Shown here piece by piece: positions 1-64,000 of a stretch of 64,000 bases of DNA. Origin of the DNA: Clostridiales bacterium. Its GTDB lineage: Bacteria; Bacillota; Clostridia; Christensenellales; Aristaeellaceae. The notes beneath the pieces are model-generated. The model was given only the letters and a program-made list of their open reading frames with translations. It was not told the DNA's origin and ran no database searches. The position numbers and the translations under genes were made by a program. Where the stretch lies: NCBI GenBank assembly GCA_015056125.1, contig SVGW01000001.1:97351-161350 (forward strand), read 5' to 3'. Each line of letters opens with the position of its first letter. Positions within the stretch are counted from its first letter, which is position 1.

Positions 1-149
1 CCGGTCATAAAAGGGGGATCCAGATAAACGCATTGCACCTGGCCGGCCCAGTGGGAATAATCCCCTTTGCGCACGTCTGTTTGCAGCACATACCCGGCGC
101 TGCCATCCTTATGCACTTCCTGGTGGTATGCAGCTTGCCTCCAGCTCAT
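1..149 (-). CDS. site-specific DNA methyltransferase, N-terminal fragment
   Basis: A reading frame opens with ATG at 147-149 on the minus strand, 4 bases after an AGGAGGG ribosome site, and runs off the left edge of the window, so only about 49 residues are visible. Near the visible end it reads YLDPPF, the catalytic DPP(Y/F) signature of amino-methyltransferases that modify adenine N6 or cytosine N4 in DNA; its place near the N-terminus fits the beta-class (type III Mod-like) order. It starts 12 bases after the stop of the YkgJ-like gene and is probably its operon partner. The identity rests on one motif and the remainder is outside the window, so a different NPPY/DPPF methylase cannot be excluded. 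Confidence 0.55.
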   Translation of the reverse strand, partial: MSWRQAAYHQEVHKDGSAGYVLQTDVRKGDYSHWAGQVQCVYLDPPFMT

Positions 150-161
150 GGAGAACCCTCC

Positions 162-644
162 TTATAATTCTTTCAGCTTTTCATTATAGGCATGCAGCGC
201 ATCCAAAAAAGCGGCATGGGCGGGGCAGGCATATAAAATTTCCCCCGCCTTGGCTACAGCCTCCACAAATTCCTTGGAAAGCCCGGCCTTGCCGCTTTCC
301 ATCAGCGGGCATACGGCCCAGGCGCGCCGATCCATTTTTGCGCCTGTTCTGGTGGGCAGCATGGGAAAGAGCCGGCAGGAAAGGGGGCGCTGGCTTCGGT
401 CGCAAAAGCCATCGCAGGTGAGAAGAAGCGCACCTTCCGTCACCCCGTCATCCCTTTCCAAGGAAAAGCCCTGGGGCAGAGGGGTATACAGCGCTTCCTC
501 ACCGGGAAACAGCAGCATGCCTCCCTGGCCGTCTTCGTCGCTTTCACAGCAGGCGCCGCCGCAAAAACGGCCGCAATCCAATTTAAGGGGCGTCACGGCT
601 TCCAATAGCGCCCGTGCCGCCTGTACAGCTTCCAGCGGATTCAT
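162..644 (-). CDS. YkgJ-like cysteine-cluster protein
   Basis: A 160-residue soluble protein with a cysteine pattern (C-x3-C-x3-CC at about residues 24-33, then a Cys pair before RPLSCRLFP) resembling the YkgJ family (PF03692), thought to bind zinc or an iron-sulfur cluster; no reaction is known for most members. The start at 642-644 was chosen because GGAGGGG lies 7 bases upstream; longer in-frame starts lack a site. It is followed after 12 bases by the DNA methyltransferase gene and is divergent from cca. No signal peptide or membrane segment is visible, so it should be cytoplasmic. The family call is fairly good, the biological role unknown. Confidence 0.7.
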   Translation of the reverse strand: MNPLEAVQAARALLEAVTPLKLDCGRFCGGACCESDEDGQGGMLLFPGEEALYTPLPQGFSLERDDGVTEGALLLTCDGFCDRSQRPLSCRLFPMLPTRTGAKMDRRAWAVCPLMESGKAGLSKEFVEAVAKAGEILYACPAHAAFLDALHAYNEKLKEL

Positions 645-744
645 TCTAAAATCCCCTCCGCGCATTTTCTCTATTTTATCACGAATACACGGGATTGACA
701 AGGAGCGAGGAAGGGGATAAGATGAAAGAAAAGGAGGGAATGCC

Positions 745-1965
745 ATGGATTTTTTGCTGCCCGCCCCGGTTCTTCGCGCCCTGGACATGCTGGAGGAAGG
801 GGGCTTTTCTGCCTATGTGGTGGGTGGCTGTGTGCGGGATTGGGTGCTGGGTATTCCGCCTCATGATTTTGATATTTGCACGGCGGCCACGCCGGAGGAA
901 ATGAAGGAAATATTTAAGGGAGAGCGCACCATTGAAACGGGAATAAAGCACGGCACCCTCACCGTGCTTATGGAAAATGAGCCCCTGGAAATCACCACCT
1001 TCCGCCTGGATGGGGATTATCTGGATGGACGCCATCCCTCCTCGGTATCCTTCACCCGCAAAGTGGAAGAGGATCTTTCCCGCCGTGATTTCACCATGAA
1101 TGCTATGGCCTATTCCCCTAAGGATGGCCTGATTGATCCCTTTGGTGGTCAAAAGGATTGCCGCGATGAAATCATTCGCTGCGTGGGCGAGCCGGAGCGC
1201 CGCTTTCAGGAGGATGCTTTGCGTATTCTCAGGGCCCTGCGCTTTTCTGCGCGGTTGGGCTTTCCCATCGAGGAAGCAACCGTCCGGGCCATTGGACGGC
1301 TCAAAGAAAATTTGGAAAAGATCAGCAAAGAGCGCATTGCCGTGGAGCTGACAGGGCTTTTGCAGGGAAGATATGCGCGTGAAATTCTGATGGATTTCGC
1401 GCCTGTGATTGTATCTGTCATCCCGGAATTGGCGCAAGCCGATCCTGTGCTTTGGGAAAGCATGCTTTCTTCCCTGGCGCATTTGCCCCGGGAGCCTTTA
1501 TATGGCTGGACTGCACTGCTCAATTCCTGCAGCACAGCTCCTGCGGTATGCGCGGATACGGCGCGCCGGATTTTAAGAAACTTAAAAATGCCGCTCAAGC
1601 TGATCGAGGGAGCGGGCGAATTGATCGCATGGCGGGATGCAGATCTGCAACCCCACAGGATGCAGAAAATGCTGATGCATCTGGGACCGGAAAGGCTTTC
1701 GCAGCTGCTTTTCTGGCGTGAAGCGGAAAAACCGGGGGCATATGAGAAATCCCGGACGAGGATGGAAGAATTGCTCAGGGAAAACGCATGCTATTCTTTG
1801 GCACAGTTGGCGGTAAATGGCAAAGAAATGGCCGCCCTTGGGCTGCGCGGCGCGCAGATCGGGGCGGCGTTGAATATGCTGTTGGAGCAGGTGGTAGATG
1901 GCAGCCTGCCCAATGAACGGCAGGCGCTGATTCATTATATCAGCAGGCACGCACCATGCGATTGA
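745..1965 (+). CDS. cca: CCA tRNA nucleotidyltransferase
   Basis: This 406-residue enzyme adds or repairs the 3'-terminal CCA of tRNA using CTP and ATP in the cytoplasm. It is a class II polymerase-beta-type nucleotidyltransferase: GGCVRDWVLG leads into the metal-binding pair D41 and D43 in HDFDIC, followed by RRDFTMNAMAY and the nucleotide-selecting RRFQEDALRILRALRF region, then an all-helical tRNA-binding half. Length is normal for Firmicutes forms. The start is supported by AAGGAGGG at about 731-738. Its 3' end overlaps the convergent glycyl radical enzyme gene by 26 bases. Confidence 0.96.
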   Translation: MDFLLPAPVLRALDMLEEGGFSAYVVGGCVRDWVLGIPPHDFDICTAATPEEMKEIFKGERTIETGIKHGTLTVLMENEPLEITTFRLDGDYLDGRHPSSVSFTRKVEEDLSRRDFTMNAMAYSPKDGLIDPFGGQKDCRDEIIRCVGEPERRFQEDALRILRALRFSARLGFPIEEATVRAIGRLKENLEKISKERIAVELTGLLQGRYAREILMDFAPVIVSVIPELAQADPVLWESMLSSLAHLPREPLYGWTALLNSCSTAPAVCADTARRILRNLKMPLKLIEGAGELIAWRDADLQPHRMQKMLMHLGPERLSQLLFWREAEKPGAYEKSRTRMEELLRENACYSLAQLAVNGKEMAALGLRGAQIGAALNMLLEQVVDGSLPNERQALIHYISRHAPCD

Positions 1966-4105
1966 TCACCTCATCCTGAATTTCCTTGGAGAGCAGTACA
2001 AAATAATAGCTGTATCCGCATACCCGGACGATGATATCCCGATGAGCATCGGGATTTTTTTGTGCCTCCCGCAAAAGGTCGATATCCAGCATATTGAATT
2101 GAAGGGTGGAGCCGCCGTTAGCCAGAAATTCTTCCACCAGGGCAATCAGGATATGCAGCCCACTTTCTCCTTCCAGGGGCGGCAGGGTGATTTCCAGGGC
2201 GAAAGAATCGGTGAAATCGGTAAAATCGTAATGCGCGGCGCTGCGGAGAATATCTGTGGGCGTGATGCCGGAAATGATCTCGCTGGGAGAGGCACCCCGG
2301 GAAATGGGGAAGGAAGCCGGGCGCCCATCGGGAGTGGCCGGGGTGCCTTTGCCGAGATTACGGAAAATATCATGGGCATAAAAAGCAGGATAATATTTTT
2401 TGCCGTACCCGTTCTCCTGGCCGGATACCTGGCTTAAATCATGGAGCACCCGAGCAGAAAAGGCGTCCGCTTCTTCATTCCCTGTTCCGTATTTGGTCAG
2501 CCGATTGACAATGTATTGCCGGAGCCGTTCTTCACCTGTGAAATTTTTTTCAAGGATTTCAATCAGTCTGGGCAGGGGGTATTTTTGTTCATCAAAGCAA
2601 AGGCGCTTGATGGCGGAAAGGGAATCGATGAAAGTGGCCGGGGCCACCATGGAAAGGGCGGTGGAGGTATATTTGGCGCCGCACTGGGTCAGATCCAGGC
2701 CGGATTCCAGGCAGCCGGTGATCATGGCGCTGTACAGCGGCATGGGCGAATGCTCATACCATTGGGCTTCCAGTTTCTCCTTTTGCCCGATCACTTTTTC
2801 ATGATAGGCCCGCACATCGCTGATAGCTTCCTTGTAAAGGGCTTCAAAGCTATCGTAGGGCTGTTTTTTCAGCGTATCCAATAAAATGGCGGGCAGGCCC
2901 AGCCATGTATCGGCCCGGGAACACATTTCCGTTCCGCCCAGAACGATTTCATGGCAGCCGCCGGCCACATACAGCCGGGCGTCCCTTACATCCTGGCCAT
3001 ACTTCACCCGGGCAGCAATATGGGTATCGTCGTTCATGAAAACCAGAACGGGCAGGCGCGCCAATTGCACCTGGCAAGCCAGGGCGATATATTCTTTGGG
3101 ATGGCGGGGAGACATGCGGCAATCCAGCTTCACATTCACCGTGCGGCACTCCAGTACCGCTTCAAAAACCAGCCTTGTAATTTCATTAAATACAATTTCC
3201 CCATTCCTATCGCAGCCCCCCAGAATGATGGTGGTGGAGGTTTCATGGGGATCCTCGTTTTCATTGAAGCGTATGGCGGTATAGATCAGGCAGTCCTCCA
3301 ATAAATCCTTGGCTTCCTGCCGGGTGATGCGCCCGTTTTCAAGATCCTTTTGGTAATAAGGGAAAAGCATTCGATCCAATTGCCCGTAGGTGCTGATGCC
3401 GATGCCCTCCAATGTGCCCACGGCTTCCCGGCAGAATAGAATGGCAGAAAGGGCTTCATAGAAAGTTTCAGCGGGCTCCATGGGCACTTTTTTTGCAGCC
3501 TCAGCCAGGCGTATCAGATGTGCGCGCACATGCTCATCCGTTTCTGTCTGCAGCATGTCCATGGCCCGGACGGAAAAACGGCAGGAGAGCGCAGCAAGAA
3601 TATCCAGCCCTTCCACAACCGATTCATAGAAAAGTTGCTTATGACGATCGGTGCAGGCAGCATAAAAGTGCTGGGCACGGGTTTTGAGCCCATTCAGGCC
3701 AAGCTCCAGGATATCATCATAATTCAGGGCGTGATGATCGTGGCGGTTATTGGTGAAATGAATTTTACCACGTTCCTGGTCTTCCATAAAAAAATTGGCA
3801 TAAGCTTGAAAAGCGGCAGCGTCTTTCCGGCGGCGCATATGAGCGCCCCCACCAAAGCCCCATTGATAGCGATCCCGGCAGGCGGAAAAATCAAACCAAA
3901 AGGGAAAATGCCGAAACACATGCACCCGGCTTTTTTCGGCCAATATCCGCATCAGGGCGGTCTTTTGCACCGGGGAGGGGGCATTCTGCAGCTGCTGCAG
4001 CGCCTGATCCATTTCCGGTTCCAGCAATTCTTTTTGAGGATCCAGGGTATCATAATGTTTTTTCAGCTCCCGGATCATTTCTTCGTGGCGTTTTACAGGA
4101 ATCAT
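1940..4105 (-). CDS. pyruvate formate-lyase-like glycyl radical enzyme, substrate unknown
   Basis: A 721-residue glycyl radical enzyme. The activation loop near the C-terminus reads RVCGYSYYF, placing the radical on about Gly697, and the thiyl cysteine sits in GGCHE at about Cys384 followed by the general-base Glu386, the GCxE arrangement of the superfamily. It does not carry the paired Cys-Cys of true pyruvate formate-lyase, so it should not be called PFL; diol dehydratase-like, decarboxylase-like or other C-C/C-O lyase chemistry is possible. The activating enzyme is encoded immediately upstream (12-base gap), so the two form an operon. The 3' end overlaps cca tail to tail. Start ATG at 4105 is preceded by AAAAAGGAGCG. 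Substrate not inferable from the sequence alone. Confidence 0.88.
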   Translation of the reverse strand: MIPVKRHEEMIRELKKHYDTLDPQKELLEPEMDQALQQLQNAPSPVQKTALMRILAEKSRVHVFRHFPFWFDFSACRDRYQWGFGGGAHMRRRKDAAAFQAYANFFMEDQERGKIHFTNNRHDHHALNYDDILELGLNGLKTRAQHFYAACTDRHKQLFYESVVEGLDILAALSCRFSVRAMDMLQTETDEHVRAHLIRLAEAAKKVPMEPAETFYEALSAILFCREAVGTLEGIGISTYGQLDRMLFPYYQKDLENGRITRQEAKDLLEDCLIYTAIRFNENEDPHETSTTIILGGCDRNGEIVFNEITRLVFEAVLECRTVNVKLDCRMSPRHPKEYIALACQVQLARLPVLVFMNDDTHIAARVKYGQDVRDARLYVAGGCHEIVLGGTEMCSRADTWLGLPAILLDTLKKQPYDSFEALYKEAISDVRAYHEKVIGQKEKLEAQWYEHSPMPLYSAMITGCLESGLDLTQCGAKYTSTALSMVAPATFIDSLSAIKRLCFDEQKYPLPRLIEILEKNFTGEERLRQYIVNRLTKYGTGNEEADAFSARVLHDLSQVSGQENGYGKKYYPAFYAHDIFRNLGKGTPATPDGRPASFPISRGASPSEIISGITPTDILRSAAHYDFTDFTDSFALEITLPPLEGESGLHILIALVEEFLANGGSTLQFNMLDIDLLREAQKNPDAHRDIIVRVCGYSYYFVLLSKEIQDEVINRMVRAC

Positions 4106-4117
4106 GGGCGCTCCTTT

Positions 4118-5008
4118 TTATTGGTGGCTTGCTTCAATGCCTAATTGTCGGGCTTCCTTGAGCAGGGCATCCATTTTTTCCTTGGAGGGGGGTGTAAGCC
4201 GTGCACCGGGATAGGACTGATTCATGGATGCGTATTTTTCCGTGCAAAGAGGATTGAAGGGTAAAAGCTCCAGGGGAATTTTGGGGTTCAGCCCGGCGAT
4301 GAATGTGCCGATGGCACGGATGCTTTCTGCATCATCATTGACTCCGGGAATAATCGGGGTGCGCAGCACCAAGGGAAAACCCTTTTCCGCCAGTCTTTGG
4401 ATATTGGATAGAATCTGCTCATTGCGTTTCCCGGTATGCGCCTGATGGCGGATGGGATCCATGCATTTGATATCTGCCATAATCAGGTTCAGATGAGGCA
4501 GCAGGAGGCTCAATACCTCCCAGGGAGCATGCAGGGCGCTTTCTATGGCCGTGTGAATGCCACGTGCCTGCAAAAGGAGAAGGGCCTTCAGAAGGAAAGG
4601 CGCTTGCAAAAGGGGCTCGCCCCCGGAAAAGGTGACACCGCCCTGGGAGCGAAGATAGATGGATTGATCCTTGAGCAGTTCCTCCATGAGCTCTGCTAAA
4701 GTGATTTTTCTTCCCATCAGGGACAGGGCTCCCGCATAGCAGGCTTCCGTGCATTTGCCGCATTGGGTGCATCTATGGGTAAACCGAGCCGCTTTTCCAT
4801 TTTCGGCCTGGGGACAAGCTTCCCCACATGCGTTGCAATCAATGCAGGCGGTGGGGTGAAAGCAGAGGGTGGGGGCGTGCTCCCAGGATTCGGGATTATG
4901 GCACCACCAGCAGCGTAAATTGCATCCTTTCATAAAAACGGTGGTGCGCACCCCCGGTCCATCGTGGATGGAAAAATGCTGAATATTGAAAATAACGGCG
5001 CTTTCCAT
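4118..5008 (-). CDS. glycyl radical enzyme activating protein (radical SAM)
   Basis: A 296-residue radical SAM activase that abstracts hydrogen from the glycine of its partner lyase. The first cluster motif is C29-x3-C33-x2-C36 (GCNLRCWWC) within the typical HDGPGVRTTVFMKGC opening, and it carries two ferredoxin-type insert clusters (CIDCNACGEACP and CTQCGKCTEACY), as in the activases of dehydratase/decarboxylase-type glycyl radical enzymes rather than the minimal PflA. GGEPL follows at about residue 128. It is expressed from a promoter at 5038-5066 and followed 12 bases later by the lyase gene. Start is set by GAGGAG upstream of ATG 5006-5008. Confidence 0.93.
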   Translation of the reverse strand: MESAVIFNIQHFSIHDGPGVRTTVFMKGCNLRCWWCHNPESWEHAPTLCFHPTACIDCNACGEACPQAENGKAARFTHRCTQCGKCTEACYAGALSLMGRKITLAELMEELLKDQSIYLRSQGGVTFSGGEPLLQAPFLLKALLLLQARGIHTAIESALHAPWEVLSLLLPHLNLIMADIKCMDPIRHQAHTGKRNEQILSNIQRLAEKGFPLVLRTPIIPGVNDDAESIRAIGTFIAGLNPKIPLELLPFNPLCTEKYASMNQSYPGARLTPPSKEKMDALLKEARQLGIEASHQ

Positions 5009-5037
5009 GATGATCTCCTCTCATGGGTGTCCGAAAA

Positions 5038-5066
5038 ATTATAACACAAAAAAGGCTGAAAGACAA
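5038..5066 (-). promoter_or_regulatory. sigma-A type promoter for activase/lyase operon
   Basis: On the minus strand TTGTCT (5061-5066) and TATAAT (5038-5043) are separated by 17 bases. The -35 box lies inside the terminator hairpin of the upstream ROK gene, so termination and initiation signals overlap. About 30 bases separate the -10 from the activase start. Confidence 0.6.
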
Positions 5067-5077
5067 TGCTTTCAGCC
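5048..5077 (-). terminator. rho-independent terminator after ROK gene
   Basis: On the minus strand GGCTGAAAG, a 6-base loop, CTTTCAGCC and a run of six T follow the ROK stop codon by 17 bases. Confidence 0.85.
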
Positions 5078-5093
5078 GGAATGAACTTATAAA

Positions 5094-6467
5094 TCAGCCG
5101 ATATAGGGCAGGCTGGCGGCGGCCACGCTCTGGCCCACGCGGCGGCTGGCTTCATCGGGGATATGCAGGGTGATCTTCTTGGAAAGCTCGGGGAATTCGG
5201 TATCCAATACTTCCTGGGCCTTCTTGAGAAGCAGCACGCCGCCTTCGCCGGAGGTGACGCGGCCCATGATCAATACATGATCGATATCATAGAAGCGGGC
5301 GTACCAGGCCAGGGAATAGCCAAAGTATACGCCAATGGATTCATAAATCTTGGCGGCTTCGGGGTTGCCATCCGCCATGGCCTTCTGAACCACCTTCAGC
5401 TTTTCGGCCAGGGAAAGGCTGTCATCTAATTCAATGCCGGCAGCGGGGGCGAGCTTGATCACACCGTCCTGAGAGAAATATTTCACGCCGCAGCCCCAGT
5501 CGCCGCTCCACTCGTCCACCATGGCGTCCCGGTTGAAGTCCACAGGGGCAAAGGCCAGTTCGTTAAGCCAGCCGGTGATGTTCATATCCTGATCCACATA
5601 GCCGCCTGCTTCGCTGGTACCCATGGCGATGCCCAGCACATTGCCCACTTCCAATTCCATGGCGCCGGCCAGGGCGGTTACGTCGCCATCGTTGGCCACT
5701 TCCAGGGGCGCGCCGATTTCCTTGGCTACGTCGATATACATGGTCTTTACCTTCTTGGCAAAGTCCTCTTTATTCACTTTTAGGAACAGGGAGGCCACCA
5801 TGATTTTGTTGTCGATATACACGCCGGCAGAGGAAACGCCGATGGCGTCCACCCGGGGCATATGGCTGGCGGCGGTTTTCATTGCGGCCAGGATACCATC
5901 GTAATGATACTGGGGATCGGAATTGGTCTTGGGGAACCAGACCACTTCTTCAGAATACACCGCTTCGCCATCGACCACTGCGGATACCTTGCGGTCGCTT
6001 CCGCCGGCGTCAAAGCCGATGCGGCAGCCCTTGAGATGGCGGCCTACGCTGCCGGCAGAAGAGCGGGTTACCTTGATTTCATCCATGGAAGCGGCATATT
6101 CCACTTCAAAGGGGCATTCGTATACGGTGCTCATAAAATCGGCGTCAAAGGCGCGCTCGCCGCCTTCCTGATAGGCCGCTTTCAGATGATCGTATACTTC
6201 CTTGGAGCCATGCACCAGGATTTTATGGCCGCCCCGGGCCCACAAGAGGGTCTTTACCAGGCGATCCATCAGGGGCACGGTGCGTGCGTCTTCGCCATCT
6301 TTAAAAAGCTTCATGCAGTAATGATCGCAGTAGCCCTGATTGCGCAGAATCAGTACGCCAAAATCAACGGTGTTGTTTGCGGCAGCCACGTCCTTTTCGT
6401 AGGCGCGCATTTCCACTTCCAGAGGGCGGAAACCGGGATCCAGAGGGGCAAGAACCTTCAAGCTCAT
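5094..6467 (-). CDS. ROK/ASKHA-fold sugar kinase-like protein
   Basis: A 457-residue protein of the sugar kinase/ROK ATPase fold. A phosphate-1-like GFDAGGSDRK segment is near residue 185, and ANDGDVTALAG and GIAMGTSEAGGY later in the chain match the ROK catalytic Asp and phosphate-2 regions. The first ~170 residues (starting MSLKVLAPLDPGF) are an extra domain not present in minimal ROK kinases. The classical ROK zinc motif is not obvious. It lies directly downstream of nagA on the same strand, which suggests a role in amino-sugar use, as kinase or regulator, but this is inference. The start at 6465-6467 follows AAAGGAGG by 7 bases; a longer upstream frame lacks a site. Confidence 0.75.
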   Translation of the reverse strand: MSLKVLAPLDPGFRPLEVEMRAYEKDVAAANNTVDFGVLILRNQGYCDHYCMKLFKDGEDARTVPLMDRLVKTLLWARGGHKILVHGSKEVYDHLKAAYQEGGERAFDADFMSTVYECPFEVEYAASMDEIKVTRSSAGSVGRHLKGCRIGFDAGGSDRKVSAVVDGEAVYSEEVVWFPKTNSDPQYHYDGILAAMKTAASHMPRVDAIGVSSAGVYIDNKIMVASLFLKVNKEDFAKKVKTMYIDVAKEIGAPLEVANDGDVTALAGAMELEVGNVLGIAMGTSEAGGYVDQDMNITGWLNELAFAPVDFNRDAMVDEWSGDWGCGVKYFSQDGVIKLAPAAGIELDDSLSLAEKLKVVQKAMADGNPEAAKIYESIGVYFGYSLAWYARFYDIDHVLIMGRVTSGEGGVLLLKKAQEVLDTEFPELSKKITLHIPDEASRRVGQSVAAASLPYIG

Positions 6468-6666
6468 GGGGAAACCTCCTTTAATGCATTTTGGCGAGGG
6501 AGATACTTTTGCGTCAAAAGCCCCTCCCTCGCGCTCCCACCGAAAACCGAATGGGATATAACAGCGCTTTATTCTCAATCAACGATCTCTCCCAGTTGGT
6601 TTTCTTTGGGAGAGTGCGAGAGGGCCTTTCTTTTTCCTAAAAGAAAGGTTCTTTCGCAAAATGTGT
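6468..6666 (-). other. hairpin-rich spacer between nagA and ROK gene
   Basis: The 199-base gap holds three inverted repeats: CCTTTCTTTT/AAAAGAAAGG just after the nagA stop, CTCTCCCA/TGGGAGAG in the middle, and GCGAGGGAG/CTCCCTCGC just before the ROK ribosome site. None has a long T-run. It may contain a weak terminator and mRNA-processing or stabilising structures that set relative expression of the two genes. Confidence 0.5.
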
Positions 6667-7818
6667 TCATTTGGAAAACTTACATACGCCGCGAACGATG
6701 GTCTTATGCACTTCGCAAGCGGCATCCATCAGGATGATATCGGCATCCTTGCCGGGGGTGAGGGAACCCTTGCGATCGGCCACGCCGGCGGATTCAGCGG
6801 GGTTCAGGGAAGCGGCGCGCACGGCCTGGTGCAGAGGCAGGGAGGCATAATCCCGCAGGTTTCTCACGCCGTGGTTGAAGCGCAGCACGCTGCCAGCGAT
6901 GGTGCCATCCTGGAGGCGGCATTCGATACCCTTGAGAATAAAGATCTGGCCGCCGTTTTCATATTCGCCGTCCGGCATGCCGGCAGAGCGCAGCGCATCG
7001 GTGATCAATACCAATTTATTGCCCTTCACCTTGGCCATCAGGGGGAAGAGCCCTTTATTTACGTGAAAGGTATCGGGAATCAATTCGCAGTATACATCGC
7101 TGGTAAGGGCAGCGCCCACCACGCCGGGATCACGGTGCATCATGGGGGTCATGGCGTTGAAGGTATGGGTGGAGCGGGTAATGCCCTGGTTAAAAGCTGC
7201 CATGGCCTGATCATAATTGGCGCCGGTGTGGCCGATGGAAAGCTTGATATCGGTTTTATCCTTCAGAACGCGCACAAAATGGTCGCCATTAGGCATTTCG
7301 GGAGCGCAGGTGAGCACTTTGATGATATCGGCATGGGGAAGCACCTTTTCGGGATCCATGGGCTGGATATAGGCTTCGTTCTGGGCGCCTTTCTTGGAAG
7401 GATTGATAAAAGGGCCTTCCATGTGCATGCCCAGGATTTCAGCGCCCTCAAAATCATCGGAAAGGCTTTCTTCCCGCAGCTGTCGCAGCTGCTGGCACAC
7501 GGTTTCCAGGGTCTCCCAGGCTACAGTCAGGCTGGTGGGGAGGAAGGAGGTGACGCCGTTTTCCAAAAGGCCCTTGGCCATGCAGCGCACGCCGTCCGGA
7601 TCGGCGTCGGATACGTCAGCGCCCTGATAGCCGTGGATATGGGTATCCACCAGGCCGGGCGCCACATATAGGCCCTGGGCGTCGATGATTTCTTCTGCCT
7701 GCGCCCGGGCAACGCTTTCATCCACAATGCCAATGATTTTCTGATCAAACAAAAGCGCCTTTCCCAGCACTTCGGATTCGGGAAGCAGGATACGACCGTT
7801 GACGATTGCCTTTAACAT
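6667..7818 (-). CDS. nagA: N-acetylglucosamine-6-phosphate deacetylase
   Basis: A 383-residue cytoplasmic amidohydrolase converting GlcNAc-6-phosphate to glucosamine-6-phosphate and acetate. The amidohydrolase barrel motifs are present in order: THIHGYQG after PGLVD, MHMEGPF with the metal-binding Glu, SIGHTGA, HTFNAM, and the catalytic Asp in LITDALRSAG. Length is normal. The ROK-family protein follows, consistent with an amino-sugar operon, and its product would converge with GlmS chemistry. The start at 7816-7818 follows AAAAAGGAGC. A TTGTAA-N17-TATAAT promoter lies 42 bases upstream. Confidence 0.95.
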   Translation of the reverse strand: MLKAIVNGRILLPESEVLGKALLFDQKIIGIVDESVARAQAEEIIDAQGLYVAPGLVDTHIHGYQGADVSDADPDGVRCMAKGLLENGVTSFLPTSLTVAWETLETVCQQLRQLREESLSDDFEGAEILGMHMEGPFINPSKKGAQNEAYIQPMDPEKVLPHADIIKVLTCAPEMPNGDHFVRVLKDKTDIKLSIGHTGANYDQAMAAFNQGITRSTHTFNAMTPMMHRDPGVVGAALTSDVYCELIPDTFHVNKGLFPLMAKVKGNKLVLITDALRSAGMPDGEYENGGQIFILKGIECRLQDGTIAGSVLRFNHGVRNLRDYASLPLHQAVRAASLNPAESAGVADRKGSLTPGKDADIILMDAACEVHKTIVRGVCKFSK

Positions 7819-7859
7819 ATGAGCACGCTCCTTTTTGCGCGAATTTGCATTTCAATGAT

Positions 7860-7888
7860 ATTATAGAATAATTTTTTCTGAATTACAA
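7860..7888 (-). promoter_or_regulatory. promoter for nagA
   Basis: Minus strand TTGTAA (7883-7888), 17-base spacer, TATAAT (7860-7865). The remainder of the 7819-8136 intergenic region is AT-rich and must also hold the divergent promoter of the XRE gene, for which only a weak TATTAT around 8077 is visible. Confidence 0.65.
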
Positions 7889-8136
7889 TACAAAAACAGC
7901 AAAAAACCGCATGCAGGCGTGAAAAAACATTGCCATGGGCAGGATGCTTCTCGCCCCCCCTTTGTCAGCGGTCTGTCCATACACAAAAGTATATGGATTT
8001 TTTTGCAATAGCAAGGAAATCAACCGGTGAGATAAGGGTTAATCTCTTTCCGATATATTTACTGATCTTATGTGATATATTATACTTAGCGCATCGATCG
8101 AAGCACATTGCTCATTGATTTAGGAGGAATAGAAAG

Positions 8137-9249
8137 ATGCTAAGTTTCGGAAAAAGATTGAAGGAAATAAGAAAAGGTGCCCAGCTTACGCAGGCTGAGC
8201 TGGCGGAAAAACTGATGGTATCGGTGCAGTCCATATCAAAATGGGAATGTGATAATGCGATGCCCGATATTGTTCAGATTGTTCCCCTTGCTGCCATTCT
8301 TGGCGTTACAACGGATTGTCTTCTTGGTGTAGGCGGAGACGAGAAGGCAGACAGGAAAACACTCTATGAAAAAACAGAGAAAATAAGCAAAGGTATTGAT
8401 CCTGTGTATAGTCGCACAGATCATGCATATTATGAGTGCTACGAGCTATATAAACAGCATATCAAAAAATATCCTCTCGATTGCGAAGTAAAATTACGGT
8501 GTGCAGAATGCTTGATCAGATTGCTTTACTACGGAGCAGGATCGAGGGAAGAAAAAGATAGGCTTTATGATGAAACGGAAAATCTTTTGAGTTCCTTGAT
8601 TCATTTTGATCAGGATATCACGAGAGTGATTGATGCGAAACAAATGCTGGTCATTCTCTATCTTTACCATAACGATTTTGCAAACGCCGAAGAAATTGCA
8701 GCTGGATTACCTCAAAGAGGGAACATAAAAGCTTTGATGGACATAGAGATTTATTCCAAAAAGAATGATTATAATAAATGTATTGAAATCGCAGAGCGTA
8801 TGTGCAATGATGCGGTTCATGATTATTATCGCGCATTGGCCAATAAAGCGAGGAGAATATCGCTTCTCGGTGAGGACAGAAAGCAAGAGGCCATATCTGC
8901 TTGGTATCAGCTATTGGGCTGTATAAGATATAACGATAAAATAAGTGATGATATAACCATTCACACCAAATGGCTGTACAGCGCGCTCAATAACCTGGCC
9001 AATGATTATATTGCAATAGGAGAAATTGGTAAGGCTTTTGATGTGATCGAGGAGCTTGCTAATATTCTTATTCGTGATTACAAGAAATGCAAAGAAAGTG
9101 GCGAGGAGGCCGTGGCAGCAGAAATAAAGAGCAACTTTAAGTTCTATTTGCACAGTTGCTATAATTTGTGCTTCCATTCAGATGACAATATAATTTCCGA
9201 AGATCCGAGGTTCAAGAAATGCGAACAGATGCTCTATAGCGTTGATTGA
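8137..9249 (+). CDS. XRE-family transcriptional regulator with TPR-like C-terminus
   Basis: A 370-residue regulator. Residues about 5-62 form a helix-turn-helix of the Cro/CI type (RLKEIRKGAQLTQAELAEKL, SVQSISKWECDNAMPD). The remaining ~300 residues are helical repeats without a recognised enzymatic domain, probably TPR-like units that sense a peptide or protein. AGGAGG lies 9 bases before the ATG. It is monocistronic and divergent from nagA. Codon use is AT-richer than the neighbours, which may indicate acquisition from elsewhere. Target genes unknown. Confidence 0.85.
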   Translation: MLSFGKRLKEIRKGAQLTQAELAEKLMVSVQSISKWECDNAMPDIVQIVPLAAILGVTTDCLLGVGGDEKADRKTLYEKTEKISKGIDPVYSRTDHAYYECYELYKQHIKKYPLDCEVKLRCAECLIRLLYYGAGSREEKDRLYDETENLLSSLIHFDQDITRVIDAKQMLVILYLYHNDFANAEEIAAGLPQRGNIKALMDIEIYSKKNDYNKCIEIAERMCNDAVHDYYRALANKARRISLLGEDRKQEAISAWYQLLGCIRYNDKISDDITIHTKWLYSALNNLANDYIAIGEIGKAFDVIEELANILIRDYKKCKESGEEAVAAEIKSNFKFYLHSCYNLCFHSDDNIISEDPRFKKCEQMLYSVD

Positions 9250-9324
9250 TGGCTGTGTACAAATCCAAGGATGGAGCAGGGATACATTTTCTTTCATTAA
9301 TAAATAAAGCCATTTTAATCTGTG

Positions 9325-9475
9325 GAGAATCTGGACTCCGGCATGCGATGAAGCAAGCTCAAAAAGCCTTGTTTTTTCCGCAAGAAGCTTGAGGAAACGG
9401 AAAAGCAATTTCACGGGCACAATGAAAACGAGAAAATACCGGTAGAGAAAGCAAGCTTTCTCCAACCGGCATTTT
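9325..9475 (+). repeat. dispersed repeat family 1, copy a (5'-truncated)
   Basis: Shares blocks with copies at 15165-15390 (inverted) and 33945-34170: a CTGGACTCCGG segment, CGCAAGAA..TTGAG, TTTCACGGGCACA, then an imperfect hairpin around GAGAAAGCAAGCTTTCTC flanked by AAAACGAGAAAA-like arms. The similarity extends into a reading frame beginning MEKACF that also appears in the 15.2 kb copy, which shows the frame is part of the repeat and not a gene. Confidence 0.75.
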
Positions 9476-9485
9476 CATACTTTCG

Positions 9486-9615
9486 AAATCCTTCCCCTTT
9501 GAGGGGAAGGGGGACCGCTTGCGGTGGATGAGGTGGAAATAATCGTTTCTTTTTCTCTATCGTTCCACTTCATCAGTCGCTTCGCGACAGCTTCCCCTCC
9601 AGGGGAAGCCGAATA
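9486..9615 (+). repeat. dispersed palindromic repeat family 3 (CCTTCCCC...GGGGAAG type)
   Basis: Two imperfect hairpins: CCTTCCCCTTTGAGGGGAAGG followed by GGATGAGGTGG, and later CCACTTCATCAGTCGCTTCG with CTTCCCCTCCAGGGGAAG. The same words recur at 63890-64000. It lies between the XRE gene and the 3' end of dnaA, with no other gene in 9250-9662. Confidence 0.65.
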
Positions 9616-9662
9616 TCCGAACGAAGGGGCAGCGCCCCTCATCGTTTTCTTCTATTGGATAC

Positions 9663-10985
9663 TTATCTCTGCTGCAGCTGCTGCATCAGATCGCTGACCA
9701 GATTATTAAGGGTAGGCGATATTTTTGTTTCCTTGGCCACCTTCTGGCAGGCGTGGTTTACCGTGGAATGATCCCGGCCGCCAAAGGCTTCGCCAATTTG
9801 AGCCAGGGGCGCGCCCACGATTTCCCGGGCAATGTACATAGCGATCTGCCGGGGAACGGCCACATCCCGGCTGCGGCGGGGGCTTTTTAAATCTTCCACC
9901 GTCACGCTGTAATAGGTGGCCACTGCCTCCATCACATCCTCGCAGGTAACGTGGCGGGGCTCATTCTGGGCAAAAATTTCTTTGAGGGCTTCCTCGGCCA
10001 GCTGCTGATCGATGGGGCGACCGGTCAGGGAGGAATAGGCCACCAGCCGAGTAAGGCAGCCTTCCAATTCCCTGATATTGCTGGCTACCCGCTCGGCGAT
10101 CATGGAAAGCACCTGAGGATCCACCTTCTGCAATTCATCCTCGGCTTTTTGCTGCAGGATGGCTACTCTCGTTTCCAGGTCGGGCTTGCTGATATCGGCG
10201 ATCAGGCCCCATTCAAAGCGGCTGCGCAGCCGCTCTTCCAGCTTGGCAATTTCCTTAGGGGGCTTATCAGAGGAAAGGATGATCTGCTTGCCGGCAGCGT
10301 GGAGGGCGTTGAAGGTGTGGAAGAATTCTTCCTGAGTGCCCACCTTGCCGGTTAAAAACTGCACGTCGTCCACCATCAATACGTCGATATTCCGGTATTT
10401 TTCCCGGAACTCCGTCTGGGTTTTTTTGTTCAGGCTGTTCACCATTTCATTCATGAATAGTTCGGCCGTCACATATTTCACCCGCATGGTGGGCTTTTGA
10501 GAAAGCACATAATGGCCGATGGCGTGCATGAGGTGGGTTTTCCCCAGGCCCACGCCGCCGTAGATGAACAGGGGGTTGTAAGCATCGGCAGGGGATTCGG
10601 CCACCGCCAGGGCGGCGGCATGGGCAAAGCGGTTGTTGCCGCCCACTACGAAGGTATCAAAGGTGTATTTGGGATTGAGGGAAGAAGCGTCCGCCGGCTT
10701 TTCATCGGGAGTAACGCCCTCCCGGTATTCATTGGCCTGGGCGGGGGTGAGAATCTGGGCTTTAATGGGCCGGCCCGCCACCTGAGAGAGGGAATTGCTG
10801 ATCAGCACGGTATACCGGGGCGCCACAAATTGGTGATAAAATTCCGTCACCGCTTCCACAAAAAACTGGTCGCCGGAATAGCCCAGGGGGCGCAGGGCGG
10901 CTTTGATCCAGGTATTAAAGGTTACTTGTGTCATTTCGCCCAGCATGATGGTGCATGCTTGTTCCCAAAGCACCTGTTTATCCAA
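9663..10985 (-). CDS. dnaA: chromosomal replication initiator DnaA
   Basis: A 440-residue AAA+ initiator that binds DnaA boxes at the origin. An N-terminal DnaB-interacting domain (about residues 1-85) and short linker precede Walker A GGVGLGKTH, Walker B VDDVQFL, sensor 1 ILSSDKPP, and a C-terminal DNA-binding domain ending in GRDHSTVNHACQK, the canonical signature. The start appears to be TTG at 10983-10985 after GGAGAGAG; the first Met codon is further inside. No dnaN lies downstream, where only repeats and the XRE gene occur. The gene points away from parA/parB, with a candidate origin between. Confidence 0.97.
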   Translation of the reverse strand: MDKQVLWEQACTIMLGEMTQVTFNTWIKAALRPLGYSGDQFFVEAVTEFYHQFVAPRYTVLISNSLSQVAGRPIKAQILTPAQANEYREGVTPDEKPADASSLNPKYTFDTFVVGGNNRFAHAAALAVAESPADAYNPLFIYGGVGLGKTHLMHAIGHYVLSQKPTMRVKYVTAELFMNEMVNSLNKKTQTEFREKYRNIDVLMVDDVQFLTGKVGTQEEFFHTFNALHAAGKQIILSSDKPPKEIAKLEERLRSRFEWGLIADISKPDLETRVAILQQKAEDELQKVDPQVLSMIAERVASNIRELEGCLTRLVAYSSLTGRPIDQQLAEEALKEIFAQNEPRHVTCEDVMEAVATYYSVTVEDLKSPRRSRDVAVPRQIAMYIAREIVGAPLAQIGEAFGGRDHSTVNHACQKVAKETKISPTLNNLVSDLMQQLQQR

Positions 10986-11039
10986 TGTACTCTCTCCGCT
11001 TCTTATGCATGACTGTGTGCATGTTTATTTGAGGGCTTC

Positions 11040-11340
11040 TGCCGTATAAAGGCCGAAAAAATAACACCCTGCGGCGCTTTTGACACCGTGGGATGTGGAT
11101 AACTTTTTGGGGAAAACTTTTGCTTCCCAGCCACGGCTCTATCATAGCAGATTTTGGGCTGTTTTTCAAGGGTTTTGGCCGGTTTCTTTTGGCTTTGAGC
11201 ACGCTGTATGGGCTTTTTGTGTTGATAACTTTTGCGGATCTACTAATGGTATTGCCATAAGCAGGCCACCACAAGCCGTGGCGGGAACATCTGTTTATAA
11301 ATGAATAATGATGCAAATTATAAATAAACATGCAGAATTT
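11040..11340. other. candidate replication origin region (oriC)
   Basis: The 502-base gap upstream of dnaA carries one perfect DnaA box (TGTGGATAA, 11094-11102), one single-mismatch box (TGTTGATAA, 11220-11228) in the same orientation, and an AT-rich stretch at about 11290-11345 that could serve as unwinding element. Two boxes is few for an origin, but the position beside dnaA and near parA/parB supports it. I saw no parS palindrome here. Confidence 0.45.
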
Positions 11341-11487
11341 AAGGCTTTTTTATGTTTTCCTTTCGGGGAAAAAAGAAAAAGTTTTTTTCCGGGGAAGGGT
11401 TTTCCTTCTATTTCGTGCCGAGATATGCTATAATGCTTATCAGAAGTATAAGATGCAACTCAGCATCGTAGGAAGGAAGCAAGAAAT

Positions 11488-12741
11488 ATGCAGAGAGTTT
11501 ATGATATCAGGGACTTTGGCGCTGTGGCAGGCGGAGAAATCAAAAATACCCAGGCCATTCAAGCGGCCATTGACGCCTGCCATGAAAACGGCGGCGGCCG
11601 GGTGCTGATTTCGGGGGGCCGGTATATGAGCGGCACCGTTATCTTAAAGAGCAATGTGGAATTGCATCTGGCTACGGACGGCATCCTTTACGGCTCTCCC
11701 GATTGCGCCGATTATCCCGAGCGCCCGGATGTGAAGCACGTGGATTCCAAATTGCTGCCCAGGTGGCGAAATGGCTGCTTCATTTTTGCAGAAGAAAGCG
11801 AAAACATCAGCATTACCGGCCTTGGTACCATCGATTGCCATGGGGAAGCCTTTGTGACGGATGAATCCTTCTGCGGCTGGAAGCATAAGCGCATCGACGC
11901 TCCCACGCCGCCCCGGGTGATTTTTTTCACTGGCTGCCGCAACGTGCATTTTGAGGGCTTTACCATGACCAATCAGCCCGCCGGCTGGTCCTTCTGGATC
12001 CATGACTGCGATTATGTGGCGCTGGATAAATTGAAGATCCTGGCGGATGTGGAATATCCCAACAATGACGGAATCCATATCAATTGCTCCCGGAATGTGA
12101 CGGTATCCAACTGCGATATCACCTGCGGGGACGATTGCATCGTGGTGCGGGCCAACAGCAGATCCCTGAAGGAAAACAAGATCAGCGAAAAGGTGACGGT
12201 GACCAACTGCAACCTCACCAGCTACGCTTCCGGGGTGCGCATCGGCTGGATGAATTGCGGCACCATCCGCAACTGCGCCTTCTCCAATCTGGTGATGACC
12301 GATTGCTCCGTGGGCATCAATTTCATGTTTCCCTATATTCCCTTTGACCCTGCCAAAACCAATACGGCCGATACGGGAAGGGAAAATAGCCGGGTGGAGA
12401 ATATCAGCTTCAGCAATATCATCATGCATCAGGTGTATTCCAATCCTGTGCGCCTGTGGATTGCTCCTGAAGCGGATGTGAAGATCGATACGGTGAGAAA
12501 TCTCTATTTCAGCGGCATCCATGCCAGCTCTCCTCAGCATATTCATCTGGAAGGGCGGCCGGAAAACCAGCCGGAGAATATCGTGTTCACCGATTGTGAT
12601 TTTGAAATCACAGATGGCAGCGAATTCCCGGATAAAGAGGTGCATGGGTCTGAAAGCAATCCCGGCGGCGAAACCCATATGCCCACTGTGAAGCATGTCA
12701 AGGGTATCACCTTCAATCAGGTGCGCCTGACAGTGAAATAA
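11488..12741 (+). CDS. glycoside hydrolase family 28 (polygalacturonase-like)
   Basis: A 417-residue right-handed beta-helix enzyme. The GH28 catalytic aspartates are visible as N192-N193-D194-G195 and G214-D215-D216-C217, and RIG at about 251-253 corresponds to the family RIK/RIG motif; the GHG histidine is replaced by a Ser-Gly-Val stretch, as in divergent intracellular members. There is no signal peptide, so it probably acts on imported oligogalacturonides or related uronic-acid oligosaccharides. GGAAGGA precedes the ATG and a TATAAT lies at 11430-11435. It is unrelated in function to the flanking replication genes. Confidence 0.85.
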   Translation: MQRVYDIRDFGAVAGGEIKNTQAIQAAIDACHENGGGRVLISGGRYMSGTVILKSNVELHLATDGILYGSPDCADYPERPDVKHVDSKLLPRWRNGCFIFAEESENISITGLGTIDCHGEAFVTDESFCGWKHKRIDAPTPPRVIFFTGCRNVHFEGFTMTNQPAGWSFWIHDCDYVALDKLKILADVEYPNNDGIHINCSRNVTVSNCDITCGDDCIVVRANSRSLKENKISEKVTVTNCNLTSYASGVRIGWMNCGTIRNCAFSNLVMTDCSVGINFMFPYIPFDPAKTNTADTGRENSRVENISFSNIIMHQVYSNPVRLWIAPEADVKIDTVRNLYFSGIHASSPQHIHLEGRPENQPENIVFTDCDFEITDGSEFPDKEVHGSESNPGGETHMPTVKHVKGITFNQVRLTVK

Positions 12742-12832
12742 GGGAATCGAATTTCTTTTCAAATCATCCGGAATGCTGGACAAACCTGCTATTGTGTGGT
12801 ATCTTGAAATGGTGTAAGGAGGGGAGAAGCCC

Positions 12833-13312
12833 ATGATTACAGTGGCGCAGGTGATGATCACATTGCATCCCTGGCTGGGGGCGCCTCTTTCCCGGGCAGT
12901 GGAGCCGTGCATGGATGAAATCGCCCATCGGCTCAATGCTTATTCCTCCCGCCAGGCGCCGGATCAATTGCAGGATGATCTGGATAGCCTGCTTTTTTGC
13001 GCCGTCAGGGATGCCACCCGTGGGCGGATGCTGGCTCAGATGGCGGACGGCAGCCTAATCAGGATCCGGGTGGAGGATTTTTCCACCATGGCGGATGAAT
13101 TGATGTATCTGGTGTTTTCTCGCTTCCCGGTGGATCGGAATCATTTTCTGCTCCTCAGGGAATATTCCATGCGCCGGGAAAGCCTGTCGGCCCTGCGAGT
13201 GCTGTACATCCGCTTTGCCGCCCTCCAATCGCCTCAGGAACTGCATACCATCGCTTCTGTGGCCCGGGCATGCCATGAGCCTTTCCGGCTGCGGGGCTGG
13301 CTGGATGAATAG
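12833..13312 (+). CDS. unrecognised 159-residue protein upstream of parA
   Basis: I do not recognise this family. The protein is soluble, predicted mostly helical, without signal peptide, membrane segment or cysteine cluster. AAGGAGGGGAG lies 5 bases upstream of ATG. It is co-oriented with and 31 bases before parA, so it may be co-transcribed with the segregation genes; alternatively it belongs with GH28. Codon use matches neighbours, supporting a real gene. Confidence 0.7.
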   Translation: MITVAQVMITLHPWLGAPLSRAVEPCMDEIAHRLNAYSSRQAPDQLQDDLDSLLFCAVRDATRGRMLAQMADGSLIRIRVEDFSTMADELMYLVFSRFPVDRNHFLLLREYSMRRESLSALRVLYIRFAALQSPQELHTIASVARACHEPFRLRGWLDE

Positions 13313-13343
13313 CTTGATTTGCAAATGAAGAAGGGTTTTAAAA

Positions 13344-14102
13344 TTGGGTAAAATTATTTGTATCGCCAATCAGAAGGGCGGCGTGGGCAAAACCACCACG
13401 GCGGTGAATTTGGCTGCCTGCCTGGCAGAGGAAGGCAAGCGCACGCTGCTTGTGGATATGGATCCCCAGGGCAATGCCAGCAGCGGTATCGGGGTGCGGG
13501 CCGGAAAAAAAACGGTATACGAAGCATTGCTTGGGGAATGCACCCTGGAAAGCACCTTTGAAAAGCCCAAGCAGCCGAATTTAACCGTGTCCCCCTCGGA
13601 TATTCGCTTGGCCGGGGCGGAATTGGAATTGGCCAATCTGGAGCGCAGGGAATACCGGATGCGGGCGGCGCTGGAAAGTGTGCGGGGGCATTTTGATTAT
13701 TTGATCATCGATTGCCCTCCCTCTCTGGGTTTGCTCACCATCAATGCCCTCACTGCCGCTCAGAGCATCCTCATTCCCATCCAGTGCGAATATTATGCCC
13801 TGGAAGGGGTGAGCGCGCTGATGAATACGGTGCAGCGGGTGAAAAAGGGATTGAACCCCGCCCTGGAAATTGAGGGCGTGCTGCTTACCATGCTGGATGG
13901 CCGCACGAATCTGGGATTGCAGGTGGTGGCGGAAGTAAAGAAGCATTTTAAGAGCAAGGTGTTTCAGACGGCTGTGCCAAGGAATGTGCGCTTGGGAGAA
14001 GCACCCAGCCATGGCCTGCCCATCCATCGCTATGATCCCCGGAGCACCGGGGCGGAAGCCTATCGCTCCCTGGCAAAAGAAGTGATCAAAAAGAATAAGT
14101 AA
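13344..14102 (+). CDS. parA: chromosome partitioning ATPase ParA/Soj
   Basis: A 252-residue deviant-Walker ATPase that dimerises on DNA with ATP and is regulated by ParB. KGGVGKTTTAVNLA near residues 11-24 contains the signature lysine, DMDPQGNASSG follows at about 39, and DYLIIDCPPSLG is the Walker B. The start is TTG at 13344 because ribosome-site-like GAAGAAGGG lies upstream and MGKIICIANQ aligns with Soj. A ParB gene follows after 39 bases, giving the usual parAB pair near dnaA. Confidence 0.96.
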   Translation: MGKIICIANQKGGVGKTTTAVNLAACLAEEGKRTLLVDMDPQGNASSGIGVRAGKKTVYEALLGECTLESTFEKPKQPNLTVSPSDIRLAGAELELANLERREYRMRAALESVRGHFDYLIIDCPPSLGLLTINALTAAQSILIPIQCEYYALEGVSALMNTVQRVKKGLNPALEIEGVLLTMLDGRTNLGLQVVAEVKKHFKSKVFQTAVPRNVRLGEAPSHGLPIHRYDPRSTGAEAYRSLAKEVIKKNK

Positions 14103-14141
14103 GCATTGGCTGTTTCATGGATTTTTATGAGGTGAAAGATT

Positions 14142-14990
14142 TTGAAAAAAACCGGCCTGGGCCGGGGCCTGGACGCCCTGCTGCCCGAAACCAACGACCT
14201 TGAAAATACAGTGAGCATGATTTCCATCACGGAACTGGATCGCAACCCCGATCAGCCCAGGCGGGATTTTGACGAGGAATCCTTGCAGACCCTGGCTGAT
14301 TCTATTCGGGAAGCGGGGGTGCTGCAGCCTTTGCTGGTGGTGGAAAAGGAGGGGCGCTACCGCATCGTGGCGGGCGAGCGCCGGTTCCGGGCCGCCCGGA
14401 TTGCCGGGCTGGATGCCGTTCCCTGCATCATCCGGGATTTTTCTCCGGAAGAGCAGATGGAGGCTGCGCTGATTGAAAATATTCAGCGGGAGGATTTAAA
14501 CGCCATTGAAGAAGCGGCAGCGGTGCGCCAGCTGATGGACGCCTGCGGTTACACCCAGGAAAAGGTGGCCAAAAGGCTGGGCAAATCCCGGCCCGCAGTG
14601 GCCAATCTCCTGAGGCTTCTTACCCTGCCCAAGGACGTGCAGGATGCCGTGATTGCCGGGAAGCTTTCCGCCGGCCATGCCCGGGTGCTGGCGGGCCTGG
14701 AAAATGAAGAAATGCAGATTGCCCTGGCGGAAAAGGCCATCCGGGAAGCCTTGAGCGTGCGCGCATTGGAAAAACTGGCGGTGAAGCCCGAGCAGCCGGT
14801 GAAGGAAAAGCCCCAGCCCCGGCCCCTGCCGTTGGAACTGCAAGATATGGAAAACAGAATGCGGGAAACCATGGGCGTGCGCGCCCAGATCAAGGGCAAC
14901 CGCAAGCACGGGAAGATCATCCTGCAATATTATAATGAGGATGAACTGGAGCAGATCTATCAGTGCCTGGAAAGGCTGGAAGGAAGATAA
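14142..14990 (+). CDS. parB: chromosome partitioning protein ParB/Spo0J
   Basis: A 282-residue CTP-dependent parS-binding clamp. The N-terminal KKTGLGRGLDALL is the ParA-stimulating tail; ITELDRNPDQPRRDF and GERRFRAA form the CTP-binding ParB/Srx domain, ENIQREDLNAIEEA follows, and a helix-turn-helix (YTQEKVAKRLGKSRPAVANLL) precedes the dimerisation domain. The start is TTG at 14142 after GAGGTGAA. No TGTTTCACGTGAAACA-like parS was seen in the window. Confidence 0.96.
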   Translation: MKKTGLGRGLDALLPETNDLENTVSMISITELDRNPDQPRRDFDEESLQTLADSIREAGVLQPLLVVEKEGRYRIVAGERRFRAARIAGLDAVPCIIRDFSPEEQMEAALIENIQREDLNAIEEAAAVRQLMDACGYTQEKVAKRLGKSRPAVANLLRLLTLPKDVQDAVIAGKLSAGHARVLAGLENEEMQIALAEKAIREALSVRALEKLAVKPEQPVKEKPQPRPLPLELQDMENRMRETMGVRAQIKGNRKHGKIILQYYNEDELEQIYQCLERLEGR

Positions 14991-14997
14991 GCAAGAG

Positions 14998-15070
14998 GGA
15001 ACCGGGGGGGGTGCCGCCCCTCCACCCCGCCAGGGACGGTCGTCCCTGGACCCGGTCTCGGACATACTTG
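14998..15070 (+). repeat. dispersed repeat family 1, 5' module only
   Basis: Contains GCCCCTCCACCCCGCCAGGGAC..GTCCCTGGACCCGG, a variant of the module that opens the copies at 33945 and, inverted, at 15390. It follows the parB stop immediately and may help end its transcript through the CCAGGGAC/GTCCCTGG hairpin. Confidence 0.6.
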
Positions 15071-15164
15071 CTCTGATTTGCAAGCAACGTGCCGGTGATG
15101 CACCGGGAAACAAATATCGCCCACGAGCGCGGCGGCATTCTGCTGCCAGCCGGATGCTATTCAT

Positions 15165-15390
15165 CCGGAGAAAACGAGAAAAAAACGCCGGTTGGAGAAA
15201 GCTTGCTTTCTCTCCCGGCGTTTTCTCGTTTTCATTGTGCCCGTGAAGCTGCTTGATTCGTTCCTTAAGCATCATGCGCAAAAACGCAGCATATATAGCA
15301 TGCCGCTGTCGCATATCGGAGTCCAGAGGAGATATCCTCTGGCGCGGGGTACAGGGGCCGAGGAGGCCCCTGCGTTCATCCTGCCGAAAA
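15165..15390 (-). repeat. dispersed repeat family 1, copy b (inverted)
   Basis: Read on the minus strand it gives, in order, CCCTGTACCCCGCGCCAGAGGA..TCCTCTGGACTCCG, TATGCGACAG, CTTCACGGGCACAATG, and the GAGAAAGCAAGCTTTCTC hairpin with long CGCCGG flanks. It is near-identical in layout to copy c (33945-34170). No supported gene lies in it. Confidence 0.75.
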
Positions 15391-15504
15391 AAGAAGAGAG
15401 CGCATCGCGTTCGATGGGCTCTCCCAAGGCGTTTTAGCAGCACATGCGGGTTTTGCGATGCGCTCCCTGCCTCACTCTTATCTTGCCCGGGCCGGTGAAA
15501 AATA

Positions 15505-15869
15505 TGCAAAAAACTTGATGGGATGCATCGAAGGGACGCAGCCCTTCGACAAAAATCCGCAGCCGGCGGCATGCATGGCGGCGAGGGCCGTAGCCTGCCG
15601 CCGCCTGTGGCGGATGCAGGCAGGAGAAGGCCCAATGAGGCACAGAGCCTGTAAGCGGGACTTTACCCCGCTTACAGGCGACAATGCCGAATTGTGAGGT
15701 TCGGAAGTATTCCGCTTCCTATATCATTTTACGGCCGTAAAAATAGGCTTTCCATCCCTTTTCATAGGGCTGGAAAGTCATTTTTGCAGTAAATGCGATG
15801 GATCGAATGGAAGACTGCTTTAGCTGACTTCCATTCGCAGTTTGTCGAAAATACTTTTTCGACAAACTG
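15505..15869 (+). mobile_element. MITE-like element, copy C
   Basis: A non-coding element related to 19224-19480 (inverted) and 17281-17493. It shares GATGCATCGAAGGG..CCCTTCGAC, GGAAGTATTCCGCTTCCTATATCA, AAAAATAGGCTTTCCA..GGGCTGGAAAG, CATTTTTGCAGTAAATG and GATGGATCGAATGGAAGACTG, ending in the terminal CTTTTTCGACAAACTG. About 110 bases at 15590-15700 are extra here and contain their own hairpin. The left terminus is degenerate. Spo0A-box-like TGTCGAA occurs inverted at 15843-15849 and 15858-15864. Confidence 0.7.
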
Positions 15870-15903
15870 AAGCCACTTCGCTTGGTTGCGAAGTGGCTTC
15901 TTT
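15869..15903 (+). terminator. stable hairpin, possible terminator
   Basis: GAAGCCACTTCGC, a 6-base loop, GCGAAGTGGCTTC and TTT. It abuts MITE copy C. The SH3 gene ends from the other side at 16011, so it may act in either direction; the T-run is short. Confidence 0.45.
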
Positions 15904-16010
15904 GATCCCCTGCGCCTGCCGTCGATAGTGTCGGGAGGCGGAAATTAATTTAAGAACCGATAATGATTACATTTTAAAAGTGCCGCTTTAAATTGAGGAA
16001 ATGATACGTA

Positions 16011-17183
16011 TCAACCATTACTTTGGATCCACTCGGCTGGAATAAATCCATAGTATGTGGCTCCGTTATATTTTACCCGTATGTAAACCCAATCCGTGCC
16101 GAGCCGGGCAAGCATTTCCACCGCTGTCAATCCTTTGATTGTGACGATGGGCGACCGGGCACCCAAGGGATCATCCGTGAGCTGGTAACTTCCGTCTCTT
16201 CCTTCCAGCCAGGTTTGGCTTCCTGTAGAAAAATTCAGCGAAGAAACAATTGTGCCTTTGGGAAGAGCCTCATCCCTGATCCAGCCGATACGGAATTTTC
16301 CTTCGCTGATGCCGTACTGAATCAGCAGCCAGCCATCATATTCGCCAAACACCTGAATCCAGTCATTGGTGCTGACAACGGCTTTCCCATTCCCGCTGCG
16401 TCCGAAATGCTTGCCGGGGCCCATATACACATCATATTTTTTTCCGACAGGAAAGGCGACGTTCTGTAAAGAGAGTGCAGTAGGGGGAAATCCGTGCGCT
16501 TCGCAAGCAATGATGGGAATGAAGTCATGCAGCGTCGGTAGTTCGTGAAGGGTGGCAGGCAGCTGATCGAAGTTCACAGAACGGATATCGGTATCAAGCG
16601 GGTATAGGGCATAGCCATCAAAGCCGCTTCCTAAATTAGAAAATACAAATTCATCATGAATGATGTGAACAAAGAGCTGCGTCCTTTTTGAATATTCCAT
16701 GAGATGATAGCTGCCGTCTCTCCATTGAAAAAAAGCGGTTTCTTCATAGGTTTCTGTACCGGTGGCAATCAAAAGCAGATTGAAGCCATCGGATACATAA
16801 GATGTATCATACTTTTCATGGCCTGTATTGATCTGATAGCTTTCCCCCTGGGAACGGGTGGTCAGGTATACAGGAAGATCTGTTTGCGGAACGGAATCCT
16901 TTACGTCAAGCCATTTTTTCCAGGCCTCATCCTGAGGCTGGAAGCAAAGCAGCCTGCGCTCGGTACTGGATTTGATCAGCACAAAAAAATGATCGCCTTC
17001 CGGGGTGCCGTAAACTTCTTGATGGCTTTCCACATTGTATTGTGGGTACTCTTCAAAGATTATTTTTTGCATCTGAGCAGGCAAATAATTATTTTTAGGG
17101 AGGATTTGCTCTGCATTAGCGACTGATACTCCTAAAATTAGGAGGCTTACGAGCGTTAGGATCAAATGTTTCAATTGATTCAT
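16011..17183 (-). CDS. secreted protein with two SH3-like domains
   Basis: A 390-residue exported protein. It begins with a signal peptide (MNQLKHLILTLVSLLILGVS then ANA cleavage). The middle is unrecognised; about residues 265-330 (DVYMGPGKHFGRSGNGKA.. to GWIRDE) and the last ~50 residues (TAVEMLARLGTDWVYIRV) look like bacterial SH3 modules that bind cell wall. The start at 17181-17183 follows GGAGAAGAA; a longer upstream frame would run into MITE copy A and is rejected. AT-richer codons than neighbours. Role unknown, probably envelope. Confidence 0.75.
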   Translation of the reverse strand: MNQLKHLILTLVSLLILGVSVANAEQILPKNNYLPAQMQKIIFEEYPQYNVESHQEVYGTPEGDHFFVLIKSSTERRLLCFQPQDEAWKKWLDVKDSVPQTDLPVYLTTRSQGESYQINTGHEKYDTSYVSDGFNLLLIATGTETYEETAFFQWRDGSYHLMEYSKRTQLFVHIIHDEFVFSNLGSGFDGYALYPLDTDIRSVNFDQLPATLHELPTLHDFIPIIACEAHGFPPTALSLQNVAFPVGKKYDVYMGPGKHFGRSGNGKAVVSTNDWIQVFGEYDGWLLIQYGISEGKFRIGWIRDEALPKGTIVSSLNFSTGSQTWLEGRDGSYQLTDDPLGARSPIVTIKGLTAVEMLARLGTDWVYIRVKYNGATYYGFIPAEWIQSNG

Positions 17184-17280
17184 AATGCGTTCTTCTCCAT
17201 AAACAACAATATATTTAATAATACAGATATGATTTTTATATGTCAAGAAAAAGGTGAGGCTATCCATAGAAGCCTCCCTG

Positions 17281-17493
17281 CAGACTGTCAAAAAAACGCC
17301 CCAAATGCATCGAAGAGCTACATTCCGCGAGATCAAAGGTCACTTTGCCTTCTTTATTAATGTGCGACTACAAAAATAGGCTTTTCAGCTCGGGCTGAAA
17401 AGCCATTTTTGCAGTAAATGGGATGGATCAAATGAAAAACAGCTTTTGCCGATTTTCATTTGCAGGATGGCAAAAATACTTTTTGGACATCCC
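17281..17493 (+). mobile_element. MITE-like element, copy A (diverged)
   Basis: Begins with the terminal CAGACTGTCAAAAAA, followed by GCATCGAAG, AAAAATAGGCTTTTCAGC..GCTGAAAAGCC, ATTTTTGCAGTAAATGG and GATGGATCAAATG, and ends with a decayed terminus (CAAAAATACTTTTTGGACATCC). It is shorter and more diverged than copies B and C and sits between the SH3 gene and an isomerase gene. Confidence 0.65.
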
Positions 17494-17525
17494 GGGAGCA
17501 GATTTTTTCTGCTCCTTTGTATTTA

Positions 17526-18254
17526 TTATTCGCCCTGGGCCTTGAGGAAGTCAATGCAGATCTGAGCTTCGGTGGGGCCATCGGGAGTCTGGGTTTCGCT
17601 TTCCACGATCATGGGAAGGCCCATTTCCTTGGCCTTTTGCCACACAGCCTTTACGGGAGCGGTGCCCATGCCCAGCGGATATCCGTGGCCTTCAGCGTTT
17701 CCGTCCTTAATGTGGATGGCCACCAGCCGGTCGGCCAGCTTATCCATCAGAGCCACGGGATCCTGCTTGGCGTTGTAGGCCCAGTAGGTGTCCAATTCCA
17801 GCTTGATGCTGGTGCGGCTCAGCAATTCATCGTACACGATCTGGCCATCTTCATTGGGCAAAAATTCTCTGGAATGATTGTGGAAAGCCAGGGTGATGCC
17901 TTCCTTTTCCAGAATGGGCTGCACTTCATTGATCAGATTGATCAGGCCGTCCACCTTTTCCTTGGTGGAAATATCGTGGCCGGGGATAATGAGCAGATTG
18001 CAGCCCATGGCCTTGTGATCGGCGATGGTCTTTTCCAGCACATCGGGGGTGAGATAAGCGGCGCCGGTATGAGTGCCGCTCACTTTCAGCCCCAGTTCTT
18101 TGCACCAGGCGCCCACCTGCGGGGCAGGCACTTCGGGCACCACGATGGTTTCTACCAATTTGTAGCCCTGCTTGGCTACGGTATCCAAAGCGGCCTTGTA
18201 GTCGGCGCGGAGCAGATCGCGGATGCTGTAAAGCTGAATGCCATATTCCATCAT
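17526..18254 (-). CDS. sugar phosphate isomerase/epimerase-like TIM barrel
   Basis: A 242-residue protein of the xylose isomerase-like/AP endonuclease 2 fold. The barrel carries likely metal ligands in AFHNHSREF, LELDTYWA, IHIKDG and MIVESETQ, which is the usual Glu/Asp/His pattern of inosose-type and keto-sugar epimerases. Cytoplasmic, substrate unknown. GGAGG lies 9 bases before the ATG at 18252-18254. It is monocistronic behind its own promoter. The neighbourhood of sugar-use genes suggests polyol or uronate metabolism. Confidence 0.8.
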   Translation of the reverse strand: MMEYGIQLYSIRDLLRADYKAALDTVAKQGYKLVETIVVPEVPAPQVGAWCKELGLKVSGTHTGAAYLTPDVLEKTIADHKAMGCNLLIIPGHDISTKEKVDGLINLINEVQPILEKEGITLAFHNHSREFLPNEDGQIVYDELLSRTSIKLELDTYWAYNAKQDPVALMDKLADRLVAIHIKDGNAEGHGYPLGMGTAPVKAVWQKAKEMGLPMIVESETQTPDGPTEAQICIDFLKAQGE

Positions 18255-18282
18255 AAAAATATTCCTCCCTGTTTTTTTAAAA

Positions 18283-18312
18283 ATTATACCACATCTGCAT
18301 GGCAGGTTACAA
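18283..18312 (-). promoter_or_regulatory. promoter for isomerase gene
   Basis: Minus strand TTGTAA (18307-18312), 18-base spacer, TATAAT (18283-18288), 28 bases upstream of the start codon. Confidence 0.6.
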
Positions 18313-18383
18313 CCCACTCAAAGTGACAAAAAAGGACGAATAAAAGAAAAAATGTGAACAAAGCTTGAAACTTTCAAGAATAC

Positions 18384-18412
18384 TGGAAATATGAATAAAA
18401 ATGTGTTATACT
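18384..18412 (+). promoter_or_regulatory. promoter for 18.45 kb membrane protein
   Basis: TGGAAA (18384-18389), 17-base spacer ending in TGTGT, TATACT (18407-18412), 39 bases before the ATG. The -35 box is imperfect. Confidence 0.5.
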
Positions 18413-18451
18413 ATATGAAAATTTATTATGAAATGACCGGGGGAATGAAAA

Positions 18452-19183
18452 ATGGCCAAGAAATATCAACAGAGAACCCACGTATCCGTGCGTAAAAAGA
18501 AGGAAGAGGAAAAAAAGCTGGCCCAGCGCCGCGCTTTTTATGCAAAGCATCGCAAGCAGATTTTGATTGGCATCGCAGCGCTGGTGCTGGTGATTGTGCT
18601 GGGCAGCCTGGCATGGGATTATTTCTATGCGCCCAATGGCTCCATGCGGGTGTTCATGGGCAATCTGATTGGCGCGGAAGAAACCGATATCATCAAGGAT
18701 CTGGGCACCTCTTCCAAGCCCAGATATTATAAACTGGGCGCTATGGAAACCCCTGAAGGCTACGAGGAGGGAGATTACGGCCTCACCACTACCGCTGTAT
18801 CCTTTGATCAGAAATTTTATTTCGTGGCTACGGATGAAGCCAAGACCATCAATAATGTATATATTGCCGGCGTGCCCAATAAAACCGGTGCACAAATGAT
18901 GGAAGTGCTGGCTTCCAATGAAATGTATGCGATGCAGACTGAGGCCCGTACGGCTGAAATTGCCGGCCATCCGGTAACCTATCTGTACGCTCAGAACATG
19001 CCCAATTCTGAGGATGAAACCATTTATTACTCTTCTCTGGTGATCTACGCGGATACGATTCAGAATTCCAGCGTGCTGATCAATTGTTCTTCTGCCCATG
19101 CTCCTCTGGATCAGGTGCCTACGGAAGAAGCGATGCTGGCTGAGGTGGAAGGCATCCTTTCCTGCCTGACCATCAATAAGTAA
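18452..19183 (+). CDS. single-pass membrane protein, unknown
   Basis: A 243-residue protein. The first 35 residues are strongly basic and helical, followed by one membrane segment (IGIAALVLVIVLGSLAWDYF, about residues 39-58) and a ~185-residue extracellular domain I do not recognise. The positive-inside rule puts the N-terminus in the cytoplasm. The ribosome site GGGGGAATG precedes the ATG. It is monocistronic, with its own promoter and a perfect terminator hairpin. Codon use fits the host. Confidence 0.8.
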   Translation: MAKKYQQRTHVSVRKKKEEEKKLAQRRAFYAKHRKQILIGIAALVLVIVLGSLAWDYFYAPNGSMRVFMGNLIGAEETDIIKDLGTSSKPRYYKLGAMETPEGYEEGDYGLTTTAVSFDQKFYFVATDEAKTINNVYIAGVPNKTGAQMMEVLASNEMYAMQTEARTAEIAGHPVTYLYAQNMPNSEDETIYYSSLVIYADTIQNSSVLINCSSAHAPLDQVPTEEAMLAEVEGILSCLTINK

Positions 19184-19197
19184 TTTTCGCAACCTCC

Positions 19198-19223
19198 AAA
19201 ACGCCTGAATGATTCAGGCGTTT
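19198..19223 (+). terminator. terminator hairpin, left copy
   Basis: Twelve-base perfect arms (AAACGCCTGAAT/ATTCAGGCGTTT) directly after the membrane-protein gene. The identical 25-base sequence recurs at 19481-19505, on the far side of MITE copy B, where it is followed by a longer T-run. Confidence 0.75.
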
Positions 19224-19480
19224 CAGTTTGTCGAAAAAGTATTTTCGACAAAATGCGAAAGGAAGTCAGCTAAAGCAGTCTTCCATTCGATCCATCACAT
19301 TTACTGCAAAAATGGCTTTCCAGCCCTGTGAAAAGGGCTGGAAAGCCTATTTTTGCGATCGTAAATTGATATAGGAAGCGGAATACTTCCGCTCCTCGCC
19401 GCCGCACATGTCGCCGGCTGCGGATTTCAGTCGAAGGGCAGCGGCCCTTCGACGCATCCCAGGGGTTTTTTGACAGTCTG
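19224..19480 (-). mobile_element. MITE-like element, copy B, flanked by 25-bp direct repeats
   Basis: A 257-base non-coding element. Its ends read inward CAGTTTGTCGAAAAA and CAGACTGTCAAAAAA, 12 of 15 matching, i.e. imperfect terminal inverted repeats. On both sides is the same 25-base terminator palindrome (19199-19223 and 19481-19505), which looks like a target-site duplication. Internally it matches copy C almost throughout in inverted orientation. Two inverted TGTCGAA motifs lie at 19229-19235 and 19244-19250. Confidence 0.75.
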
Positions 19481-19508
19481 AAACGCCTGAATGATTCAGG
19501 CGTTTTTT
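19481..19508 (+). terminator. terminator hairpin, right copy
   Basis: Same perfect palindrome as 19198-19223 followed by six T; it can terminate rightward transcripts, while the FAD-oxidoreductase gene converges from the other side. Confidence 0.75.
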
Positions 19509-19515
19509 GATTATG

Positions 19516-20901
19516 TTATTGTTCCGGTTCCAGCAGCACATTGGATTTGAGCAGAATTTCGCGGATTTCATTGACATCCACATCCTGGGGCAGAATCCCT
19601 TTCTTTACCGCCAGGGCAGCGCCCACGCCGGCGCCCTCGCCCATGGCCATGCAAATGGGCATTACCCGGGCGGAACTCATGGCTACGGCGTCCATGCTGG
19701 CGCAGCGGCCGGCAAACATGAGCCCGTCAATTTCGCTGCTCACCGTGATGCCATAGGGCAGCCCGTAGGCGGGAATGCGCTTGATAATGGTGCCGCTGCC
19801 ATCGCCCATGTGGATATCCACGATGTAGGAGCCGATGCCGATGGTGTCCGGGCCGATATCGCCATTGATTACGTTTTCTTCCGTTAGCTCCTTTATGCCC
19901 TTAAAGCGGCGGCTTTCCCGAATGCCCATGGTGGGGTAGATGGTGGAAATATAGCAATTTTCAAAGCCGGGCACATAGGCGCGCAGGGTATCCACAAATT
20001 TTTCAATCTGCAGATAGCCTTCGATTTCGGCATGGGTGAGGCTGAATACATCGCTGCCATCGGTGCCCAAATGACGGGTGCAGTTCAGGTGCACTTCGTC
20101 TGGCAGCAGGCTTTGGATGTAGATCAGGTTATCCCGGTCGATGGGCAGCTTTCCTTCGGCTTTCAGCTGCATAAAGAGCTTGCGCAGCCCCACCAGCACG
20201 TGATGGGGATTTTTGCGGAAAAAATCGGCGTTGAATCCTTCGCCCACCTCCATGGTGGCGCATTGGGCCATCTGCTCAGGGTCGGAGGCAATGAAATCAA
20301 TGGTTTTATCAGTATCCACGCCCCGCACGGTAAACATCAGCGTGGGCGGCTGCAATACGCCGGTATCCTTTTGCCCCTTTTCATAGCTGGCGCCGCAAAG
20401 ATAGGCTAAATCGCCATCGCCGGTACCATCGATGAATACCTTGGCATTTACTTCAATCAGCCAGCCCTTGCCCGCCAGTTCAACGGATTTGAGCGTGCGG
20501 CTGTCCACATTTACAGAGCGAAGCTCTGTATGCAAAAGCACCTGAATTCCCGCTTCCAGCACCTTGCGGAAGGCCACGATTTTAAATAATTCATGGTCAT
20601 ACAGGGTGACAGAATTATGAAGGGGACAAGCAAGATGGGAGGAGGCTGCGGGACCGTAGGGGGTTTGATAAGCCCTGAGATCATCGATAAATTCCTGGGC
20701 AATGCCCTTTACCACCGTGCGCCCATCCTTATCCAGAAAGCCTAGCAGGGGAAGGCCCAGGGTCATATTCCCACCCAGGTAGCCGTTTTTATCAACCAAT
20801 AATACTTTGGCGCCATTGCGCGCAGCCGCCAAAGCAGCCGCCAGGCCGCCGGGACCGGCACCCAATACGACCACGTCATATTCCTGAATGGATCGTTTCA
20901 T
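19516..20901 (-). CDS. FAD-dependent oxidoreductase (FAD_oxidored family)
   Basis: A 461-residue flavoprotein. The N-terminal Rossmann motif VVVLGAGPGGLAAALAAARNG (about residues 10-30) and DKNGYLGG bind FAD; VFIDGTGDGDLAYLCGA (about 165-181) is the second dinucleotide motif of the PF12831 family, and GLMFAGRCAS is near the end. No signal peptide. Substrate unknown; relatives accompany sugar catabolic loci. AAGGAGG precedes the ATG at 20899-20901 and a TTGACA-N17-TACAAT promoter lies at 20940-20968. Confidence 0.88.
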   Translation of the reverse strand: MKRSIQEYDVVVLGAGPGGLAAALAAARNGAKVLLVDKNGYLGGNMTLGLPLLGFLDKDGRTVVKGIAQEFIDDLRAYQTPYGPAASSHLACPLHNSVTLYDHELFKIVAFRKVLEAGIQVLLHTELRSVNVDSRTLKSVELAGKGWLIEVNAKVFIDGTGDGDLAYLCGASYEKGQKDTGVLQPPTLMFTVRGVDTDKTIDFIASDPEQMAQCATMEVGEGFNADFFRKNPHHVLVGLRKLFMQLKAEGKLPIDRDNLIYIQSLLPDEVHLNCTRHLGTDGSDVFSLTHAEIEGYLQIEKFVDTLRAYVPGFENCYISTIYPTMGIRESRRFKGIKELTEENVINGDIGPDTIGIGSYIVDIHMGDGSGTIIKRIPAYGLPYGITVSSEIDGLMFAGRCASMDAVAMSSARVMPICMAMGEGAGVGAALAVKKGILPQDVDVNEIREILLKSNVLLEPEQ

Positions 20902-20939
20902 GCTTAACGCCTCCTTATATGTAAAAAACGCTCAAAACG

Positions 20940-20968
20940 ATTGTATTATAAGGCGGTTGTTTTGTCAA
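20940..20968 (-). promoter_or_regulatory. promoter for FAD oxidoreductase gene
   Basis: Minus strand consensus TTGACA (20963-20968), 17-base spacer, TACAAT (20940-20945). Confidence 0.7.
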
Positions 20969-21042
20969 TGGGATTGGGGCGGCAGGGTGCCTCCATCCAT
21001 GCATTGAAGGAGGCATTGGCCAATCTCCACGTTTGCGCAAAT

Positions 21043-21080
21043 GAAAGAGCTTGCCATCCATTCTTCATGGATAACAAGCT
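21043..21080 (-). terminator. terminator of isomerase gene at 21.1 kb
   Basis: Minus strand GAGCTTGTTATCCA, 7-base loop, TGGATGGCAAGCTC then TTTCATTT, 23 bases after the stop. Confidence 0.65.
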
Positions 21081-21102
21081 CATATAATGGACTATGATTT
21101 GA

Positions 21103-21945
21103 TTAGATCAGGGTGCGCAGGAAGTTGGCGGCGGTTTCGATATCCTTAGCAGGCTGGCCGCCCACTTCGCGCTCGATGGTGAGGAAGCCGTGGTAGCCGA
21201 TATCGGTGAGCGCGGCCAGGTAGGGCTTCCACGGCACATTGCCTTCACCCAGGGGCAGCTCAATATAAGCGGCGTCGTGGATCAATTCTTCATCGGGCAC
21301 CAGATGATACACCTTTTCAGGATCCTTGGCATAGATCTGGCGGCCATCCTTGGCATGGGTGTGCACGATATACTTGCGCAGGTTGTATACGGCCTGCACG
21401 GGATCATCGCCGGTCACCATCACCAGGTTGGCGGGGTCCAGGTTAACGGATACGCCGGTGGAATGGAGAGAATCCAGGAATTTGCACAGCACGGCGCTGG
21501 TTTCGGGGCCGGTTTCCACGGCGAAATGGGCCTGCATTTGATCGGCATATTCAGCCAGCTGGCCGCAGGCATCCTGCATAATGGCATAGCGGGGATGATT
21601 GGGATCGGTGGGAACCACGCCGATGTGGGTGGTTACGATATCGGTTTCCAGTTCCTTGGCCAGGTCCACAATGCGCTTGGATTTTTCAATCAGCTGGGGG
21701 TTGAGCTCGGGAATACCAAAGCCCTTGCCCAGATCGCCGCACAGAGCGGAGATCACCAGGCCGTGATCCTTCACCATCCGCAGAAATTCCTTGCGCTTTT
21801 CACCCACCAGCACCTCAGGGTCCAATTCGCCCCGGGTGGCATAGGCCTGAATGCCATGGGCGCCTACGGCCACGGCGGCATCCAGCGCTTGGGGAATGGG
21901 CAACTTGAAGGATTCCAGCATAACGCCGATAGAGAAATTGCTCAT
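21103..21945 (-). CDS. sugar phosphate isomerase/epimerase (TIM barrel)
   Basis: A 280-residue xylose isomerase-like barrel. Probable metal ligands are in VTTHIGVVP, FAVETGPE (Glu), SVNLDPANL (Asp), VHTHAKDG (His) and LTIEREVG (Glu). This is a different subfamily from the 17.5 kb gene. Cytoplasmic, substrate unknown. CAGGAGG precedes the start; promoter and terminator are both visible, so it is a single-gene unit next to the FAD oxidoreductase on the same strand. Confidence 0.82.
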   Translation of the reverse strand: MSNFSIGVMLESFKLPIPQALDAAVAVGAHGIQAYATRGELDPEVLVGEKRKEFLRMVKDHGLVISALCGDLGKGFGIPELNPQLIEKSKRIVDLAKELETDIVTTHIGVVPTDPNHPRYAIMQDACGQLAEYADQMQAHFAVETGPETSAVLCKFLDSLHSTGVSVNLDPANLVMVTGDDPVQAVYNLRKYIVHTHAKDGRQIYAKDPEKVYHLVPDEELIHDAAYIELPLGEGNVPWKPYLAALTDIGYHGFLTIEREVGGQPAKDIETAANFLRTLI

Positions 21946-21984
21946 GAGAATAACCTCCTGAAAGTGAAATCAATTACTGTTTCC

Positions 21985-22013
21985 AGTATACCGAAATTTT
22001 GCGGATTATGCAA
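21985..22013 (-). promoter_or_regulatory. promoter for isomerase gene at 21.1 kb
   Basis: Minus strand TTGCAT (22008-22013), 17-base spacer, TATACT (21985-21990). Confidence 0.65.
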
Positions 22014-22108
22014 GGGGCGCTCACCATTTCCAGAGAAAAATTCCAGTTTCCATCAGAAATGTGCATATCCTGCTCTGGGTTCCCAAGAAACTCATCGCAA
22101 TAATCTTC

Positions 22109-22137
22109 TTGCATGGAATTTGCATGCATGTTATAAT
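22109..22137 (+). promoter_or_regulatory. promoter for mscL-HAD unit
   Basis: TTGCAT (22109-22114), 17-base spacer, TATAAT (22132-22137), 33 bases upstream of the mscL ATG. Confidence 0.7.
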
Positions 22138-22170
22138 AAAAAAAATTGTACACAAGGAAGGGATCTTTTT

Positions 22171-22626
22171 ATGAAGAAACTACTGGGTGAATTCAAAAAG
22201 TTTGCGCTCAAGGGCAATGTGATTGATATGGCTGTCGGCGTTATGATTGGTGGCGCTTTCAGCAAGATCGTCACTTCTCTGGTGAATGACGTGTTTATGC
22301 CCGTTCTCTCTCTGGTAACCGGCGGCATGAACACTTCCAGCCTCTTTGTGGCCCTGGGCGAAGGCGAATTTGCCACCGTTGAGGCCGCCAAGGAAGCGGG
22401 CGTTGCCACGCTGAACTACGGCACCTTTATCCAGACCGTGATCGACTTTTTGCTTATTGCCATCTGCATCTTTGCTTTTGTGAAGCTGATCTCCAAGCTG
22501 CATAAGAAGGAAGAACCCAAGCCTGCTCCCGCGCCCCGGCTTTGCCCCTTCTGCTGCCAGCCCATTGCTGATAAGGCGACCCGTTGCCATCATTGTACCA
22601 GCGAAATTCCTGCGGAGAAAAAGTGA
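22171..22626 (+). CDS. mscL: large-conductance mechanosensitive channel with C-terminal zinc ribbon
   Basis: A 151-residue membrane channel that releases solutes on osmotic downshock. FKKFALKGNVIDMAVGVMIGGAFSKIV is the conserved pore-lining TM1 (described by position, residues about 8-34), and TM2 spans about residues 90-110. The last 30 residues add a four-cysteine ribbon (CPFC..CHHC), a cytoplasmic extension common in Firmicutes MscL. A much longer upstream in-frame extension is antisense to the isomerase and is rejected; AAGGAAGGGA precedes this ATG. The stop overlaps the start of the HAD gene (TGATG). Confidence 0.95.
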   Translation: MKKLLGEFKKFALKGNVIDMAVGVMIGGAFSKIVTSLVNDVFMPVLSLVTGGMNTSSLFVALGEGEFATVEAAKEAGVATLNYGTFIQTVIDFLLIAICIFAFVKLISKLHKKEEPKPAPAPRLCPFCCQPIADKATRCHHCTSEIPAEKK

Positions 22627-23258
22627 TGAAATTTCAGCATTTTTTCTGGGATTTTGACGGCACGCTCTTTGATACCTATGCCCGGATTACCCGGGCAATC
22701 CAGAAGGCATTGAAGGATTTGGGCGTTGAAGCCACATATGAAGAAATATTCAGCAAGGCCAAAATAAGCATTGGAAAATGCCTTGCTCATTTTACTGCAC
22801 CTCTGGGCATTGAAAAGGATGCCTGTATGGCTGCCTATCATGCCCATGCGGAGGAAGAGCCATTTGATACCATTCTGCTCTATCCAGGCGCCCGGGAAAT
22901 GCTAGAGGAGATTTGCCGCCGGGGCGGTAAAAACTATGTTTACACCCATCGGGGCGCAAGCGCGAGAGAGGTAATCGCCCTCAATGGAATGGAACACCTT
23001 TTTGCTGATTATGTGACCAGCGAAAATGGTTTCCCCTCCAAGCCGGCTCCCAATGCCCTGCAATATCTCATGGAAAAGCATGGCTTGAAAAAAGACGAAT
23101 GCATCATGATCGGTGACCGGGGAATCGATGTGGAATCCGGGCTGAATGCAGGAATGAATGGCGCGTTGATAGATTTGGATGGTATGCACCCTGCTGATCA
23201 GGCTCCCTATCGGGCGGATAGTTTTGAGGCCCTTCACATGATCCTGTTGGAAAACTGA
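22626..23258 (+). CDS. HAD-superfamily phosphatase
   Basis: A 210-residue hydrolase. Motif I is DFDGTLFDT near residue 9, motif II the Thr in YVYTHRG, motif III Lys in SKPAP, and motif IV GDRGIDVESG, all in order with a helical cap between motifs I and II, as in phosphoglycolate phosphatase-like proteins. Start ATG overlaps the mscL stop, so it is translationally coupled. Substrate unknown. Transcription ends at the hairpin at 23271. Confidence 0.9.
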   Translation: MKFQHFFWDFDGTLFDTYARITRAIQKALKDLGVEATYEEIFSKAKISIGKCLAHFTAPLGIEKDACMAAYHAHAEEEPFDTILLYPGAREMLEEICRRGGKNYVYTHRGASAREVIALNGMEHLFADYVTSENGFPSKPAPNALQYLMEKHGLKKDECIMIGDRGIDVESGLNAGMNGALIDLDGMHPADQAPYRADSFEALHMILLEN

Positions 23259-23270
23259 TATAAGAAAATG

Positions 23271-23302
23271 AGCCTTCTGTTTGTTAAACAGAGGGCTTTT
23301 TT
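23271..23302 (+). terminator. terminator after HAD gene
   Basis: AGCCTTCTGTTT, GTTA loop, AACAGAGGGCT with six T. Confidence 0.85.
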
Positions 23303-23351
23303 CGTGTGTAGAAAGATAAAAATGGGCAAGATAGCAGGGGAGGGAATTGGA

Positions 23352-23921
23352 ATGGAACAGGTAAAAAAATTTCTGGATTGTTGGGGCTATTATTTCCTGG
23401 CCCTTCTGTGTGCAGCGGTCATCTTGCTTTCTGCGCTTTGGACCAATCAGCAGCGAATCCAATCCCAGGAGAACGCCCAGGCACTGGCAGATGAAAGCCA
23501 GCGCCTGCAGCAGGCGCAGCAAGAGGAAAGCGGATTGCTTTGGCCGACGGACGGAACGATCCTGCGCCCATTCAGCCAAGCGCCGGTATATGAGGAAACC
23601 TTTCATCTTTGGCAGGCGCACCGGGGAATTGATTTTTCTGCCAAAGCGGAAGCAGCGGTATATGCCATGGCGCCGGGGCGCATTGCGCTTGCAGAAGAAA
23701 CTGTGTGCATTGATCACGGCGGGGAAAGCCGGAGCCTCTATCGGGGGCTTGCGAAAATATCGGTGCAGGAGGGGCAATATGTGAAAGCTGGGGACATATT
23801 AGGGGTTGCAGGAAAACATATTCCTTTTGAGGGGGATCAAATCCACATCTGCGTACAAATGATACAAGAAAATAAGAGCATCGATTTTTCCGGCAGACTG
23901 GTTGACAAAATTGCAAAATGA
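23352..23921 (+). CDS. SpoIIQ-like M23/LytM-domain membrane protein, degenerate
   Basis: A 189-residue protein with one N-terminal membrane helix (about residues 13-34), a coiled linker rich in Gln, and an extracellular LytM/M23 beta domain. HRGIDFSA preserves the first zinc motif HxxxD, but the final HxH is reduced to HIC, so zinc-dependent amidase/endopeptidase activity is doubtful. This architecture and degeneracy recall the sporulation protein SpoIIQ, which links forespore and mother cell; that assignment is inference. GGGGAGGG lies before the ATG at 23352; a longer frame would cross the preceding terminator. Confidence 0.65.
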   Translation: MEQVKKFLDCWGYYFLALLCAAVILLSALWTNQQRIQSQENAQALADESQRLQQAQQEESGLLWPTDGTILRPFSQAPVYEETFHLWQAHRGIDFSAKAEAAVYAMAPGRIALAEETVCIDHGGESRSLYRGLAKISVQEGQYVKAGDILGVAGKHIPFEGDQIHICVQMIQENKSIDFSGRLVDKIAK

Positions 23922-23934
23922 GCATAGAATATAT

Positions 23935-23972
23935 AAAAACAATCATGTTTTATTAAAAAATGATTGTTTTTA
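23935..23972 (+). terminator. terminator between LytM gene and glmS
   Basis: AAAAACAATCA, loop, TGATTGTTTTT; AT-rich but with a long T-run. It ends 27 bases before glmS, leaving no room for a glmS ribozyme. Confidence 0.65.
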
Positions 23973-23998
23973 ATAAAAAGTGCAATTTTGGAGGGAAT

Positions 23999-25804
<1,806 letters not shown>

Positions 25805-25840
25805 AGCCTCCCTTGTGCAGGAGAAATGCTCAGATCATCA

Positions 25841-25877
25841 CAGCAAGCCGGATGGATTATGCGGCTTGCTGTTTTTA
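25841..25877 (+). terminator. glmS terminator
   Basis: AGCAAGCC, loop, GGCTTGCT then GTTTTTAT. Confidence 0.85.
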
Positions 25878-25929
25878 TATGGGTGTGATAAAATGAACGT
25901 AATCAACTTGATTTTGACGGAGGAAATAT

Positions 25930-26298
25930 ATGAGATATACTTGGCTTGATGAATATCTAATGAAAAAATCAGGAGTAACAAAAAATACCGAAAATTGGAA
26001 TTGGGTTCGCTATATGATCGGCGGAAAAATGTTTGTGGCGGTATGCCTTGATGATCATGATAAACCCTATTATATAACCTTAAAACTGGAGCCGGTTGAG
26101 GGGGATTTTTTAAGGCAACAGTATGATGATATTATTCCAGGGTTTTATATGAATAAAATTCATTGGAATTCTATTCATCCGGATGGGGAAGTGCCGGATG
26201 ATTTGCTGAAAGAGTTGGTTGATAAATCATATCATCTTATTCTGGCAGGATTTAGTAAGAAGAAACAGGAAGAAATATTAAATATGAAAAATCAATAA
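25930..26298 (+). CDS. MmcQ/YjbR family protein
   Basis: A 122-residue CyaY-like fold protein of the MmcQ/YjbR family: GFYMNKIHWNSI and the C-terminal SYHLILAGF are the family signature. Members are described as DNA-binding, with no defined biochemical role. GGAGGAAATAT precedes the ATG. It is monocistronic. AT-rich codon use differs from the flanking host genes. Confidence 0.85.
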   Translation: MRYTWLDEYLMKKSGVTKNTENWNWVRYMIGGKMFVAVCLDDHDKPYYITLKLEPVEGDFLRQQYDDIIPGFYMNKIHWNSIHPDGEVPDDLLKELVDKSYHLILAGFSKKKQEEILNMKNQ

Positions 26299-26363
26299 AT
26301 GGGATCATTCATCATATAGAAACAAATACATTCTAATTTACCTAACTGTTCAATACATAAAAT

Positions 26364-26412
26364 GAAAGAGCGCACTCGTTCATTACGATAAGGAGAATGA
26401 ACAAGTGCGCCT
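26364..26412 (-). terminator. terminator after Spo0E-like gene
   Basis: A long imperfect hairpin, arms AGGCGCACTTGTTCATT and AATGAACGAGTGCGCT, lies 58 bases beyond the Spo0E-like stop; the following T-run is short (TCTTTCATTTTATG). Confidence 0.55.
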
Positions 26413-26469
26413 TCTTTAATGTAAATTAAAACAAATAGAAGGGATCCATCCGCTTTCAAGCCATATTCT

Positions 26470-26637
26470 TTAGCCGCAGTATGCTTGCGGCTGAGACCAT
26501 AAGGAGAGCTGATATGCATCGATTTTTTTGCTCAGTTCGATTACCAGAGGCATGTTTCCTGCATCGTAAGCTTCGCAGAGCTGATTTTCAATGGCAAGCA
26601 GAGCGTCGGTAGAAAGGGAAGAATTGATGGTATCCAT
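26470..26637 (-). CDS. Spo0E-like aspartyl-phosphate phosphatase
   Basis: A 55-residue protein below usual ORF cut-offs. It is predicted as two helices (about residues 9-26 and 29-48), with S36-x3-D40 in ELSKKID matching the SxxxD signature by which Spo0E-family phosphatases dephosphorylate Spo0A~P. An excellent AAAGGAGGAG site lies 8 bases before ATG 26635-26637. Four Spo0A-box-like heptamers sit in its promoter region, which would make a feedback loop. Its extreme shortness leaves some doubt, but ribosome site, motif and context agree. Confidence 0.7.
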   Translation of the reverse strand: MDTINSSLSTDALLAIENQLCEAYDAGNMPLVIELSKKIDAYQLSLWSQPQAYCG

Positions 26638-26696
26638 GAAAGCACTCCTCCTTTACGCGGCTTTTTTCTTTTTTCGCCGTCGTATATAGCATACGC

Positions 26697-26764
26697 CGTC
26701 GAATGCGGCAATGCAAGGAGAAATATCGTCGAATGCTGTCGAATGCGCTATATTTCGTTCGACA
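26697..26764 (-). promoter_or_regulatory. cluster of four Spo0A-box-like motifs
   Basis: TGTCGAA occurs perfectly at 26737-26743 (+) and 26758-26764 (minus strand), and as CGTCGAA at 26697-26703 and 26727-26733. They lie 60-127 bases upstream of the Spo0E-like start; TATGCT/TATATA between them and the gene could be the -10. The heptamer is the known Spo0A~P recognition core. Confidence 0.6.
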
Positions 26765-26791
26765 CAATACGACATCCACAAGATGTGGTGC

Positions 26792-28324
26792 TTAAGGGTT
26801 CGCAGAATGGAGAATATTCAGATTGGGCCAGAAATCCCCGGGCAAAAAAAGCGCGCCGGCCAGGGTTTCGGGCTGCTCTCCCATGATGTAAATGCTCACC
26901 TTTTTTACTGGCGATAGCTCCGTTAAGGTATTGACCAGTGAATAGATCAGCAGCCGCTCCTGGGTTTCGTCCATCCCTTCACACAGCATGGGCAGCTGAC
27001 TGGAAAAATTCAGCACCAGGGTATCCCCATCCAAAGCCACGCCCAGCAGATCGGCATCCCGAAGAGCCTGGGGCAGCGCAGGAGAAAGGGCGGAAACGCT
27101 GTCAATGCTCTGGGGCCCCAGAATCAATTGATTCACCAGCGCCCGGGCATTGCGGGCTTCATAGAAGGGAATAGCCCGGGATACCTTTTGCAGCATCCCC
27201 TCCCGGGTGGCAAAATAGAGGGTACATTCATCCAGCAGGAAGGATACAAAATCCCGCCGACGGATCAATCCATCCGCAAAATAAATGGTTTCCCCGGCGC
27301 CGGTGTAGGTGGCGGAGGGGGTAAGGGCGGTAAGGCGCTCGCTACCGATGGAAATGCTGATGCCGTCCAGCCCGGGGAGGAAGGTGGTGAGGGTGTAGGT
27401 GAGGGAGGCTACCATCACCGAGCGGGTAATGCCCGCTTCCAGCAGTTGGGCGTTAAGGGCCTCATCAAAATGCAAAGCCAGCCTGCGCATGCCCCCCGTT
27501 TCTTCCAATACGGGCTCCTCGGAAAGCAAGCCTACAAGATCGGGATATTTGGGCAAACCGGGCAAATATTCTGCGCCGGAGGATAGTGCTTCCAGCAGCG
27601 TTTGCGCCATAGCGGCGGGGGAAATTTCTGCAAAGGATAGGGTGCGGGCTTCGCAAAGAATGCCTTTTCCCGCGGTGGCAGGATAGTATAAAGCGGCGGA
27701 AATGGCCCGGCGGGCTGCCGTTTTGGGGGCGGATGCCCGGGCCCACAGGGTGCTCAGATCCTCCCTGGTGTTGCTTTGGAAGCAGCCGGCGGGCAGAGTG
27801 GCGGCGATATCTAAGCCGGGCTGTACACCGGCGATGAGCACGTTTACATAGCTGATATCCCCAAATTGGCACAGGGTGTTTGCCAGGGCCTGGCCCACAG
27901 TAAACAGCGCTTCATGGGAAAGGCGGAGGGCAGAGGCGCTCAGGCTCACAGTAGCTACCCCACCCGATACCTCCACGGCGTCCGTACTGGCCAGGGAAAG
28001 AGCCACTCCTTCTCCCAGGGGGGCAGCCAATTCAGTACCGGGATGGACAAGCAAAGCGCGGCAAAGGGCCTCCGCATTAGAATGGGAAGCGGATAAAGTG
28101 AGCGTTTCCGGTACGGAAAGAAGCCGCGTTCCGTCTACCGAGGGCAGATAAAGAAGCGCGGTTTGGATGTAGGTTTGATTTACGTCATTTTCCGGAGCAA
28201 TATGCTTGCTTTCCACAGGGGGCAGCGTCACATTGGGCGCGGCAGAAGGATTTTGCGCTCCGCAGCCGGATAAAAGCACACAGGCGCACAGCAGGCATAG
28301 AATACGGTAAAGGCGGCGGGCCAT
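26792..28324 (-). CDS. GerMN-domain lipoprotein (two GerMN repeats)
   Basis: A 510-residue lipoprotein: signal peptide and lipobox LLSGC place the acylated Cys at about residue 21, so it is anchored outside the membrane. Two GerMN-type domains are recognisable, about residues 60-200 and 370-490 (the latter with LVNQLILGP and LVNTLTELSPVKKVSIYI). GerMN domains occur in GerM and Gram-positive sporulation/germination and cell-wall proteins. It is the last gene of a four-gene minus-strand run and follows another GerMN lipoprotein by 11 bases. Start at 28322-28324 follows AAGGAGAAAAG. Confidence 0.82.
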   Translation of the reverse strand: MARRLYRILCLLCACVLLSGCGAQNPSAAPNVTLPPVESKHIAPENDVNQTYIQTALLYLPSVDGTRLLSVPETLTLSASHSNAEALCRALLVHPGTELAAPLGEGVALSLASTDAVEVSGGVATVSLSASALRLSHEALFTVGQALANTLCQFGDISYVNVLIAGVQPGLDIAATLPAGCFQSNTREDLSTLWARASAPKTAARRAISAALYYPATAGKGILCEARTLSFAEISPAAMAQTLLEALSSGAEYLPGLPKYPDLVGLLSEEPVLEETGGMRRLALHFDEALNAQLLEAGITRSVMVASLTYTLTTFLPGLDGISISIGSERLTALTPSATYTGAGETIYFADGLIRRRDFVSFLLDECTLYFATREGMLQKVSRAIPFYEARNARALVNQLILGPQSIDSVSALSPALPQALRDADLLGVALDGDTLVLNFSSQLPMLCEGMDETQERLLIYSLVNTLTELSPVKKVSIYIMGEQPETLAGALFLPGDFWPNLNILHSANP

Positions 28325-28335
28325 GGCTTTTCTCC

Positions 28336-29313
28336 TTACTTTTGATTCATCATGGCGATCAGGCGGGAATAGGGAATTTTCCACAGCCCTTCCTCCCGGC
28401 ACAGGTGCACGGGATAGCCATCCAGGCTTAAATCGCTGCTGGAGGAGTGCAGGGCCAAATCGGCGCTGAGCACGGCGCTCTGGCCGGAGGAAGCTACATT
28501 GCCGGGGGAAAGCAGGAAACCGGTGAGGGCCTGGGCGGCGGCAAAGGCGCTGTAGGCGCTTTGCTCATCGGGCCGGGGATCCTGAATGGCTCCTTTGGCG
28601 GTGAGGGAATAGAGGGTGGGCCAATCCTGGATCATCCAGGCGTTGAGGATGGCGGTGGCCGCATTATGCGGAGTGAAAATGCTTTCTTCATTCCGGGTCA
28701 GGGGCGGGAGCAGGGTATCATCCTTAGAGCGGGTGAAAAAGCCCGCCTGCAGGCGCAAAGAGGTGGATTGATTATTTTCCTGATAAACCAGCACCTGCAC
28801 CCGGGCACACAGGCCGGCTTCGGTGAGGGTGGCGGCTAAAGCATCCATGCAAAGCTGGCGGCGCAGGAAAAATTCCGTTTTCCACGGTTCCTGGGAAATA
28901 TCGGAGGGCTCATCGCTGTAGCGGGAAAGCAGGGCTTCGTTAAAGGTAATAAAGAGGGTATCCTCCCGGTTGGCAATGGCCAGAATCTCCGTGCCCGGGG
29001 GAAAGAGGGGATGAAGATGGGAATGGGTGGCGGCAGGGCCGTCAATCAGGGCCTGCACCAGCTTTTTTTCCAGTGTTTCATTCCGCTCCACCTGCAATAC
29101 CCTTTCTTCCGGCGCAAGATAAGTGCTGTCGCCGTATCGAAAATACAGCGTGGCGGCGGAAGCATCGGGGGAGAGGGCGCGGGTATCGGCGCTTACCAGC
29201 TGGGAAGCATCGGTATCTTTGCGCACCAAAGTATCCGGCGGCGAGGAGGTGCAGCCGGACAAGAGTAGGGCCAATATCATCAGCAGCGCCCATAAGCGCA
29301 GGTTCCTGTTCAT
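28336..29313 (-). CDS. GerMN-domain lipoprotein
   Basis: A 325-residue lipoprotein with signal peptide and lipobox LLSGC (Cys about residue 21). One GerMN domain spans about residues 50-195 (VQALIDGPAATHSHLHPLFP, FITFNEALL); the C-terminal half is a folded domain of unknown type ending VHLCREEGLWKIPYSRL. Its ATG overlaps the stop of the upstream gene (ATGA) and the next GerMN gene follows after 11 bases, so the three are one operon. Likely envelope or spore-related; exact role unknown. Confidence 0.8.
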   Translation of the reverse strand: MNRNLRLWALLMILALLLSGCTSSPPDTLVRKDTDASQLVSADTRALSPDASAATLYFRYGDSTYLAPEERVLQVERNETLEKKLVQALIDGPAATHSHLHPLFPPGTEILAIANREDTLFITFNEALLSRYSDEPSDISQEPWKTEFFLRRQLCMDALAATLTEAGLCARVQVLVYQENNQSTSLRLQAGFFTRSKDDTLLPPLTRNEESIFTPHNAATAILNAWMIQDWPTLYSLTAKGAIQDPRPDEQSAYSAFAAAQALTGFLLSPGNVASSGQSAVLSADLALHSSSSDLSLDGYPVHLCREEGLWKIPYSRLIAMMNQK

Positions 29314-30083
29314 TTGGGATTGGGCTCCTCGCCCAGGCACCAGGAGCGCAGCTTATTGACCGTCCGCTCCAGGGATCCCTTGCTGTCGCCCCAGGGCTTA
29401 TCGCCGTTTCGGTAGTCAAATTTCAGGGTGAAGCCTTCAATATCTCCTTCCGTCTTGGTCAGGCTCTTTTCCACGGCAGCGCACAGATCCTGAATGAAAT
29501 CCAGCAGCACCTGGCCGGAGAGGGCTTCCTCTGCCATTTCAAGCAGCAGCGCCATATCCGGCAGGCATACGCCCTTGGAGGCGGCAAAGGCCTTGCGGAA
29601 GGAAGCGTCCGTTTTGTAAAGATGGAGCAGGGTGTAGGCATAGCGCCGGGTATTTTCTTCAATGCTGTCGCAAAGGATGCAGGAAGAGGTCATGGCTTTG
29701 ATATCCTGGGCCGCCTTTCCCAAATCTTCCTTGCCGGCAGTTTTGCCCATCATGCGCTTGATCACCGGGGTGCCGGCGCTTTTTTGGGCAGCCGCTTTGG
29801 CGTTTTCCATCACGGGCTTTAATTTTTCCAGGGTTTCCTTTAAATGGGTGTGCACCATCAGCGCATGGCTCAGCCGATTTTTCTGCGCATAAAGCATCTG
29901 ATGATGCCGGGGGCAAAAGCCCTTGGCGTTCACCTGGATGCGGGTATCCGGCTCCATCACGGAGCCCCCCAGAAACCGATCCACGTCGATCAGTTCATTG
30001 CGGCGGCGCAAGGCGCACAGGGGGCATTCTCCTTCCAGCTTCACGGCGTCCCATACGGGAATGGTATCGATATGATAGCGCAT
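29310..30083 (-). CDS. cysteine-containing protein resembling DUF6062
   Basis: A 257-residue soluble protein. Two Cys-x2-Cys pairs (ECPLCALRRR near residue 19 and SSCILCDSIEEN near 130), plus FCPRHH near 52, suggest metal or iron-sulfur binding. The order resembles the uncharacterised clostridial family DUF6062; this is from memory and unverified. It heads the operon with the two GerMN lipoproteins (ATGA overlap) and is divergent from the SPOR gene. AAAGGAGG precedes the ATG at 30081-30083. Confidence 0.65.
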   Translation of the reverse strand: MRYHIDTIPVWDAVKLEGECPLCALRRRNELIDVDRFLGGSVMEPDTRIQVNAKGFCPRHHQMLYAQKNRLSHALMVHTHLKETLEKLKPVMENAKAAAQKSAGTPVIKRMMGKTAGKEDLGKAAQDIKAMTSSCILCDSIEENTRRYAYTLLHLYKTDASFRKAFAASKGVCLPDMALLLEMAEEALSGQVLLDFIQDLCAAVEKSLTKTEGDIEGFTLKFDYRNGDKPWGDSKGSLERTVNKLRSWCLGEEPNPK

Positions 30084-30156
30084 TGAAATCCTCCTTTGGT
30101 ATAAGCATGTTTTTCTCCCTCCGGGCATAGAATCAACCCGTAAAGGGGGCGAAAGC

Positions 30157-30969
30157 ATGCGGTCTGGTAAGCTGAAAACAAGGCGATATAAGGTGCGCCG
30201 CAGCGGCAGAGGATGGGTGATCCTGCTGGCGCTGGGGCTTTTGCTCCTTGCCGGGGCATATTTTTTTCGCTCCGGCCAGGATCTTTTGCTGATGGAACCC
30301 ACGCCCACCCTGTCGCCCCAGGAGCGATCGGGGGATGAGCGCACCCTCACTTTGCCGGGGCAAACCTGGTATGCCCTGCAGTTGGGGGTATTTGATACGG
30401 AAAATTCTGCCCGTCAGCTGGCGGAACGCTTTATGAGCCGGGGCGCCGGGGGCTATGTGACGAATGATTCGCCCTATCGCGTGCTGGCGGCGGCCTATGA
30501 AACCCGAGCGGATGCTCAGGCGGTGCTCAGTCAGCTAAAGGCGCTGCATGGCGTGGAAGCCTATGTGCATGAAATGCACACGGATGAAATTGTGGTGAAG
30601 GTGAGCGGCCAGGCAGCGCAATTAACGGCCCTGGAAGATGCGTATGATACGCTATCCCAAACGGCGGATTATTTAAGCAGCCTGTCTCAGGGATTGGATC
30701 AGCACACCATGGAGGAGGAAAGCATCCGGGCGGCCCTGCGCTCCCAGAAAAATACTCTTTCTGCCCTGGAAGAGCGATTGCAGAAGCTCTTTGGAGAAAA
30801 TGCGCACGCGGCGGTAAAGGAAGTTCGCCAGATGCTTTCTGCCCTTTCGGATGGCCTTACCGAGGCCGCTTCTGCCCAGGGGGAAGTGCTCCTGGGCGCT
30901 CGCATCAAGCATTGTCAGCTTTTATGCATCCATCGGCTGGGAGCATATGCCGCCCTTCTGGCCAAGTAA
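30157..30969 (+). CDS. SPOR-domain membrane protein
   Basis: A 270-residue protein with a basic cytoplasmic N-terminus, one membrane helix (about residues 20-38), and an extracellular SPOR domain (about 68-145: WYALQLGVFDTENSARQLAE, YRVLAAAYETRADAQAVL) that typically binds denuded glycan strands at division or sporulation septa. The C-terminal 120 residues are helical/coiled-coil. GGGGGCG precedes ATG. It is convergent with the next gene (6-base gap). Confidence 0.85.
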   Translation: MRSGKLKTRRYKVRRSGRGWVILLALGLLLLAGAYFFRSGQDLLLMEPTPTLSPQERSGDERTLTLPGQTWYALQLGVFDTENSARQLAERFMSRGAGGYVTNDSPYRVLAAAYETRADAQAVLSQLKALHGVEAYVHEMHTDEIVVKVSGQAAQLTALEDAYDTLSQTADYLSSLSQGLDQHTMEEESIRAALRSQKNTLSALEERLQKLFGENAHAAVKEVRQMLSALSDGLTEAASAQGEVLLGARIKHCQLLCIHRLGAYAALLAK

Positions 30970-30975
30970 AAGCGT

Positions 30976-32073
30976 TTACTGAAGGCTGGGGCGTTCCGGG
31001 GCGTTGCACTTGGTGCAGCGGATCAAATTTTTAAATTGCTGGCTGTTCAGATCGCTCCAGTAGAAGTCGTCCAAGGGCCAGTATTTTTCGCTGACGGCGG
31101 AGCAATTGGGCACGGAATGATAGTATTTTCCGCCATCGGAATTGTAGTATACCATCAGCGCTCCGGCGCCGGTGCTGGGAGCCGGGGTGGCGGTTGGGGC
31201 CACGGTGGAGCCCACCATGGGCTTATTTTGGGCGGCCAGCTCGGCGGCCTCGTCAATGGGCGTTCCCCCCAGGGACTGGGGATCCACATACCATACCCCG
31301 TTTACCTTGAACATCAGCACATGCAGCCGGTTCAACACGGCATCGCCGCCGCTCAAATTCAGCAGCATCACTTTTAAGGTGATGGTGCGATTGGAATCGC
31401 TGTCACTGCCCTGAAGCTGTTCCACGGTGTAGCTCTGGGGCTTTGCGGACACGGTAAGCTGGAAAAGCTCGTTTTCCGGAGCCTTTTGCTGGGAGATCCA
31501 GGAGGGGGTGCACAGCTTGAGCATTTCAGGCACATTGCCCATGGCCCAGTATTGCATAAAGGATTCCAGGCGCTGCTGGGCGGCGGAAATCACCGCCGCA
31601 GAGGCATCCTCCGTAGGGGCGGGGGTAGCCAAAGAAGCCAGAGCCGAGGAAAGGACGCTGGAATCCGTGTTGGCAAAGAGGGAGCCTTGGGCATTGATAT
31701 TGGATACCCGCTGGGCTTCAGGAGATTCCATATCCATCACCAGCGCCAAACCGATCACAATGGACAGGGCGGCATAAACGATGGTGAGGGTATTCCGGGC
31801 ATTTTTTACAAAGGCCTTAAACAGCCACATGGCGCACACCGAAAGCACCGCCAGGATCAGGAAGGCGGAGCGGAGAATTACATTTGGAATGAGCAGCGCC
31901 AGCAAAAAAAGCACGGGCAGCACCAGGCACAGAACCAGAGACAGGACCCCGAAACGCTTGGGAGCGCCGGATTGCTGAGGCTGCTGCCCTGGCTGGCCCA
32001 TTTGCTGGGTGGAGCGCCTATTTTTCATATTATAGAGCGGTGCAGATGTATATTGACCGCGGTTTCCATTCAT
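30976..32073 (-). CDS. membrane protein with C-terminal Cys motif
   Basis: A 365-residue protein. A Gln/Pro-rich N-terminus is followed by three or four hydrophobic segments (about residues 40-120), then an extracellular domain of DUF4878/NTF2-like appearance (residues ~165-280, VNGVWYVDPQS), a Thr/Pro linker and a C-terminal YYHSVPNC..LIRCTKCNAPERP motif that recurs in clostridial surface proteins. Function unknown. The start at 32071-32073 follows AAGGAGAAGG. Confidence 0.7.
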   Translation of the reverse strand: MNGNRGQYTSAPLYNMKNRRSTQQMGQPGQQPQQSGAPKRFGVLSLVLCLVLPVLFLLALLIPNVILRSAFLILAVLSVCAMWLFKAFVKNARNTLTIVYAALSIVIGLALVMDMESPEAQRVSNINAQGSLFANTDSSVLSSALASLATPAPTEDASAAVISAAQQRLESFMQYWAMGNVPEMLKLCTPSWISQQKAPENELFQLTVSAKPQSYTVEQLQGSDSDSNRTITLKVMLLNLSGGDAVLNRLHVLMFKVNGVWYVDPQSLGGTPIDEAAELAAQNKPMVGSTVAPTATPAPSTGAGALMVYYNSDGGKYYHSVPNCSAVSEKYWPLDDFYWSDLNSQQFKNLIRCTKCNAPERPSLQ

Positions 32074-32226
32074 AATACCTTCTCCTTTCAAGGGAAAAAC
32101 AATAAAAGCATAGAAAAGGATGTTCTTTCGCATCCTTCAGTATAACACAACTTAACAATTTGTAAATACTTTTGACGCAAAAAACAAATAAATTGCCGTT
32201 TTTGGGAGATCCCACGTCCATACAGC

Positions 32227-32263
32227 AAAAGCCAGGGGGCAATCCATATGCTTCCTGGCTTTT
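32227..32263 (-). terminator. dnaX terminator
   Basis: Minus strand AAAAGCCAGG, loop, CCTGGCTTTT, 12 bases after the dnaX stop. Confidence 0.75.
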
Positions 32264-32275
32264 GAAAAGGGGGCG

Positions 32276-33877
32276 TTATTCATCGATCTGCACTTTATCC
32301 CGGCCAAACATACCAATCAGGTTATTCAGGTTTTCTTCCTTTTTTTTATCCGCTTCCGGGTTTGCCTGCTGCACCTGGCTGCCCGCCTCAAAACGGGCGT
32401 TTACGCCGCCGTTTTGGTTCAGGGCGTTTTCAATTTTTTCCCGGCGCCCGGGGGCGGAAAGCATGGTTTGAAAAATTTCCTCTCCGGGGGCAAAGAGGGC
32501 CTTGTATACCCCGTCCTGATAGCCGCCATATTTCCCCTGGGAAAGAGGGCCGAAAATGCCGGGCTCAAATTTTTTCAGATATTTGAGGGCATCGTTCCAC
32601 ACGTCCTTAGGGGCCTTGCTGCCCTGGGGCACCGGGGTTTCCGCAATGGGGGTTTCCTGCACGGCCTGGCGAAGAGAACGGGGAGCAGAAGGAACTGAGG
32701 CCGCGGGCGCAGCGGCGCCCACACCGTTTCTTTCCAGTTCATTTAAGCGGGCTTCCAATTCGGAAATGCGCTCAAGCAGCGCGGAAATATCCTGTTCCTC
32801 TGGCTGATCGCACACCCGCAGAGCAAAAATTTCCAGCACCGATCGGGCGGAAGCGGCCCAGCGGGTGTCCGCTTCGGCGCGCATGCATAGATCCAGGGTG
32901 CGGAGCAGCCGCTCCTGGGAAAAGCCCTGGGCCTGCTCAAGATAGCGCTTGGCGCTTTCGCCGCTGGCGCCGGGCAATGTTTCATTGCCGCCGCAAAGCT
33001 TGGCGGCCATAAGCATCCTGAAATGGGCGGAAAGATCCTTTAAAAATACCTGCACATCCCGGCCCGAACGCATCAATTCATCAATGAGGGAAAGGGCCTC
33101 GCCGCCCTCGCGCTTTTCCAGGGCCTGGGCAAAGGAAAAGAGAAATCCCCGATCCGCTGCGCCCAAAGCGCCTCGCACCGCTTCTTCCGTGATGCGCTCC
33201 CCACCCATGCACATATCCAGAATGGAAAGGGCGTCGCGCATGCCGCCTTCGGCCGCCCGGGCGATGAGGGAAAGGGCCTCCTGTTCCGCTTTCACGCCAT
33301 TGGCCGAGGCCACCTTTTCCAGATGCCCCGCAATCTGGCTTTCGGAATAGCGCCCGAAATCATAGCGCTGGCAGCGGGAGAGGATCGTGGCCGGCAGCTT
33401 TTGGGGCTCGGTGGTGGCCAGGATAAATACCATGTATTCCGGCGGCTCCTCCAAGGTTTTCAGGAGGGCATTAAAGGCCGCGTTGGAGAGCATGTGCACT
33501 TCGTCGATGATATAGACTTTGTATTTGCTGAACTGGGGCGGATAATCCACCTTTTCCAATAATTCGCGGATTTCCTCTACCCGGCTGTTGCTGGCGGCGT
33601 CCATTTCGTATACGTCAAAGGAGGAGCCGCTTTCAATGGTGCGGCAGGATTCGCATTCGCCGCAGGGATCGCCGTCGCGATGGTTCAGGCAGTTAATGGC
33701 CTTTACCATAATTCGGGCGGCGCTGGTTTTGCCGGTGCCCCGGCTGCCGCAGAATAAATAAGCATGGGCAATGCGCCCGGAAATTACCTGATTGCGCAGC
33801 GTGCGCACCAGGGCTTCCTGGCCCACCATATCGGAAAAGGTCTTGGGCCGCCACACCCGGTACAATGCCTGATACAT
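32276..33877 (-). CDS. dnaX: DNA polymerase III subunit gamma/tau
   Basis: A 533-residue clamp-loader ATPase. WRPKTFSDMVGQE opens the AAA+ module, Walker A is GSRGTGKTSAAR, a four-Cys zinc module (CLNHRDGDPCGECESC) follows, then VYIIDEVHML and the SRC arginine-finger motif LSRCQRYDF. The C-terminal region is shorter than in E. coli tau. GGGAGGTGA precedes ATG at 33875-33877. No recR/ybaB gene follows, unlike many Firmicutes. Confidence 0.97.
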   Translation of the reverse strand: MYQALYRVWRPKTFSDMVGQEALVRTLRNQVISGRIAHAYLFCGSRGTGKTSAARIMVKAINCLNHRDGDPCGECESCRTIESGSSFDVYEMDAASNSRVEEIRELLEKVDYPPQFSKYKVYIIDEVHMLSNAAFNALLKTLEEPPEYMVFILATTEPQKLPATILSRCQRYDFGRYSESQIAGHLEKVASANGVKAEQEALSLIARAAEGGMRDALSILDMCMGGERITEEAVRGALGAADRGFLFSFAQALEKREGGEALSLIDELMRSGRDVQVFLKDLSAHFRMLMAAKLCGGNETLPGASGESAKRYLEQAQGFSQERLLRTLDLCMRAEADTRWAASARSVLEIFALRVCDQPEEQDISALLERISELEARLNELERNGVGAAAPAASVPSAPRSLRQAVQETPIAETPVPQGSKAPKDVWNDALKYLKKFEPGIFGPLSQGKYGGYQDGVYKALFAPGEEIFQTMLSAPGRREKIENALNQNGGVNARFEAGSQVQQANPEADKKKEENLNNLIGMFGRDKVQIDE

Positions 33878-33944
33878 GCCGTCACCTCCCTTTGATACCC
33901 TTCTATTATCCCTGATTTTTGCGTTCGGTGCAAGTGGTTTTTTT

Positions 33945-34170
33945 AAGAAAAATGGTCAGGGGGCTCCGCGCCCCCTGCACCCCGCGCCAGAGGACATCGT
34001 CCTCTGGACTCCGGTATGCGACAGAGTAAACTTTAAAAACGATGGCTTTTCCGCAAGAAACTTGAGAAAACGATGAAAGTATTTTCACGGGCACATAAAA
34101 AACGCGAACCCGCCAAGAGAGAAAGCGAGCTTTCTCCTCTGTCGGGTTTTCGCGTTTTCCCGGCTACAAA
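33945..34170 (+). repeat. dispersed repeat family 1, copy c (most complete)
   Basis: Runs from GCCCCCTGCACCCCGCGCC through AGAGGACATCGTCCTCTGGA (hairpin), TCCGGTATGCGACAG, CGCAAGAAACTTGAG, TTTTCACGGGCACA and a GCGAACCCG..GAGAAAGCGAGCTTTCTC..CGGGTTTTCGC hairpin. It fills the dnaX-riboflavin kinase gap (33878-34215); no gene is supported there. Confidence 0.75.
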
Positions 34171-34215
34171 GCATCCGGAGGAAGGATCCAGGGGCGAAGC
34201 CCCCATCGTTTCCCC

Positions 34216-34596
34216 TTAAGCTTCAAGCAAAGCGCGGGTTGCCTGAGCGTCCTTTTCCACTTGCTCCTTCACTTCCTGGAGGGAAGCCATTTTCCGCGTA
34301 GGCCGCAGAAATGCCCACAGGGCAAGTGATAATTCCTGTTTATACAGATCGCCGGAATAATCCAGGATATAGGTTTCGATGGTGGGCAACTGCTCACCAG
34401 AGAGCGTGGGGCGAAGGCCCACATTGGTGACGCCAAGATATTCTTTCCCATCGATTACCAGGCTGGCGGCGTACACCCCAAAGGGAGGCATTTCCTGGCC
34501 GGGGTGCAATTGCAGATTGGCCGTGGGCATGCCCACCTTACGACCGTTTTTGAAGCCGTGCACCACCGTGCCATCCAGGCAATACAGAGGATCCAT
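34216..34596 (-). CDS. stand-alone riboflavin kinase
   Basis: A 126-residue protein consisting of only the riboflavin kinase (flavokinase) barrel: GRKVGMPTANL binds the nucleotide phosphates, GVYAASL and GVTNVGLRPT follow, and the catalytic Glu is in PTIETYILD. It would make FMN from riboflavin and ATP. Usual bacterial RibF is a ~310-residue fusion with FMN adenylyltransferase, which is absent here. It is the second gene after ribU under the FMN riboswitch. Weak ribosome site GAAAGGAAG. Confidence 0.85.
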   Translation of the reverse strand: MDPLYCLDGTVVHGFKNGRKVGMPTANLQLHPGQEMPPFGVYAASLVIDGKEYLGVTNVGLRPTLSGEQLPTIETYILDYSGDLYKQELSLALWAFLRPTRKMASLQEVKEQVEKDAQATRALLEA

Positions 34597-34620
34597 GCTG
34601 AATCGTGCTTCCTTTCTGGG

Positions 34621-35223
34621 TCAGCGCTTCATGGCGCCGTGGAGCAGGGGAGAGAGGGGCTTGTAAATCAGCCCGGTAACGATGCTGATCACCACCCATT
34701 TCAGGATATTGAAGGGCGCGGTAATGAGCATCACGAATTTCAGTTCGCTGTTCACAGCGGGAATCAGCTCCTGGCCCATGCCGATGATGGCCTCAATGGG
34801 CATGCCGTAGGCAGTGGAGTAGAAAGGAATCATGATATACAGGTTGCTCAGCACAGCGGCAACGGTGGCCACCACCGTGCCAAGGATCATGCCGATGATG
34901 GCGCCCTTTCTTTTTTTCATTTTCTGGTATACCAGCGCGGCGGGGAAGATCATGGCAAAACCCATGATGAAATCGGCCAGCTCGCCCACGCCCTGGGAGG
35001 TGGAATGGAACAGCCCCAGGGCGGATTTTACCAGCAAAATCAGCGTGCCCTGCCAGGGCCCCATGGCGAAAGCGCCCAGCAGCACGGGCAGGGTGCTCAG
35101 ATCCAGCTTATAAAAGAGCACCACAGGGATTTCAATCATAAACAGGATGGCGGCGATAGCGGCCAGAATGGCGATGGTGGTCATTTCCCGAACGGATAAA
35201 ATGCGGCGGGTGTTTTCTTTCAT
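34621..35223 (-). CDS. ribU: riboflavin ECF transporter substrate-binding subunit
   Basis: A 200-residue membrane protein with about six helices, the S component RibU of an energy-coupling factor transporter; it captures riboflavin and needs the shared EcfAA'T module encoded elsewhere. LDLSTLPVLLGAFAMGPWQG is a RibU signature. The start at 35221-35223 is preceded by AAGGAG; the slightly longer upstream frame enters the attenuator. Immediately upstream are a terminator hairpin and an FMN riboswitch, strong evidence for riboflavin specificity. Confidence 0.95.
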   Translation of the reverse strand: MKENTRRILSVREMTTIAILAAIAAILFMIEIPVVLFYKLDLSTLPVLLGAFAMGPWQGTLILLVKSALGLFHSTSQGVGELADFIMGFAMIFPAALVYQKMKKRKGAIIGMILGTVVATVAAVLSNLYIMIPFYSTAYGMPIEAIIGMGQELIPAVNSELKFVMLITAPFNILKWVVISIVTGLIYKPLSPLLHGAMKR

Positions 35224-35245
35224 GGAATACACGTCTCCTTGCAAT

Positions 35246-35274
35246 AAAAATCCCTGAAAGCAGCGCCTTCAGGG
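35246..35274 (-). terminator. riboswitch-controlled attenuator
   Basis: Minus strand CCCTGAAGG, loop, CTTTCAGGG then ATTTTTATT, placed between riboswitch aptamer and ribU ribosome site. FMN binding should favour this terminator. Confidence 0.8.
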
Positions 35275-35321
35275 AGAAAAAACGAAACGGCAGCACGTTT
35301 CCAAGGGAAACAGGCCCTTTC

Positions 35322-35447
35322 ATCTTCTTTCATCCAGACTGTCTACTGTCGGTGCCGGAATTACACCAGCTCGGCGGAAAAGCATATGCTTTTCCGATCG
35401 CGGACTATACCGCCGGTCGGGAATTTCACCCTGCCCTGAAGATGCTC
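35322..35447 (-). ncRNA. FMN riboswitch (RFN element)
   Basis: The minus strand shows the conserved aptamer in order: CTTCAGGGCAGGGTGAAATT, CCCGACCGGCGGTATAGTCC, GCGA, a variable hairpin of complementary AAAAGCATATGCTTTT, CCGCCGAGCTGGTGTAATTC, CGGCACCGACAGTAGACAGT and CTGGATG closing with the 5' stem. This is a near-perfect RFN match. It controls ribU and riboflavin kinase. Confidence 0.97.
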
Positions 35448-35595
35448 ATTCAATTGTGGGATCAATATACCATACCGGCCCCCGAAAGTCAATCACTTTC
35501 AGCATGCGCGCTCAATGAAATTTAAAAACCTGGCAATTCGGCTGTAATTTGGCATTTATCTACAAGAAAATGCGATAAATGGTGGAAAATGTGAG

Positions 35596-35625
35596 TTGCA
35601 GGTGGAGGATGAAACATGATAAAAT
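35596..35625 (+). promoter_or_regulatory. promoter for AraC-type regulator
   Basis: TTGCAG (35596-35601), 18-base spacer, TAAAAT (35620-35625), 34 bases before ATG. Confidence 0.5.
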
Positions 35626-35659
35626 GTAATGGTATTTTTCTGGAGAGGATGAATAGACG

Positions 35660-37813
35660 ATGAAGCAGCGTCGGCTATCGATGCGTTTTCAATTATTATT
35701 GATGTATTTGCTGGTGGTATTGGCGGTGTGCATGAGCTATGCGCCCATGAGCCGCCATGTGCGCAAGCAGCTGCAGGAAAAATATGAAGAGCAGATTGAA
35801 CTGCGTTTCCAGCAGAGCTTGAAGATTCTGGAGGATTCCGTCAAGCAGGTGTATCATGTGCCGGACACCATGGGGAATTATTCCAATTACAGGGAGGCGC
35901 TGGTGGCCCAGGGCAGGGACGGCGTCAGCGAGGCTTTCCCCAAATTTTATCTGACCACCCGGCTTCTGAGCCAGTATATGGGCACCATCCCTGTAAAGGA
36001 CAAGGCCTTTGTGCTGTTTAAAAACAGCGGCGCCGTGATTGACGAAACCCAATTGTATCTGACGCCGGAGGAATTTGTGCGCTTTGGCATGACGGTGGAG
36101 GATCTGACCGTTGAAGAGCGGCTTTCCATGCTGGAAAAGGGGGGCGATCATTATCAATTGGCCCAAGTGCGCCTGAACCAGTATGCTGCGAGGCCCGCCC
36201 TGATGATTCTCATTGACCGGCCCCATACCAATGTGCGGCTGGGGATCATATATTATGAAGAAACGCTGCTGGATCTGTTCCATTTTGATCTGCTGCCCCC
36301 CAACACCTGCTTTACGCTTCATAATCTGGACGGCGAATTGGTGTATCAATACGGGGAAAAGGCCGAGAATTCCTTCTGCTATCAGGGCAGCGCCTATGTA
36401 AGCGGCATTGAAATGAGCCTGTATATTCCTCCGGATTATTATGATACCCTGCTTCAGAGCTTTGATGATATGTTCAGAAATACGCTGATGATTGCCGTTG
36501 GCGTAGGCATTTTGCTCAGCGGGATTCTGACCATGATCAACTATCGCCCCCTGAAACAGCTTTTGCGCCTTTCGGGCAAAAAGCCCAGCTTGGCGCAGAG
36601 CAATGAATATGCCCTGCTTTACGAGCATATTCAGGACAGCGATTCCCGGATTGCCGGGCTCCATGCAGACGTATCGCGCCTTCGGGATAATCTCCGGGCC
36701 AGCATGTTTGTGCGGCTGCTGTATGGCAATGTGCGCTCCGCCCATTCCATTGATCTTTCCTGGAAGATGTTTCCTCAATTAAAGAATGCGCATTATCTGG
36801 TGCTGGTGAAGATGACTTCGCCGGAAGCCGACGCCTCCAATCAGCCCTATTTCTTTGGTTTCCTTCAGCCCCTGGAGGATGAGGGGGTATATATCCAGCA
36901 AATCAATCTGAACACGGCGGCCCTGCTGCTGCCACAGGATGATCAATTGGTGCAGCGGCTGCATGCTTTATTGGAAAAAGAGCATGAAGCGCTGGATAAC
37001 ACCGGCGTGAGCCTTTATGCTGGGATGAGTGAAAGCTTTACCGGGGTGGACGCCGTATATCTGGCCCATCATCAGGCCCAGATGGTGTTGAAAAATCATC
37101 AGGTGCTGGAGTGCTATACGGCGCAGGAGCAGGCCAATCTTCGGCCCTTTATGGATTTAAGCGCCCTGCAAAGGCTTTATGAATTGCTGCTGGCAGGGGA
37201 GGGCGATGCGGCAGAGGATATGATTCAGGACATGGGCCAGGAAATGCATGCCCGCACGGCCACCCGGGATCAGCAGATTCAGTGCTGCAGCCTGATTCGG
37301 TTTTCCCTTGATTCGGTGGCGGCGGATATGCGGCTGGGCGATTTGCCCCGGCCCCTGGCATCCCTGGATGATCTGATGCATGAAAGCTTTTCCGAAATGA
37401 TGAATACTTTGGTGAAAGACGCCCGGATGCTCACCGAGGCCGTTGCAGAGATGCGCCGCAAAGCCGGTGGCAAATCCCGGGAGCAGGTGCTTCGCTATAT
37501 TCAGGAAAATTATACTTCTCCTTCCATTTATGCCGAAAGCATTGCCAAGGCTACCGGCGTATCCGCCAATACGGTATATCAGGTTGTTCGGGAATGCATA
37601 GGCAAATCCTTGGGAGATTACATCGAATTCCTGCGCCTGGAAATGGCCTGCCGCCTATTGGAAACCACCGATCGCCCTGTGATGGAGATTGCCGCCCAGT
37701 GCGGCTGGAGCGTGCCCGCCACCTTCTATCGGGTGTTCAAGCAAAGCTATGGCGTGCCGCCCACCCAGTACCGGAAACGGCGTGCAAAAGAAGATGATGT
37801 AAATAATGGTTAA
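35660..37813 (+). CDS. membrane-anchored AraC-family sensor-regulator
   Basis: A 717-residue protein: membrane helix at about residues 12-30, an extracellular sensing domain to about 270, a second helix (LMIAVGVGILLSGILTMI, about 277-295), then a cytoplasmic linker and a C-terminal AraC helix-turn-helix (about 610-710; YAESIAKATGVSANTVYQVV, AAQCGWSVPATFYRVFKQSY). Such regulators typically sit before LplA/LplB/YtcP glycan transporters and sense oligosaccharide directly or via binding protein. The next three genes encode exactly that transporter. GGAGAGGA precedes the ATG. Confidence 0.9.
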   Translation: MKQRRLSMRFQLLLMYLLVVLAVCMSYAPMSRHVRKQLQEKYEEQIELRFQQSLKILEDSVKQVYHVPDTMGNYSNYREALVAQGRDGVSEAFPKFYLTTRLLSQYMGTIPVKDKAFVLFKNSGAVIDETQLYLTPEEFVRFGMTVEDLTVEERLSMLEKGGDHYQLAQVRLNQYAARPALMILIDRPHTNVRLGIIYYEETLLDLFHFDLLPPNTCFTLHNLDGELVYQYGEKAENSFCYQGSAYVSGIEMSLYIPPDYYDTLLQSFDDMFRNTLMIAVGVGILLSGILTMINYRPLKQLLRLSGKKPSLAQSNEYALLYEHIQDSDSRIAGLHADVSRLRDNLRASMFVRLLYGNVRSAHSIDLSWKMFPQLKNAHYLVLVKMTSPEADASNQPYFFGFLQPLEDEGVYIQQINLNTAALLLPQDDQLVQRLHALLEKEHEALDNTGVSLYAGMSESFTGVDAVYLAHHQAQMVLKNHQVLECYTAQEQANLRPFMDLSALQRLYELLLAGEGDAAEDMIQDMGQEMHARTATRDQQIQCCSLIRFSLDSVAADMRLGDLPRPLASLDDLMHESFSEMMNTLVKDARMLTEAVAEMRRKAGGKSREQVLRYIQENYTSPSIYAESIAKATGVSANTVYQVVRECIGKSLGDYIEFLRLEMACRLLETTDRPVMEIAAQCGWSVPATFYRVFKQSYGVPPTQYRKRRAKEDDVNNG

Positions 37814-37903
37814 GATTCGTCCATTTTTGTGCTTTTTGCAATGCTGCGTGGAAAATGCAACATGTTTTTTGTGGGATTTGCATGGCTGAAACGGGAATGT
37901 TTC

Positions 37904-37932
37904 TTGCGAAAAAGCATATATTTAAATACAAT
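37904..37932 (+). promoter_or_regulatory. promoter for solute-binding protein operon
   Basis: TTGCGA (37904-37909), 17-base spacer, TACAAT (37927-37932), 56 bases upstream of the solute-binding protein start; likely the AraC target. Confidence 0.55.
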
Positions 37933-37988
37933 AATTCTATCAAAGCGCTCCTGTGAATAAGAGCGCAAAATAAAAAGGAGGTAACCCC

Positions 37989-39674
37989 ATGCGTAAACTG
38001 CTTGCTGCTCTGTTGGCCCTGATGATGCTGGCCGCGATGCCCATGGCCATGGCGGACGAACTGGAAATGTCCGATGTGCCCGGCATGACTGCCCCCGGCG
38101 TTTTCCCCATCGTCACTGAGCCCGTCACCCTCACCTTTGCTCTGGTTCCCCAGGGCAACGTGGAAGACTATGATACCAACTACTTCACTACGTATATTGA
38201 AGAAAAGACCGGTATCAACGTGGAATTCTTATTACTGCCCGCTCCCGATACCGCTCAGAAGTTTGACCTGATGGTGGCTGCCAATGAAAAACTGCCCGAC
38301 ATCATGATGGGCGGCATTTCCGACATCACCTACTACGGCATGAGCGGCCAGCTGGTGGCCCTGAATGATTACTTCGATAAGTATGCTTACTATTACAATG
38401 AAGTAATGGAAAAGTACGGCACCGAAGATGAAAAGGCTACCCTGAAGGCTCAGAGCTATTCCTACGATGGCAACATCTATGCTTTCAACTATGCTGTTCC
38501 CGAACTGGGCAACAACCATGAAAACATGATCTACGTCAACAAGGTGTGGCTGGAAAAGCTGAACATGAAGACCCCCACCACCCTGGATGAGCTCTACGAA
38601 GTGCTGGTGGCTTTCCGGGATAAGGATCCCAACGGCAACGGCCTGAAGGATGAAATCCCGATCATCGGCTACAACTCCTTTGACCGCCGCGGCGACGTGG
38701 TGGGCGATCTGCTTCAGTCCTTCCTGTATTATCCCGGCGGCGTGGGCGCTGATCAGGCCCGTACCATCGTGAAGGACGGCGTGGTTTCCTCTGCCGTGGT
38801 GCAGGAAGAATATCGCGAAGGCCTGCGCTTTGTGAACAAGCTCTATAAAGAAGGCCTGCTCACCGAAATCTCCCTCACCCAGAAGGATACCCAGCTCAAG
38901 GCCATCATCGACCGTCCCGCTTCCGAACCCACCATCGCCGGCGTGATCTGCACCCATTTCTTCTCCGGCGTGTGCGGCTTCACCAACTGCAACGATGAAT
39001 ACAACAAGGTCTTGGAATACGAAGTGCTGGCTCCTCTGGCCGGCCCCGAAGGCGTAGCCTATGCTCTGGAACAGGGCTCCGGCTTCAGCGAATATAAGCT
39101 GGCCATCACCAGCTCCTGCGAGCATCCCGAAGTGGCGTTCCGCGTGCTGGATGCTCTGTGCGATCCCGAAATTGGCTCCACCTATCGCTTCGGCATCAAG
39201 GGCGAGCATTGGGATTGGGCCGCTGAAGGCGCTGTGACTCAGGAAGGCCAGCCCGCTATGATCAAGTTCCTGGTGGCGGAACAGCCTTGGCACTGGGAAA
39301 CCCAGAATATCATCTGGCGTCTTACTCAGGGCTTCATGAGCTTCTCTGATATGAAGCAGCAGCGTGCCGATGAATCCAACCCCTACATCAAGTATCGTAA
39401 CGAAGAATTCTACCGTGGCGTGGCCCTGCGCCTGGGCGCCATTCCCGCGGAACGCTTCCTCAATCCCATCTGGAATGAAGAAGAATATGAAATCGCTACC
39501 GAATACGGCCCCATGATCCGCGAAACCTCCAATGAATGGCGCACCATGTTCGTCACCGGCGAAAAGGATCTGGACGCCGATTGGGACGAATATCTCACCA
39601 TCATGGAAAACCTGGGCCTCTCTGAATATCTGGAAGCTGCCCAGAGCTGCTACACCCGCATGGCTGGCAACTAA
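37989..39674 (+). CDS. extracellular solute-binding protein (LplA-type)
   Basis: A 561-residue exported binding protein of an ABC sugar importer. A signal peptide (residues 1-23, AMA then cleavage before DELEMSD) is followed by the two-lobed family 1 fold. FDLMVAANEKLPDIMMGG, DKDPNGNGLKDEIPI (the EF-hand-like calcium loop common in this subfamily) and PTTLDELYEVLVAFRD are typical. AAAAGGAGG is an excellent ribosome site. A GC-rich hairpin after the gene likely lowers permease expression relative to the binding protein. Ligand unknown, probably an oligosaccharide. Confidence 0.93.
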   Translation: MRKLLAALLALMMLAAMPMAMADELEMSDVPGMTAPGVFPIVTEPVTLTFALVPQGNVEDYDTNYFTTYIEEKTGINVEFLLLPAPDTAQKFDLMVAANEKLPDIMMGGISDITYYGMSGQLVALNDYFDKYAYYYNEVMEKYGTEDEKATLKAQSYSYDGNIYAFNYAVPELGNNHENMIYVNKVWLEKLNMKTPTTLDELYEVLVAFRDKDPNGNGLKDEIPIIGYNSFDRRGDVVGDLLQSFLYYPGGVGADQARTIVKDGVVSSAVVQEEYREGLRFVNKLYKEGLLTEISLTQKDTQLKAIIDRPASEPTIAGVICTHFFSGVCGFTNCNDEYNKVLEYEVLAPLAGPEGVAYALEQGSGFSEYKLAITSSCEHPEVAFRVLDALCDPEIGSTYRFGIKGEHWDWAAEGAVTQEGQPAMIKFLVAEQPWHWETQNIIWRLTQGFMSFSDMKQQRADESNPYIKYRNEEFYRGVALRLGAIPAERFLNPIWNEEEYEIATEYGPMIRETSNEWRTMFVTGEKDLDADWDEYLTIMENLGLSEYLEAAQSCYTRMAGN

Positions 39675-39717
39675 TTTGATTACCCAAGCAAAAAGGCCGT
39701 GATCCGGCCGCAAGGGC

Positions 39718-39748
39718 GGCGCGGGGGTTCATTCCCCCGCGCCGTTTT
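39718..39748 (+). terminator. intercistronic hairpin/partial terminator
   Basis: GGCGCGGGGG, 6-base loop, CCCCCGCGCC, GTTTT, between binding protein and permease genes; probably attenuates or protects the upstream mRNA. Confidence 0.7.
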
Positions 39749-39766
39749 CAGAAGGAGTGGATGCAT

Positions 39767-40696
39767 GTGAAAAAGCATGCCTTTGTAAAAAATTTCAAGC
39801 GCTGCTGGCAGCTGCATCTGTTCATGCTGCTGGGCGTGGCCTATATTCTCATTTTTGCCTATTATCCCATGGCGGGCGTGCAGATCGCCTTTAAGGATTA
39901 TACTCCCGCCGGCGGCATCTGGGGCAGCCCCTGGGTGGGATTGAAGCATTTTAATAAATACTTCAATTCCATGTATTTTGAGCGCACGGTGTTCAACACG
40001 CTTCGCATCTCCATCTATTCCATCGTTGTGGGCTTCCCTCTGCCCATTATTTTTGCGCTGATGCTCAATCTCATGCGCAATCAGAAACTGAAAAAATTCA
40101 TCCAGACCGTCACCTATATTCCCCACTTCATTTCTGTGGTGGTGCTGGTGGGCATGATGATGCAATTGTTTAGCCCCGTGGTGGGCCTGTATGGCAGCTT
40201 GTACCGTATCTTTACCGATGGCGTATATCCTCCGGATATCTATAGTAAGAGCCATGCCTTCATTCATATCTACGTCTGGTCCGGCGTATGGCAGGAGCTG
40301 GGCTGGGGCTCCATCATCTATCTGGCGGCCCTCTCCGGCGTTTCTCCTGAGCTCCATGAAGCGGCCATGATCGACGGCGCCAGCCGCTGGAAGCGGGTAT
40401 GGCATGTGGATCTTCCCGCCATTCTCCCCACCGTTGCCATCATGCTCATTATGCGCAGCGGCAGCGTCATGTCCGTTGGCTTTGAAAAAACCTATCTGAT
40501 GCAGAATGGCATGAACCTTTCTGTCAGCGAGGTTATCACAACATACGTATACAAGCAGGGCCTTGGCAAGGGCGTGCGCGGCTTCTCCTTTGGTTCTGCC
40601 GTAGGCCTGTTTAACTCTGTCGTAAATTTTGCTATGCTGGTGCTGGTGAATACTGTCACCAAGAAACTTAGCGATGGCAACAGTGGATTGTTCTGA
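39767..40696 (+). CDS. sugar ABC transporter permease (LplB-type)
   Basis: A 309-residue integral membrane permease with six helices and the cytoplasmic EAA loop (EAAMIDGASRWKRVWHVDLP, about residues 202-221) that contacts the ATPase. Start taken as GTG at 39767 because GAAGGAG is 9 bases upstream; the ATG 6 bases earlier would be only 3 bases from it. Forms the importer with the preceding binding protein and next permease; the ATPase is not encoded here, as usual for MsmK-type shared ATPases. Confidence 0.92.
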   Translation: MKKHAFVKNFKRCWQLHLFMLLGVAYILIFAYYPMAGVQIAFKDYTPAGGIWGSPWVGLKHFNKYFNSMYFERTVFNTLRISIYSIVVGFPLPIIFALMLNLMRNQKLKKFIQTVTYIPHFISVVVLVGMMMQLFSPVVGLYGSLYRIFTDGVYPPDIYSKSHAFIHIYVWSGVWQELGWGSIIYLAALSGVSPELHEAAMIDGASRWKRVWHVDLPAILPTVAIMLIMRSGSVMSVGFEKTYLMQNGMNLSVSEVITTYVYKQGLGKGVRGFSFGSAVGLFNSVVNFAMLVLVNTVTKKLSDGNSGLF

Positions 40697-40714
40697 GGAA
40701 GGAGGGGAAGAAAG

Positions 40715-41614
40715 ATGGCAAAAAATATCAGTCGTAATGCGATCAAGGACAGTAAGTCCGACAAAGTATTGTATTTTGTCTCCGGCACCCTCCTGCTGCT
40801 CTTTACGATTACCGTAATTTATCCTTTGATCTATATCGTATCCTGCTCATTCTCTTCTGCCCATGCAGTAAACTCTGGCCGCGTAGTGCTCCTGCCCGTG
40901 GATTTCTCCCTCACCGGCTATGAGGCTGTGTTTAATTATAAGCGGGTACTCACCGGCTATGGCAATACCATTTTCTATACTGTTTTCGGCACTGTTTTGA
41001 ATTTGATCATTACTCTCATGACCGCTTATCCCCTGGCCATGCCGGGCTTCCAGTTCAAGAAGGGCTATTCCTTCCTGTTCACCTTCACCATGTTCTTCTC
41101 CGGCGGCCTGGTGCCCGCCTATCTGCTCAATTCCAGCCTGGGCCTGGTGAACAGCCCCTGGGTGATGCTCATTCCCGGCATGCTCAGCGTGTATAACATG
41201 ATCGTGACCCGCACCTTCATTCAGAATTCCATCCCCGTGGAGCTGCTGGAAGCCTCTCAGATCGACGGCTGCTCCTGGTTCGGGTATTTCTTCAAGATCG
41301 TGCTGCCCCTGTCCAAGGCGGTGATCGCGGTAATCACCCTGTATTACGCCGTGGGCCATTGGAATGCTTACTTCAATGCCATGATCTATCTCAACGATCG
41401 CCATCTGCATCCTTTGCAGCTGGTGCTTCGGGAAATCCTGGTGGAAAACAGCATTGAAGCTCTGGACGTGGCTACGGAAGATGCCCAGGCAAGTCTGGCA
41501 GAATTGCTGAAATATGCGCTGATTATTGTGTCCACCGTGCCCATCCTGTGCGTGTACCCCTTCGTGCAGAAGTATTTCATGAAGGGCGTGATGATCGGCT
41601 CCGTGAAGGGCTGA
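40715..41614 (+). CDS. carbohydrate ABC transporter permease (YtcP/MalG-type)
   Basis: A 299-residue permease with six helices; the EAA motif reads LLEASQIDGCSWFGYFFKIV (about residues 187-206). The N-terminus (ISRNAIKDSKSDKVLYF) and C-terminal KGVMIGSVKG are typical of YtcP-like partners of LplB. GGAGGGGAA precedes the ATG. It is the last gene of the transporter operon. Confidence 0.92.
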   Translation: MAKNISRNAIKDSKSDKVLYFVSGTLLLLFTITVIYPLIYIVSCSFSSAHAVNSGRVVLLPVDFSLTGYEAVFNYKRVLTGYGNTIFYTVFGTVLNLIITLMTAYPLAMPGFQFKKGYSFLFTFTMFFSGGLVPAYLLNSSLGLVNSPWVMLIPGMLSVYNMIVTRTFIQNSIPVELLEASQIDGCSWFGYFFKIVLPLSKAVIAVITLYYAVGHWNAYFNAMIYLNDRHLHPLQLVLREILVENSIEALDVATEDAQASLAELLKYALIIVSTVPILCVYPFVQKYFMKGVMIGSVKG

Positions 41615-41663
41615 GAAAAGCGGCAAAAATAGACTGCTCCTGTGAAAACGGACAATAGACAAA

Positions 41664-41706
41664 AATGCCCCCTGTGTAGGATATTATGGACTACACAGGG
41701 GGCATT
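41664..41706. other. 16-bp perfect inverted repeat
   Basis: AATGCCCCCTGTGTAG and CTACACAGGGGGCATT around an 11-base loop, 50 bases after the permease stop. T-run only on the minus strand side, so as a terminator it is atypical; it may end the transporter transcript or mark the island edge. Confidence 0.6.
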
Positions 41707-41804
41707 GTAATGAGCAAAAGAAATATGTGAAGATGAAGGAAATGGAACCCATCATTCTCACGATGCGTGAGGAGGAAAAATTCATCATTTCTTGTAAAAG
41801 TATC

Positions 41805-41858
41805 TTGACACATGTGATAAAGTGGATTACAATACGTGTTGTATAACGTGTTATAGAA
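41805..41858 (+). promoter_or_regulatory. TetR promoter with operator-like repeats
   Basis: Consensus TTGACA (41805-41810), 17-base spacer, TACAAT (41828-41833). At the expected start site lie direct repeats ACGTGTTGTATA/ACGTGTTATAGA, the second containing the palindrome ATAACGTGTTAT; this fits an autoregulatory TetR operator. Confidence 0.65.
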
Positions 41859-41908
41859 CGAATAATCCCCCGGGAATGATTGCATTCACCATTCAGGAGG
41901 AAGCAAAA

Positions 41909-42595
41909 ATGGAAAACAAAACGATCCACCGAACATCAGAGGAAAACAAGCAGCTGGTGCTGCGTGCGGCAGCAAGGCTATTCCTGCAGAAGGGCTATAC
42001 CGCCACCACGCTGCGGCAGATCGCCACAGAAGCCGGGGTAAACATCGGCTCGGTGATGTACCTCTACGAGAGCAAGGAGAATATCCTCTGCGATCTGGTG
42101 TCCTTTGTGCTGGGTGGGCAGTTTGCAGCAACGGAAAAGCTGCTTGCAGGCAAAACGGAGGATATGCTGCTGTTCTGGGCCGCTGAGACCACGCTACAGC
42201 TGTACATCGCAGAAAGCAGCGAATACATCCGGGAACTGTACCTGGCGGCCTACTCCCATATCAAGCCTGCATCGCTGATCTACCAGTGCATCGCGGAGAA
42301 GCTGCAGGTATACTTCAAGGCATATTATCCGGAGTATGAGTTCAAGGATTTCTACGAGCTGGAGATTGCCACGGGCGGCATCATCCGTGGGTTCATGTCC
42401 GTTCCCTGCGATATGTACTTTACCATGCAGCGTAAGGTAAGGCGCTACTTGGAGACATCCTTCCTGGTGTACAAGGTGCCGGAGACAAAGATTCAGGAAG
42501 CTGTTGACTTTGTATCACTGATCGATTTTGAAGCCGCTGCCCCGCAGGTGATAGATCAGCTGTTGGCAGCACTTGACAAGCAAATGATTGGTTGA
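41909..42595 (+). CDS. TetR/AcrR family transcriptional regulator
   Basis: A 228-residue repressor: residues ~10-56 form the TetR helix-turn-helix (AAARLFLQKGYTATTLRQIA, GVNIGSVMYLYESKENIL), followed by a helical ligand domain. CAGGAGG precedes the ATG at 41909; an upstream in-frame extension covers the operator and is rejected. It is 13 bases from the MBL gene and co-transcribed with it. Codon use shifts here to GC-ending codons, unlike upstream genes. It may regulate the whole island; ligand unknown. Confidence 0.9.
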   Translation: MENKTIHRTSEENKQLVLRAAARLFLQKGYTATTLRQIATEAGVNIGSVMYLYESKENILCDLVSFVLGGQFAATEKLLAGKTEDMLLFWAAETTLQLYIAESSEYIRELYLAAYSHIKPASLIYQCIAEKLQVYFKAYYPEYEFKDFYELEIATGGIIRGFMSVPCDMYFTMQRKVRRYLETSFLVYKVPETKIQEAVDFVSLIDFEAAAPQVIDQLLAALDKQMIG

Positions 42596-42608
42596 AGGAG
42601 GATAAAAA

Positions 42609-44633
42609 ATGAAGCGTATTCTTGCCGCGCTCCTGTCTGCGATGCTGGTTTTCTCCTGTGCGTATGCGGAGGGGAACGCCCTGTCCGATGAGTTGGGGCT
42701 GACGAAGGAATCCAAGCCCGCCAGCAGCTACACGGCTGAAATCAATTCTGCCGTTTACTCTCTGCTGGACTTTGAGGATACCAGCGAATACAACAACGCC
42801 GTCCGTGGGCTGATCGATGCACCGGAGGTATTGGAGCTGACTGACGCAGATGGCAACATCATTTGGAGTCAGACAGCATACAGCTTTCTTGATGACTACG
42901 AGACTGCTCCCGACACCGTGAATCCCAGCCTGTGGGAGAATACCCGCAACAACCATGCCTACGGCCTGTTTGAGGTGTGCGAGGGCATCTATCAGGTGCG
43001 CGGCTACGATATGTCCAACCTGACGGTGGTCAAGGGCGACACCGGCTGGATCCTGTTCGACCCGCTGATGAGCGTGGAATGCGCCATGGCTGCCATGCAG
43101 CTGATCGAGAAGAATCTGGGCAGCTACCCGATCAAGGCGGTTATCATTTCCCATCCCCATGCCGACCATTTTGGCGGCATTCTGGGTGTGATGACGGCGG
43201 ACGATGCGGCAGATACTTCCCTGTCCATCGAGGAACAGCTGGCCAGCGGCAAGATCCCGATCATCGTGCCGGAGGGCTTCGCGGAGCACGCCATCGCTGA
43301 AAACGTGTACGCCGGCAAGGCCATGACCCGCCGCGCCAACTATCAGTACGGCGTGCTGCTCACTCCTGGCGTGACCGGTAAGATGGCGCAAGGCATCGGC
43401 ATGGGGCAGTCCACCGGAACGGTGTCCTACCTTGCGCCCACCTATGAGATCAAAACCACCGGCGAAACGCTGGTGATCGACGGCATCGAAATGGAATTCC
43501 AGATGACCCCTGGCACCGAAGCACCCGCTGAAATGAACACCTGGTTCCCGCAGTTCAAGGCGCTGTGGGTGGCAGAAAACTGCACCGGCACGCTGCACAA
43601 CCTCTACACCCTGCGCGGCGCTCAGGTGCGTGACGGCGCGGCGTGGGCGGGATACATCACAGAAGCCATTACCCGCTACGGCGCGGAGGTGGAGATTGCC
43701 TTCCAGTCTCACAACTGGCCGCACTGGAGCAACGAGGTGGTCAATGAGTATCTGGTCAACACCGCTGCCGTGTACAAATTCATCAACGACCAGACGCTGA
43801 CCTATATCAATCAGGGCTATACCTCCGACGAGATCTCCAACATGATCCAGCTGCCCGAGGCGCTGGCGAAGAACTGGTACACCCGGCAGTATTACGGCAC
43901 TGTGGCCCACAATTCGAAGGCCGTGTACCAGAAGTACATGGGCTGGTACGACGCCAACCCCGTGAACCTCCATCCCCTTGAACCCACCGAGAGCGCAAAG
44001 AAGTGGGTGGAGTACCTGGGCGATGTGGACGAGGCGCTGCGCATGGCCAAGGCAGACTTCAACAAGGGTGAATATCAGTGGGTGGCAGAGATCACCAACA
44101 CCATTGTCTACGCTGATCCGACCAATGAGGCCGCCCGCCTGCTGTGCGCCGACGCGCTGGAGCAGCTGGGCTATCAGGCGGAATCCGGCCCGTGGCGCAA
44201 CGCCTACCTGACCGCTGCGTTGGAGCTGCGGCACGGCAATCAGGCGCTGAACGCCGCACAAACAAAGGGCAGTGGGATCGTCCTGCAGATGACTGCGGAG
44301 ATGATGTTCGACTACATGGGCATCATCATGGATAAGGATGCGCTGGAAGAAAAAGACTTCACCATCAACGTGACGCTGACTGATGTGAACCAGCAGCATG
44401 TGCTACACGTGAAGAACGGCGTGCTGCTGGTGTATAAAGACACTCAGCGCGCAAATGCAGATGTTTTCATCACCTGCCCAAAGAATGCACTGTTCTACAT
44501 TTTGACTAACAACTCGCAGGGGCTGGCAGTCATTCCCGTGGAGGGCGAAGCGGAGCTGATCACGCTGCTGGCATCATCCATGAACCAGTTCCCTGTACAG
44601 GGGATCATGCCCTTCAACATCGTGGAACCTTAA
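42609..44633 (+). CDS. secreted alkylsulfatase-like metallo-beta-lactamase-fold protein
   Basis: A 674-residue protein with a signal peptide (residues 1-20, cleavage after AYA). The MBL domain has the zinc motif H182-P-H184-A-D186-H187 and is followed by the alkyl sulfatase dimerisation domain (about 390-520, WVEYLGDVDEALRMAKADF, EQLGYQAESGPWRNAYLTAA) and an SCP2-like C-terminal domain (about 540-674). The order matches SdsA1/BDS1/YjcS-type alkyl- or aryl-sulfatases that cleave sulfate esters. With TetR it forms a unit resembling detergent/sterol-sulfate defence or scavenging; a link to the RiPP genes is possible but unproven. Confidence 0.88.
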   Translation: MKRILAALLSAMLVFSCAYAEGNALSDELGLTKESKPASSYTAEINSAVYSLLDFEDTSEYNNAVRGLIDAPEVLELTDADGNIIWSQTAYSFLDDYETAPDTVNPSLWENTRNNHAYGLFEVCEGIYQVRGYDMSNLTVVKGDTGWILFDPLMSVECAMAAMQLIEKNLGSYPIKAVIISHPHADHFGGILGVMTADDAADTSLSIEEQLASGKIPIIVPEGFAEHAIAENVYAGKAMTRRANYQYGVLLTPGVTGKMAQGIGMGQSTGTVSYLAPTYEIKTTGETLVIDGIEMEFQMTPGTEAPAEMNTWFPQFKALWVAENCTGTLHNLYTLRGAQVRDGAAWAGYITEAITRYGAEVEIAFQSHNWPHWSNEVVNEYLVNTAAVYKFINDQTLTYINQGYTSDEISNMIQLPEALAKNWYTRQYYGTVAHNSKAVYQKYMGWYDANPVNLHPLEPTESAKKWVEYLGDVDEALRMAKADFNKGEYQWVAEITNTIVYADPTNEAARLLCADALEQLGYQAESGPWRNAYLTAALELRHGNQALNAAQTKGSGIVLQMTAEMMFDYMGIIMDKDALEEKDFTINVTLTDVNQQHVLHVKNGVLLVYKDTQRANADVFITCPKNALFYILTNNSQGLAVIPVEGEAELITLLASSMNQFPVQGIMPFNIVEP

Positions 44634-44694
44634 TAGGATCCCATCCATTCTACTGTATGGCAATCAGGAAAGGAAGGCGCAAACCGAGTCAGAG

Positions 44695-44919
44695 ATGAAC
44701 ATTCATAAGTACGAGGAAGCAGAGCTGACGGTCAACGAGCTGGAGCTGATCAATGGCGGAGAATACGGGGATCTGCTAAAACCGATATCGCTGACTTATA
44801 GGGCCATTTGCGAGTGCGGATATCAGAAGCCTATCCCAAGCGCCGGCTATGGCAAGGTTATCTGTCCGCAATGCAAGCAGCTGATCACAAATTACAGGGA
44901 AGAGCAAGGCCATCAATAA
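44695..44919 (+). CDS. double-glycine leader peptide (putative bacteriocin/RiPP precursor)
   Basis: A 74-residue peptide. Residues 11-22, LTVNELELINGG, match the double-glycine leader consensus at every key position (L-12, T-11, E-8, L-7, I-4, G-2, G-1), so cleavage after Gly22 by a C39 peptidase is predicted, releasing a 52-residue core with CEC and CPQC cysteine pairs. The core could form disulfides or bind zinc. The ribosome site (GGAAGG) is distant from ATG, making the start less certain. It lies at the 5' side of the RiPP island, and the C39 exporter at 49.9 kb is the obvious processor. Confidence 0.65.
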   Translation: MNIHKYEEAELTVNELELINGGEYGDLLKPISLTYRAICECGYQKPIPSAGYGKVICPQCKQLITNYREEQGHQ

Positions 44920-45053
44920 GCCAAGTCCCACAATAGGATTCGTAGGTAAAGAACCACGAGCAAAGGAGAAATTCTCATAACTGGCTGGAGAATAATATCC
45001 ACATATTCGACCACATCAGCAACAGCAATGAATATAAATAGGAGGAATGAACC

Positions 45054-46247
45054 ATGAAGAAAAAACTGCTTGCCCTTTTGACCGCGCTCTGCCTGCTCTT
45101 TGCCGCCGCTTGTCTGGCCGAAGATGATGTTCAGGTTGATGTAACGCTTGAAGGCTACATGGAAGCCGGCGGCCGGCTGTATGTTACCTGGACGGATGAA
45201 GCCTATGAGACCGACGGCCTCGGCCTGATCGGCACGGTGGGTCAGACCATCGGTGAAATGCTGCAGCACAACGACATTCTTTCTGTGGAGCCCATGCTGG
45301 AAGGTGACGTGTTTGAGGGCTGGATGGAGGTTGCTGAAACCGTCGTTGCCGATGAGTTCGGCTTTGAAGATGAGGTATATAGCCTGATTACGGATCGGTG
45401 CTATACCACCGAAGAACTGATGGCCCTGCCCGTTCCTGAGTACAATGTGACGTATATGGCCAAGTGGGCCGGCATTCCCGCAGAGGCATACTTTGCCCCC
45501 TATGAAGAAACCGTCGTGTTCCCCAGCATCACCCTGCTGAGCGGCGATGGAACCATTCTGATCAACGGCGAAGAGGAACAGTCCGAAATCGCCTGGCGGG
45601 TGGTGACTCCTGAGCCCGGCCAGACCTTCGGGGAAGTGCTGGAGCTGGATAAGATCGCTGCCGTCACCGCAGAAGGCAAGCTGTTTGCCGGTTGGACGGT
45701 CTATGAATATGACGTGGAAACCATGGAGGTCTCTGAAACCTGTGTGGAGGAGGAAGGTGTGCTGTGCTTCGAGCTGTTCGAAGAGTATCATATGGTGCTG
45801 CGTGAGTATACGGTCTGCCATGAGCTGATTTCCACTGAGGAACTGTCCGCAGTCGTCTGTGAGGAAACGGATCATGTTGTGGTTGCAACCTGGATGACCG
45901 CAGAAGAGTATCTGGCCTACGTGAAGGAACAGTCTGATGCGATCAAGGTTTCTCTGGAGCAGGAGCCATTGACGCAGACCGACATGAACCTGAAATCCGA
46001 AGAGCTGCGTGTTCTGTGGGATGAGGCGCTGAATCTGCTGCTGGATGAAGCGAAGAAGAGTCTGCCCGAGGCAGAACTGGAGAAGCTGACGGCCGAGCAG
46101 AGCGCATGGGAGGCGGACATGAAGATGGCTGTTGAGGCGGCCGGTAAGGAAGTTGAAGGCGGCTCTATGTATCCGCTGGTTGCAAATACCGAGGCGGCAA
46201 AGTTGGCGGAAGAGCGCGTTTACAATCTGTGCGAACTGCTGAAATGA
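45054..46247 (+). CDS. secreted/lipoprotein with repeat domains and LprI-like C-terminus
   Basis: A 397-residue exported protein, strongly acidic. The signal peptide ends LLFAAACLAEDD; Cys20 could be acylated, though -3 is Ala rather than Leu. Residues ~25-290 contain two or three InlB/flagellar-repeat-like units (GYMEAGGRLYVTW, NVTYMAKWAG, KLFAGWTVYE, VVVATWMT). The last ~90 residues (LWDEALNLLLDEAKKSLPE, LTAEQSAWEADM) resemble the LprI/DUF1311 lysozyme-inhibitor-like fold. GGAGGAATG precedes ATG. It directly precedes the precursors and is a candidate surface immunity or decoy protein; that is inference. Confidence 0.65.
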   Translation: MKKKLLALLTALCLLFAAACLAEDDVQVDVTLEGYMEAGGRLYVTWTDEAYETDGLGLIGTVGQTIGEMLQHNDILSVEPMLEGDVFEGWMEVAETVVADEFGFEDEVYSLITDRCYTTEELMALPVPEYNVTYMAKWAGIPAEAYFAPYEETVVFPSITLLSGDGTILINGEEEQSEIAWRVVTPEPGQTFGEVLELDKIAAVTAEGKLFAGWTVYEYDVETMEVSETCVEEEGVLCFELFEEYHMVLREYTVCHELISTEELSAVVCEETDHVVVATWMTAEEYLAYVKEQSDAIKVSLEQEPLTQTDMNLKSEELRVLWDEALNLLLDEAKKSLPEAELEKLTAEQSAWEADMKMAVEAAGKEVEGGSMYPLVANTEAAKLAEERVYNLCELLK

Positions 46248-46287
46248 TCGGCAGTTGCAAAATGATCGCTTGAAAGGATGCATTACT

Positions 46288-46668
46288 ATGACTGAAAACT
46301 TGAAGAAATTCCTGGAGGCCATTTCTAAGAACGACGAGCTGGCGGCGAAGGTCAGCAATATGACCAAGGATGAACTGATCGCCCTTGCCGAGGAACTGGG
46401 CATTGACCTGGCCGAGGATGACTTTGCCCAGAAGAGCGAGTTGGACGATGACGAGCTGGACGTCGTGGCTGGCGGTGGCGTGTGCGCATGCCCCTTTGTC
46501 GGCGGCGGTGTCGGAAATACAAACGCAGAAAAGTCATGCTTTTGCACTGCGGGCGGCGGCGGTGAAATATCCGATCTCGCGGGCGGCGGATGCCGCTGTG
46601 TCTGTGTGCTCGGCGGTGGCGGCAAAGCTGTTGACTCGGTTCCGTACCCTGAAGGCTACAACGAGTAA
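46288..46668 (+). CDS. Nif11-leader RiPP precursor A1, CxC type
   Basis: A 126-residue precursor. Residues 1-63 are a Nif11-like leader (MTENLKKFLEAISKNDELAA, ALAEELGIDL) ending ELDVVAGG; cleavage after Gly63 leaves a 63-residue core. The core has three Cys/Gly units: CACPFVGGG, CFCTAGGGG and CRCVCVLGGGG, seven Cys in all. Start at 46288 is supported by GAAAGGATG. The leader is nearly identical to A2. A stem-loop separates A1 and A2. Expected modification is by the SPASM radical SAM enzyme at 47.1 kb, then C39 cleavage and export. Confidence 0.85.
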   Translation: MTENLKKFLEAISKNDELAAKVSNMTKDELIALAEELGIDLAEDDFAQKSELDDDELDVVAGGGVCACPFVGGGVGNTNAEKSCFCTAGGGGEISDLAGGGCRCVCVLGGGGKAVDSVPYPEGYNE

Positions 46669-46675
46669 CATCATT

Positions 46676-46707
46676 ACAGGCAGTGAGATATAAATATCAC
46701 TGCCTGT
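46676..46707 (+). other. stem-loop between precursors A1 and A2
   Basis: ACAGGCAGTGA and TCACTGCCTGT, 11 perfect pairs, 10-base AT-rich loop, no T-run. Likely an mRNA processing/stability element setting precursor dosage. Confidence 0.6.
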
Positions 46708-46728
46708 GCAGAAGAAAGGTTCGTTTGT

Positions 46729-47079
46729 ATGACTGAGAACATGAAGAAATTCCTGGAGGCGGTTTCTAAGAACGGCGAGCTGGCGGCGAAGGTCAGCACC
46801 CTAACCAAGGAAGACCTGCTTGCCCTGGCCAAGGAGCTGGGCATTGACCTGACCGAGGATGACTTTGCCCAGAAGAGCGAGTTGAACGACGACGACCTGG
46901 AAGCCGTAGCCGGTGGCTGGACAGATTGCTTCTGCATTGCAGGCGGCGGTGGTAAGGCAGATGAGGACGGAAAAGCCTGCGCCTGCGTTGCGTTTGGCGG
47001 CGGCCAAGCAAAGGATGGCCAAAATCGTTGCTTGTGCATCGGTGCTGGCAGTGGCGACAAGCCAGTATACACAGACTGA
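46729..47079 (+). CDS. Nif11-leader RiPP precursor A2, CxC type
   Basis: A 116-residue precursor with the 63-residue Nif11 leader of A1 (MTENMKKFLEAVSKNGELAA... DDDLEAVAGG) and a 53-residue core containing CFCIAGGGG, CACVAFGGG and CLCIGAGSG, six Cys as three CxC pairs about 20 residues apart with charged spacers. GAAAGGTTC precedes ATG. It directly precedes the radical SAM gene. Confidence 0.85.
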   Translation: MTENMKKFLEAVSKNGELAAKVSTLTKEDLLALAKELGIDLTEDDFAQKSELNDDDLEAVAGGWTDCFCIAGGGGKADEDGKACACVAFGGGQAKDGQNRCLCIGAGSGDKPVYTD

Positions 47080-47135
47080 TATCCATTTGCAGACCTGCAG
47101 ATGCGCCCCCAATATATAGAAGCGCAAAGGATGAT

Positions 47136-48551
47136 ATGATGTTTTACAAGCTGAAAGAGAACTTCCTCCTGCGCGGATGGGAAAAGCTGCCCTACGCAGT
47201 GGTTGACAAGAACAGGAGAAAGCCCATCTTCATCACTGCCAAGGAGATGCAGGCGCTGGAGATGTGCAACGGTCAGATCGACCTATCCCTGCCGCTGATT
47301 CCTCAGGAGATCCGCGACATAATCCCGCAGATCGAGAAGAATGGCATCATCTCTCCCTGCGACTTCGGCGACGCCATCGCGCCGGAGCAGGCCTACAAGC
47401 TCTATCCTGCCCGCTATATCCGTACAGCGCACTGGTCCATTACCGGGCACTGCAACTACCGCTGCAAGCACTGCTACATGTCCGCGCCGGATGCAAAGTA
47501 TGGTGAACTGAGCCATGAGCAGATCATGTCCATCGTGCAGCAGCTGATCGATTGCGGCGTGATGGAGGTTTCCCTCACCGGCGGCGAACCCCTTGTCCGC
47601 AAGGATTTCATGGAGATCGTGGACGCGCTGCTGGCAGGCGGTATCCGCATCACCACCATTTATTCCAACGGCAAGCTCGTTACTGACACGCTGCTGGACG
47701 CATTGGCAGAGCGGGGCATCTACCCGGAGTTCAACATGAGCTACGATGGTGTGGACGGCTGGCACGACTGGTTGCGCGGCATTCCCAATGCCGGGAAGAT
47801 TGCCGAGGAAGCCTTCCTGCGCTGCAAGGAGAAGGGCTTCCCTACGGGCGCGGAGATGTGCATCCACAACGGCAACAAGCTTTTACTGCGCCAGACCATC
47901 AACCGCCTGGCGGAGCTGGGCTGCGGGAGCCTGAAAACCAACCCCATCTCCAATGTGGGTGCGTGGAGGGAAGGTGGCTACGGCGAAAGTATCTCCATGC
48001 AGGAGCTTTACCAGCTCTACTTTGACTACATCCCGCATTATTATGAGGATGGAATGCCCCTGTCCCTCCAACTGGGCGGATTCTTCTCGGCATCGCCCAG
48101 CAGGCCAGATCGCTACGACATCCCCTGCATGAAGCATTGCACCAAGCCGGAAAACACCTGCGTGTGCGGTCATGCGAGGATGGTGATGTACATCTCCGCT
48201 GAGGGACGTGCGCTGCCCTGCATGGCGCTCTCCGGCATGGACATCCAGCAGGAGTTCCCGCTCATCCCGGAGATCGGCCTGGCCCAGTGCATCACCGATT
48301 CCCGCTACATGGAGTTGATCGACACCCGCGCCACCGAGATCCTCAAGCACAACCCGGAGTGTGCCAAATGCGAATATGCCCTGCAATGCCTTGCTGGCTG
48401 CCGTGCAAGCGCGCTGGAAACCTCGCCCACGGATATTCTTGGGCGGGATATGGCCATCTGTGGCATCTTCAAGGGCGGCTGGACAGAGAAAATCGCGGAG
48501 CTGATGCAGAATATCCTCCCGCAGGAAAATCCGGAAGCGGCGTCGAATTAA
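47136..48551 (+). CDS. SPASM radical SAM peptide maturase for Nif11/CxC precursors
   Basis: A 471-residue enzyme. An N-terminal ~95-residue region (LKENFLLRGWEKLPYAVVDK, FITAKEMQALEMC) resembles a PqqD-like peptide-binding domain; the radical SAM cluster is C106-x3-C110-x2-C113 (CNYRCKHC), then SLTGGEPLVRKDF; the C-terminal SPASM domain has CVCGHARM, LPCMALSG and CAKCEYALQCLAGC. It resembles Nif11-class peptide maturases (TIGR04103-like, unverified). It is flanked by A1, A2 and A3, A4, so Cys-to-carbon thioether (ranthipeptide/sactipeptide-like) formation is the likely chemistry. Tandem ATGs at 47136 and 47139; AAAGG precedes both. Confidence 0.88.
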   Translation: MMFYKLKENFLLRGWEKLPYAVVDKNRRKPIFITAKEMQALEMCNGQIDLSLPLIPQEIRDIIPQIEKNGIISPCDFGDAIAPEQAYKLYPARYIRTAHWSITGHCNYRCKHCYMSAPDAKYGELSHEQIMSIVQQLIDCGVMEVSLTGGEPLVRKDFMEIVDALLAGGIRITTIYSNGKLVTDTLLDALAERGIYPEFNMSYDGVDGWHDWLRGIPNAGKIAEEAFLRCKEKGFPTGAEMCIHNGNKLLLRQTINRLAELGCGSLKTNPISNVGAWREGGYGESISMQELYQLYFDYIPHYYEDGMPLSLQLGGFFSASPSRPDRYDIPCMKHCTKPENTCVCGHARMVMYISAEGRALPCMALSGMDIQQEFPLIPEIGLAQCITDSRYMELIDTRATEILKHNPECAKCEYALQCLAGCRASALETSPTDILGRDMAICGIFKGGWTEKIAELMQNILPQENPEAASN

Positions 48552-48563
48552 GGAGGCAAAAGC

Positions 48564-48944
48564 ATGAGTGAGAACCTGAAAGCATTTCTGGCAAAAGTCT
48601 CGGCAGACGCGCTGCTGATCGAACGGCTGAAGGCGGCGAAGGAGTACGGCGAGATCATTGCGCTGGCAAAGGAAATCGGCGTGGAGCTGACGCTGGCGGA
48701 CATCGAACCCGAAAACAGTGAGCTGTCTGAAGATGAACTGAACGCTGTGTCCGGCGGAAAAAGCGGCGGCTGCTTCTGTGTTCTGGCTGGTAGCGGCGGT
48801 GGAAAGAACGGCCGGGATGATGTCTACGGCTGTGCCTGTGTGGCCTATGGCCAGGGCGGCGACGGAAGCAAAGACGATTTCACCTGCTTTTGCGCCCTGG
48901 GCGGCGAGGGTGTGATCGATGTTATGCCGGATGAACTCGTTTGA
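48564..48944 (+). CDS. Nif11-leader RiPP precursor A3, CxC type
   Basis: A 126-residue precursor. The 65-residue leader (MSENLKAFLAKVSADALLIE... SEDELNAVSGG) is more diverged; the 61-residue core holds CFCVLAGSGGG, CACVAYGQGG and CFCALGGEG. AAGGAGGCAAAAGC is a strong ribosome site. Starts 12 bases after the maturase stop. Confidence 0.85.
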   Translation: MSENLKAFLAKVSADALLIERLKAAKEYGEIIALAKEIGVELTLADIEPENSELSEDELNAVSGGKSGGCFCVLAGSGGGKNGRDDVYGCACVAYGQGGDGSKDDFTCFCALGGEGVIDVMPDELV

Positions 48945-48976
48945 GGTATGCTGTAAAGAATAAGGAGGATTTGAAA

Positions 48977-49330
48977 ATGACTGCGAACATGAAGAATTTC
49001 CTTGCCAAGGTATCCGAGGACAAGGGGCTGGCGGAGAAGATTGGCAAATTGGAGAAGGTCGATGAACTGATCGCAGCGGCAAAGGCGATTGGTATCGAAC
49101 TGACCGAGGCGGACTTTGCACAGCCGGAGGATGCCCTGAACGATCAGGAACTGACGGCCGTGACCGGCGGTGAGAAATGCCTGTGTGTTGCAGCCGGCGG
49201 CGGCACGAAGGATGACGATAGCAAGGCCTGCGGCTGCGTTGCAGCGGGCGCAGGATATCATGACAACGGGGATCAGCGCTGCTTTTGCGTGATGGGCGGC
49301 AGCGGCGATTCAGAATATGCCATTAACTGA
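48977..49330 (+). CDS. Nif11-leader RiPP precursor A4, CxC type
   Basis: A 117-residue precursor. The 65-residue leader ends NDQELTAVTGG; the 52-residue core has CLCVAAGGG, CGCVAAGAG and CFCVMGGSG. The ATG at 48977 follows TAAGGAGG. It closes the CxC cassette and is followed 45 bases later by the export genes. Confidence 0.85.
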   Translation: MTANMKNFLAKVSEDKGLAEKIGKLEKVDELIAAAKAIGIELTEADFAQPEDALNDQELTAVTGGEKCLCVAAGGGTKDDDSKACGCVAAGAGYHDNGDQRCFCVMGGSGDSEYAIN

Positions 49331-49375
49331 TGATCCATTGGCGGTCTGACGTTATTAAACAAAGGAGAAGTGACC

Positions 49376-49855
49376 ATGCCAACGACCAACAACCGTAACA
49401 CAACCCCCGGCGGGCCAGAGCTGACTCATTACCTTAAGGCCGCCCGGCCTGGCAGCTGGCTGATCCTATCGCTGACGCTGCTGATCGTGGCGATGGCGCT
49501 GGTATGGTCCTTCCTTGGCACGATGAAAACCACCATCGCCGTCACCGGCATCAAGGAGGGCGCGCACTTCACCGGCTACCTGATGCCCAAGGACACCCTT
49601 TCCATCCAGAGTGGCATGAGCGTGGACTATAAGGGGGAAAAGGCTGGCGTGCTGGTCAGCCGCGGCTTGGCCAGCATCGACGCAGCGGATATCGTCGCGT
49701 CCATTGACAATGCCTACTACAGCGATCAACTGCTGCTGAACCCCTACAATGTGGATATCCTGATCGACCTTGATCCGAACATCTGCCCGGACGGCGTCAT
49801 CACCCTGGAGATCGTGCTGGCAGAGACTCGCCCCTTTGATTTCCTGATGAACTGA
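49376..49855 (+). CDS. short membrane-fusion-like NHLP export accessory
   Basis: A 159-residue protein with a polar N-terminus, one membrane helix (about residues 30-50) and a short extracytoplasmic beta domain (TIAVTGIKEGAHFTGYLMPK, NVDILIDLDP). Position before the NHLP ABC genes and topology suggest the HlyD/membrane-fusion role of NHLP systems, but it is about half usual length and lacks the coiled-coil hairpin. The ATG at 49376 follows AAAGGAGAAG; a GTG six bases upstream is inside that site. Confidence 0.6.
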   Translation: MPTTNNRNTTPGGPELTHYLKAARPGSWLILSLTLLIVAMALVWSFLGTMKTTIAVTGIKEGAHFTGYLMPKDTLSIQSGMSVDYKGEKAGVLVSRGLASIDAADIVASIDNAYYSDQLLLNPYNVDILIDLDPNICPDGVITLEIVLAETRPFDFLMN

Positions 49856-49866
49856 GGTGGCGGCAG

Positions 49867-52014
49867 ATGAAGCATGTGAAGAAAAAGGTGCCGGTGGTCA
49901 TGCAGATGGAGGCGCTGGAATGTGGCGCCGCCAGCCTGAGCATGATTCTGGCGTATTACGGCAAGTGGCTGCCTTTGCCCCGTGTGCGCATGGAGCTGGG
50001 CGTTTCCCGCGATGGCGTAAGTGCGATGAGCATCATCAGGGGGGCACGCAGTTTCGGCATGGAGGGCAAGGGCTTCCGCTATGGCGTAGACAGTCTGCAA
50101 ACGAAGATCGCCCTGCCCTGCATCCTGTTTTGGAATAACTGCCATTTCGTGGTGCTGACGGGCTTTGGCAAGAAGGGCGCATACATCAACGATCCCGCCA
50201 GCGGTGCAATCGTTGTGCCGATGGACAAGTTTGAAAAGCAGTACAGCGGCATCGCGCTGGAGATCGTTCCGGGTGCAGGCTTTGAGCCCAGCGGGCGCCC
50301 CACCAGCGTGTGGCCCTTTGTCAAGAAGCGCCTCAAGGGGGCGGGCGGCGCATTGGCATTCCTGTCGCTGTCAGGGCTGGCTGCAGCGGTCTTTGGCATT
50401 GCCCAGCCCGCGCTGTCCTCCAGCTTTGTGGATAAGATCCTCACCGGCGCGAACACCGCTTGGCTCATACCGTTGCTGGGGATTCTCGTTGGCATGGCGG
50501 TTTTGCAGTTCCTGCTGCTGGCGGCGACGGCCTCCTACCAGAACTATGTGCAGGGGCGGTTTGCCGTATCGGCCAACTGCGCCTACCTGATGCATGTGCT
50601 GCATCTGCCCATGCAGTTTTTCTCCCAGCGCATGGCGGGCGATATTGCAGGCCGTCAGCAGGATAACGCTGCTGTGGCCAGTACGCTGATGAACACTCTC
50701 GCGCCCGTGGGCGTGGGGCTGATTACCATGGCGGTGTATCTCGCCATGATGCTCTCCATCAGCCCGGTGCTGACGCTCATTGGCGTGTCAGCGCTGGTGA
50801 TCGACCTGTTTGTGGCGCAGTACATCTCAAAGAAGCGGGTGGAGATCACGCGGGTCATCGCCCGTGACGCAGGCGTGCTGTCCGGCTCCACGGCTGGTAT
50901 CCTGAACGTGATGGAGACCATCAAGGCCAGCGGCGCGGAGGAAGGTGTGTATGCCCAGTGGACGGGTATGCAGGCCGCTGTGATGGCGGGTCAGGCAAAG
51001 ATCGCGAAAATCAACACCTATCTGGGCACGATCCCCGGTTTGCTGCTGAATATCGCCAATGTGGTGCTGGTGGCACTGGGGGCGCTGCTGATCATTGACG
51101 GTGAGCTGACCACGGGTCTGCTGCTGGCGCTGCAAAGCCTGCTGCAGTCCTTCATCACCCCGGCGGAGCAGCTGATCGCCGCTGGTCAGGAAATGACGGA
51201 GATGCGTTCCAGCATGGAACGCATTGAGGACGTGACCAACTACGAGGAGGATGTGATCTTCTCTGCGGGCGATGGCGAAAAGATCACCGCCCCCATGACG
51301 GGGAATGTCAGCATCCGCAACGTGACCTTCGGATATTCCAAACAAGCCGCACCGGTACTGAAAGATTTCTCCTTGGAGCTCACCCCTGGACGCAAGGTGG
51401 CGCTGGTGGGTTCCTCCGGCTGCGGCAAATCGACGATCGCAAGGCTGGTGGCAGGGCTGTACCAGCCGTGGGAGGGCGCGATCCTCTTTGACGGCAGGCC
51501 CATGTCTGCCTACGACCGGGCGGCGTTCACCTCCTCCGTGGCGGTGGTGGATCAGGACATCTTCCTGTTCTCCGGCACGGTGAAGGACAATTTCCGCTTT
51601 GCCGATGGCACCATCACTGACGCAGACATGATCCGTGCAGCCCATGATGCCCAGGTGCACGAGGCCATTCTCAGGCATGAAGGCGGCTATGATGCACGTA
51701 TCGCCGAGGGCGGCAGCAACTTCTCCGGCGGGCAGCGCCAGCAACTGGAGATCGCCCGGGCGCTGGCGGGGAATCCCTCTATCCTTATTCTGGATGAAGC
51801 CACCTCTGCTCTGGACGCTCAGACCGAAGCGCTGGTGATGGACGCTATCAAGGCGAGGGGCATGACCATGCTGCTGGTGGCACACCGGCTTTCTACGATC
51901 AGGGACGCAGATGAGATTCTTGTGCTGAAAAACGGTATCGTCACCGAGCGCGGCACCCATGACGAACTGCTTGCGCTAAACGGCGACTATGCGGCGCTGG
52001 TCAGCGCATCGTAA
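49867..52014 (+). CDS. NHLP bacteriocin exporter, C39 peptidase/permease/ATPase
   Basis: A 715-residue three-domain transporter. Residues ~8-140 are a C39 cysteine peptidase with Cys19 (QMEALECGAAS), His93 (NNCHFVVLTGF) and Asp109 (NDPASG), which cleaves double-glycine leaders; six membrane helices follow (~160-420), then an ABC ATPase with Walker A GSSGCGKST near 515-523, signature FSGGQ and ILILDEATSALD. It matches NHLM/NHLP ABC1 architecture. Should process and export the Nif11 peptides, the NxN peptide and perhaps the 44.7 kb peptide. Start follows GAGGTGG. Confidence 0.95.
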   Translation: MKHVKKKVPVVMQMEALECGAASLSMILAYYGKWLPLPRVRMELGVSRDGVSAMSIIRGARSFGMEGKGFRYGVDSLQTKIALPCILFWNNCHFVVLTGFGKKGAYINDPASGAIVVPMDKFEKQYSGIALEIVPGAGFEPSGRPTSVWPFVKKRLKGAGGALAFLSLSGLAAAVFGIAQPALSSSFVDKILTGANTAWLIPLLGILVGMAVLQFLLLAATASYQNYVQGRFAVSANCAYLMHVLHLPMQFFSQRMAGDIAGRQQDNAAVASTLMNTLAPVGVGLITMAVYLAMMLSISPVLTLIGVSALVIDLFVAQYISKKRVEITRVIARDAGVLSGSTAGILNVMETIKASGAEEGVYAQWTGMQAAVMAGQAKIAKINTYLGTIPGLLLNIANVVLVALGALLIIDGELTTGLLLALQSLLQSFITPAEQLIAAGQEMTEMRSSMERIEDVTNYEEDVIFSAGDGEKITAPMTGNVSIRNVTFGYSKQAAPVLKDFSLELTPGRKVALVGSSGCGKSTIARLVAGLYQPWEGAILFDGRPMSAYDRAAFTSSVAVVDQDIFLFSGTVKDNFRFADGTITDADMIRAAHDAQVHEAILRHEGGYDARIAEGGSNFSGGQRQQLEIARALAGNPSILILDEATSALDAQTEALVMDAIKARGMTMLLVAHRLSTIRDADEILVLKNGIVTERGTHDELLALNGDYAALVSAS

Positions 52015-52030
52015 GAAGGAGGCACAGCGG

Positions 52031-54190
52031 ATGAATATCAACGAAAAGAGCATCCAGCGCGCCCAGCTTGACGATGCGATGCTGGACGCAGTCTACCGCG
52101 ATCTCGCCTCCACCGTCACAGGCAATGCCGGGCTGCAGGCGGCGCGATCTGACCGTGCGCAGACGATGGACGCGATCGGTGAAATCCTTGCGTTCTACCA
52201 CTGCAAGGCGGAGATCCCTGACGGCGTGGAGCCGGTCAGCTATGTGACCGAGACCTTGAACATTTCCTGCCGCACGGTGTTTCTCGAGGGCGAGTGGTAC
52301 AGGGATGCCATCGGCCCCTATCTGGGCAGGACGACTAACGGACAGACCGTCGCGATCCTGCCCAAACGGAACCACTATGAATACTACGACAGGAACGCAG
52401 GCAAACGTGTCCGCGTCAGCCGTCAGACGGCAGCAAATCTGGAGGCAGAGGCACAGTGTTTCTACCTGCCCCTGCCTGCCGGGAAGCTCACGCTGCGCGA
52501 CCTGTACCGCTACATGCTCAAAGCTCTGACGGTATGGGACTATGCCCAGCTCATCGGCGCGACGGCGCTGGCCAGCGTACTGGCGATGACGCTTCCTGCC
52601 ATGACGCAGCTGGTGTTCTCCGGGCTGATTCCCTCGGGACAGCTGAATCTGGTGCTGCCCATCCTGTTCCTGCTGGTGTTTTCCGTCACCTCCACCCATC
52701 TGGTGAACGTGCTCCGGACGCTGGCGGTGGGCGTGGTGAATATCCGGGCAGGCGCATCGCTGCAATCGGCGGCAATGGCGAGAGTCATGTCCATGCCTGC
52801 GGGTTTCTTTAAGCAGCACGCCTCCGGCGAGGTGGCTGCCCAGCTGAACTCCATCGACAACCTGACTGCCGCCACGGTGAAGGCGGTGTTCTCCTCCGGC
52901 CTGACGGGCTTGTTCTCGTTGATCTATATTGCGCAGATTTCCGCCTTTGCTCCGGCGCTGACGGTGCCTGCGGTGATCGTGCTGGTGCTGAAAACGGCGC
53001 TTTCTCTGGCTTGCGTGGTCATCGGCGTGAAGCGCACCAATGTGCGCATGAAGAAGCAGGCCAAGCTCTCCGGCAGGATGCTGACCATAATCAATGGCAT
53101 CCAGAAGATCCGCCTTTCCGGCGCGGAGAAGCGAATTTTCACCAAGTGGGCCAGCGAATACAAGGATGTGGCTGACCTGACCTATCGCCAGCCTAAGATC
53201 CTTCTCTACCGGCAGGCGGCGATGGGCCTCATCAGCTTGATCGGCCTTGTGGTGATCTACTACGCGGCGGCCTCCAGTGGGGTTTCTTCGGCCAACTATA
53301 TGGCGTTCAGTTCTGCCTATGGGCTGGTTTCCGGCGCATTTACGGCGCTGATCGGCATCGTGTCTACTCTGACGGAGTTCGGCCCGATGCTGGGCATGAT
53401 GAAGCCCATTTTGGAAACGGAACCGGAGATCGAACCGGGCAAGCTGGTTCCTGAGGAGCTCACCGGCAAGATCAGCGTGAGCCACGTCAGCTTCCGCTAT
53501 AACAAGGACGGCCCCATGCTGCTGGACGATGTGACGCTGGACATTGCCCCCGGCGAATACATCGCCATCGTGGGTGCAACGGGCTGCGGCAAGTCCACCC
53601 TGATGCGGCTGATGTTGGGCTTTGAAAAGCCGGAGCAGGGCGCGATCTATTACGATGATCACGACCTGAAATCACTGAGCCTGCGTGGTCTGCGCCGCAA
53701 GATCGGCACGGTGCTGCAAAACGGCCAGCTGATGCAGGGTTCCATCTTTACCAATCTTTCCATTGTAAAGCCCGACATGACGGAAGTCGAGGCCTGGGAA
53801 GCTCTTGAAAAGGCGGGCTTGGCCGAGGATGTGCGCCGTATGCCCATGAAGCTCAACACCATGCTGGGCGAAAACGGCGCAGGCATCTCTGGCGGACAGC
53901 GCCAGCGGCTGCTGATTGCCCGGTCGATGGTGGGCAATCCGAAAGTTGTCTTCATGGACGAGGCCACCTCCGCGCTGGACAATGTGGCGCAGGCTCATGC
54001 AGTCAGCTCGCTGGATGCACTGAACTGCACCCGCGTGGTGATTGCTCATCGTCTTTCGACCATTCAGAATTGTAGCCGCATCGTGGTGCTGGACGGCGGC
54101 CGCATCGTGGAAGACGGCACCTACGATGAATTGATCGCCCTGAATGGCCGCTTTGCCCACTTGGTGGCGCGACAAAGGCTGGATGCCTGA
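52031..54190 (+). CDS. NHLP bacteriocin exporter, second permease/ATPase
   Basis: A 719-residue ABC half-transporter with a ~155-residue soluble N-terminal domain that is not a C39 peptidase (no catalytic Cys/His), six membrane helices (~165-440) and an ATPase (GATGCGKSTLMRLML, ISGGQRQRLLIARSM, VFMDEATSALD). This is the NHLM ABC2 type, expected to dimerise with ABC1. AAGGAGG lies 9 bases before ATG 52031; an upstream extension overlaps ABC1. Confidence 0.93.
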   Translation: MNINEKSIQRAQLDDAMLDAVYRDLASTVTGNAGLQAARSDRAQTMDAIGEILAFYHCKAEIPDGVEPVSYVTETLNISCRTVFLEGEWYRDAIGPYLGRTTNGQTVAILPKRNHYEYYDRNAGKRVRVSRQTAANLEAEAQCFYLPLPAGKLTLRDLYRYMLKALTVWDYAQLIGATALASVLAMTLPAMTQLVFSGLIPSGQLNLVLPILFLLVFSVTSTHLVNVLRTLAVGVVNIRAGASLQSAAMARVMSMPAGFFKQHASGEVAAQLNSIDNLTAATVKAVFSSGLTGLFSLIYIAQISAFAPALTVPAVIVLVLKTALSLACVVIGVKRTNVRMKKQAKLSGRMLTIINGIQKIRLSGAEKRIFTKWASEYKDVADLTYRQPKILLYRQAAMGLISLIGLVVIYYAAASSGVSSANYMAFSSAYGLVSGAFTALIGIVSTLTEFGPMLGMMKPILETEPEIEPGKLVPEELTGKISVSHVSFRYNKDGPMLLDDVTLDIAPGEYIAIVGATGCGKSTLMRLMLGFEKPEQGAIYYDDHDLKSLSLRGLRRKIGTVLQNGQLMQGSIFTNLSIVKPDMTEVEAWEALEKAGLAEDVRRMPMKLNTMLGENGAGISGGQRQRLLIARSMVGNPKVVFMDEATSALDNVAQAHAVSSLDALNCTRVVIAHRLSTIQNCSRIVVLDGGRIVEDGTYDELIALNGRFAHLVARQRLDA

Positions 54191-54225
54191 AATACCGCAA
54201 TCAACGTATAAGGAGAAGAACTTGC

Positions 54226-55239
54226 ATGGCTCATCATGAGGTGTTCGTAGATCTCAACCATTACCGCCTGACCCGCGGGCCCATCATGGTATCCTTCGAT
54301 ACCACGCAGCTTTGCAATCTGCGGTGTGTCCATTGCTTCAACAACAGCGGCGACCAGGCCCCCAACGCTGACCTCCCCCGGGCGCAGCGGCTGGATATTG
54401 CCAGGCAGATCGCCGAGTTGCACCCCTTCAATGTGTGTATGTGCGGCGGAGAAAGCCTGTGCTGTTCCGACCTGTTCGACATCATGGACATCCTCCGCCC
54501 GCACGTGGGCAAGCTGAGCATGGTCAGCAACGGCTTCCTGATGACGCCGGAGATGGCTCGCAGGCTGGTAGACCACGGACTGGATCTGGCGCAGATTAGC
54601 ATCGATGGCGCCAACGCCTGGCAGCATGACAGTTTCCGGGGTGTGCAGGGTTCCTTTGACCGGGCCGTCTCAGCGGTGCGTAACCTGATTGCCGCAGGGA
54701 TCTCCTCGGTGGATGTGTCGATGGTTCCCAACCAGCTGAACTGGCAGAGCCTGGAGGAATACGCCGCGCTTTGCCATGACCTTGGCGTGCAGCAGATCCG
54801 CCTGATGCCCTTCCTGCCCTCCGGCCGGGGCCGCTCGGTGGGGCGCAATCTGATGCTGGATGAGGAGCAGTATTTCCAATTCTGCCGCAGCCTGGAACGG
54901 CTGGATGCGAAATATCAGGGCAGGCCTGCCTTCCAGTGGGGCGACCCCATCGATCACATGCGCAGGATGCCGACCAATGCAAGCCTTGGCCTGCACTCCT
55001 ACTCCATGGAGATCAAGGCCAATGGCGATCTGTCGCTGAGCACCTATCTGCCGGTGCTGGTGGGCAACTGTACCCGCCACACCCTGCGGGAATACTGGGA
55101 CGGCGGCTACAAGGAGCTGTGGGCAAAGGAGGAGCTGACCCGCTACACCGGGCAGATCCGCAACATCTACGACCTGGAAACCTTCGAGCCCGCGCCCTAT
55201 AGCGGCGAAACCATCATGATTGACATTCTGGAGGCGTAA
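54226..55239 (+). CDS. radical SAM peptide maturase 1, SPASM-less
   Basis: A 337-residue radical SAM enzyme. The cluster motif is C30-x3-C34-x2-C37 (CNLRCVHC); the SAM motif is surrounded by extra cysteines, C71-M-C73-G-G-E-S-L-C79-C80. No SPASM cysteine set is present at the C-terminus. It is a paralogue of the enzyme at 57.8 kb, sharing QHDSFRGV/QHDSLRGA, MPFLPSGRGRS and NIYD. AAGGAGAAG precedes ATG. Next gene follows by one base. Epimerisation of core residues is a plausible role in view of the precursor, but substrate and chemistry are inferred from context. Confidence 0.85.
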   Translation: MAHHEVFVDLNHYRLTRGPIMVSFDTTQLCNLRCVHCFNNSGDQAPNADLPRAQRLDIARQIAELHPFNVCMCGGESLCCSDLFDIMDILRPHVGKLSMVSNGFLMTPEMARRLVDHGLDLAQISIDGANAWQHDSFRGVQGSFDRAVSAVRNLIAAGISSVDVSMVPNQLNWQSLEEYAALCHDLGVQQIRLMPFLPSGRGRSVGRNLMLDEEQYFQFCRSLERLDAKYQGRPAFQWGDPIDHMRRMPTNASLGLHSYSMEIKANGDLSLSTYLPVLVGNCTRHTLREYWDGGYKELWAKEELTRYTGQIRNIYDLETFEPAPYSGETIMIDILEA

Positions 55240-55240
55240 G

Positions 55241-55987
55241 ATGCGATACTTGATCAACAGCAGCGCCTTTACCCGGAAGGAAGCGCAGAACGGCGTGATC
55301 CCCATGAAAGCCGATTTTCGTGCGCTGTTCCTGAAGGAAAGCGCCGGCATACTGTTGGAAAAAACGGATGAATGGATCGACTTTGAAGACGTAGCCCAGG
55401 GCGCGTCTGAACAGCTGCGTCGCGATCTTCGCGATGGCCTGACGCTGCTGGAGTGCTTCGACATCGCGCAGATCGAGGAGGAAAAGCCCGTCAAGCTCTG
55501 CTGCGTGGCTGGCGAGAGGGACTACCGCCGCATCAGCGCGTTCCTTGAACGTCATGCCGGGAAGGGCCCCAACCAAAGCCTGCCCTATGCCCAGCTGCTG
55601 CACAATGAGGATGGCATCCGCGCACGGCAATTTAACAACCACGAATACAATTTCCTGGCCGAACGGGAGGGGCAGATCATTGCGCTGATGATCGTGCGTC
55701 CCCCGGCAGCGGGCGATGTTTCCAGTGTGGTGTACCTCCAGCATGTGGTATATGCTGAAGAGCTTCCTGAGGCTGAACAGGCCGCGCTGCTGGAAATCAT
55801 GCTGGCTGAGGTGGAAAACGCCTTCCGTCAGGACTACGCCCGGCTGCGCTTCCAGTACTTCGACGGCCGTCAGGATGGGATGCTCTCCGCGCTGGTGGCG
55901 CAGGGATTCCTGAAAACCTGCACGCTGGAGCGGGAACTGCGGGGCGGCATTGACCTGACGATCTACGACCGGAAAATAGGAGGATGA
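55241..55987 (+). CDS. PqqD-like/acyltransferase-like partner protein 1
   Basis: A 248-residue soluble protein. Residues ~20-85 look like a PqqD/RRE winged-helix fold (FLKESAGILLEKTDEWIDF, LRRDLRDGLTLLECFDIAQI), which would bind the precursor leader; the C-terminal ~150 residues have a GNAT-like pattern (RARQFNNHEYNFLAERE, ALLEIMLAEVENAFRQ, LVAQGFLK). It is paralogous to 58771-59541, each placed directly after a radical SAM gene. ATG is one base after the preceding stop; GGAGGC is the ribosome site. Domain assignments are by eye. Confidence 0.6.
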   Translation: MRYLINSSAFTRKEAQNGVIPMKADFRALFLKESAGILLEKTDEWIDFEDVAQGASEQLRRDLRDGLTLLECFDIAQIEEEKPVKLCCVAGERDYRRISAFLERHAGKGPNQSLPYAQLLHNEDGIRARQFNNHEYNFLAEREGQIIALMIVRPPAAGDVSSVVYLQHVVYAEELPEAEQAALLEIMLAEVENAFRQDYARLRFQYFDGRQDGMLSALVAQGFLKTCTLERELRGGIDLTIYDRKIGG

Positions 55988-55990
55988 TCT

Positions 55991-57388
55991 ATGCTCCTTG
56001 CTGAAAAGAAATACACGCAGGCCCTTCGGGATGTGTGCGAAAAAATCGACTATGCCTTTACGATCAAGGCATTTCGCGGACTGTACGGCTTCCATGATCC
56101 TTGGTTCGATTATGCCTCCATGGAGCGCTGCCTGAGCCATATGGAGAACCCCTGCAAGGCCGCCTTCCGCATCCTGCACCTGGGCGCAGGGGTGGAGGAA
56201 GATGCACTGGCTGGCGAGATCGGCCAGGAGGCGATCGACACCTTGATCGAGGCAGGGCTCTGGCACAAGGAAGATGATCGCATCGAGACCAACAACTATG
56301 TGGTGATCCCCTATCAGGGGCTGCTGCTGGTGGTGGAGACCAATCCCTGGTTCCCCAGCTGCACCAATCATAATATCGACGTCTACCTGGGCAGCGACAG
56401 CTACCGCCTGGCAGAGAACATCGGCTATCAGCGGGGCGAGACGGCGCTGGACTTGTGCAGCGGCAGCAGCATACAGGGCCTGCTTTGTGCCCGGTTTGCC
56501 CGCAAGGTGGTGTCGGTAGAGCTGAATCCCAAGGCTGTGCCGGTGACACGCTTCAACATTTTTCTCAATAATTGTGAAGATAGGGTTGAATTGCGCGAGG
56601 GCGACCTGTATAATGTTCTTAAAGAGGGCGAAACCTTCGACTGCATCTATGCCAATCCCCCCTTCATCCCCATGACGGAGGATGTGACATACCCCATCTG
56701 CGGCACCGGCGGCAGGGACGGCCTGCAGGTGCTGCGCCGTATTGTGGATGGCCTGCCCAAGTACCTCAATCCAGGCGGCGAGGCGATCATTTTCTGCGAA
56801 TGCCTGGGAGATAACAAGGGCGTGTTCTTTGACGCGGATGTCCAGCGCATTGGCAGCGAGCATGGCTGGCAGACCAGTCAGATCCTCCCTGCAAGGCTGG
56901 AGACCAGTCATCAGATCTGCAAGCTGGCGGATCTGACAGCGCTGTTCAATCAGGATCTGGATAAAGCAGCGCTGCGCCGACAGATGGAGGATATCTACCG
57001 CGATCTGGGCGCGACTTACCTGTACAGCATCCTCTACCGCATCCATGCGGTCGGGAACGGGGATGGGCAGATCCGCCGCATCCGCCAGCATAACCCGTGG
57101 GATATGGAGGATCGGGCGAGCCTTGACCCGTCGGTCACCACGGGCCCCAACATGAATGTACAGAGCATCTGGCGCGGGAAGCGCCACATGGGCGTCCTCA
57201 GCAGAGAAAAGGCCGATATCCTCGCGCAGATGCAGGAGGGCAAGTCCATCAGCGAGGCTGCGGAGGCCCTGTGGGGGAAGTATGCCGACAAGCCCCGCTA
57301 TCAAACGGAGGGCTACCCCGCCTTCCTGAGCCGTGTGCTGGATACCTGCATGAATCTTGAAAGCATTGGCGCTTTGAAGCGTCTGTGA
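55991..57388 (+). CDS. NPPF-type SAM methyltransferase, candidate Asn N-methylase
   Basis: A 465-residue class I methyltransferase. Residues ~1-145 are a winged-helix-like N-domain (as in DUF7059-MTS proteins); motif I is D154-L-C-S-G-S, an acidic SAM-ribose position is in VVSVELNPKA, and the catalytic motif is N222-P-P-F225. The (N/D)PP(Y/F) motif is that of enzymes methylating planar nitrogens, including the Gln side-chain amide (PrmC/HemK). Encoded next to a precursor rich in ordered Asn, it is a strong candidate for Asn side-chain N-methylation, analogous in role to PoyE/AerE. C-terminal ~130 residues unrecognised. GGAGGATG precedes the ATG. Confidence 0.85.
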   Translation: MLLAEKKYTQALRDVCEKIDYAFTIKAFRGLYGFHDPWFDYASMERCLSHMENPCKAAFRILHLGAGVEEDALAGEIGQEAIDTLIEAGLWHKEDDRIETNNYVVIPYQGLLLVVETNPWFPSCTNHNIDVYLGSDSYRLAENIGYQRGETALDLCSGSSIQGLLCARFARKVVSVELNPKAVPVTRFNIFLNNCEDRVELREGDLYNVLKEGETFDCIYANPPFIPMTEDVTYPICGTGGRDGLQVLRRIVDGLPKYLNPGGEAIIFCECLGDNKGVFFDADVQRIGSEHGWQTSQILPARLETSHQICKLADLTALFNQDLDKAALRRQMEDIYRDLGATYLYSILYRIHAVGNGDGQIRRIRQHNPWDMEDRASLDPSVTTGPNMNVQSIWRGKRHMGVLSREKADILAQMQEGKSISEAAEALWGKYADKPRYQTEGYPAFLSRVLDTCMNLESIGALKRL

Positions 57389-57411
57389 AAATAGACAGGA
57401 GAGGTGTAAAC

Positions 57412-57789
57412 ATGTCTGACGAGAAGAAGATCATCAACCCCGACGAGAACGAGCCCAAGAACCCTCTCAAGCCGGAAGAAACCGCGCCTGAAAAGAGGGC
57501 CGACGAGAAGAAGGCGGAGGAAGAAGCTGTGCTCTACGACGCCAGCGAGCTTTCCGACGACGATCTGGAGGGCCTTTCCACGGAAGAACTGGAGGATAAG
57601 GACGGCGCAGGCTTCTTCTTCGTGCCTGTTTTTGTAGCGGCCAACGTGAATCTCGTTGCTAATGTAAATGCAGGCGCCAACCTGAACGTCGCCGCCAATG
57701 CCATGGCAGCGGCCAATGCCGTGGCGGCAGCCAATGCCGTGGGCGTGGCTAATGCCAACGCGATGACGAATGCCAATGTCGTTGACTGA
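57412..57789 (+). CDS. polytheonamide-like RiPP precursor with six-residue Asn ladder
   Basis: A 125-residue precursor. Residues 1-66 are a highly charged leader with no Nif11 homology, ending LSTEELEDKDGA, which matches a Gly-Ala variant of the double-glycine site (L-12, S-11, E-8, L-7, G-2, A-1). The predicted 59-residue core starts GFFFVPVFVAA and contains Asn at core positions 12, 18, 24, 30, 36, 42, 48 and 54, and again at 14, 20, 26, 50 and 56; the rest is Ala, Val, Leu, Gly and Met, with no Cys, Ser or charged residue before the final Asp. One Asn per six residues is the register of polytheonamide-type beta-helices. The coding DNA shows an 18-base quasi-repeat. GACAGGAGAGG precedes ATG. 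Confidence 0.85.
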   Translation: MSDEKKIINPDENEPKNPLKPEETAPEKRADEKKAEEEAVLYDASELSDDDLEGLSTEELEDKDGAGFFFVPVFVAANVNLVANVNAGANLNVAANAMAAANAVAAANAVGVANANAMTNANVVD

Positions 57790-58774
57790 TGCAGCTGATC
57801 AGCGCTGTTATTACGACAGCGTTGCGCTGAACATCACCAGCCGCTGCAATCTCCGCTGCCTGCACTGCTACAATGGCAGCGGAGAGAATACGCGGAGGGA
57901 CATGGACCGGTCGGCGCTCATTCGGGCTGCCGATGCGGTGCTTTCTCTCAAGCCCTTCAATCTCTGCCTGTGCGGCGGGGAGCCCTTGTGCTGCCCTGAT
58001 TTGCTGCCGCTGCTGGAGCATCTGCAGGGGCGAGTGCCGCAGATCTCCATGGTGACCAACGGCTTTGCATTGGATGAAGCATGGGCAAGGGCCCTTGCCG
58101 CCCACGGCGTCAGCGCGGTGCAGGTGAGCCTGGACGGCGCGTATGCCTGGCAGCATGACAGCCTGCGGGGCGCAGCAGGCTCTTTTGAGCGTGCCGTGAA
58201 AGCCATCCGGGCGTTGCGGGCAGCAGGCATTGTGCAGGTGGTATGCTCCATCCTGCCCAACCGGCTGAATGCGGATTCGCTGGAGGAGTATGTTCAGCTC
58301 TGCCTTTCGCTGGGGGTGGACATCATCCGCGCCATGCCCTTTTTGCCATCGGGACGGGGACGGAGCATGGGCCGTCCGCTGATGCTGGACGAGGAGGGTT
58401 ATTTCCGCTTCCGGCGGAGCCTGTGGCGGCTGTCCCGGCAATACGGCAGCCAGATCCGCATTGAGTGGGACGATCCGCTCCAGGTGATCCTCGGCATGCC
58501 CGGGCGCATCCACACCGAGGAGAAGGAGCCCATGCTGGAGATTCGCGCCGATGGCCAGCTGGCGCTGACCAGCTACCTGCCCATCCTCATGGGCGACTGC
58601 ACCGTTGACGGCGCTTTTGACGATCTTCGCGCTGCCTTTGCTGCTGCGCGCCGCGTGCCGCAGGTGCGGGACTATGTCTGCGCCATTCACAATATTTACG
58701 ATTGGGACGCCCTCGATCCTTTGCCCTACGGAGAAGAGAGCATCCAACTTGATCTGCTGGAGGGAACAACGTGA
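57770..58774 (+). CDS. radical SAM peptide maturase 2, SPASM-less
   Basis: A 334-residue paralogue of the 54.2 kb enzyme. C26-x3-C30-x2-C33 (CNLRCLHC) and C66-L-C68-G-G-E-P-L-C74-C75 are conserved, again without C-terminal SPASM cysteines. The start is uncertain: ATG 57770, ATG 57776 and TTG 57782 are in frame and all overlap the end of the precursor gene; no clear ribosome site, implying translational coupling to the precursor. The stop overlaps the next start (GTGA). Confidence 0.85.
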   Translation: MPMSLTDAADQRCYYDSVALNITSRCNLRCLHCYNGSGENTRRDMDRSALIRAADAVLSLKPFNLCLCGGEPLCCPDLLPLLEHLQGRVPQISMVTNGFALDEAWARALAAHGVSAVQVSLDGAYAWQHDSLRGAAGSFERAVKAIRALRAAGIVQVVCSILPNRLNADSLEEYVQLCLSLGVDIIRAMPFLPSGRGRSMGRPLMLDEEGYFRFRRSLWRLSRQYGSQIRIEWDDPLQVILGMPGRIHTEEKEPMLEIRADGQLALTSYLPILMGDCTVDGAFDDLRAAFAAARRVPQVRDYVCAIHNIYDWDALDPLPYGEESIQLDLLEGTT

Positions 58775-59541
58775 GATACCGCATTGATCGGGAGGACTTC
58801 TTTGCCCGCGAGGAAGAGCAGGGCACCATGGCGATCATGGTTTGCAGGACAAACCAGATCCTGCACTTCAACCGCGCCGGGCGGCATATCTTTGATGTGT
58901 GTGACCGCTGGGTGGAGCTGGATGATTTCCTGCAGAATCTTGGCGCGGTGAACACAACGCCTGCGAAGCTGCGCAGATATTTCGAGGAGCTCCTGTACAA
59001 GCTCCACGCCTGCGGCCTGGCCAAGCTGGAGGAGCTCCCCAAGCCTGTCGGCACCGGCTGCCGTCTGGCGCAGCTAAGCGACTATATGCACATATCCCGT
59101 TTCCTGACTGCCAACGCGCAAAAGGGACAGAGCTGCGCCACCATGGTGGGCGTGCGCTACAACGGGCCTTATGGCGTGTATACCAGGCTTTATGAGAAGC
59201 AGACCTATTATCTCCTCAGCGAGCGGGAGGGGGAGCTGCTCGCACTGCTAGAGATCAGCCCGCCCTCCCATATTTCCGGCAATGCGGTTTTGAGCATCTC
59301 CACCGCCGTGTTCCGTGAGGAACTTGATTCGCCATCTGCGTGTGAGCAGCTGCACCTGCTGATGGATTACGCCGCGAAGCTGTTTGGCGGACATGCCTCC
59401 AAGCTGCGCTATCCCTATATGCATCCCCGCCAGCAGTGGATGCGCGATGCGCTTGCAGGCTGCGGCTTTGCCCAGACTGCATTTTTCCCCTGCGAGCTTC
59501 AAAACGGAAGCGACATGATCTGGTATGACCGGATGATTTAA
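58771..59541 (+). CDS. PqqD-like/acyltransferase-like partner protein 2
   Basis: A 256-residue paralogue of the 55.2 kb protein: an N-terminal PqqD/RRE-like region (residues ~20-95, MVCRTNQILHFNRAGRHIFD, FEELLYKLHACGLAKLEE) and a C-terminal GNAT-like domain (YYLLSEREGELLALLEISPP, MRDALAGCGFAQTAFFP). GTG start overlapping the radical SAM stop; GGAGGGA is upstream. Last gene of the island operon, before a strong terminator. Likely delivers the precursor to radical SAM 2; acyl transfer is untested. Confidence 0.6.
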   Translation: MRYRIDREDFFAREEEQGTMAIMVCRTNQILHFNRAGRHIFDVCDRWVELDDFLQNLGAVNTTPAKLRRYFEELLYKLHACGLAKLEELPKPVGTGCRLAQLSDYMHISRFLTANAQKGQSCATMVGVRYNGPYGVYTRLYEKQTYYLLSEREGELLALLEISPPSHISGNAVLSISTAVFREELDSPSACEQLHLLMDYAAKLFGGHASKLRYPYMHPRQQWMRDALAGCGFAQTAFFPCELQNGSDMIWYDRMI

Positions 59542-59577
59542 GGATCGACGCGGGAGAAACCAGAGACTGTAAAAATT

Positions 59578-59614
59578 AAAGTAGAAGCGACCGAGAGTGT
59601 GTCGCTTCTACTTT
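59578..59614 (+). terminator. terminator at the end of the RiPP operon
   Basis: AAAGTAGAAGCGAC, 9-base loop, GTCGCTTCTACTTTTT; very strong. Confidence 0.9.
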
Positions 59615-59768
59615 TTGTTTTGGATATTGGGGGTGGGTTGGGAAGCAGTGAAATACAAAGACTCCGTGCACTGTAATTCTTGTTGTATGAAAAAGCTGAG
59701 ATAATACCCTTGACAAAACAGCTCGTCTGCGGAACGCGTTTTTTTATTGCCGAAATATCGAAGCAAGA

Positions 59769-61721
59769 TCAAATATTTTCTTCTTTTCCGTGCCAGCAGA
59801 TTTTGCAGCCAGTTACAGCGGCATAGAGCGCGCCGTCAGGATCAATGATGGACAGGGTATCGCCTTCCCAGGAGGCCGTCCACCCGTCCAGGCGATCGGC
59901 ATCATCAAAGATCAGCAGGGTGCGAAGGGCGCCCTTTGGAGCCGCTTCATGGGCGTTAAAGAGCATTTCATAGGCCGTTCCCTGCCTGCCCTGGGTGGGC
60001 CCGGCGGGATTGACGGTGCTGGCGTCGTGGAGGGTGCCGTAGCCCAGGGTGGGGGTGACGCCATCCAGGGAAATGAGCCTTACGCCCACATTTTCCCGGG
60101 CTAATCTGCCCTCGTTTTCTTTGATCTGCCAGCGCATCAGGGCCATGCGGTTGTTGCCCACAAAGCGCACGCCAGCCTGCACAGGCTCGCTTGCCTGCCA
60201 GGAATCTTCAATCAGGGCAGCATGATCCCCCAGGGCCAACACCTTGCGCTCCACCTTTTCAATGGGCGCGGGATACAATTTTCCCATATCGCTGGTAGCA
60301 TAGAACCAATCATTCCCCAGCTTATGGCCCGCATCCCGGTTTAAGATGGGTTTGTTGGCGTCAGCGGATTCATGAATGCGCTGATGAAGGGGTTCCCCTT
60401 TCAAGGAGGTAAAAAAGGGCAGGCTATGGGCCGTGTCCTGCTTCCCCTCCGGATACAGGGGCAGCCGATAGCAGCAGCGGCCGGGGTCATCCAGGAGCAC
60501 GGTGGTTTTGTAGGCGGCAAAGATTACGCCTTCATCGGCGTGGCGATGGGCAATGGCCTTGATGGGCTCCACGCTTCCGGCATTCACCAAAAAATGCAGG
60601 CCGTTTTCCCGCTTTAAGAAGGTTTCGCCATTATTGAACCGCTGCACATCGGGATAAGTGGGAGCGTCGGCAGGATCGGCAAAATAGGGATAGAGCAGCA
60701 CGGACCAAACCGTGGGCGTGCCGCGGAAGGTCATGGCCTTGGCATTTTTCAGCATGAGCCGCTCCGGGGTATGAGCACGGCGATACAGCGCGGCAGCCAG
60801 GGGAGCCAGTTCCCCCATCTGATCCTTGCTGGTGGCGATAAGCGCTTCCAGGGTGGGGTGGGAATTGCCCATGGCATCGCTGTCGGAAATGTTGATCCAG
60901 CGCTCCATTTTTTCCGGGGATGCTTCAATATAATATTCTCCCACGTAGTGGGCGGCATACCAGGGCAGCATCCGGGCGTAATTTTCCAGGGGCGCCAGGC
61001 GCTCTTCCATATTCGGACGGAAATGGCGAAGGAGCAGGGTCACTTCGGAAAAGCTGGAGGCGGCAAAGCCCCAATAGCCGGTGGCTTCGCCATAGAAATC
61101 GCTGTTCATGGTCTTTGCCACCAGGGCATTGAAGCAATTCACCACATATTCCAGAATTTCATCATCTTCCAGCAGGATGCCGGCGATGGTGTAGCCGTGG
61201 AGGAGAGCGATGGTCCAGTTATTGTTATAAAGGGAGCCTTCCCGATCCCGGGCGTCCAGCCATTCCCGGGTGTAGGGCTTGCCCACTTCCCGGATGCGAC
61301 GGATGATCAGCGCCCGGTCTTCGTCCGTGAAAAGATCGGGGCAGAGTACCAGGGGCTTGAAAAGGCCCATTTGCATGGTGGTGGTTTCCAATTGGCCCTG
61401 GGGCGGATTGGTGCGCTGGCGGAAGAAGGGGCCGATCCACATATCATCGGGCATGGCGCAAATTTCCATCACCGCATCATGAAGCCAGGTGCGCATTTGC
61501 TGGTCGTCCGGGGTGAATACCAGGCCCAGGGCGACATCGGTCACCCGATACATGCAGCGCCAAAAATCGTTGGTATCGTCCTCGTGCCAGATGCCGGGGC
61601 GGGATGCGGCGTTCTTGGCCTTTTCCAGCACGCAGTTTTCAATCAAATAGGCATAATAAGGATCATTTTTCCACGTTTCACGAATTTTTTTCATCCATTC
61701 ATCATTGATCAGGCGAATCAT
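59769..61721 (-). CDS. heparinase II/III-like (alpha/alpha)-toroid protein
   Basis: A 650-residue protein with no signal peptide. The N-terminal ~330 residues are helical-toroid-like (NNNWTIALLHGYTIAGILLE, YGEATGYWGFAASSFSEVT with the Tyr-rich catalytic-like region) and the C-terminal half is beta-rich (INVNAG-type segments, AIAHRHADEGVIFAAYK), the layout of heparinase II/III and related polysaccharide lyases. Cytoplasmic location implies action on imported oligosaccharide. The GTG 12 bases upstream overlaps the GGAG site, so ATG 61719-61721 is preferred. It precedes no partner; the upstream solute-binding protein is on the same strand. Confidence 0.7.
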   Translation of the reverse strand: MIRLINDEWMKKIRETWKNDPYYAYLIENCVLEKAKNAASRPGIWHEDDTNDFWRCMYRVTDVALGLVFTPDDQQMRTWLHDAVMEICAMPDDMWIGPFFRQRTNPPQGQLETTTMQMGLFKPLVLCPDLFTDEDRALIIRRIREVGKPYTREWLDARDREGSLYNNNWTIALLHGYTIAGILLEDDEILEYVVNCFNALVAKTMNSDFYGEATGYWGFAASSFSEVTLLLRHFRPNMEERLAPLENYARMLPWYAAHYVGEYYIEASPEKMERWINISDSDAMGNSHPTLEALIATSKDQMGELAPLAAALYRRAHTPERLMLKNAKAMTFRGTPTVWSVLLYPYFADPADAPTYPDVQRFNNGETFLKRENGLHFLVNAGSVEPIKAIAHRHADEGVIFAAYKTTVLLDDPGRCCYRLPLYPEGKQDTAHSLPFFTSLKGEPLHQRIHESADANKPILNRDAGHKLGNDWFYATSDMGKLYPAPIEKVERKVLALGDHAALIEDSWQASEPVQAGVRFVGNNRMALMRWQIKENEGRLARENVGVRLISLDGVTPTLGYGTLHDASTVNPAGPTQGRQGTAYEMLFNAHEAAPKGALRTLLIFDDADRLDGWTASWEGDTLSIIDPDGALYAAVTGCKICWHGKEENI

Positions 61722-61962
61722 ATCATTTTCCACTCCTTTTTATGCAGTCTCCGCTAAGGATACTGTAAAGCATGAGGAAAATGAAGTCAAGGGGAAATAT
61801 GGAAAGAAAGAGGGAAAAATGAAAATGCGCGACAATCCTTCCGGCGCTCTGCGCCTCCCTCCCTTTTCCATCTTCCGGAGCCGACCGCAGGGCGGCGAAG
61901 GGCCGCCAAGAGGGAAAGACGCGGGAGCATGCGCAAGCGACAGCGCAGGGCATGCGATGCAA

Positions 61963-61991
61963 CAAAAAAGAGGAGCGGCCGAAGCCGCTCC
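61963..61991 (-). terminator. terminator of solute-binding protein gene
   Basis: Minus strand GGAGCGGC, TTCG tetraloop, GCCGCTCC, then TCTTTTTT, 20 bases after the stop. Confidence 0.9.
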
Positions 61992-62011
61992 CAATTGCTT
62001 GGAATATGAAA

Positions 62012-63694
62012 TTACTTGAAAGTGCGATCGTACACGTCCTGATTGATTTCCAGCGCGGTATCAATGCCGATTACCTTCAGCTCAGCCAGGAAGGCGTCCC
62101 AATCCTTATCCAGATCCTTGTTGCCCATGAGGAAGGCAGCCGTGGCTTCTTCCACATAGGAGGTGAGGCTGGCCTGGATGTCCGCGATCACGGCGCTCTC
62201 TTCAGGAGTGTACATCAGTGTGGTGAAGGTCTTTTCGGGGCGCCAGGAGGATTCCTGATAATGCTTGGCATGGTTATCATTCAAGCCGTTAAAGCCGGTG
62301 GCGGTACCGCCGGTATAGGTTTCAGGGTTAGGAGCAATGATACGGCCGTTGGCGTCGCCATAGCCGCGGATGTAGGGACCGGTCTGCATCCAGGTATAGT
62401 TCTGCTGGGTGAGGCTCCAGAAGTCGCCGCCCGTCCAGTAAATAAAGAGAGAAGGTTCAGCGCCGGCCACGGCGGTGTCATAGTTTTTCCAATCATCGGT
62501 CTTGGCTTCGTCCACCCAATCCCAATGGATGCCGGGCCAGCCCCAGCGGGTGATGTTGGACAGATCATGGCTTACCATGTAGTCGCCCAGACGGAAAGCA
62601 GTTTCGGGATCCTTGCAGTCGGCAGACACGATGAACTTGGGGGAGGCAGCAGAGGGCTGGTAGGTGGCATACTGCACGCCTTCGGGGCCTACCATGGGAG
62701 CCAGGTCGGCATAGAGCTGCTTGCGGACCATACCGGGATATGCAGCCAATTCTTCGTCTACAGAGTTGATCTGAGAGGTGCCGGTCACAGAAACACAGGT
62801 GAGAGTATCCGTATTGATCATAGACTTCCATTGATCCTGATCCTGAGTCAGGCATTCCACGGCGATGATCTTTTCATCAAAGAGCTTCTTGATGTAACGC
62901 AGGCCTTCCCGCCATGCTTCGGTAGTGTAGGCATAGTAGAGCTTATCCTCTTCACCCACGTTGAGGAAGTTGGTCTTGTTATCGTTATAGACGAAGGAAT
63001 TCATCAGATAGCAGAACCAGGAATTGGAGATGCCGCCATAGCCGGCAATGCCAATTTCGTCAGCAATACCGTTGCCGTTGGGGTCGGAGGTGACGATGGT
63101 CTTGAGCACAGTATAGAGTTCATCGGTGGTGGTGGGGGTTTTCAGATTCAATTTATCCAGCCAAGGCTGATAAATATAAAGCTTGTGGGGGAATTCATTG
63201 GTGTAGGATTGGTTCAGGGCGGGCACGGCATAGATTTCTCCATCGGGCATTACCATCTGGGAGAAGAAATTATTGTTGGTGCGCACCACGGCCTTATGCA
63301 GCTCATAGGCGATGGCGGGGTCGTTGTAGTATTCGGTGAGGGGAGCCAGGGCGCCTTCCTGGGCCCAGGCATACACTTCGGCATTCTTGAAATTGCCGAT
63401 GATGATGTCAGGGAGGGGTTCACCGCTCATTACCATCAGGTTGATCTTGGTGGTAAAATCGGTATTGGGATAGACCTGGAAGGTCAGATCTACGCCCACG
63501 TCTTCTTCCATCATCAGGGTCTGCATGTTGGTTTCAAAGTCTTCAACCTTCACGCTATCGGGAATCGCGATGGTGAGGGATACCTTTTCCTTGGCAATGG
63601 GGTAAACGCCGGGCGCGTTGTATTCAACGGCCAGGGCGGAGGCGACGGATGTGAGCATCAGCGCCGCCAGAAGCAGAGCAACCAGTTTTTTCAT
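62012..63694 (-). CDS. extracellular solute-binding protein (LplA-type)
   Basis: A 560-residue exported ABC-importer binding protein: signal peptide residues 1-22 (cleavage after ALA), then the two-lobed fold with FTTKINLMVMSGEPLPDIII, SDPNGNGIADEIGI (calcium-loop type) and PTTTDELYTVLKTI, closely related in layout to the 38.0 kb protein. CAAGGAGG precedes ATG 63692-63694. Permeases are not seen in the window and would lie elsewhere. The heparinase-like gene follows downstream on the same strand, suggesting a shared glycan substrate. Confidence 0.92.
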   Translation of the reverse strand: MKKLVALLLAALMLTSVASALAVEYNAPGVYPIAKEKVSLTIAIPDSVKVEDFETNMQTLMMEEDVGVDLTFQVYPNTDFTTKINLMVMSGEPLPDIIIGNFKNAEVYAWAQEGALAPLTEYYNDPAIAYELHKAVVRTNNNFFSQMVMPDGEIYAVPALNQSYTNEFPHKLYIYQPWLDKLNLKTPTTTDELYTVLKTIVTSDPNGNGIADEIGIAGYGGISNSWFCYLMNSFVYNDNKTNFLNVGEEDKLYYAYTTEAWREGLRYIKKLFDEKIIAVECLTQDQDQWKSMINTDTLTCVSVTGTSQINSVDEELAAYPGMVRKQLYADLAPMVGPEGVQYATYQPSAASPKFIVSADCKDPETAFRLGDYMVSHDLSNITRWGWPGIHWDWVDEAKTDDWKNYDTAVAGAEPSLFIYWTGGDFWSLTQQNYTWMQTGPYIRGYGDANGRIIAPNPETYTGGTATGFNGLNDNHAKHYQESSWRPEKTFTTLMYTPEESAVIADIQASLTSYVEEATAAFLMGNKDLDKDWDAFLAELKVIGIDTALEINQDVYDRTFK

Positions 63695-63884
63695 GGGGGT
63701 ACCTCCTTGTTTTATTTTTGCTGATTTTACTGTAAAGCAATATGCCCGTCCGGTCAAGAAGAAATACGAAAAGCGACAGGGAAGATAGAAATCATGAAAT
63801 TCGGAAAAAAGTGAAAAAAAGAAAATATGCGGGCTTTGAGGCTGGCTGAGCGCGGAAAAAAGGACAATTTTGCAGCGCGGAAAT

Positions 63885-64000
63885 CCTTCCGGCGCTCCGC
63901 GCCACTTCCCTTTGCGGAAGCTGTCGCGAAGCGACTGATGAGGTGGGAAGGAGCGTGTTGACAATTGGTTGCTTACCACCTCATCCGACGGCTACGCCGC
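63885..64000 (+). repeat. dispersed palindromic repeat family 3, partial copy at window end
   Basis: Contains ACTTCCCTTTGCGGAAGCTG, TCGCGAAGCGACTGATGAGG and then CCACCTCATCCGACGGCTAC running off the edge, the same words as at 9486-9615. The stretch 63695-63884 upstream of the solute-binding protein shows no gene. Confidence 0.6.

Follow-up and report, generated by a model that had tools for sequence, protein, structure and literature searches.

The analysed window is a stretch of 64,000 nucleotides in which an open reading frame of 125 amino acids (57412-57789, stop codon 57787-57789) is preceded by a ribosome-binding site, AGGAGAGG (57397..57404), 7 bases 5' of the ATG. This frame and the other window features given below with coordinates are on the + strand. 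The encoded protein is composed of a leader of 66 residues (57412..57609), which is rich in Glu, Asp, Lys and Pro and ends in ELSDDDLEGLSTEELEDKDGA, and of a core of 59 residues (57610..57786), in which a Phe/Val head is followed by a ladder of Asn with a period of six. Upstream are found the genes of a radical SAM enzyme (rSAM-A, 54226..55239), of an accessory protein with an RRE-like N-terminal part and a C-terminal GNAT fold (accessory A, 55241..55987) and of a methyltransferase (55991..57388). The 3' end of the precursor frame overlaps the start, at 57770 or 57776, of the gene of a second radical SAM enzyme (rSAM-B, 57776..58774, open from 57770), followed by accessory protein B (58771..59541), a homologue of accessory A with 29% identity.

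Asn had been noted at core positions 12, 18, 24, 30, 36, 42, 48 and 54, with a second partial ladder, and this is exactly what the core contains: counted from the residue after ...KDGA, Asn is present at positions 12, 14, 18, 20, 24, 26, 30, 36, 42, 48, 50, 54 and 56. All 13 occupy even positions and none an odd one, the latter consisting of 16 Ala, 7 Val, 2 Leu, 2 Gly, 1 Phe, 1 Thr and 1 Asp. The description of the other residues as small or hydrophobic largely holds, save for one Pro, one Thr and the C-terminal Asp; the core is devoid of Cys, Ser, Lys, Arg, His, Tyr and Trp. Shuffling reproduced the eight successive Asn at spacing six once in 200,000 trials for a 61-residue stretch and never in 200,000 trials for the 59-residue core. 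With any spacing from 2 to 11 allowed, a run of this length came up 15 times in 200,000 for the 61-residue stretch, and 13 of 13 core Asn on one parity 7 times in 200,000. As the period could also stem from hexad duplication or tandem copying, a source that shuffles leave in, the conservation among homologues and a diverged precursor from genome G994 weigh more than these counts.

A search of 5.8 billion proteins yielded, among 488 candidates, 18 homologues of the precursor, which are close relatives. In the alignment of 19 rows (window included), 17 of the 18 homologues carry Asn at all eight ladder positions and no core Asn off parity; the C-terminus of the other, P0009, is altered and looks frameshifted, and this row was dropped for column counts. 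In the 18 remaining rows, the 13 Asn columns are all invariant against 17 of the 46 other core columns (compared by a Fisher's test that takes the columns as independent, the sequences being related). The check proposed with the original prediction, namely that the Asn register is kept in homologues while other positions drift, was thus in its favour. New Asn occur only in P0016 and P0017, at core position 44, a slot of the second ladder, and P0007 contains one whole hexad more, its Asn still in register. The leader diverges (in the 18 rows, variation affects 34 of the 40 N-terminal positions and 13 of the 27 residues 41-67) while the GAG junction and the FFVPV head are conserved; ELSDDDL and GAG are invariant in 19 of 19 rows. 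The same locus is carried by L002, a deer-rectum Clostridia MAG, in agreement with the Clostridia-like host that had been proposed. Relative to L002, 19 of the 59 core codons differ synonymously and 10 non-synonymously; for the 66 leader codons these numbers are 8 and 11.

Hexad repeats occur in left-handed beta-helix proteins, and the frame could encode an ordinary structural repeat protein (left-handed beta-helix, hexapeptide-like or amyloid-like) that is never cleaved or modified. The polar/nonpolar alternation fits ordinary beta-strands and a sub-threshold Hexapep match was obtained for 1 of 19 precursor-family members (E 0.014). We consider this reading very improbable: the precursor stands between modification enzymes in a conserved order, the junction and the head are kept where the leader drifts, and relatives of the cassette enzymes adjoin a short precursor with a different repeat.

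The ladder precursor matches no Pfam or NCBIfam family at E<=0.01 and none in NCBIfam at E<=1, the Nif11 leader (TIGR03798) included, whereas 4 of 4 neighbouring leaders match Nif11 (TIGR03798) in the same NCBIfam scan; the matches of the precursor family to Pfam DUFs were all below cut-off and scattered. The claim that the leader resembles neither nitrile hydratase nor Nif11 was borne out, the NCBIfam and Pfam libraries presumably including nitrile-hydratase-like leader models. The nitrile-hydratase-like or Nif11-like leader of proteusins was accordingly not found in these two libraries, and the cassette also departs from proteusins by its separate RRE-GNAT-like proteins. Cleavage between leader and core is predicted after Gly-Ala (...KDGA) or Gly-Ala-Gly, for which the calculated monoisotopic mass of the unmodified core is 5670.85 Da or 5613.83 Da, respectively. 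By eye, acidic residues precede Gly-Ala, which differs from what we take to be the classic double-glycine site.

The methyltransferase gene adjoins the precursor gene and its product is an AerE relative by sequence and, among the matches listed in the fold searches, by fold (24% identity to AerE). The AerE fold covers residues ~3-366; unlike AerE, the cassette enzyme has an extra C-terminal domain (residues ~376-464, window 57116-57382). In the predicted order of strands and helices this domain appears RRE-like, and it is possibly a fused leader-binding domain; PqqD was found in the C-terminus of none of 36 members among the best 25 of 37 families. The enzyme is predicted to be an Asn side-chain N-methyltransferase, so that the locus holds an AerE/PoyE-type counterpart of the polytheonamide/aeronamide pathway. 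Polytheonamides and aeronamides also share with the window a hydrophobic head and core Asn at spacing six on one parity, the polytheonamide positions being those given in the available part of PMC11285071. According to the same part of that source, methylated Asn 16, 22 and 28 of polytheonamide are linked by hydrogen bonds into a chain that follows the helix, and insertion of a one-turn hexad gave a methylation efficiency comparable to that of the natural precursor. By analogy, the one-hexad extension of P0007 looks like a natural version of this experiment. The adjoining AerE relative and the register kept in homologues both support a polytheonamide-like precursor, and the Asn ladder beside such an enzyme makes a polytheonamide-like membrane channel likely.

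In genome G994, a methyltransferase 47% identical to that of the window lies at one contig end, and a precursor, found with the profile of the first precursor family (E 3.6e-10), lies at the start of a different contig. BLASTP aligned the G994 and window precursors over only 21 columns around GAGFFF, an alignment that may have been shortened by masking of the simple core. The G994 core of 55 residues carries Asn at 14, 20, 24, 26, 32, 38, 42, 44, 48, 50 and 54, seven of them successive at spacing six and all 11 on one parity; in 200,000 shuffles this run was obtained 6 times, the parity 54 times and both together never. The genes 3' of this precursor encode a radical SAM C-methyltransferase (TIGR03975, 386.5 bits for a cut-off of 281.85), then rSAM-B, then GNAT-B. 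The C-methyltransferase, a further likeness to polytheonamides and aeronamides, carries CWWAMRHRCRFC, a Cx7Cx2C motif as reported for PoyC in the available part of PMC11285071. In the window's own genome (82% complete), no B12-dependent radical SAM C-methyltransferase (TIGR03975) was found.

rSAM-A and rSAM-B are 46% identical. Nine cassette rSAMs, several being closely related, share as invariant Cys residues 30, 34 and 37 (rSAM cluster) and 71 and 73 (CxCGGE motif, present in rSAM-A), and all nine have only 1-3 Cys after residue 200, none of them conserved; rSAM-A is thus without conserved SPASM cysteines. The rSAM of the neighbouring Nif11 system has LTGGE where the cassette enzymes have CxCGGE, few other rSAMs having been compared. 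The best curated-family matches of rSAM-A and rSAM-B fall far below cut-off, and the cassette rSAMs rank among GeoRSP/SkfB/PqqE/MoaA-like families; against solved rSAMs, a profile that includes one non-cassette rSAM matched SkfB (2.2e-35), PqqE (8.8e-26) and YydG (1.7e-13). We know of no Asn ladder or AerE-type enzyme in epipeptides (YydF/EpeX with YydG/EpeE). Their system resembles the cassette in that an rSAM adjoins the precursor and in the YydG match, which stands behind SkfB and PqqE. The epipeptide EpeE differs by its two [4Fe-4S] clusters (available part of PMC8326336), whereas the cassette rSAMs, like those of polytheonamides and aeronamides, are without conserved auxiliary-cluster cysteines. 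rSAM-A is predicted to be a peptide epimerase, an assignment drawn from the Cys pattern, the Asn parity and the company of an AerE-type enzyme. The partner protein would here supply the RRE. A scan of five accessory proteins detected PqqD in one of them. The structure model of accessory A shows a GNAT fold, and the accessory-protein profile matched no acetyltransferase at a significant E-value (best 0.19). To our knowledge, the GNAT domain has no counterpart in proteusins.

These enzymes might act otherwise: in a RiPP with Asn N-methylated by the AerE-type enzyme, the rSAMs would carry out crosslinks or dehydrogenation and no D,L helix would form. The ranking of the rSAMs is compatible with such a chemistry. 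The PoyD model TIGR04517 matched nothing at E<=0.001 in the own genome, and it was equally silent in 14 control genomes. RRE-GNAT partners are absent from the epimerases described in the available part of PMC8326336. This alternative is nevertheless unlikely in view of a core without Cys, Tyr, Trp, Lys, Arg or His as crosslinking sites, of enzymes devoid of conserved auxiliary-cluster cysteines, and of one-parity Asn in long precursors and in a short one from genome G619, which suits chemistry on every second residue.

In G619, the trio rSAM, RRE-GNAT and methyltransferase is followed by a precursor of 55 residues whose core has Asn at every second residue save one gap, 13 of 13 on one parity. 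A protein search with this precursor gave 12 matches at E <= 0.1, of which six are above 1e-3 and weak when taken alone. All 12 share the pattern; in 10 of them every Asn counted falls on a single parity, with one exception each in P0084 and P0087. Two of the 12 are hypothetical proteins from Streptococcus suis (E 6.3e-4) and S. pyogenes (E 9.9e-3). These two (P0083 and P0086) are short peptides with Asn at every second residue and a Trp near the end. Period six is therefore not universal, and the general rule for long and short precursors alike is the parity, which is what epimerisation of every second residue would predict. Neither methyltransferase nor asparagine nor polytheonamide occurs as a term in the available part of a streptococcal review (PMC13361665). 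Elsewhere on the G619 contig, a LanM-like protein and a small peptide containing Cys and Thr (L006 2377-5942) were seen by eye to adjoin the short Asn cassette, possibly as a separate lanthipeptide cluster, and a B12-type radical SAM protein, with a TIGR03975 match below cut-off, lies upstream of it (L006 11328-12644).

Upstream of rSAM-A, the window encodes an NHLM-type exporter with a C39 peptidase domain (49867..52014; TIGR03796, 853.2 bits for a cut-off of 853.3; Peptidase_C39, 1.7e-29), a second NHLM-type exporter subunit (52031..54190; TIGR03797, 654.7 bits for a cut-off of 709.4) and a short HlyD-like protein with a weak match (49370..49855; TIGR03794, E 0.0018, far below cut-off). A similar exporter pair was recognized by eye in L013. 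The C39 exporter is predicted to cut the leader and to export the peptide. Four Nif11-leader precursors (starting at 46291, 46729, 48564 and 48977, within 46291..49330), with repeated CxC-(I/V)A-GGG-like cores, flank their own rSAM (47139-48551) and adjoin the same exporter, as in Nif11-leader RiPPs exported by NHLM transporters; they form a second peptide system, which probably shares the exporter with the ladder cassette. The ladder precursor differs from such RiPPs by the lack of a Nif11 match and of Cys in its core. Between exporter and rSAM-A, a Nif11-like peptide with an acidic tail is found in L002 (6431-6751; 24.3 bits, below cut-off) and in L013 (2609-2935) and is absent in the window.

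Methylated and stacked Asn could also belong to a surface or adhesive fibre, or to an intracellular peptide. No immunity gene was identified, and the mean hydropathy of successive core segments (1.82, 0.62, 0.85, 1.33 and 0.09) does not fall smoothly, two points compatible with a product that is not a channel. We regard such a product as improbable, given the C39-type exporter upstream and a hydrophobic head (1.82 for the first 12 residues) followed, after 1.33 for residues 37-48, by a more polar tail (0.09 for the last 11), which loosely resembles the axial amphipathicity described for polytheonamide in the available part of PMC11285071.

The methyltransferase was found in six genomes, by searches that gave 2 of 396, 2 of 391, 4 of 308 and 2 of 398 (own genome in each count); two smaller searches returned only their centres. 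All six show the gene order rSAM, RRE-GNAT, methyltransferase (the window; G351, presumably L002; L013; L012; L006; L011), and a precursor with one-parity Asn is known in four of the six genomes. The contig of G955 ends inside the methyltransferase gene, and in G1131 no precursor was found on the contig or in the genome. Within the genus, the precursor search found the own genome only (1 of 29), and 1 of 60 among drawn relatives, which indicates a patchy distribution. Viral contigs, scanned with alignments of the methyltransferase, of the long precursors and of the short ones and with the methyltransferase of G1131, gave no match; neither did phages with the short streptococcal peptide, the one query used on them, nor PHROGs with four proteins. 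On plasmids, the G619 methyltransferase had seven matches, partial and weak, and the short streptococcal peptide had none. The cassette was not described in the titles and abstract openings listed for openly available papers, which does not prove that it is unpublished.

We therefore favour, as the probable explanation, that the frame encodes the precursor of an exported polytheonamide-like peptide whose core would form an alternating D,L beta-helix with stacked N-methyl Asn, acting as a channel. The rSAM/RRE-GNAT pairs A and B would epimerise every second residue, on the parity that holds all the Asn, and the AerE-type methyltransferase would then methylate the side-chain amides of D-Asn. With six residues per turn, the methylated D-Asn would align in columns and lock the helix. 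After cutting by the C39 exporter behind Gly-Ala (or Gly-Ala-Gly), the freed peptide would insert its Phe/Val head into a target membrane as a channel. The likeness to polytheonamides lies in the Asn register and the methyltransferase, which are the features that can best be judged from sequence. On this basis the ladder peptide would represent a family of polytheonamide-like RiPPs that has a leader and an rSAM/RRE-GNAT pair of its own, outside the proteusins by its leader. Gramicidin, an alternating D,L beta-helix channel, would share this working principle; it differs in being non-ribosomal, of 15 residues and without Asn ladder.

As far as we know, channels of the polytheonamide type have been described in a sponge symbiont and in a small number of other bacteria. 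We tentatively propose, as a reading with a little under an even chance, that the cassettes form a second lineage of D,L beta-helix channel peptides, assembled separately in anaerobic Bacillota, in which an AerE-type methyltransferase is joined to a new epimerase class (SPASM-less CxCGGE rSAM with RRE-GNAT partner) and to leaders unrelated to those of proteusins, ranging from long, membrane-spanning cores (59 residues, period six) to very short ones with Asn at every second residue. The short cores, including those of the S. suis and S. pyogenes hypothetical proteins, could be half-length, gramicidin-like pores. A compact six-gene cassette from gut Clostridia, with a natural one-hexad length variant and a short sister, would provide an expressible model of how helix length and the Asn columns are encoded. 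It would also show whether unrelated epimerases have been combined with AerE-type methylation on more than one occasion, and would extend what is known of the arsenal of gut anaerobes by channel-forming peptides.
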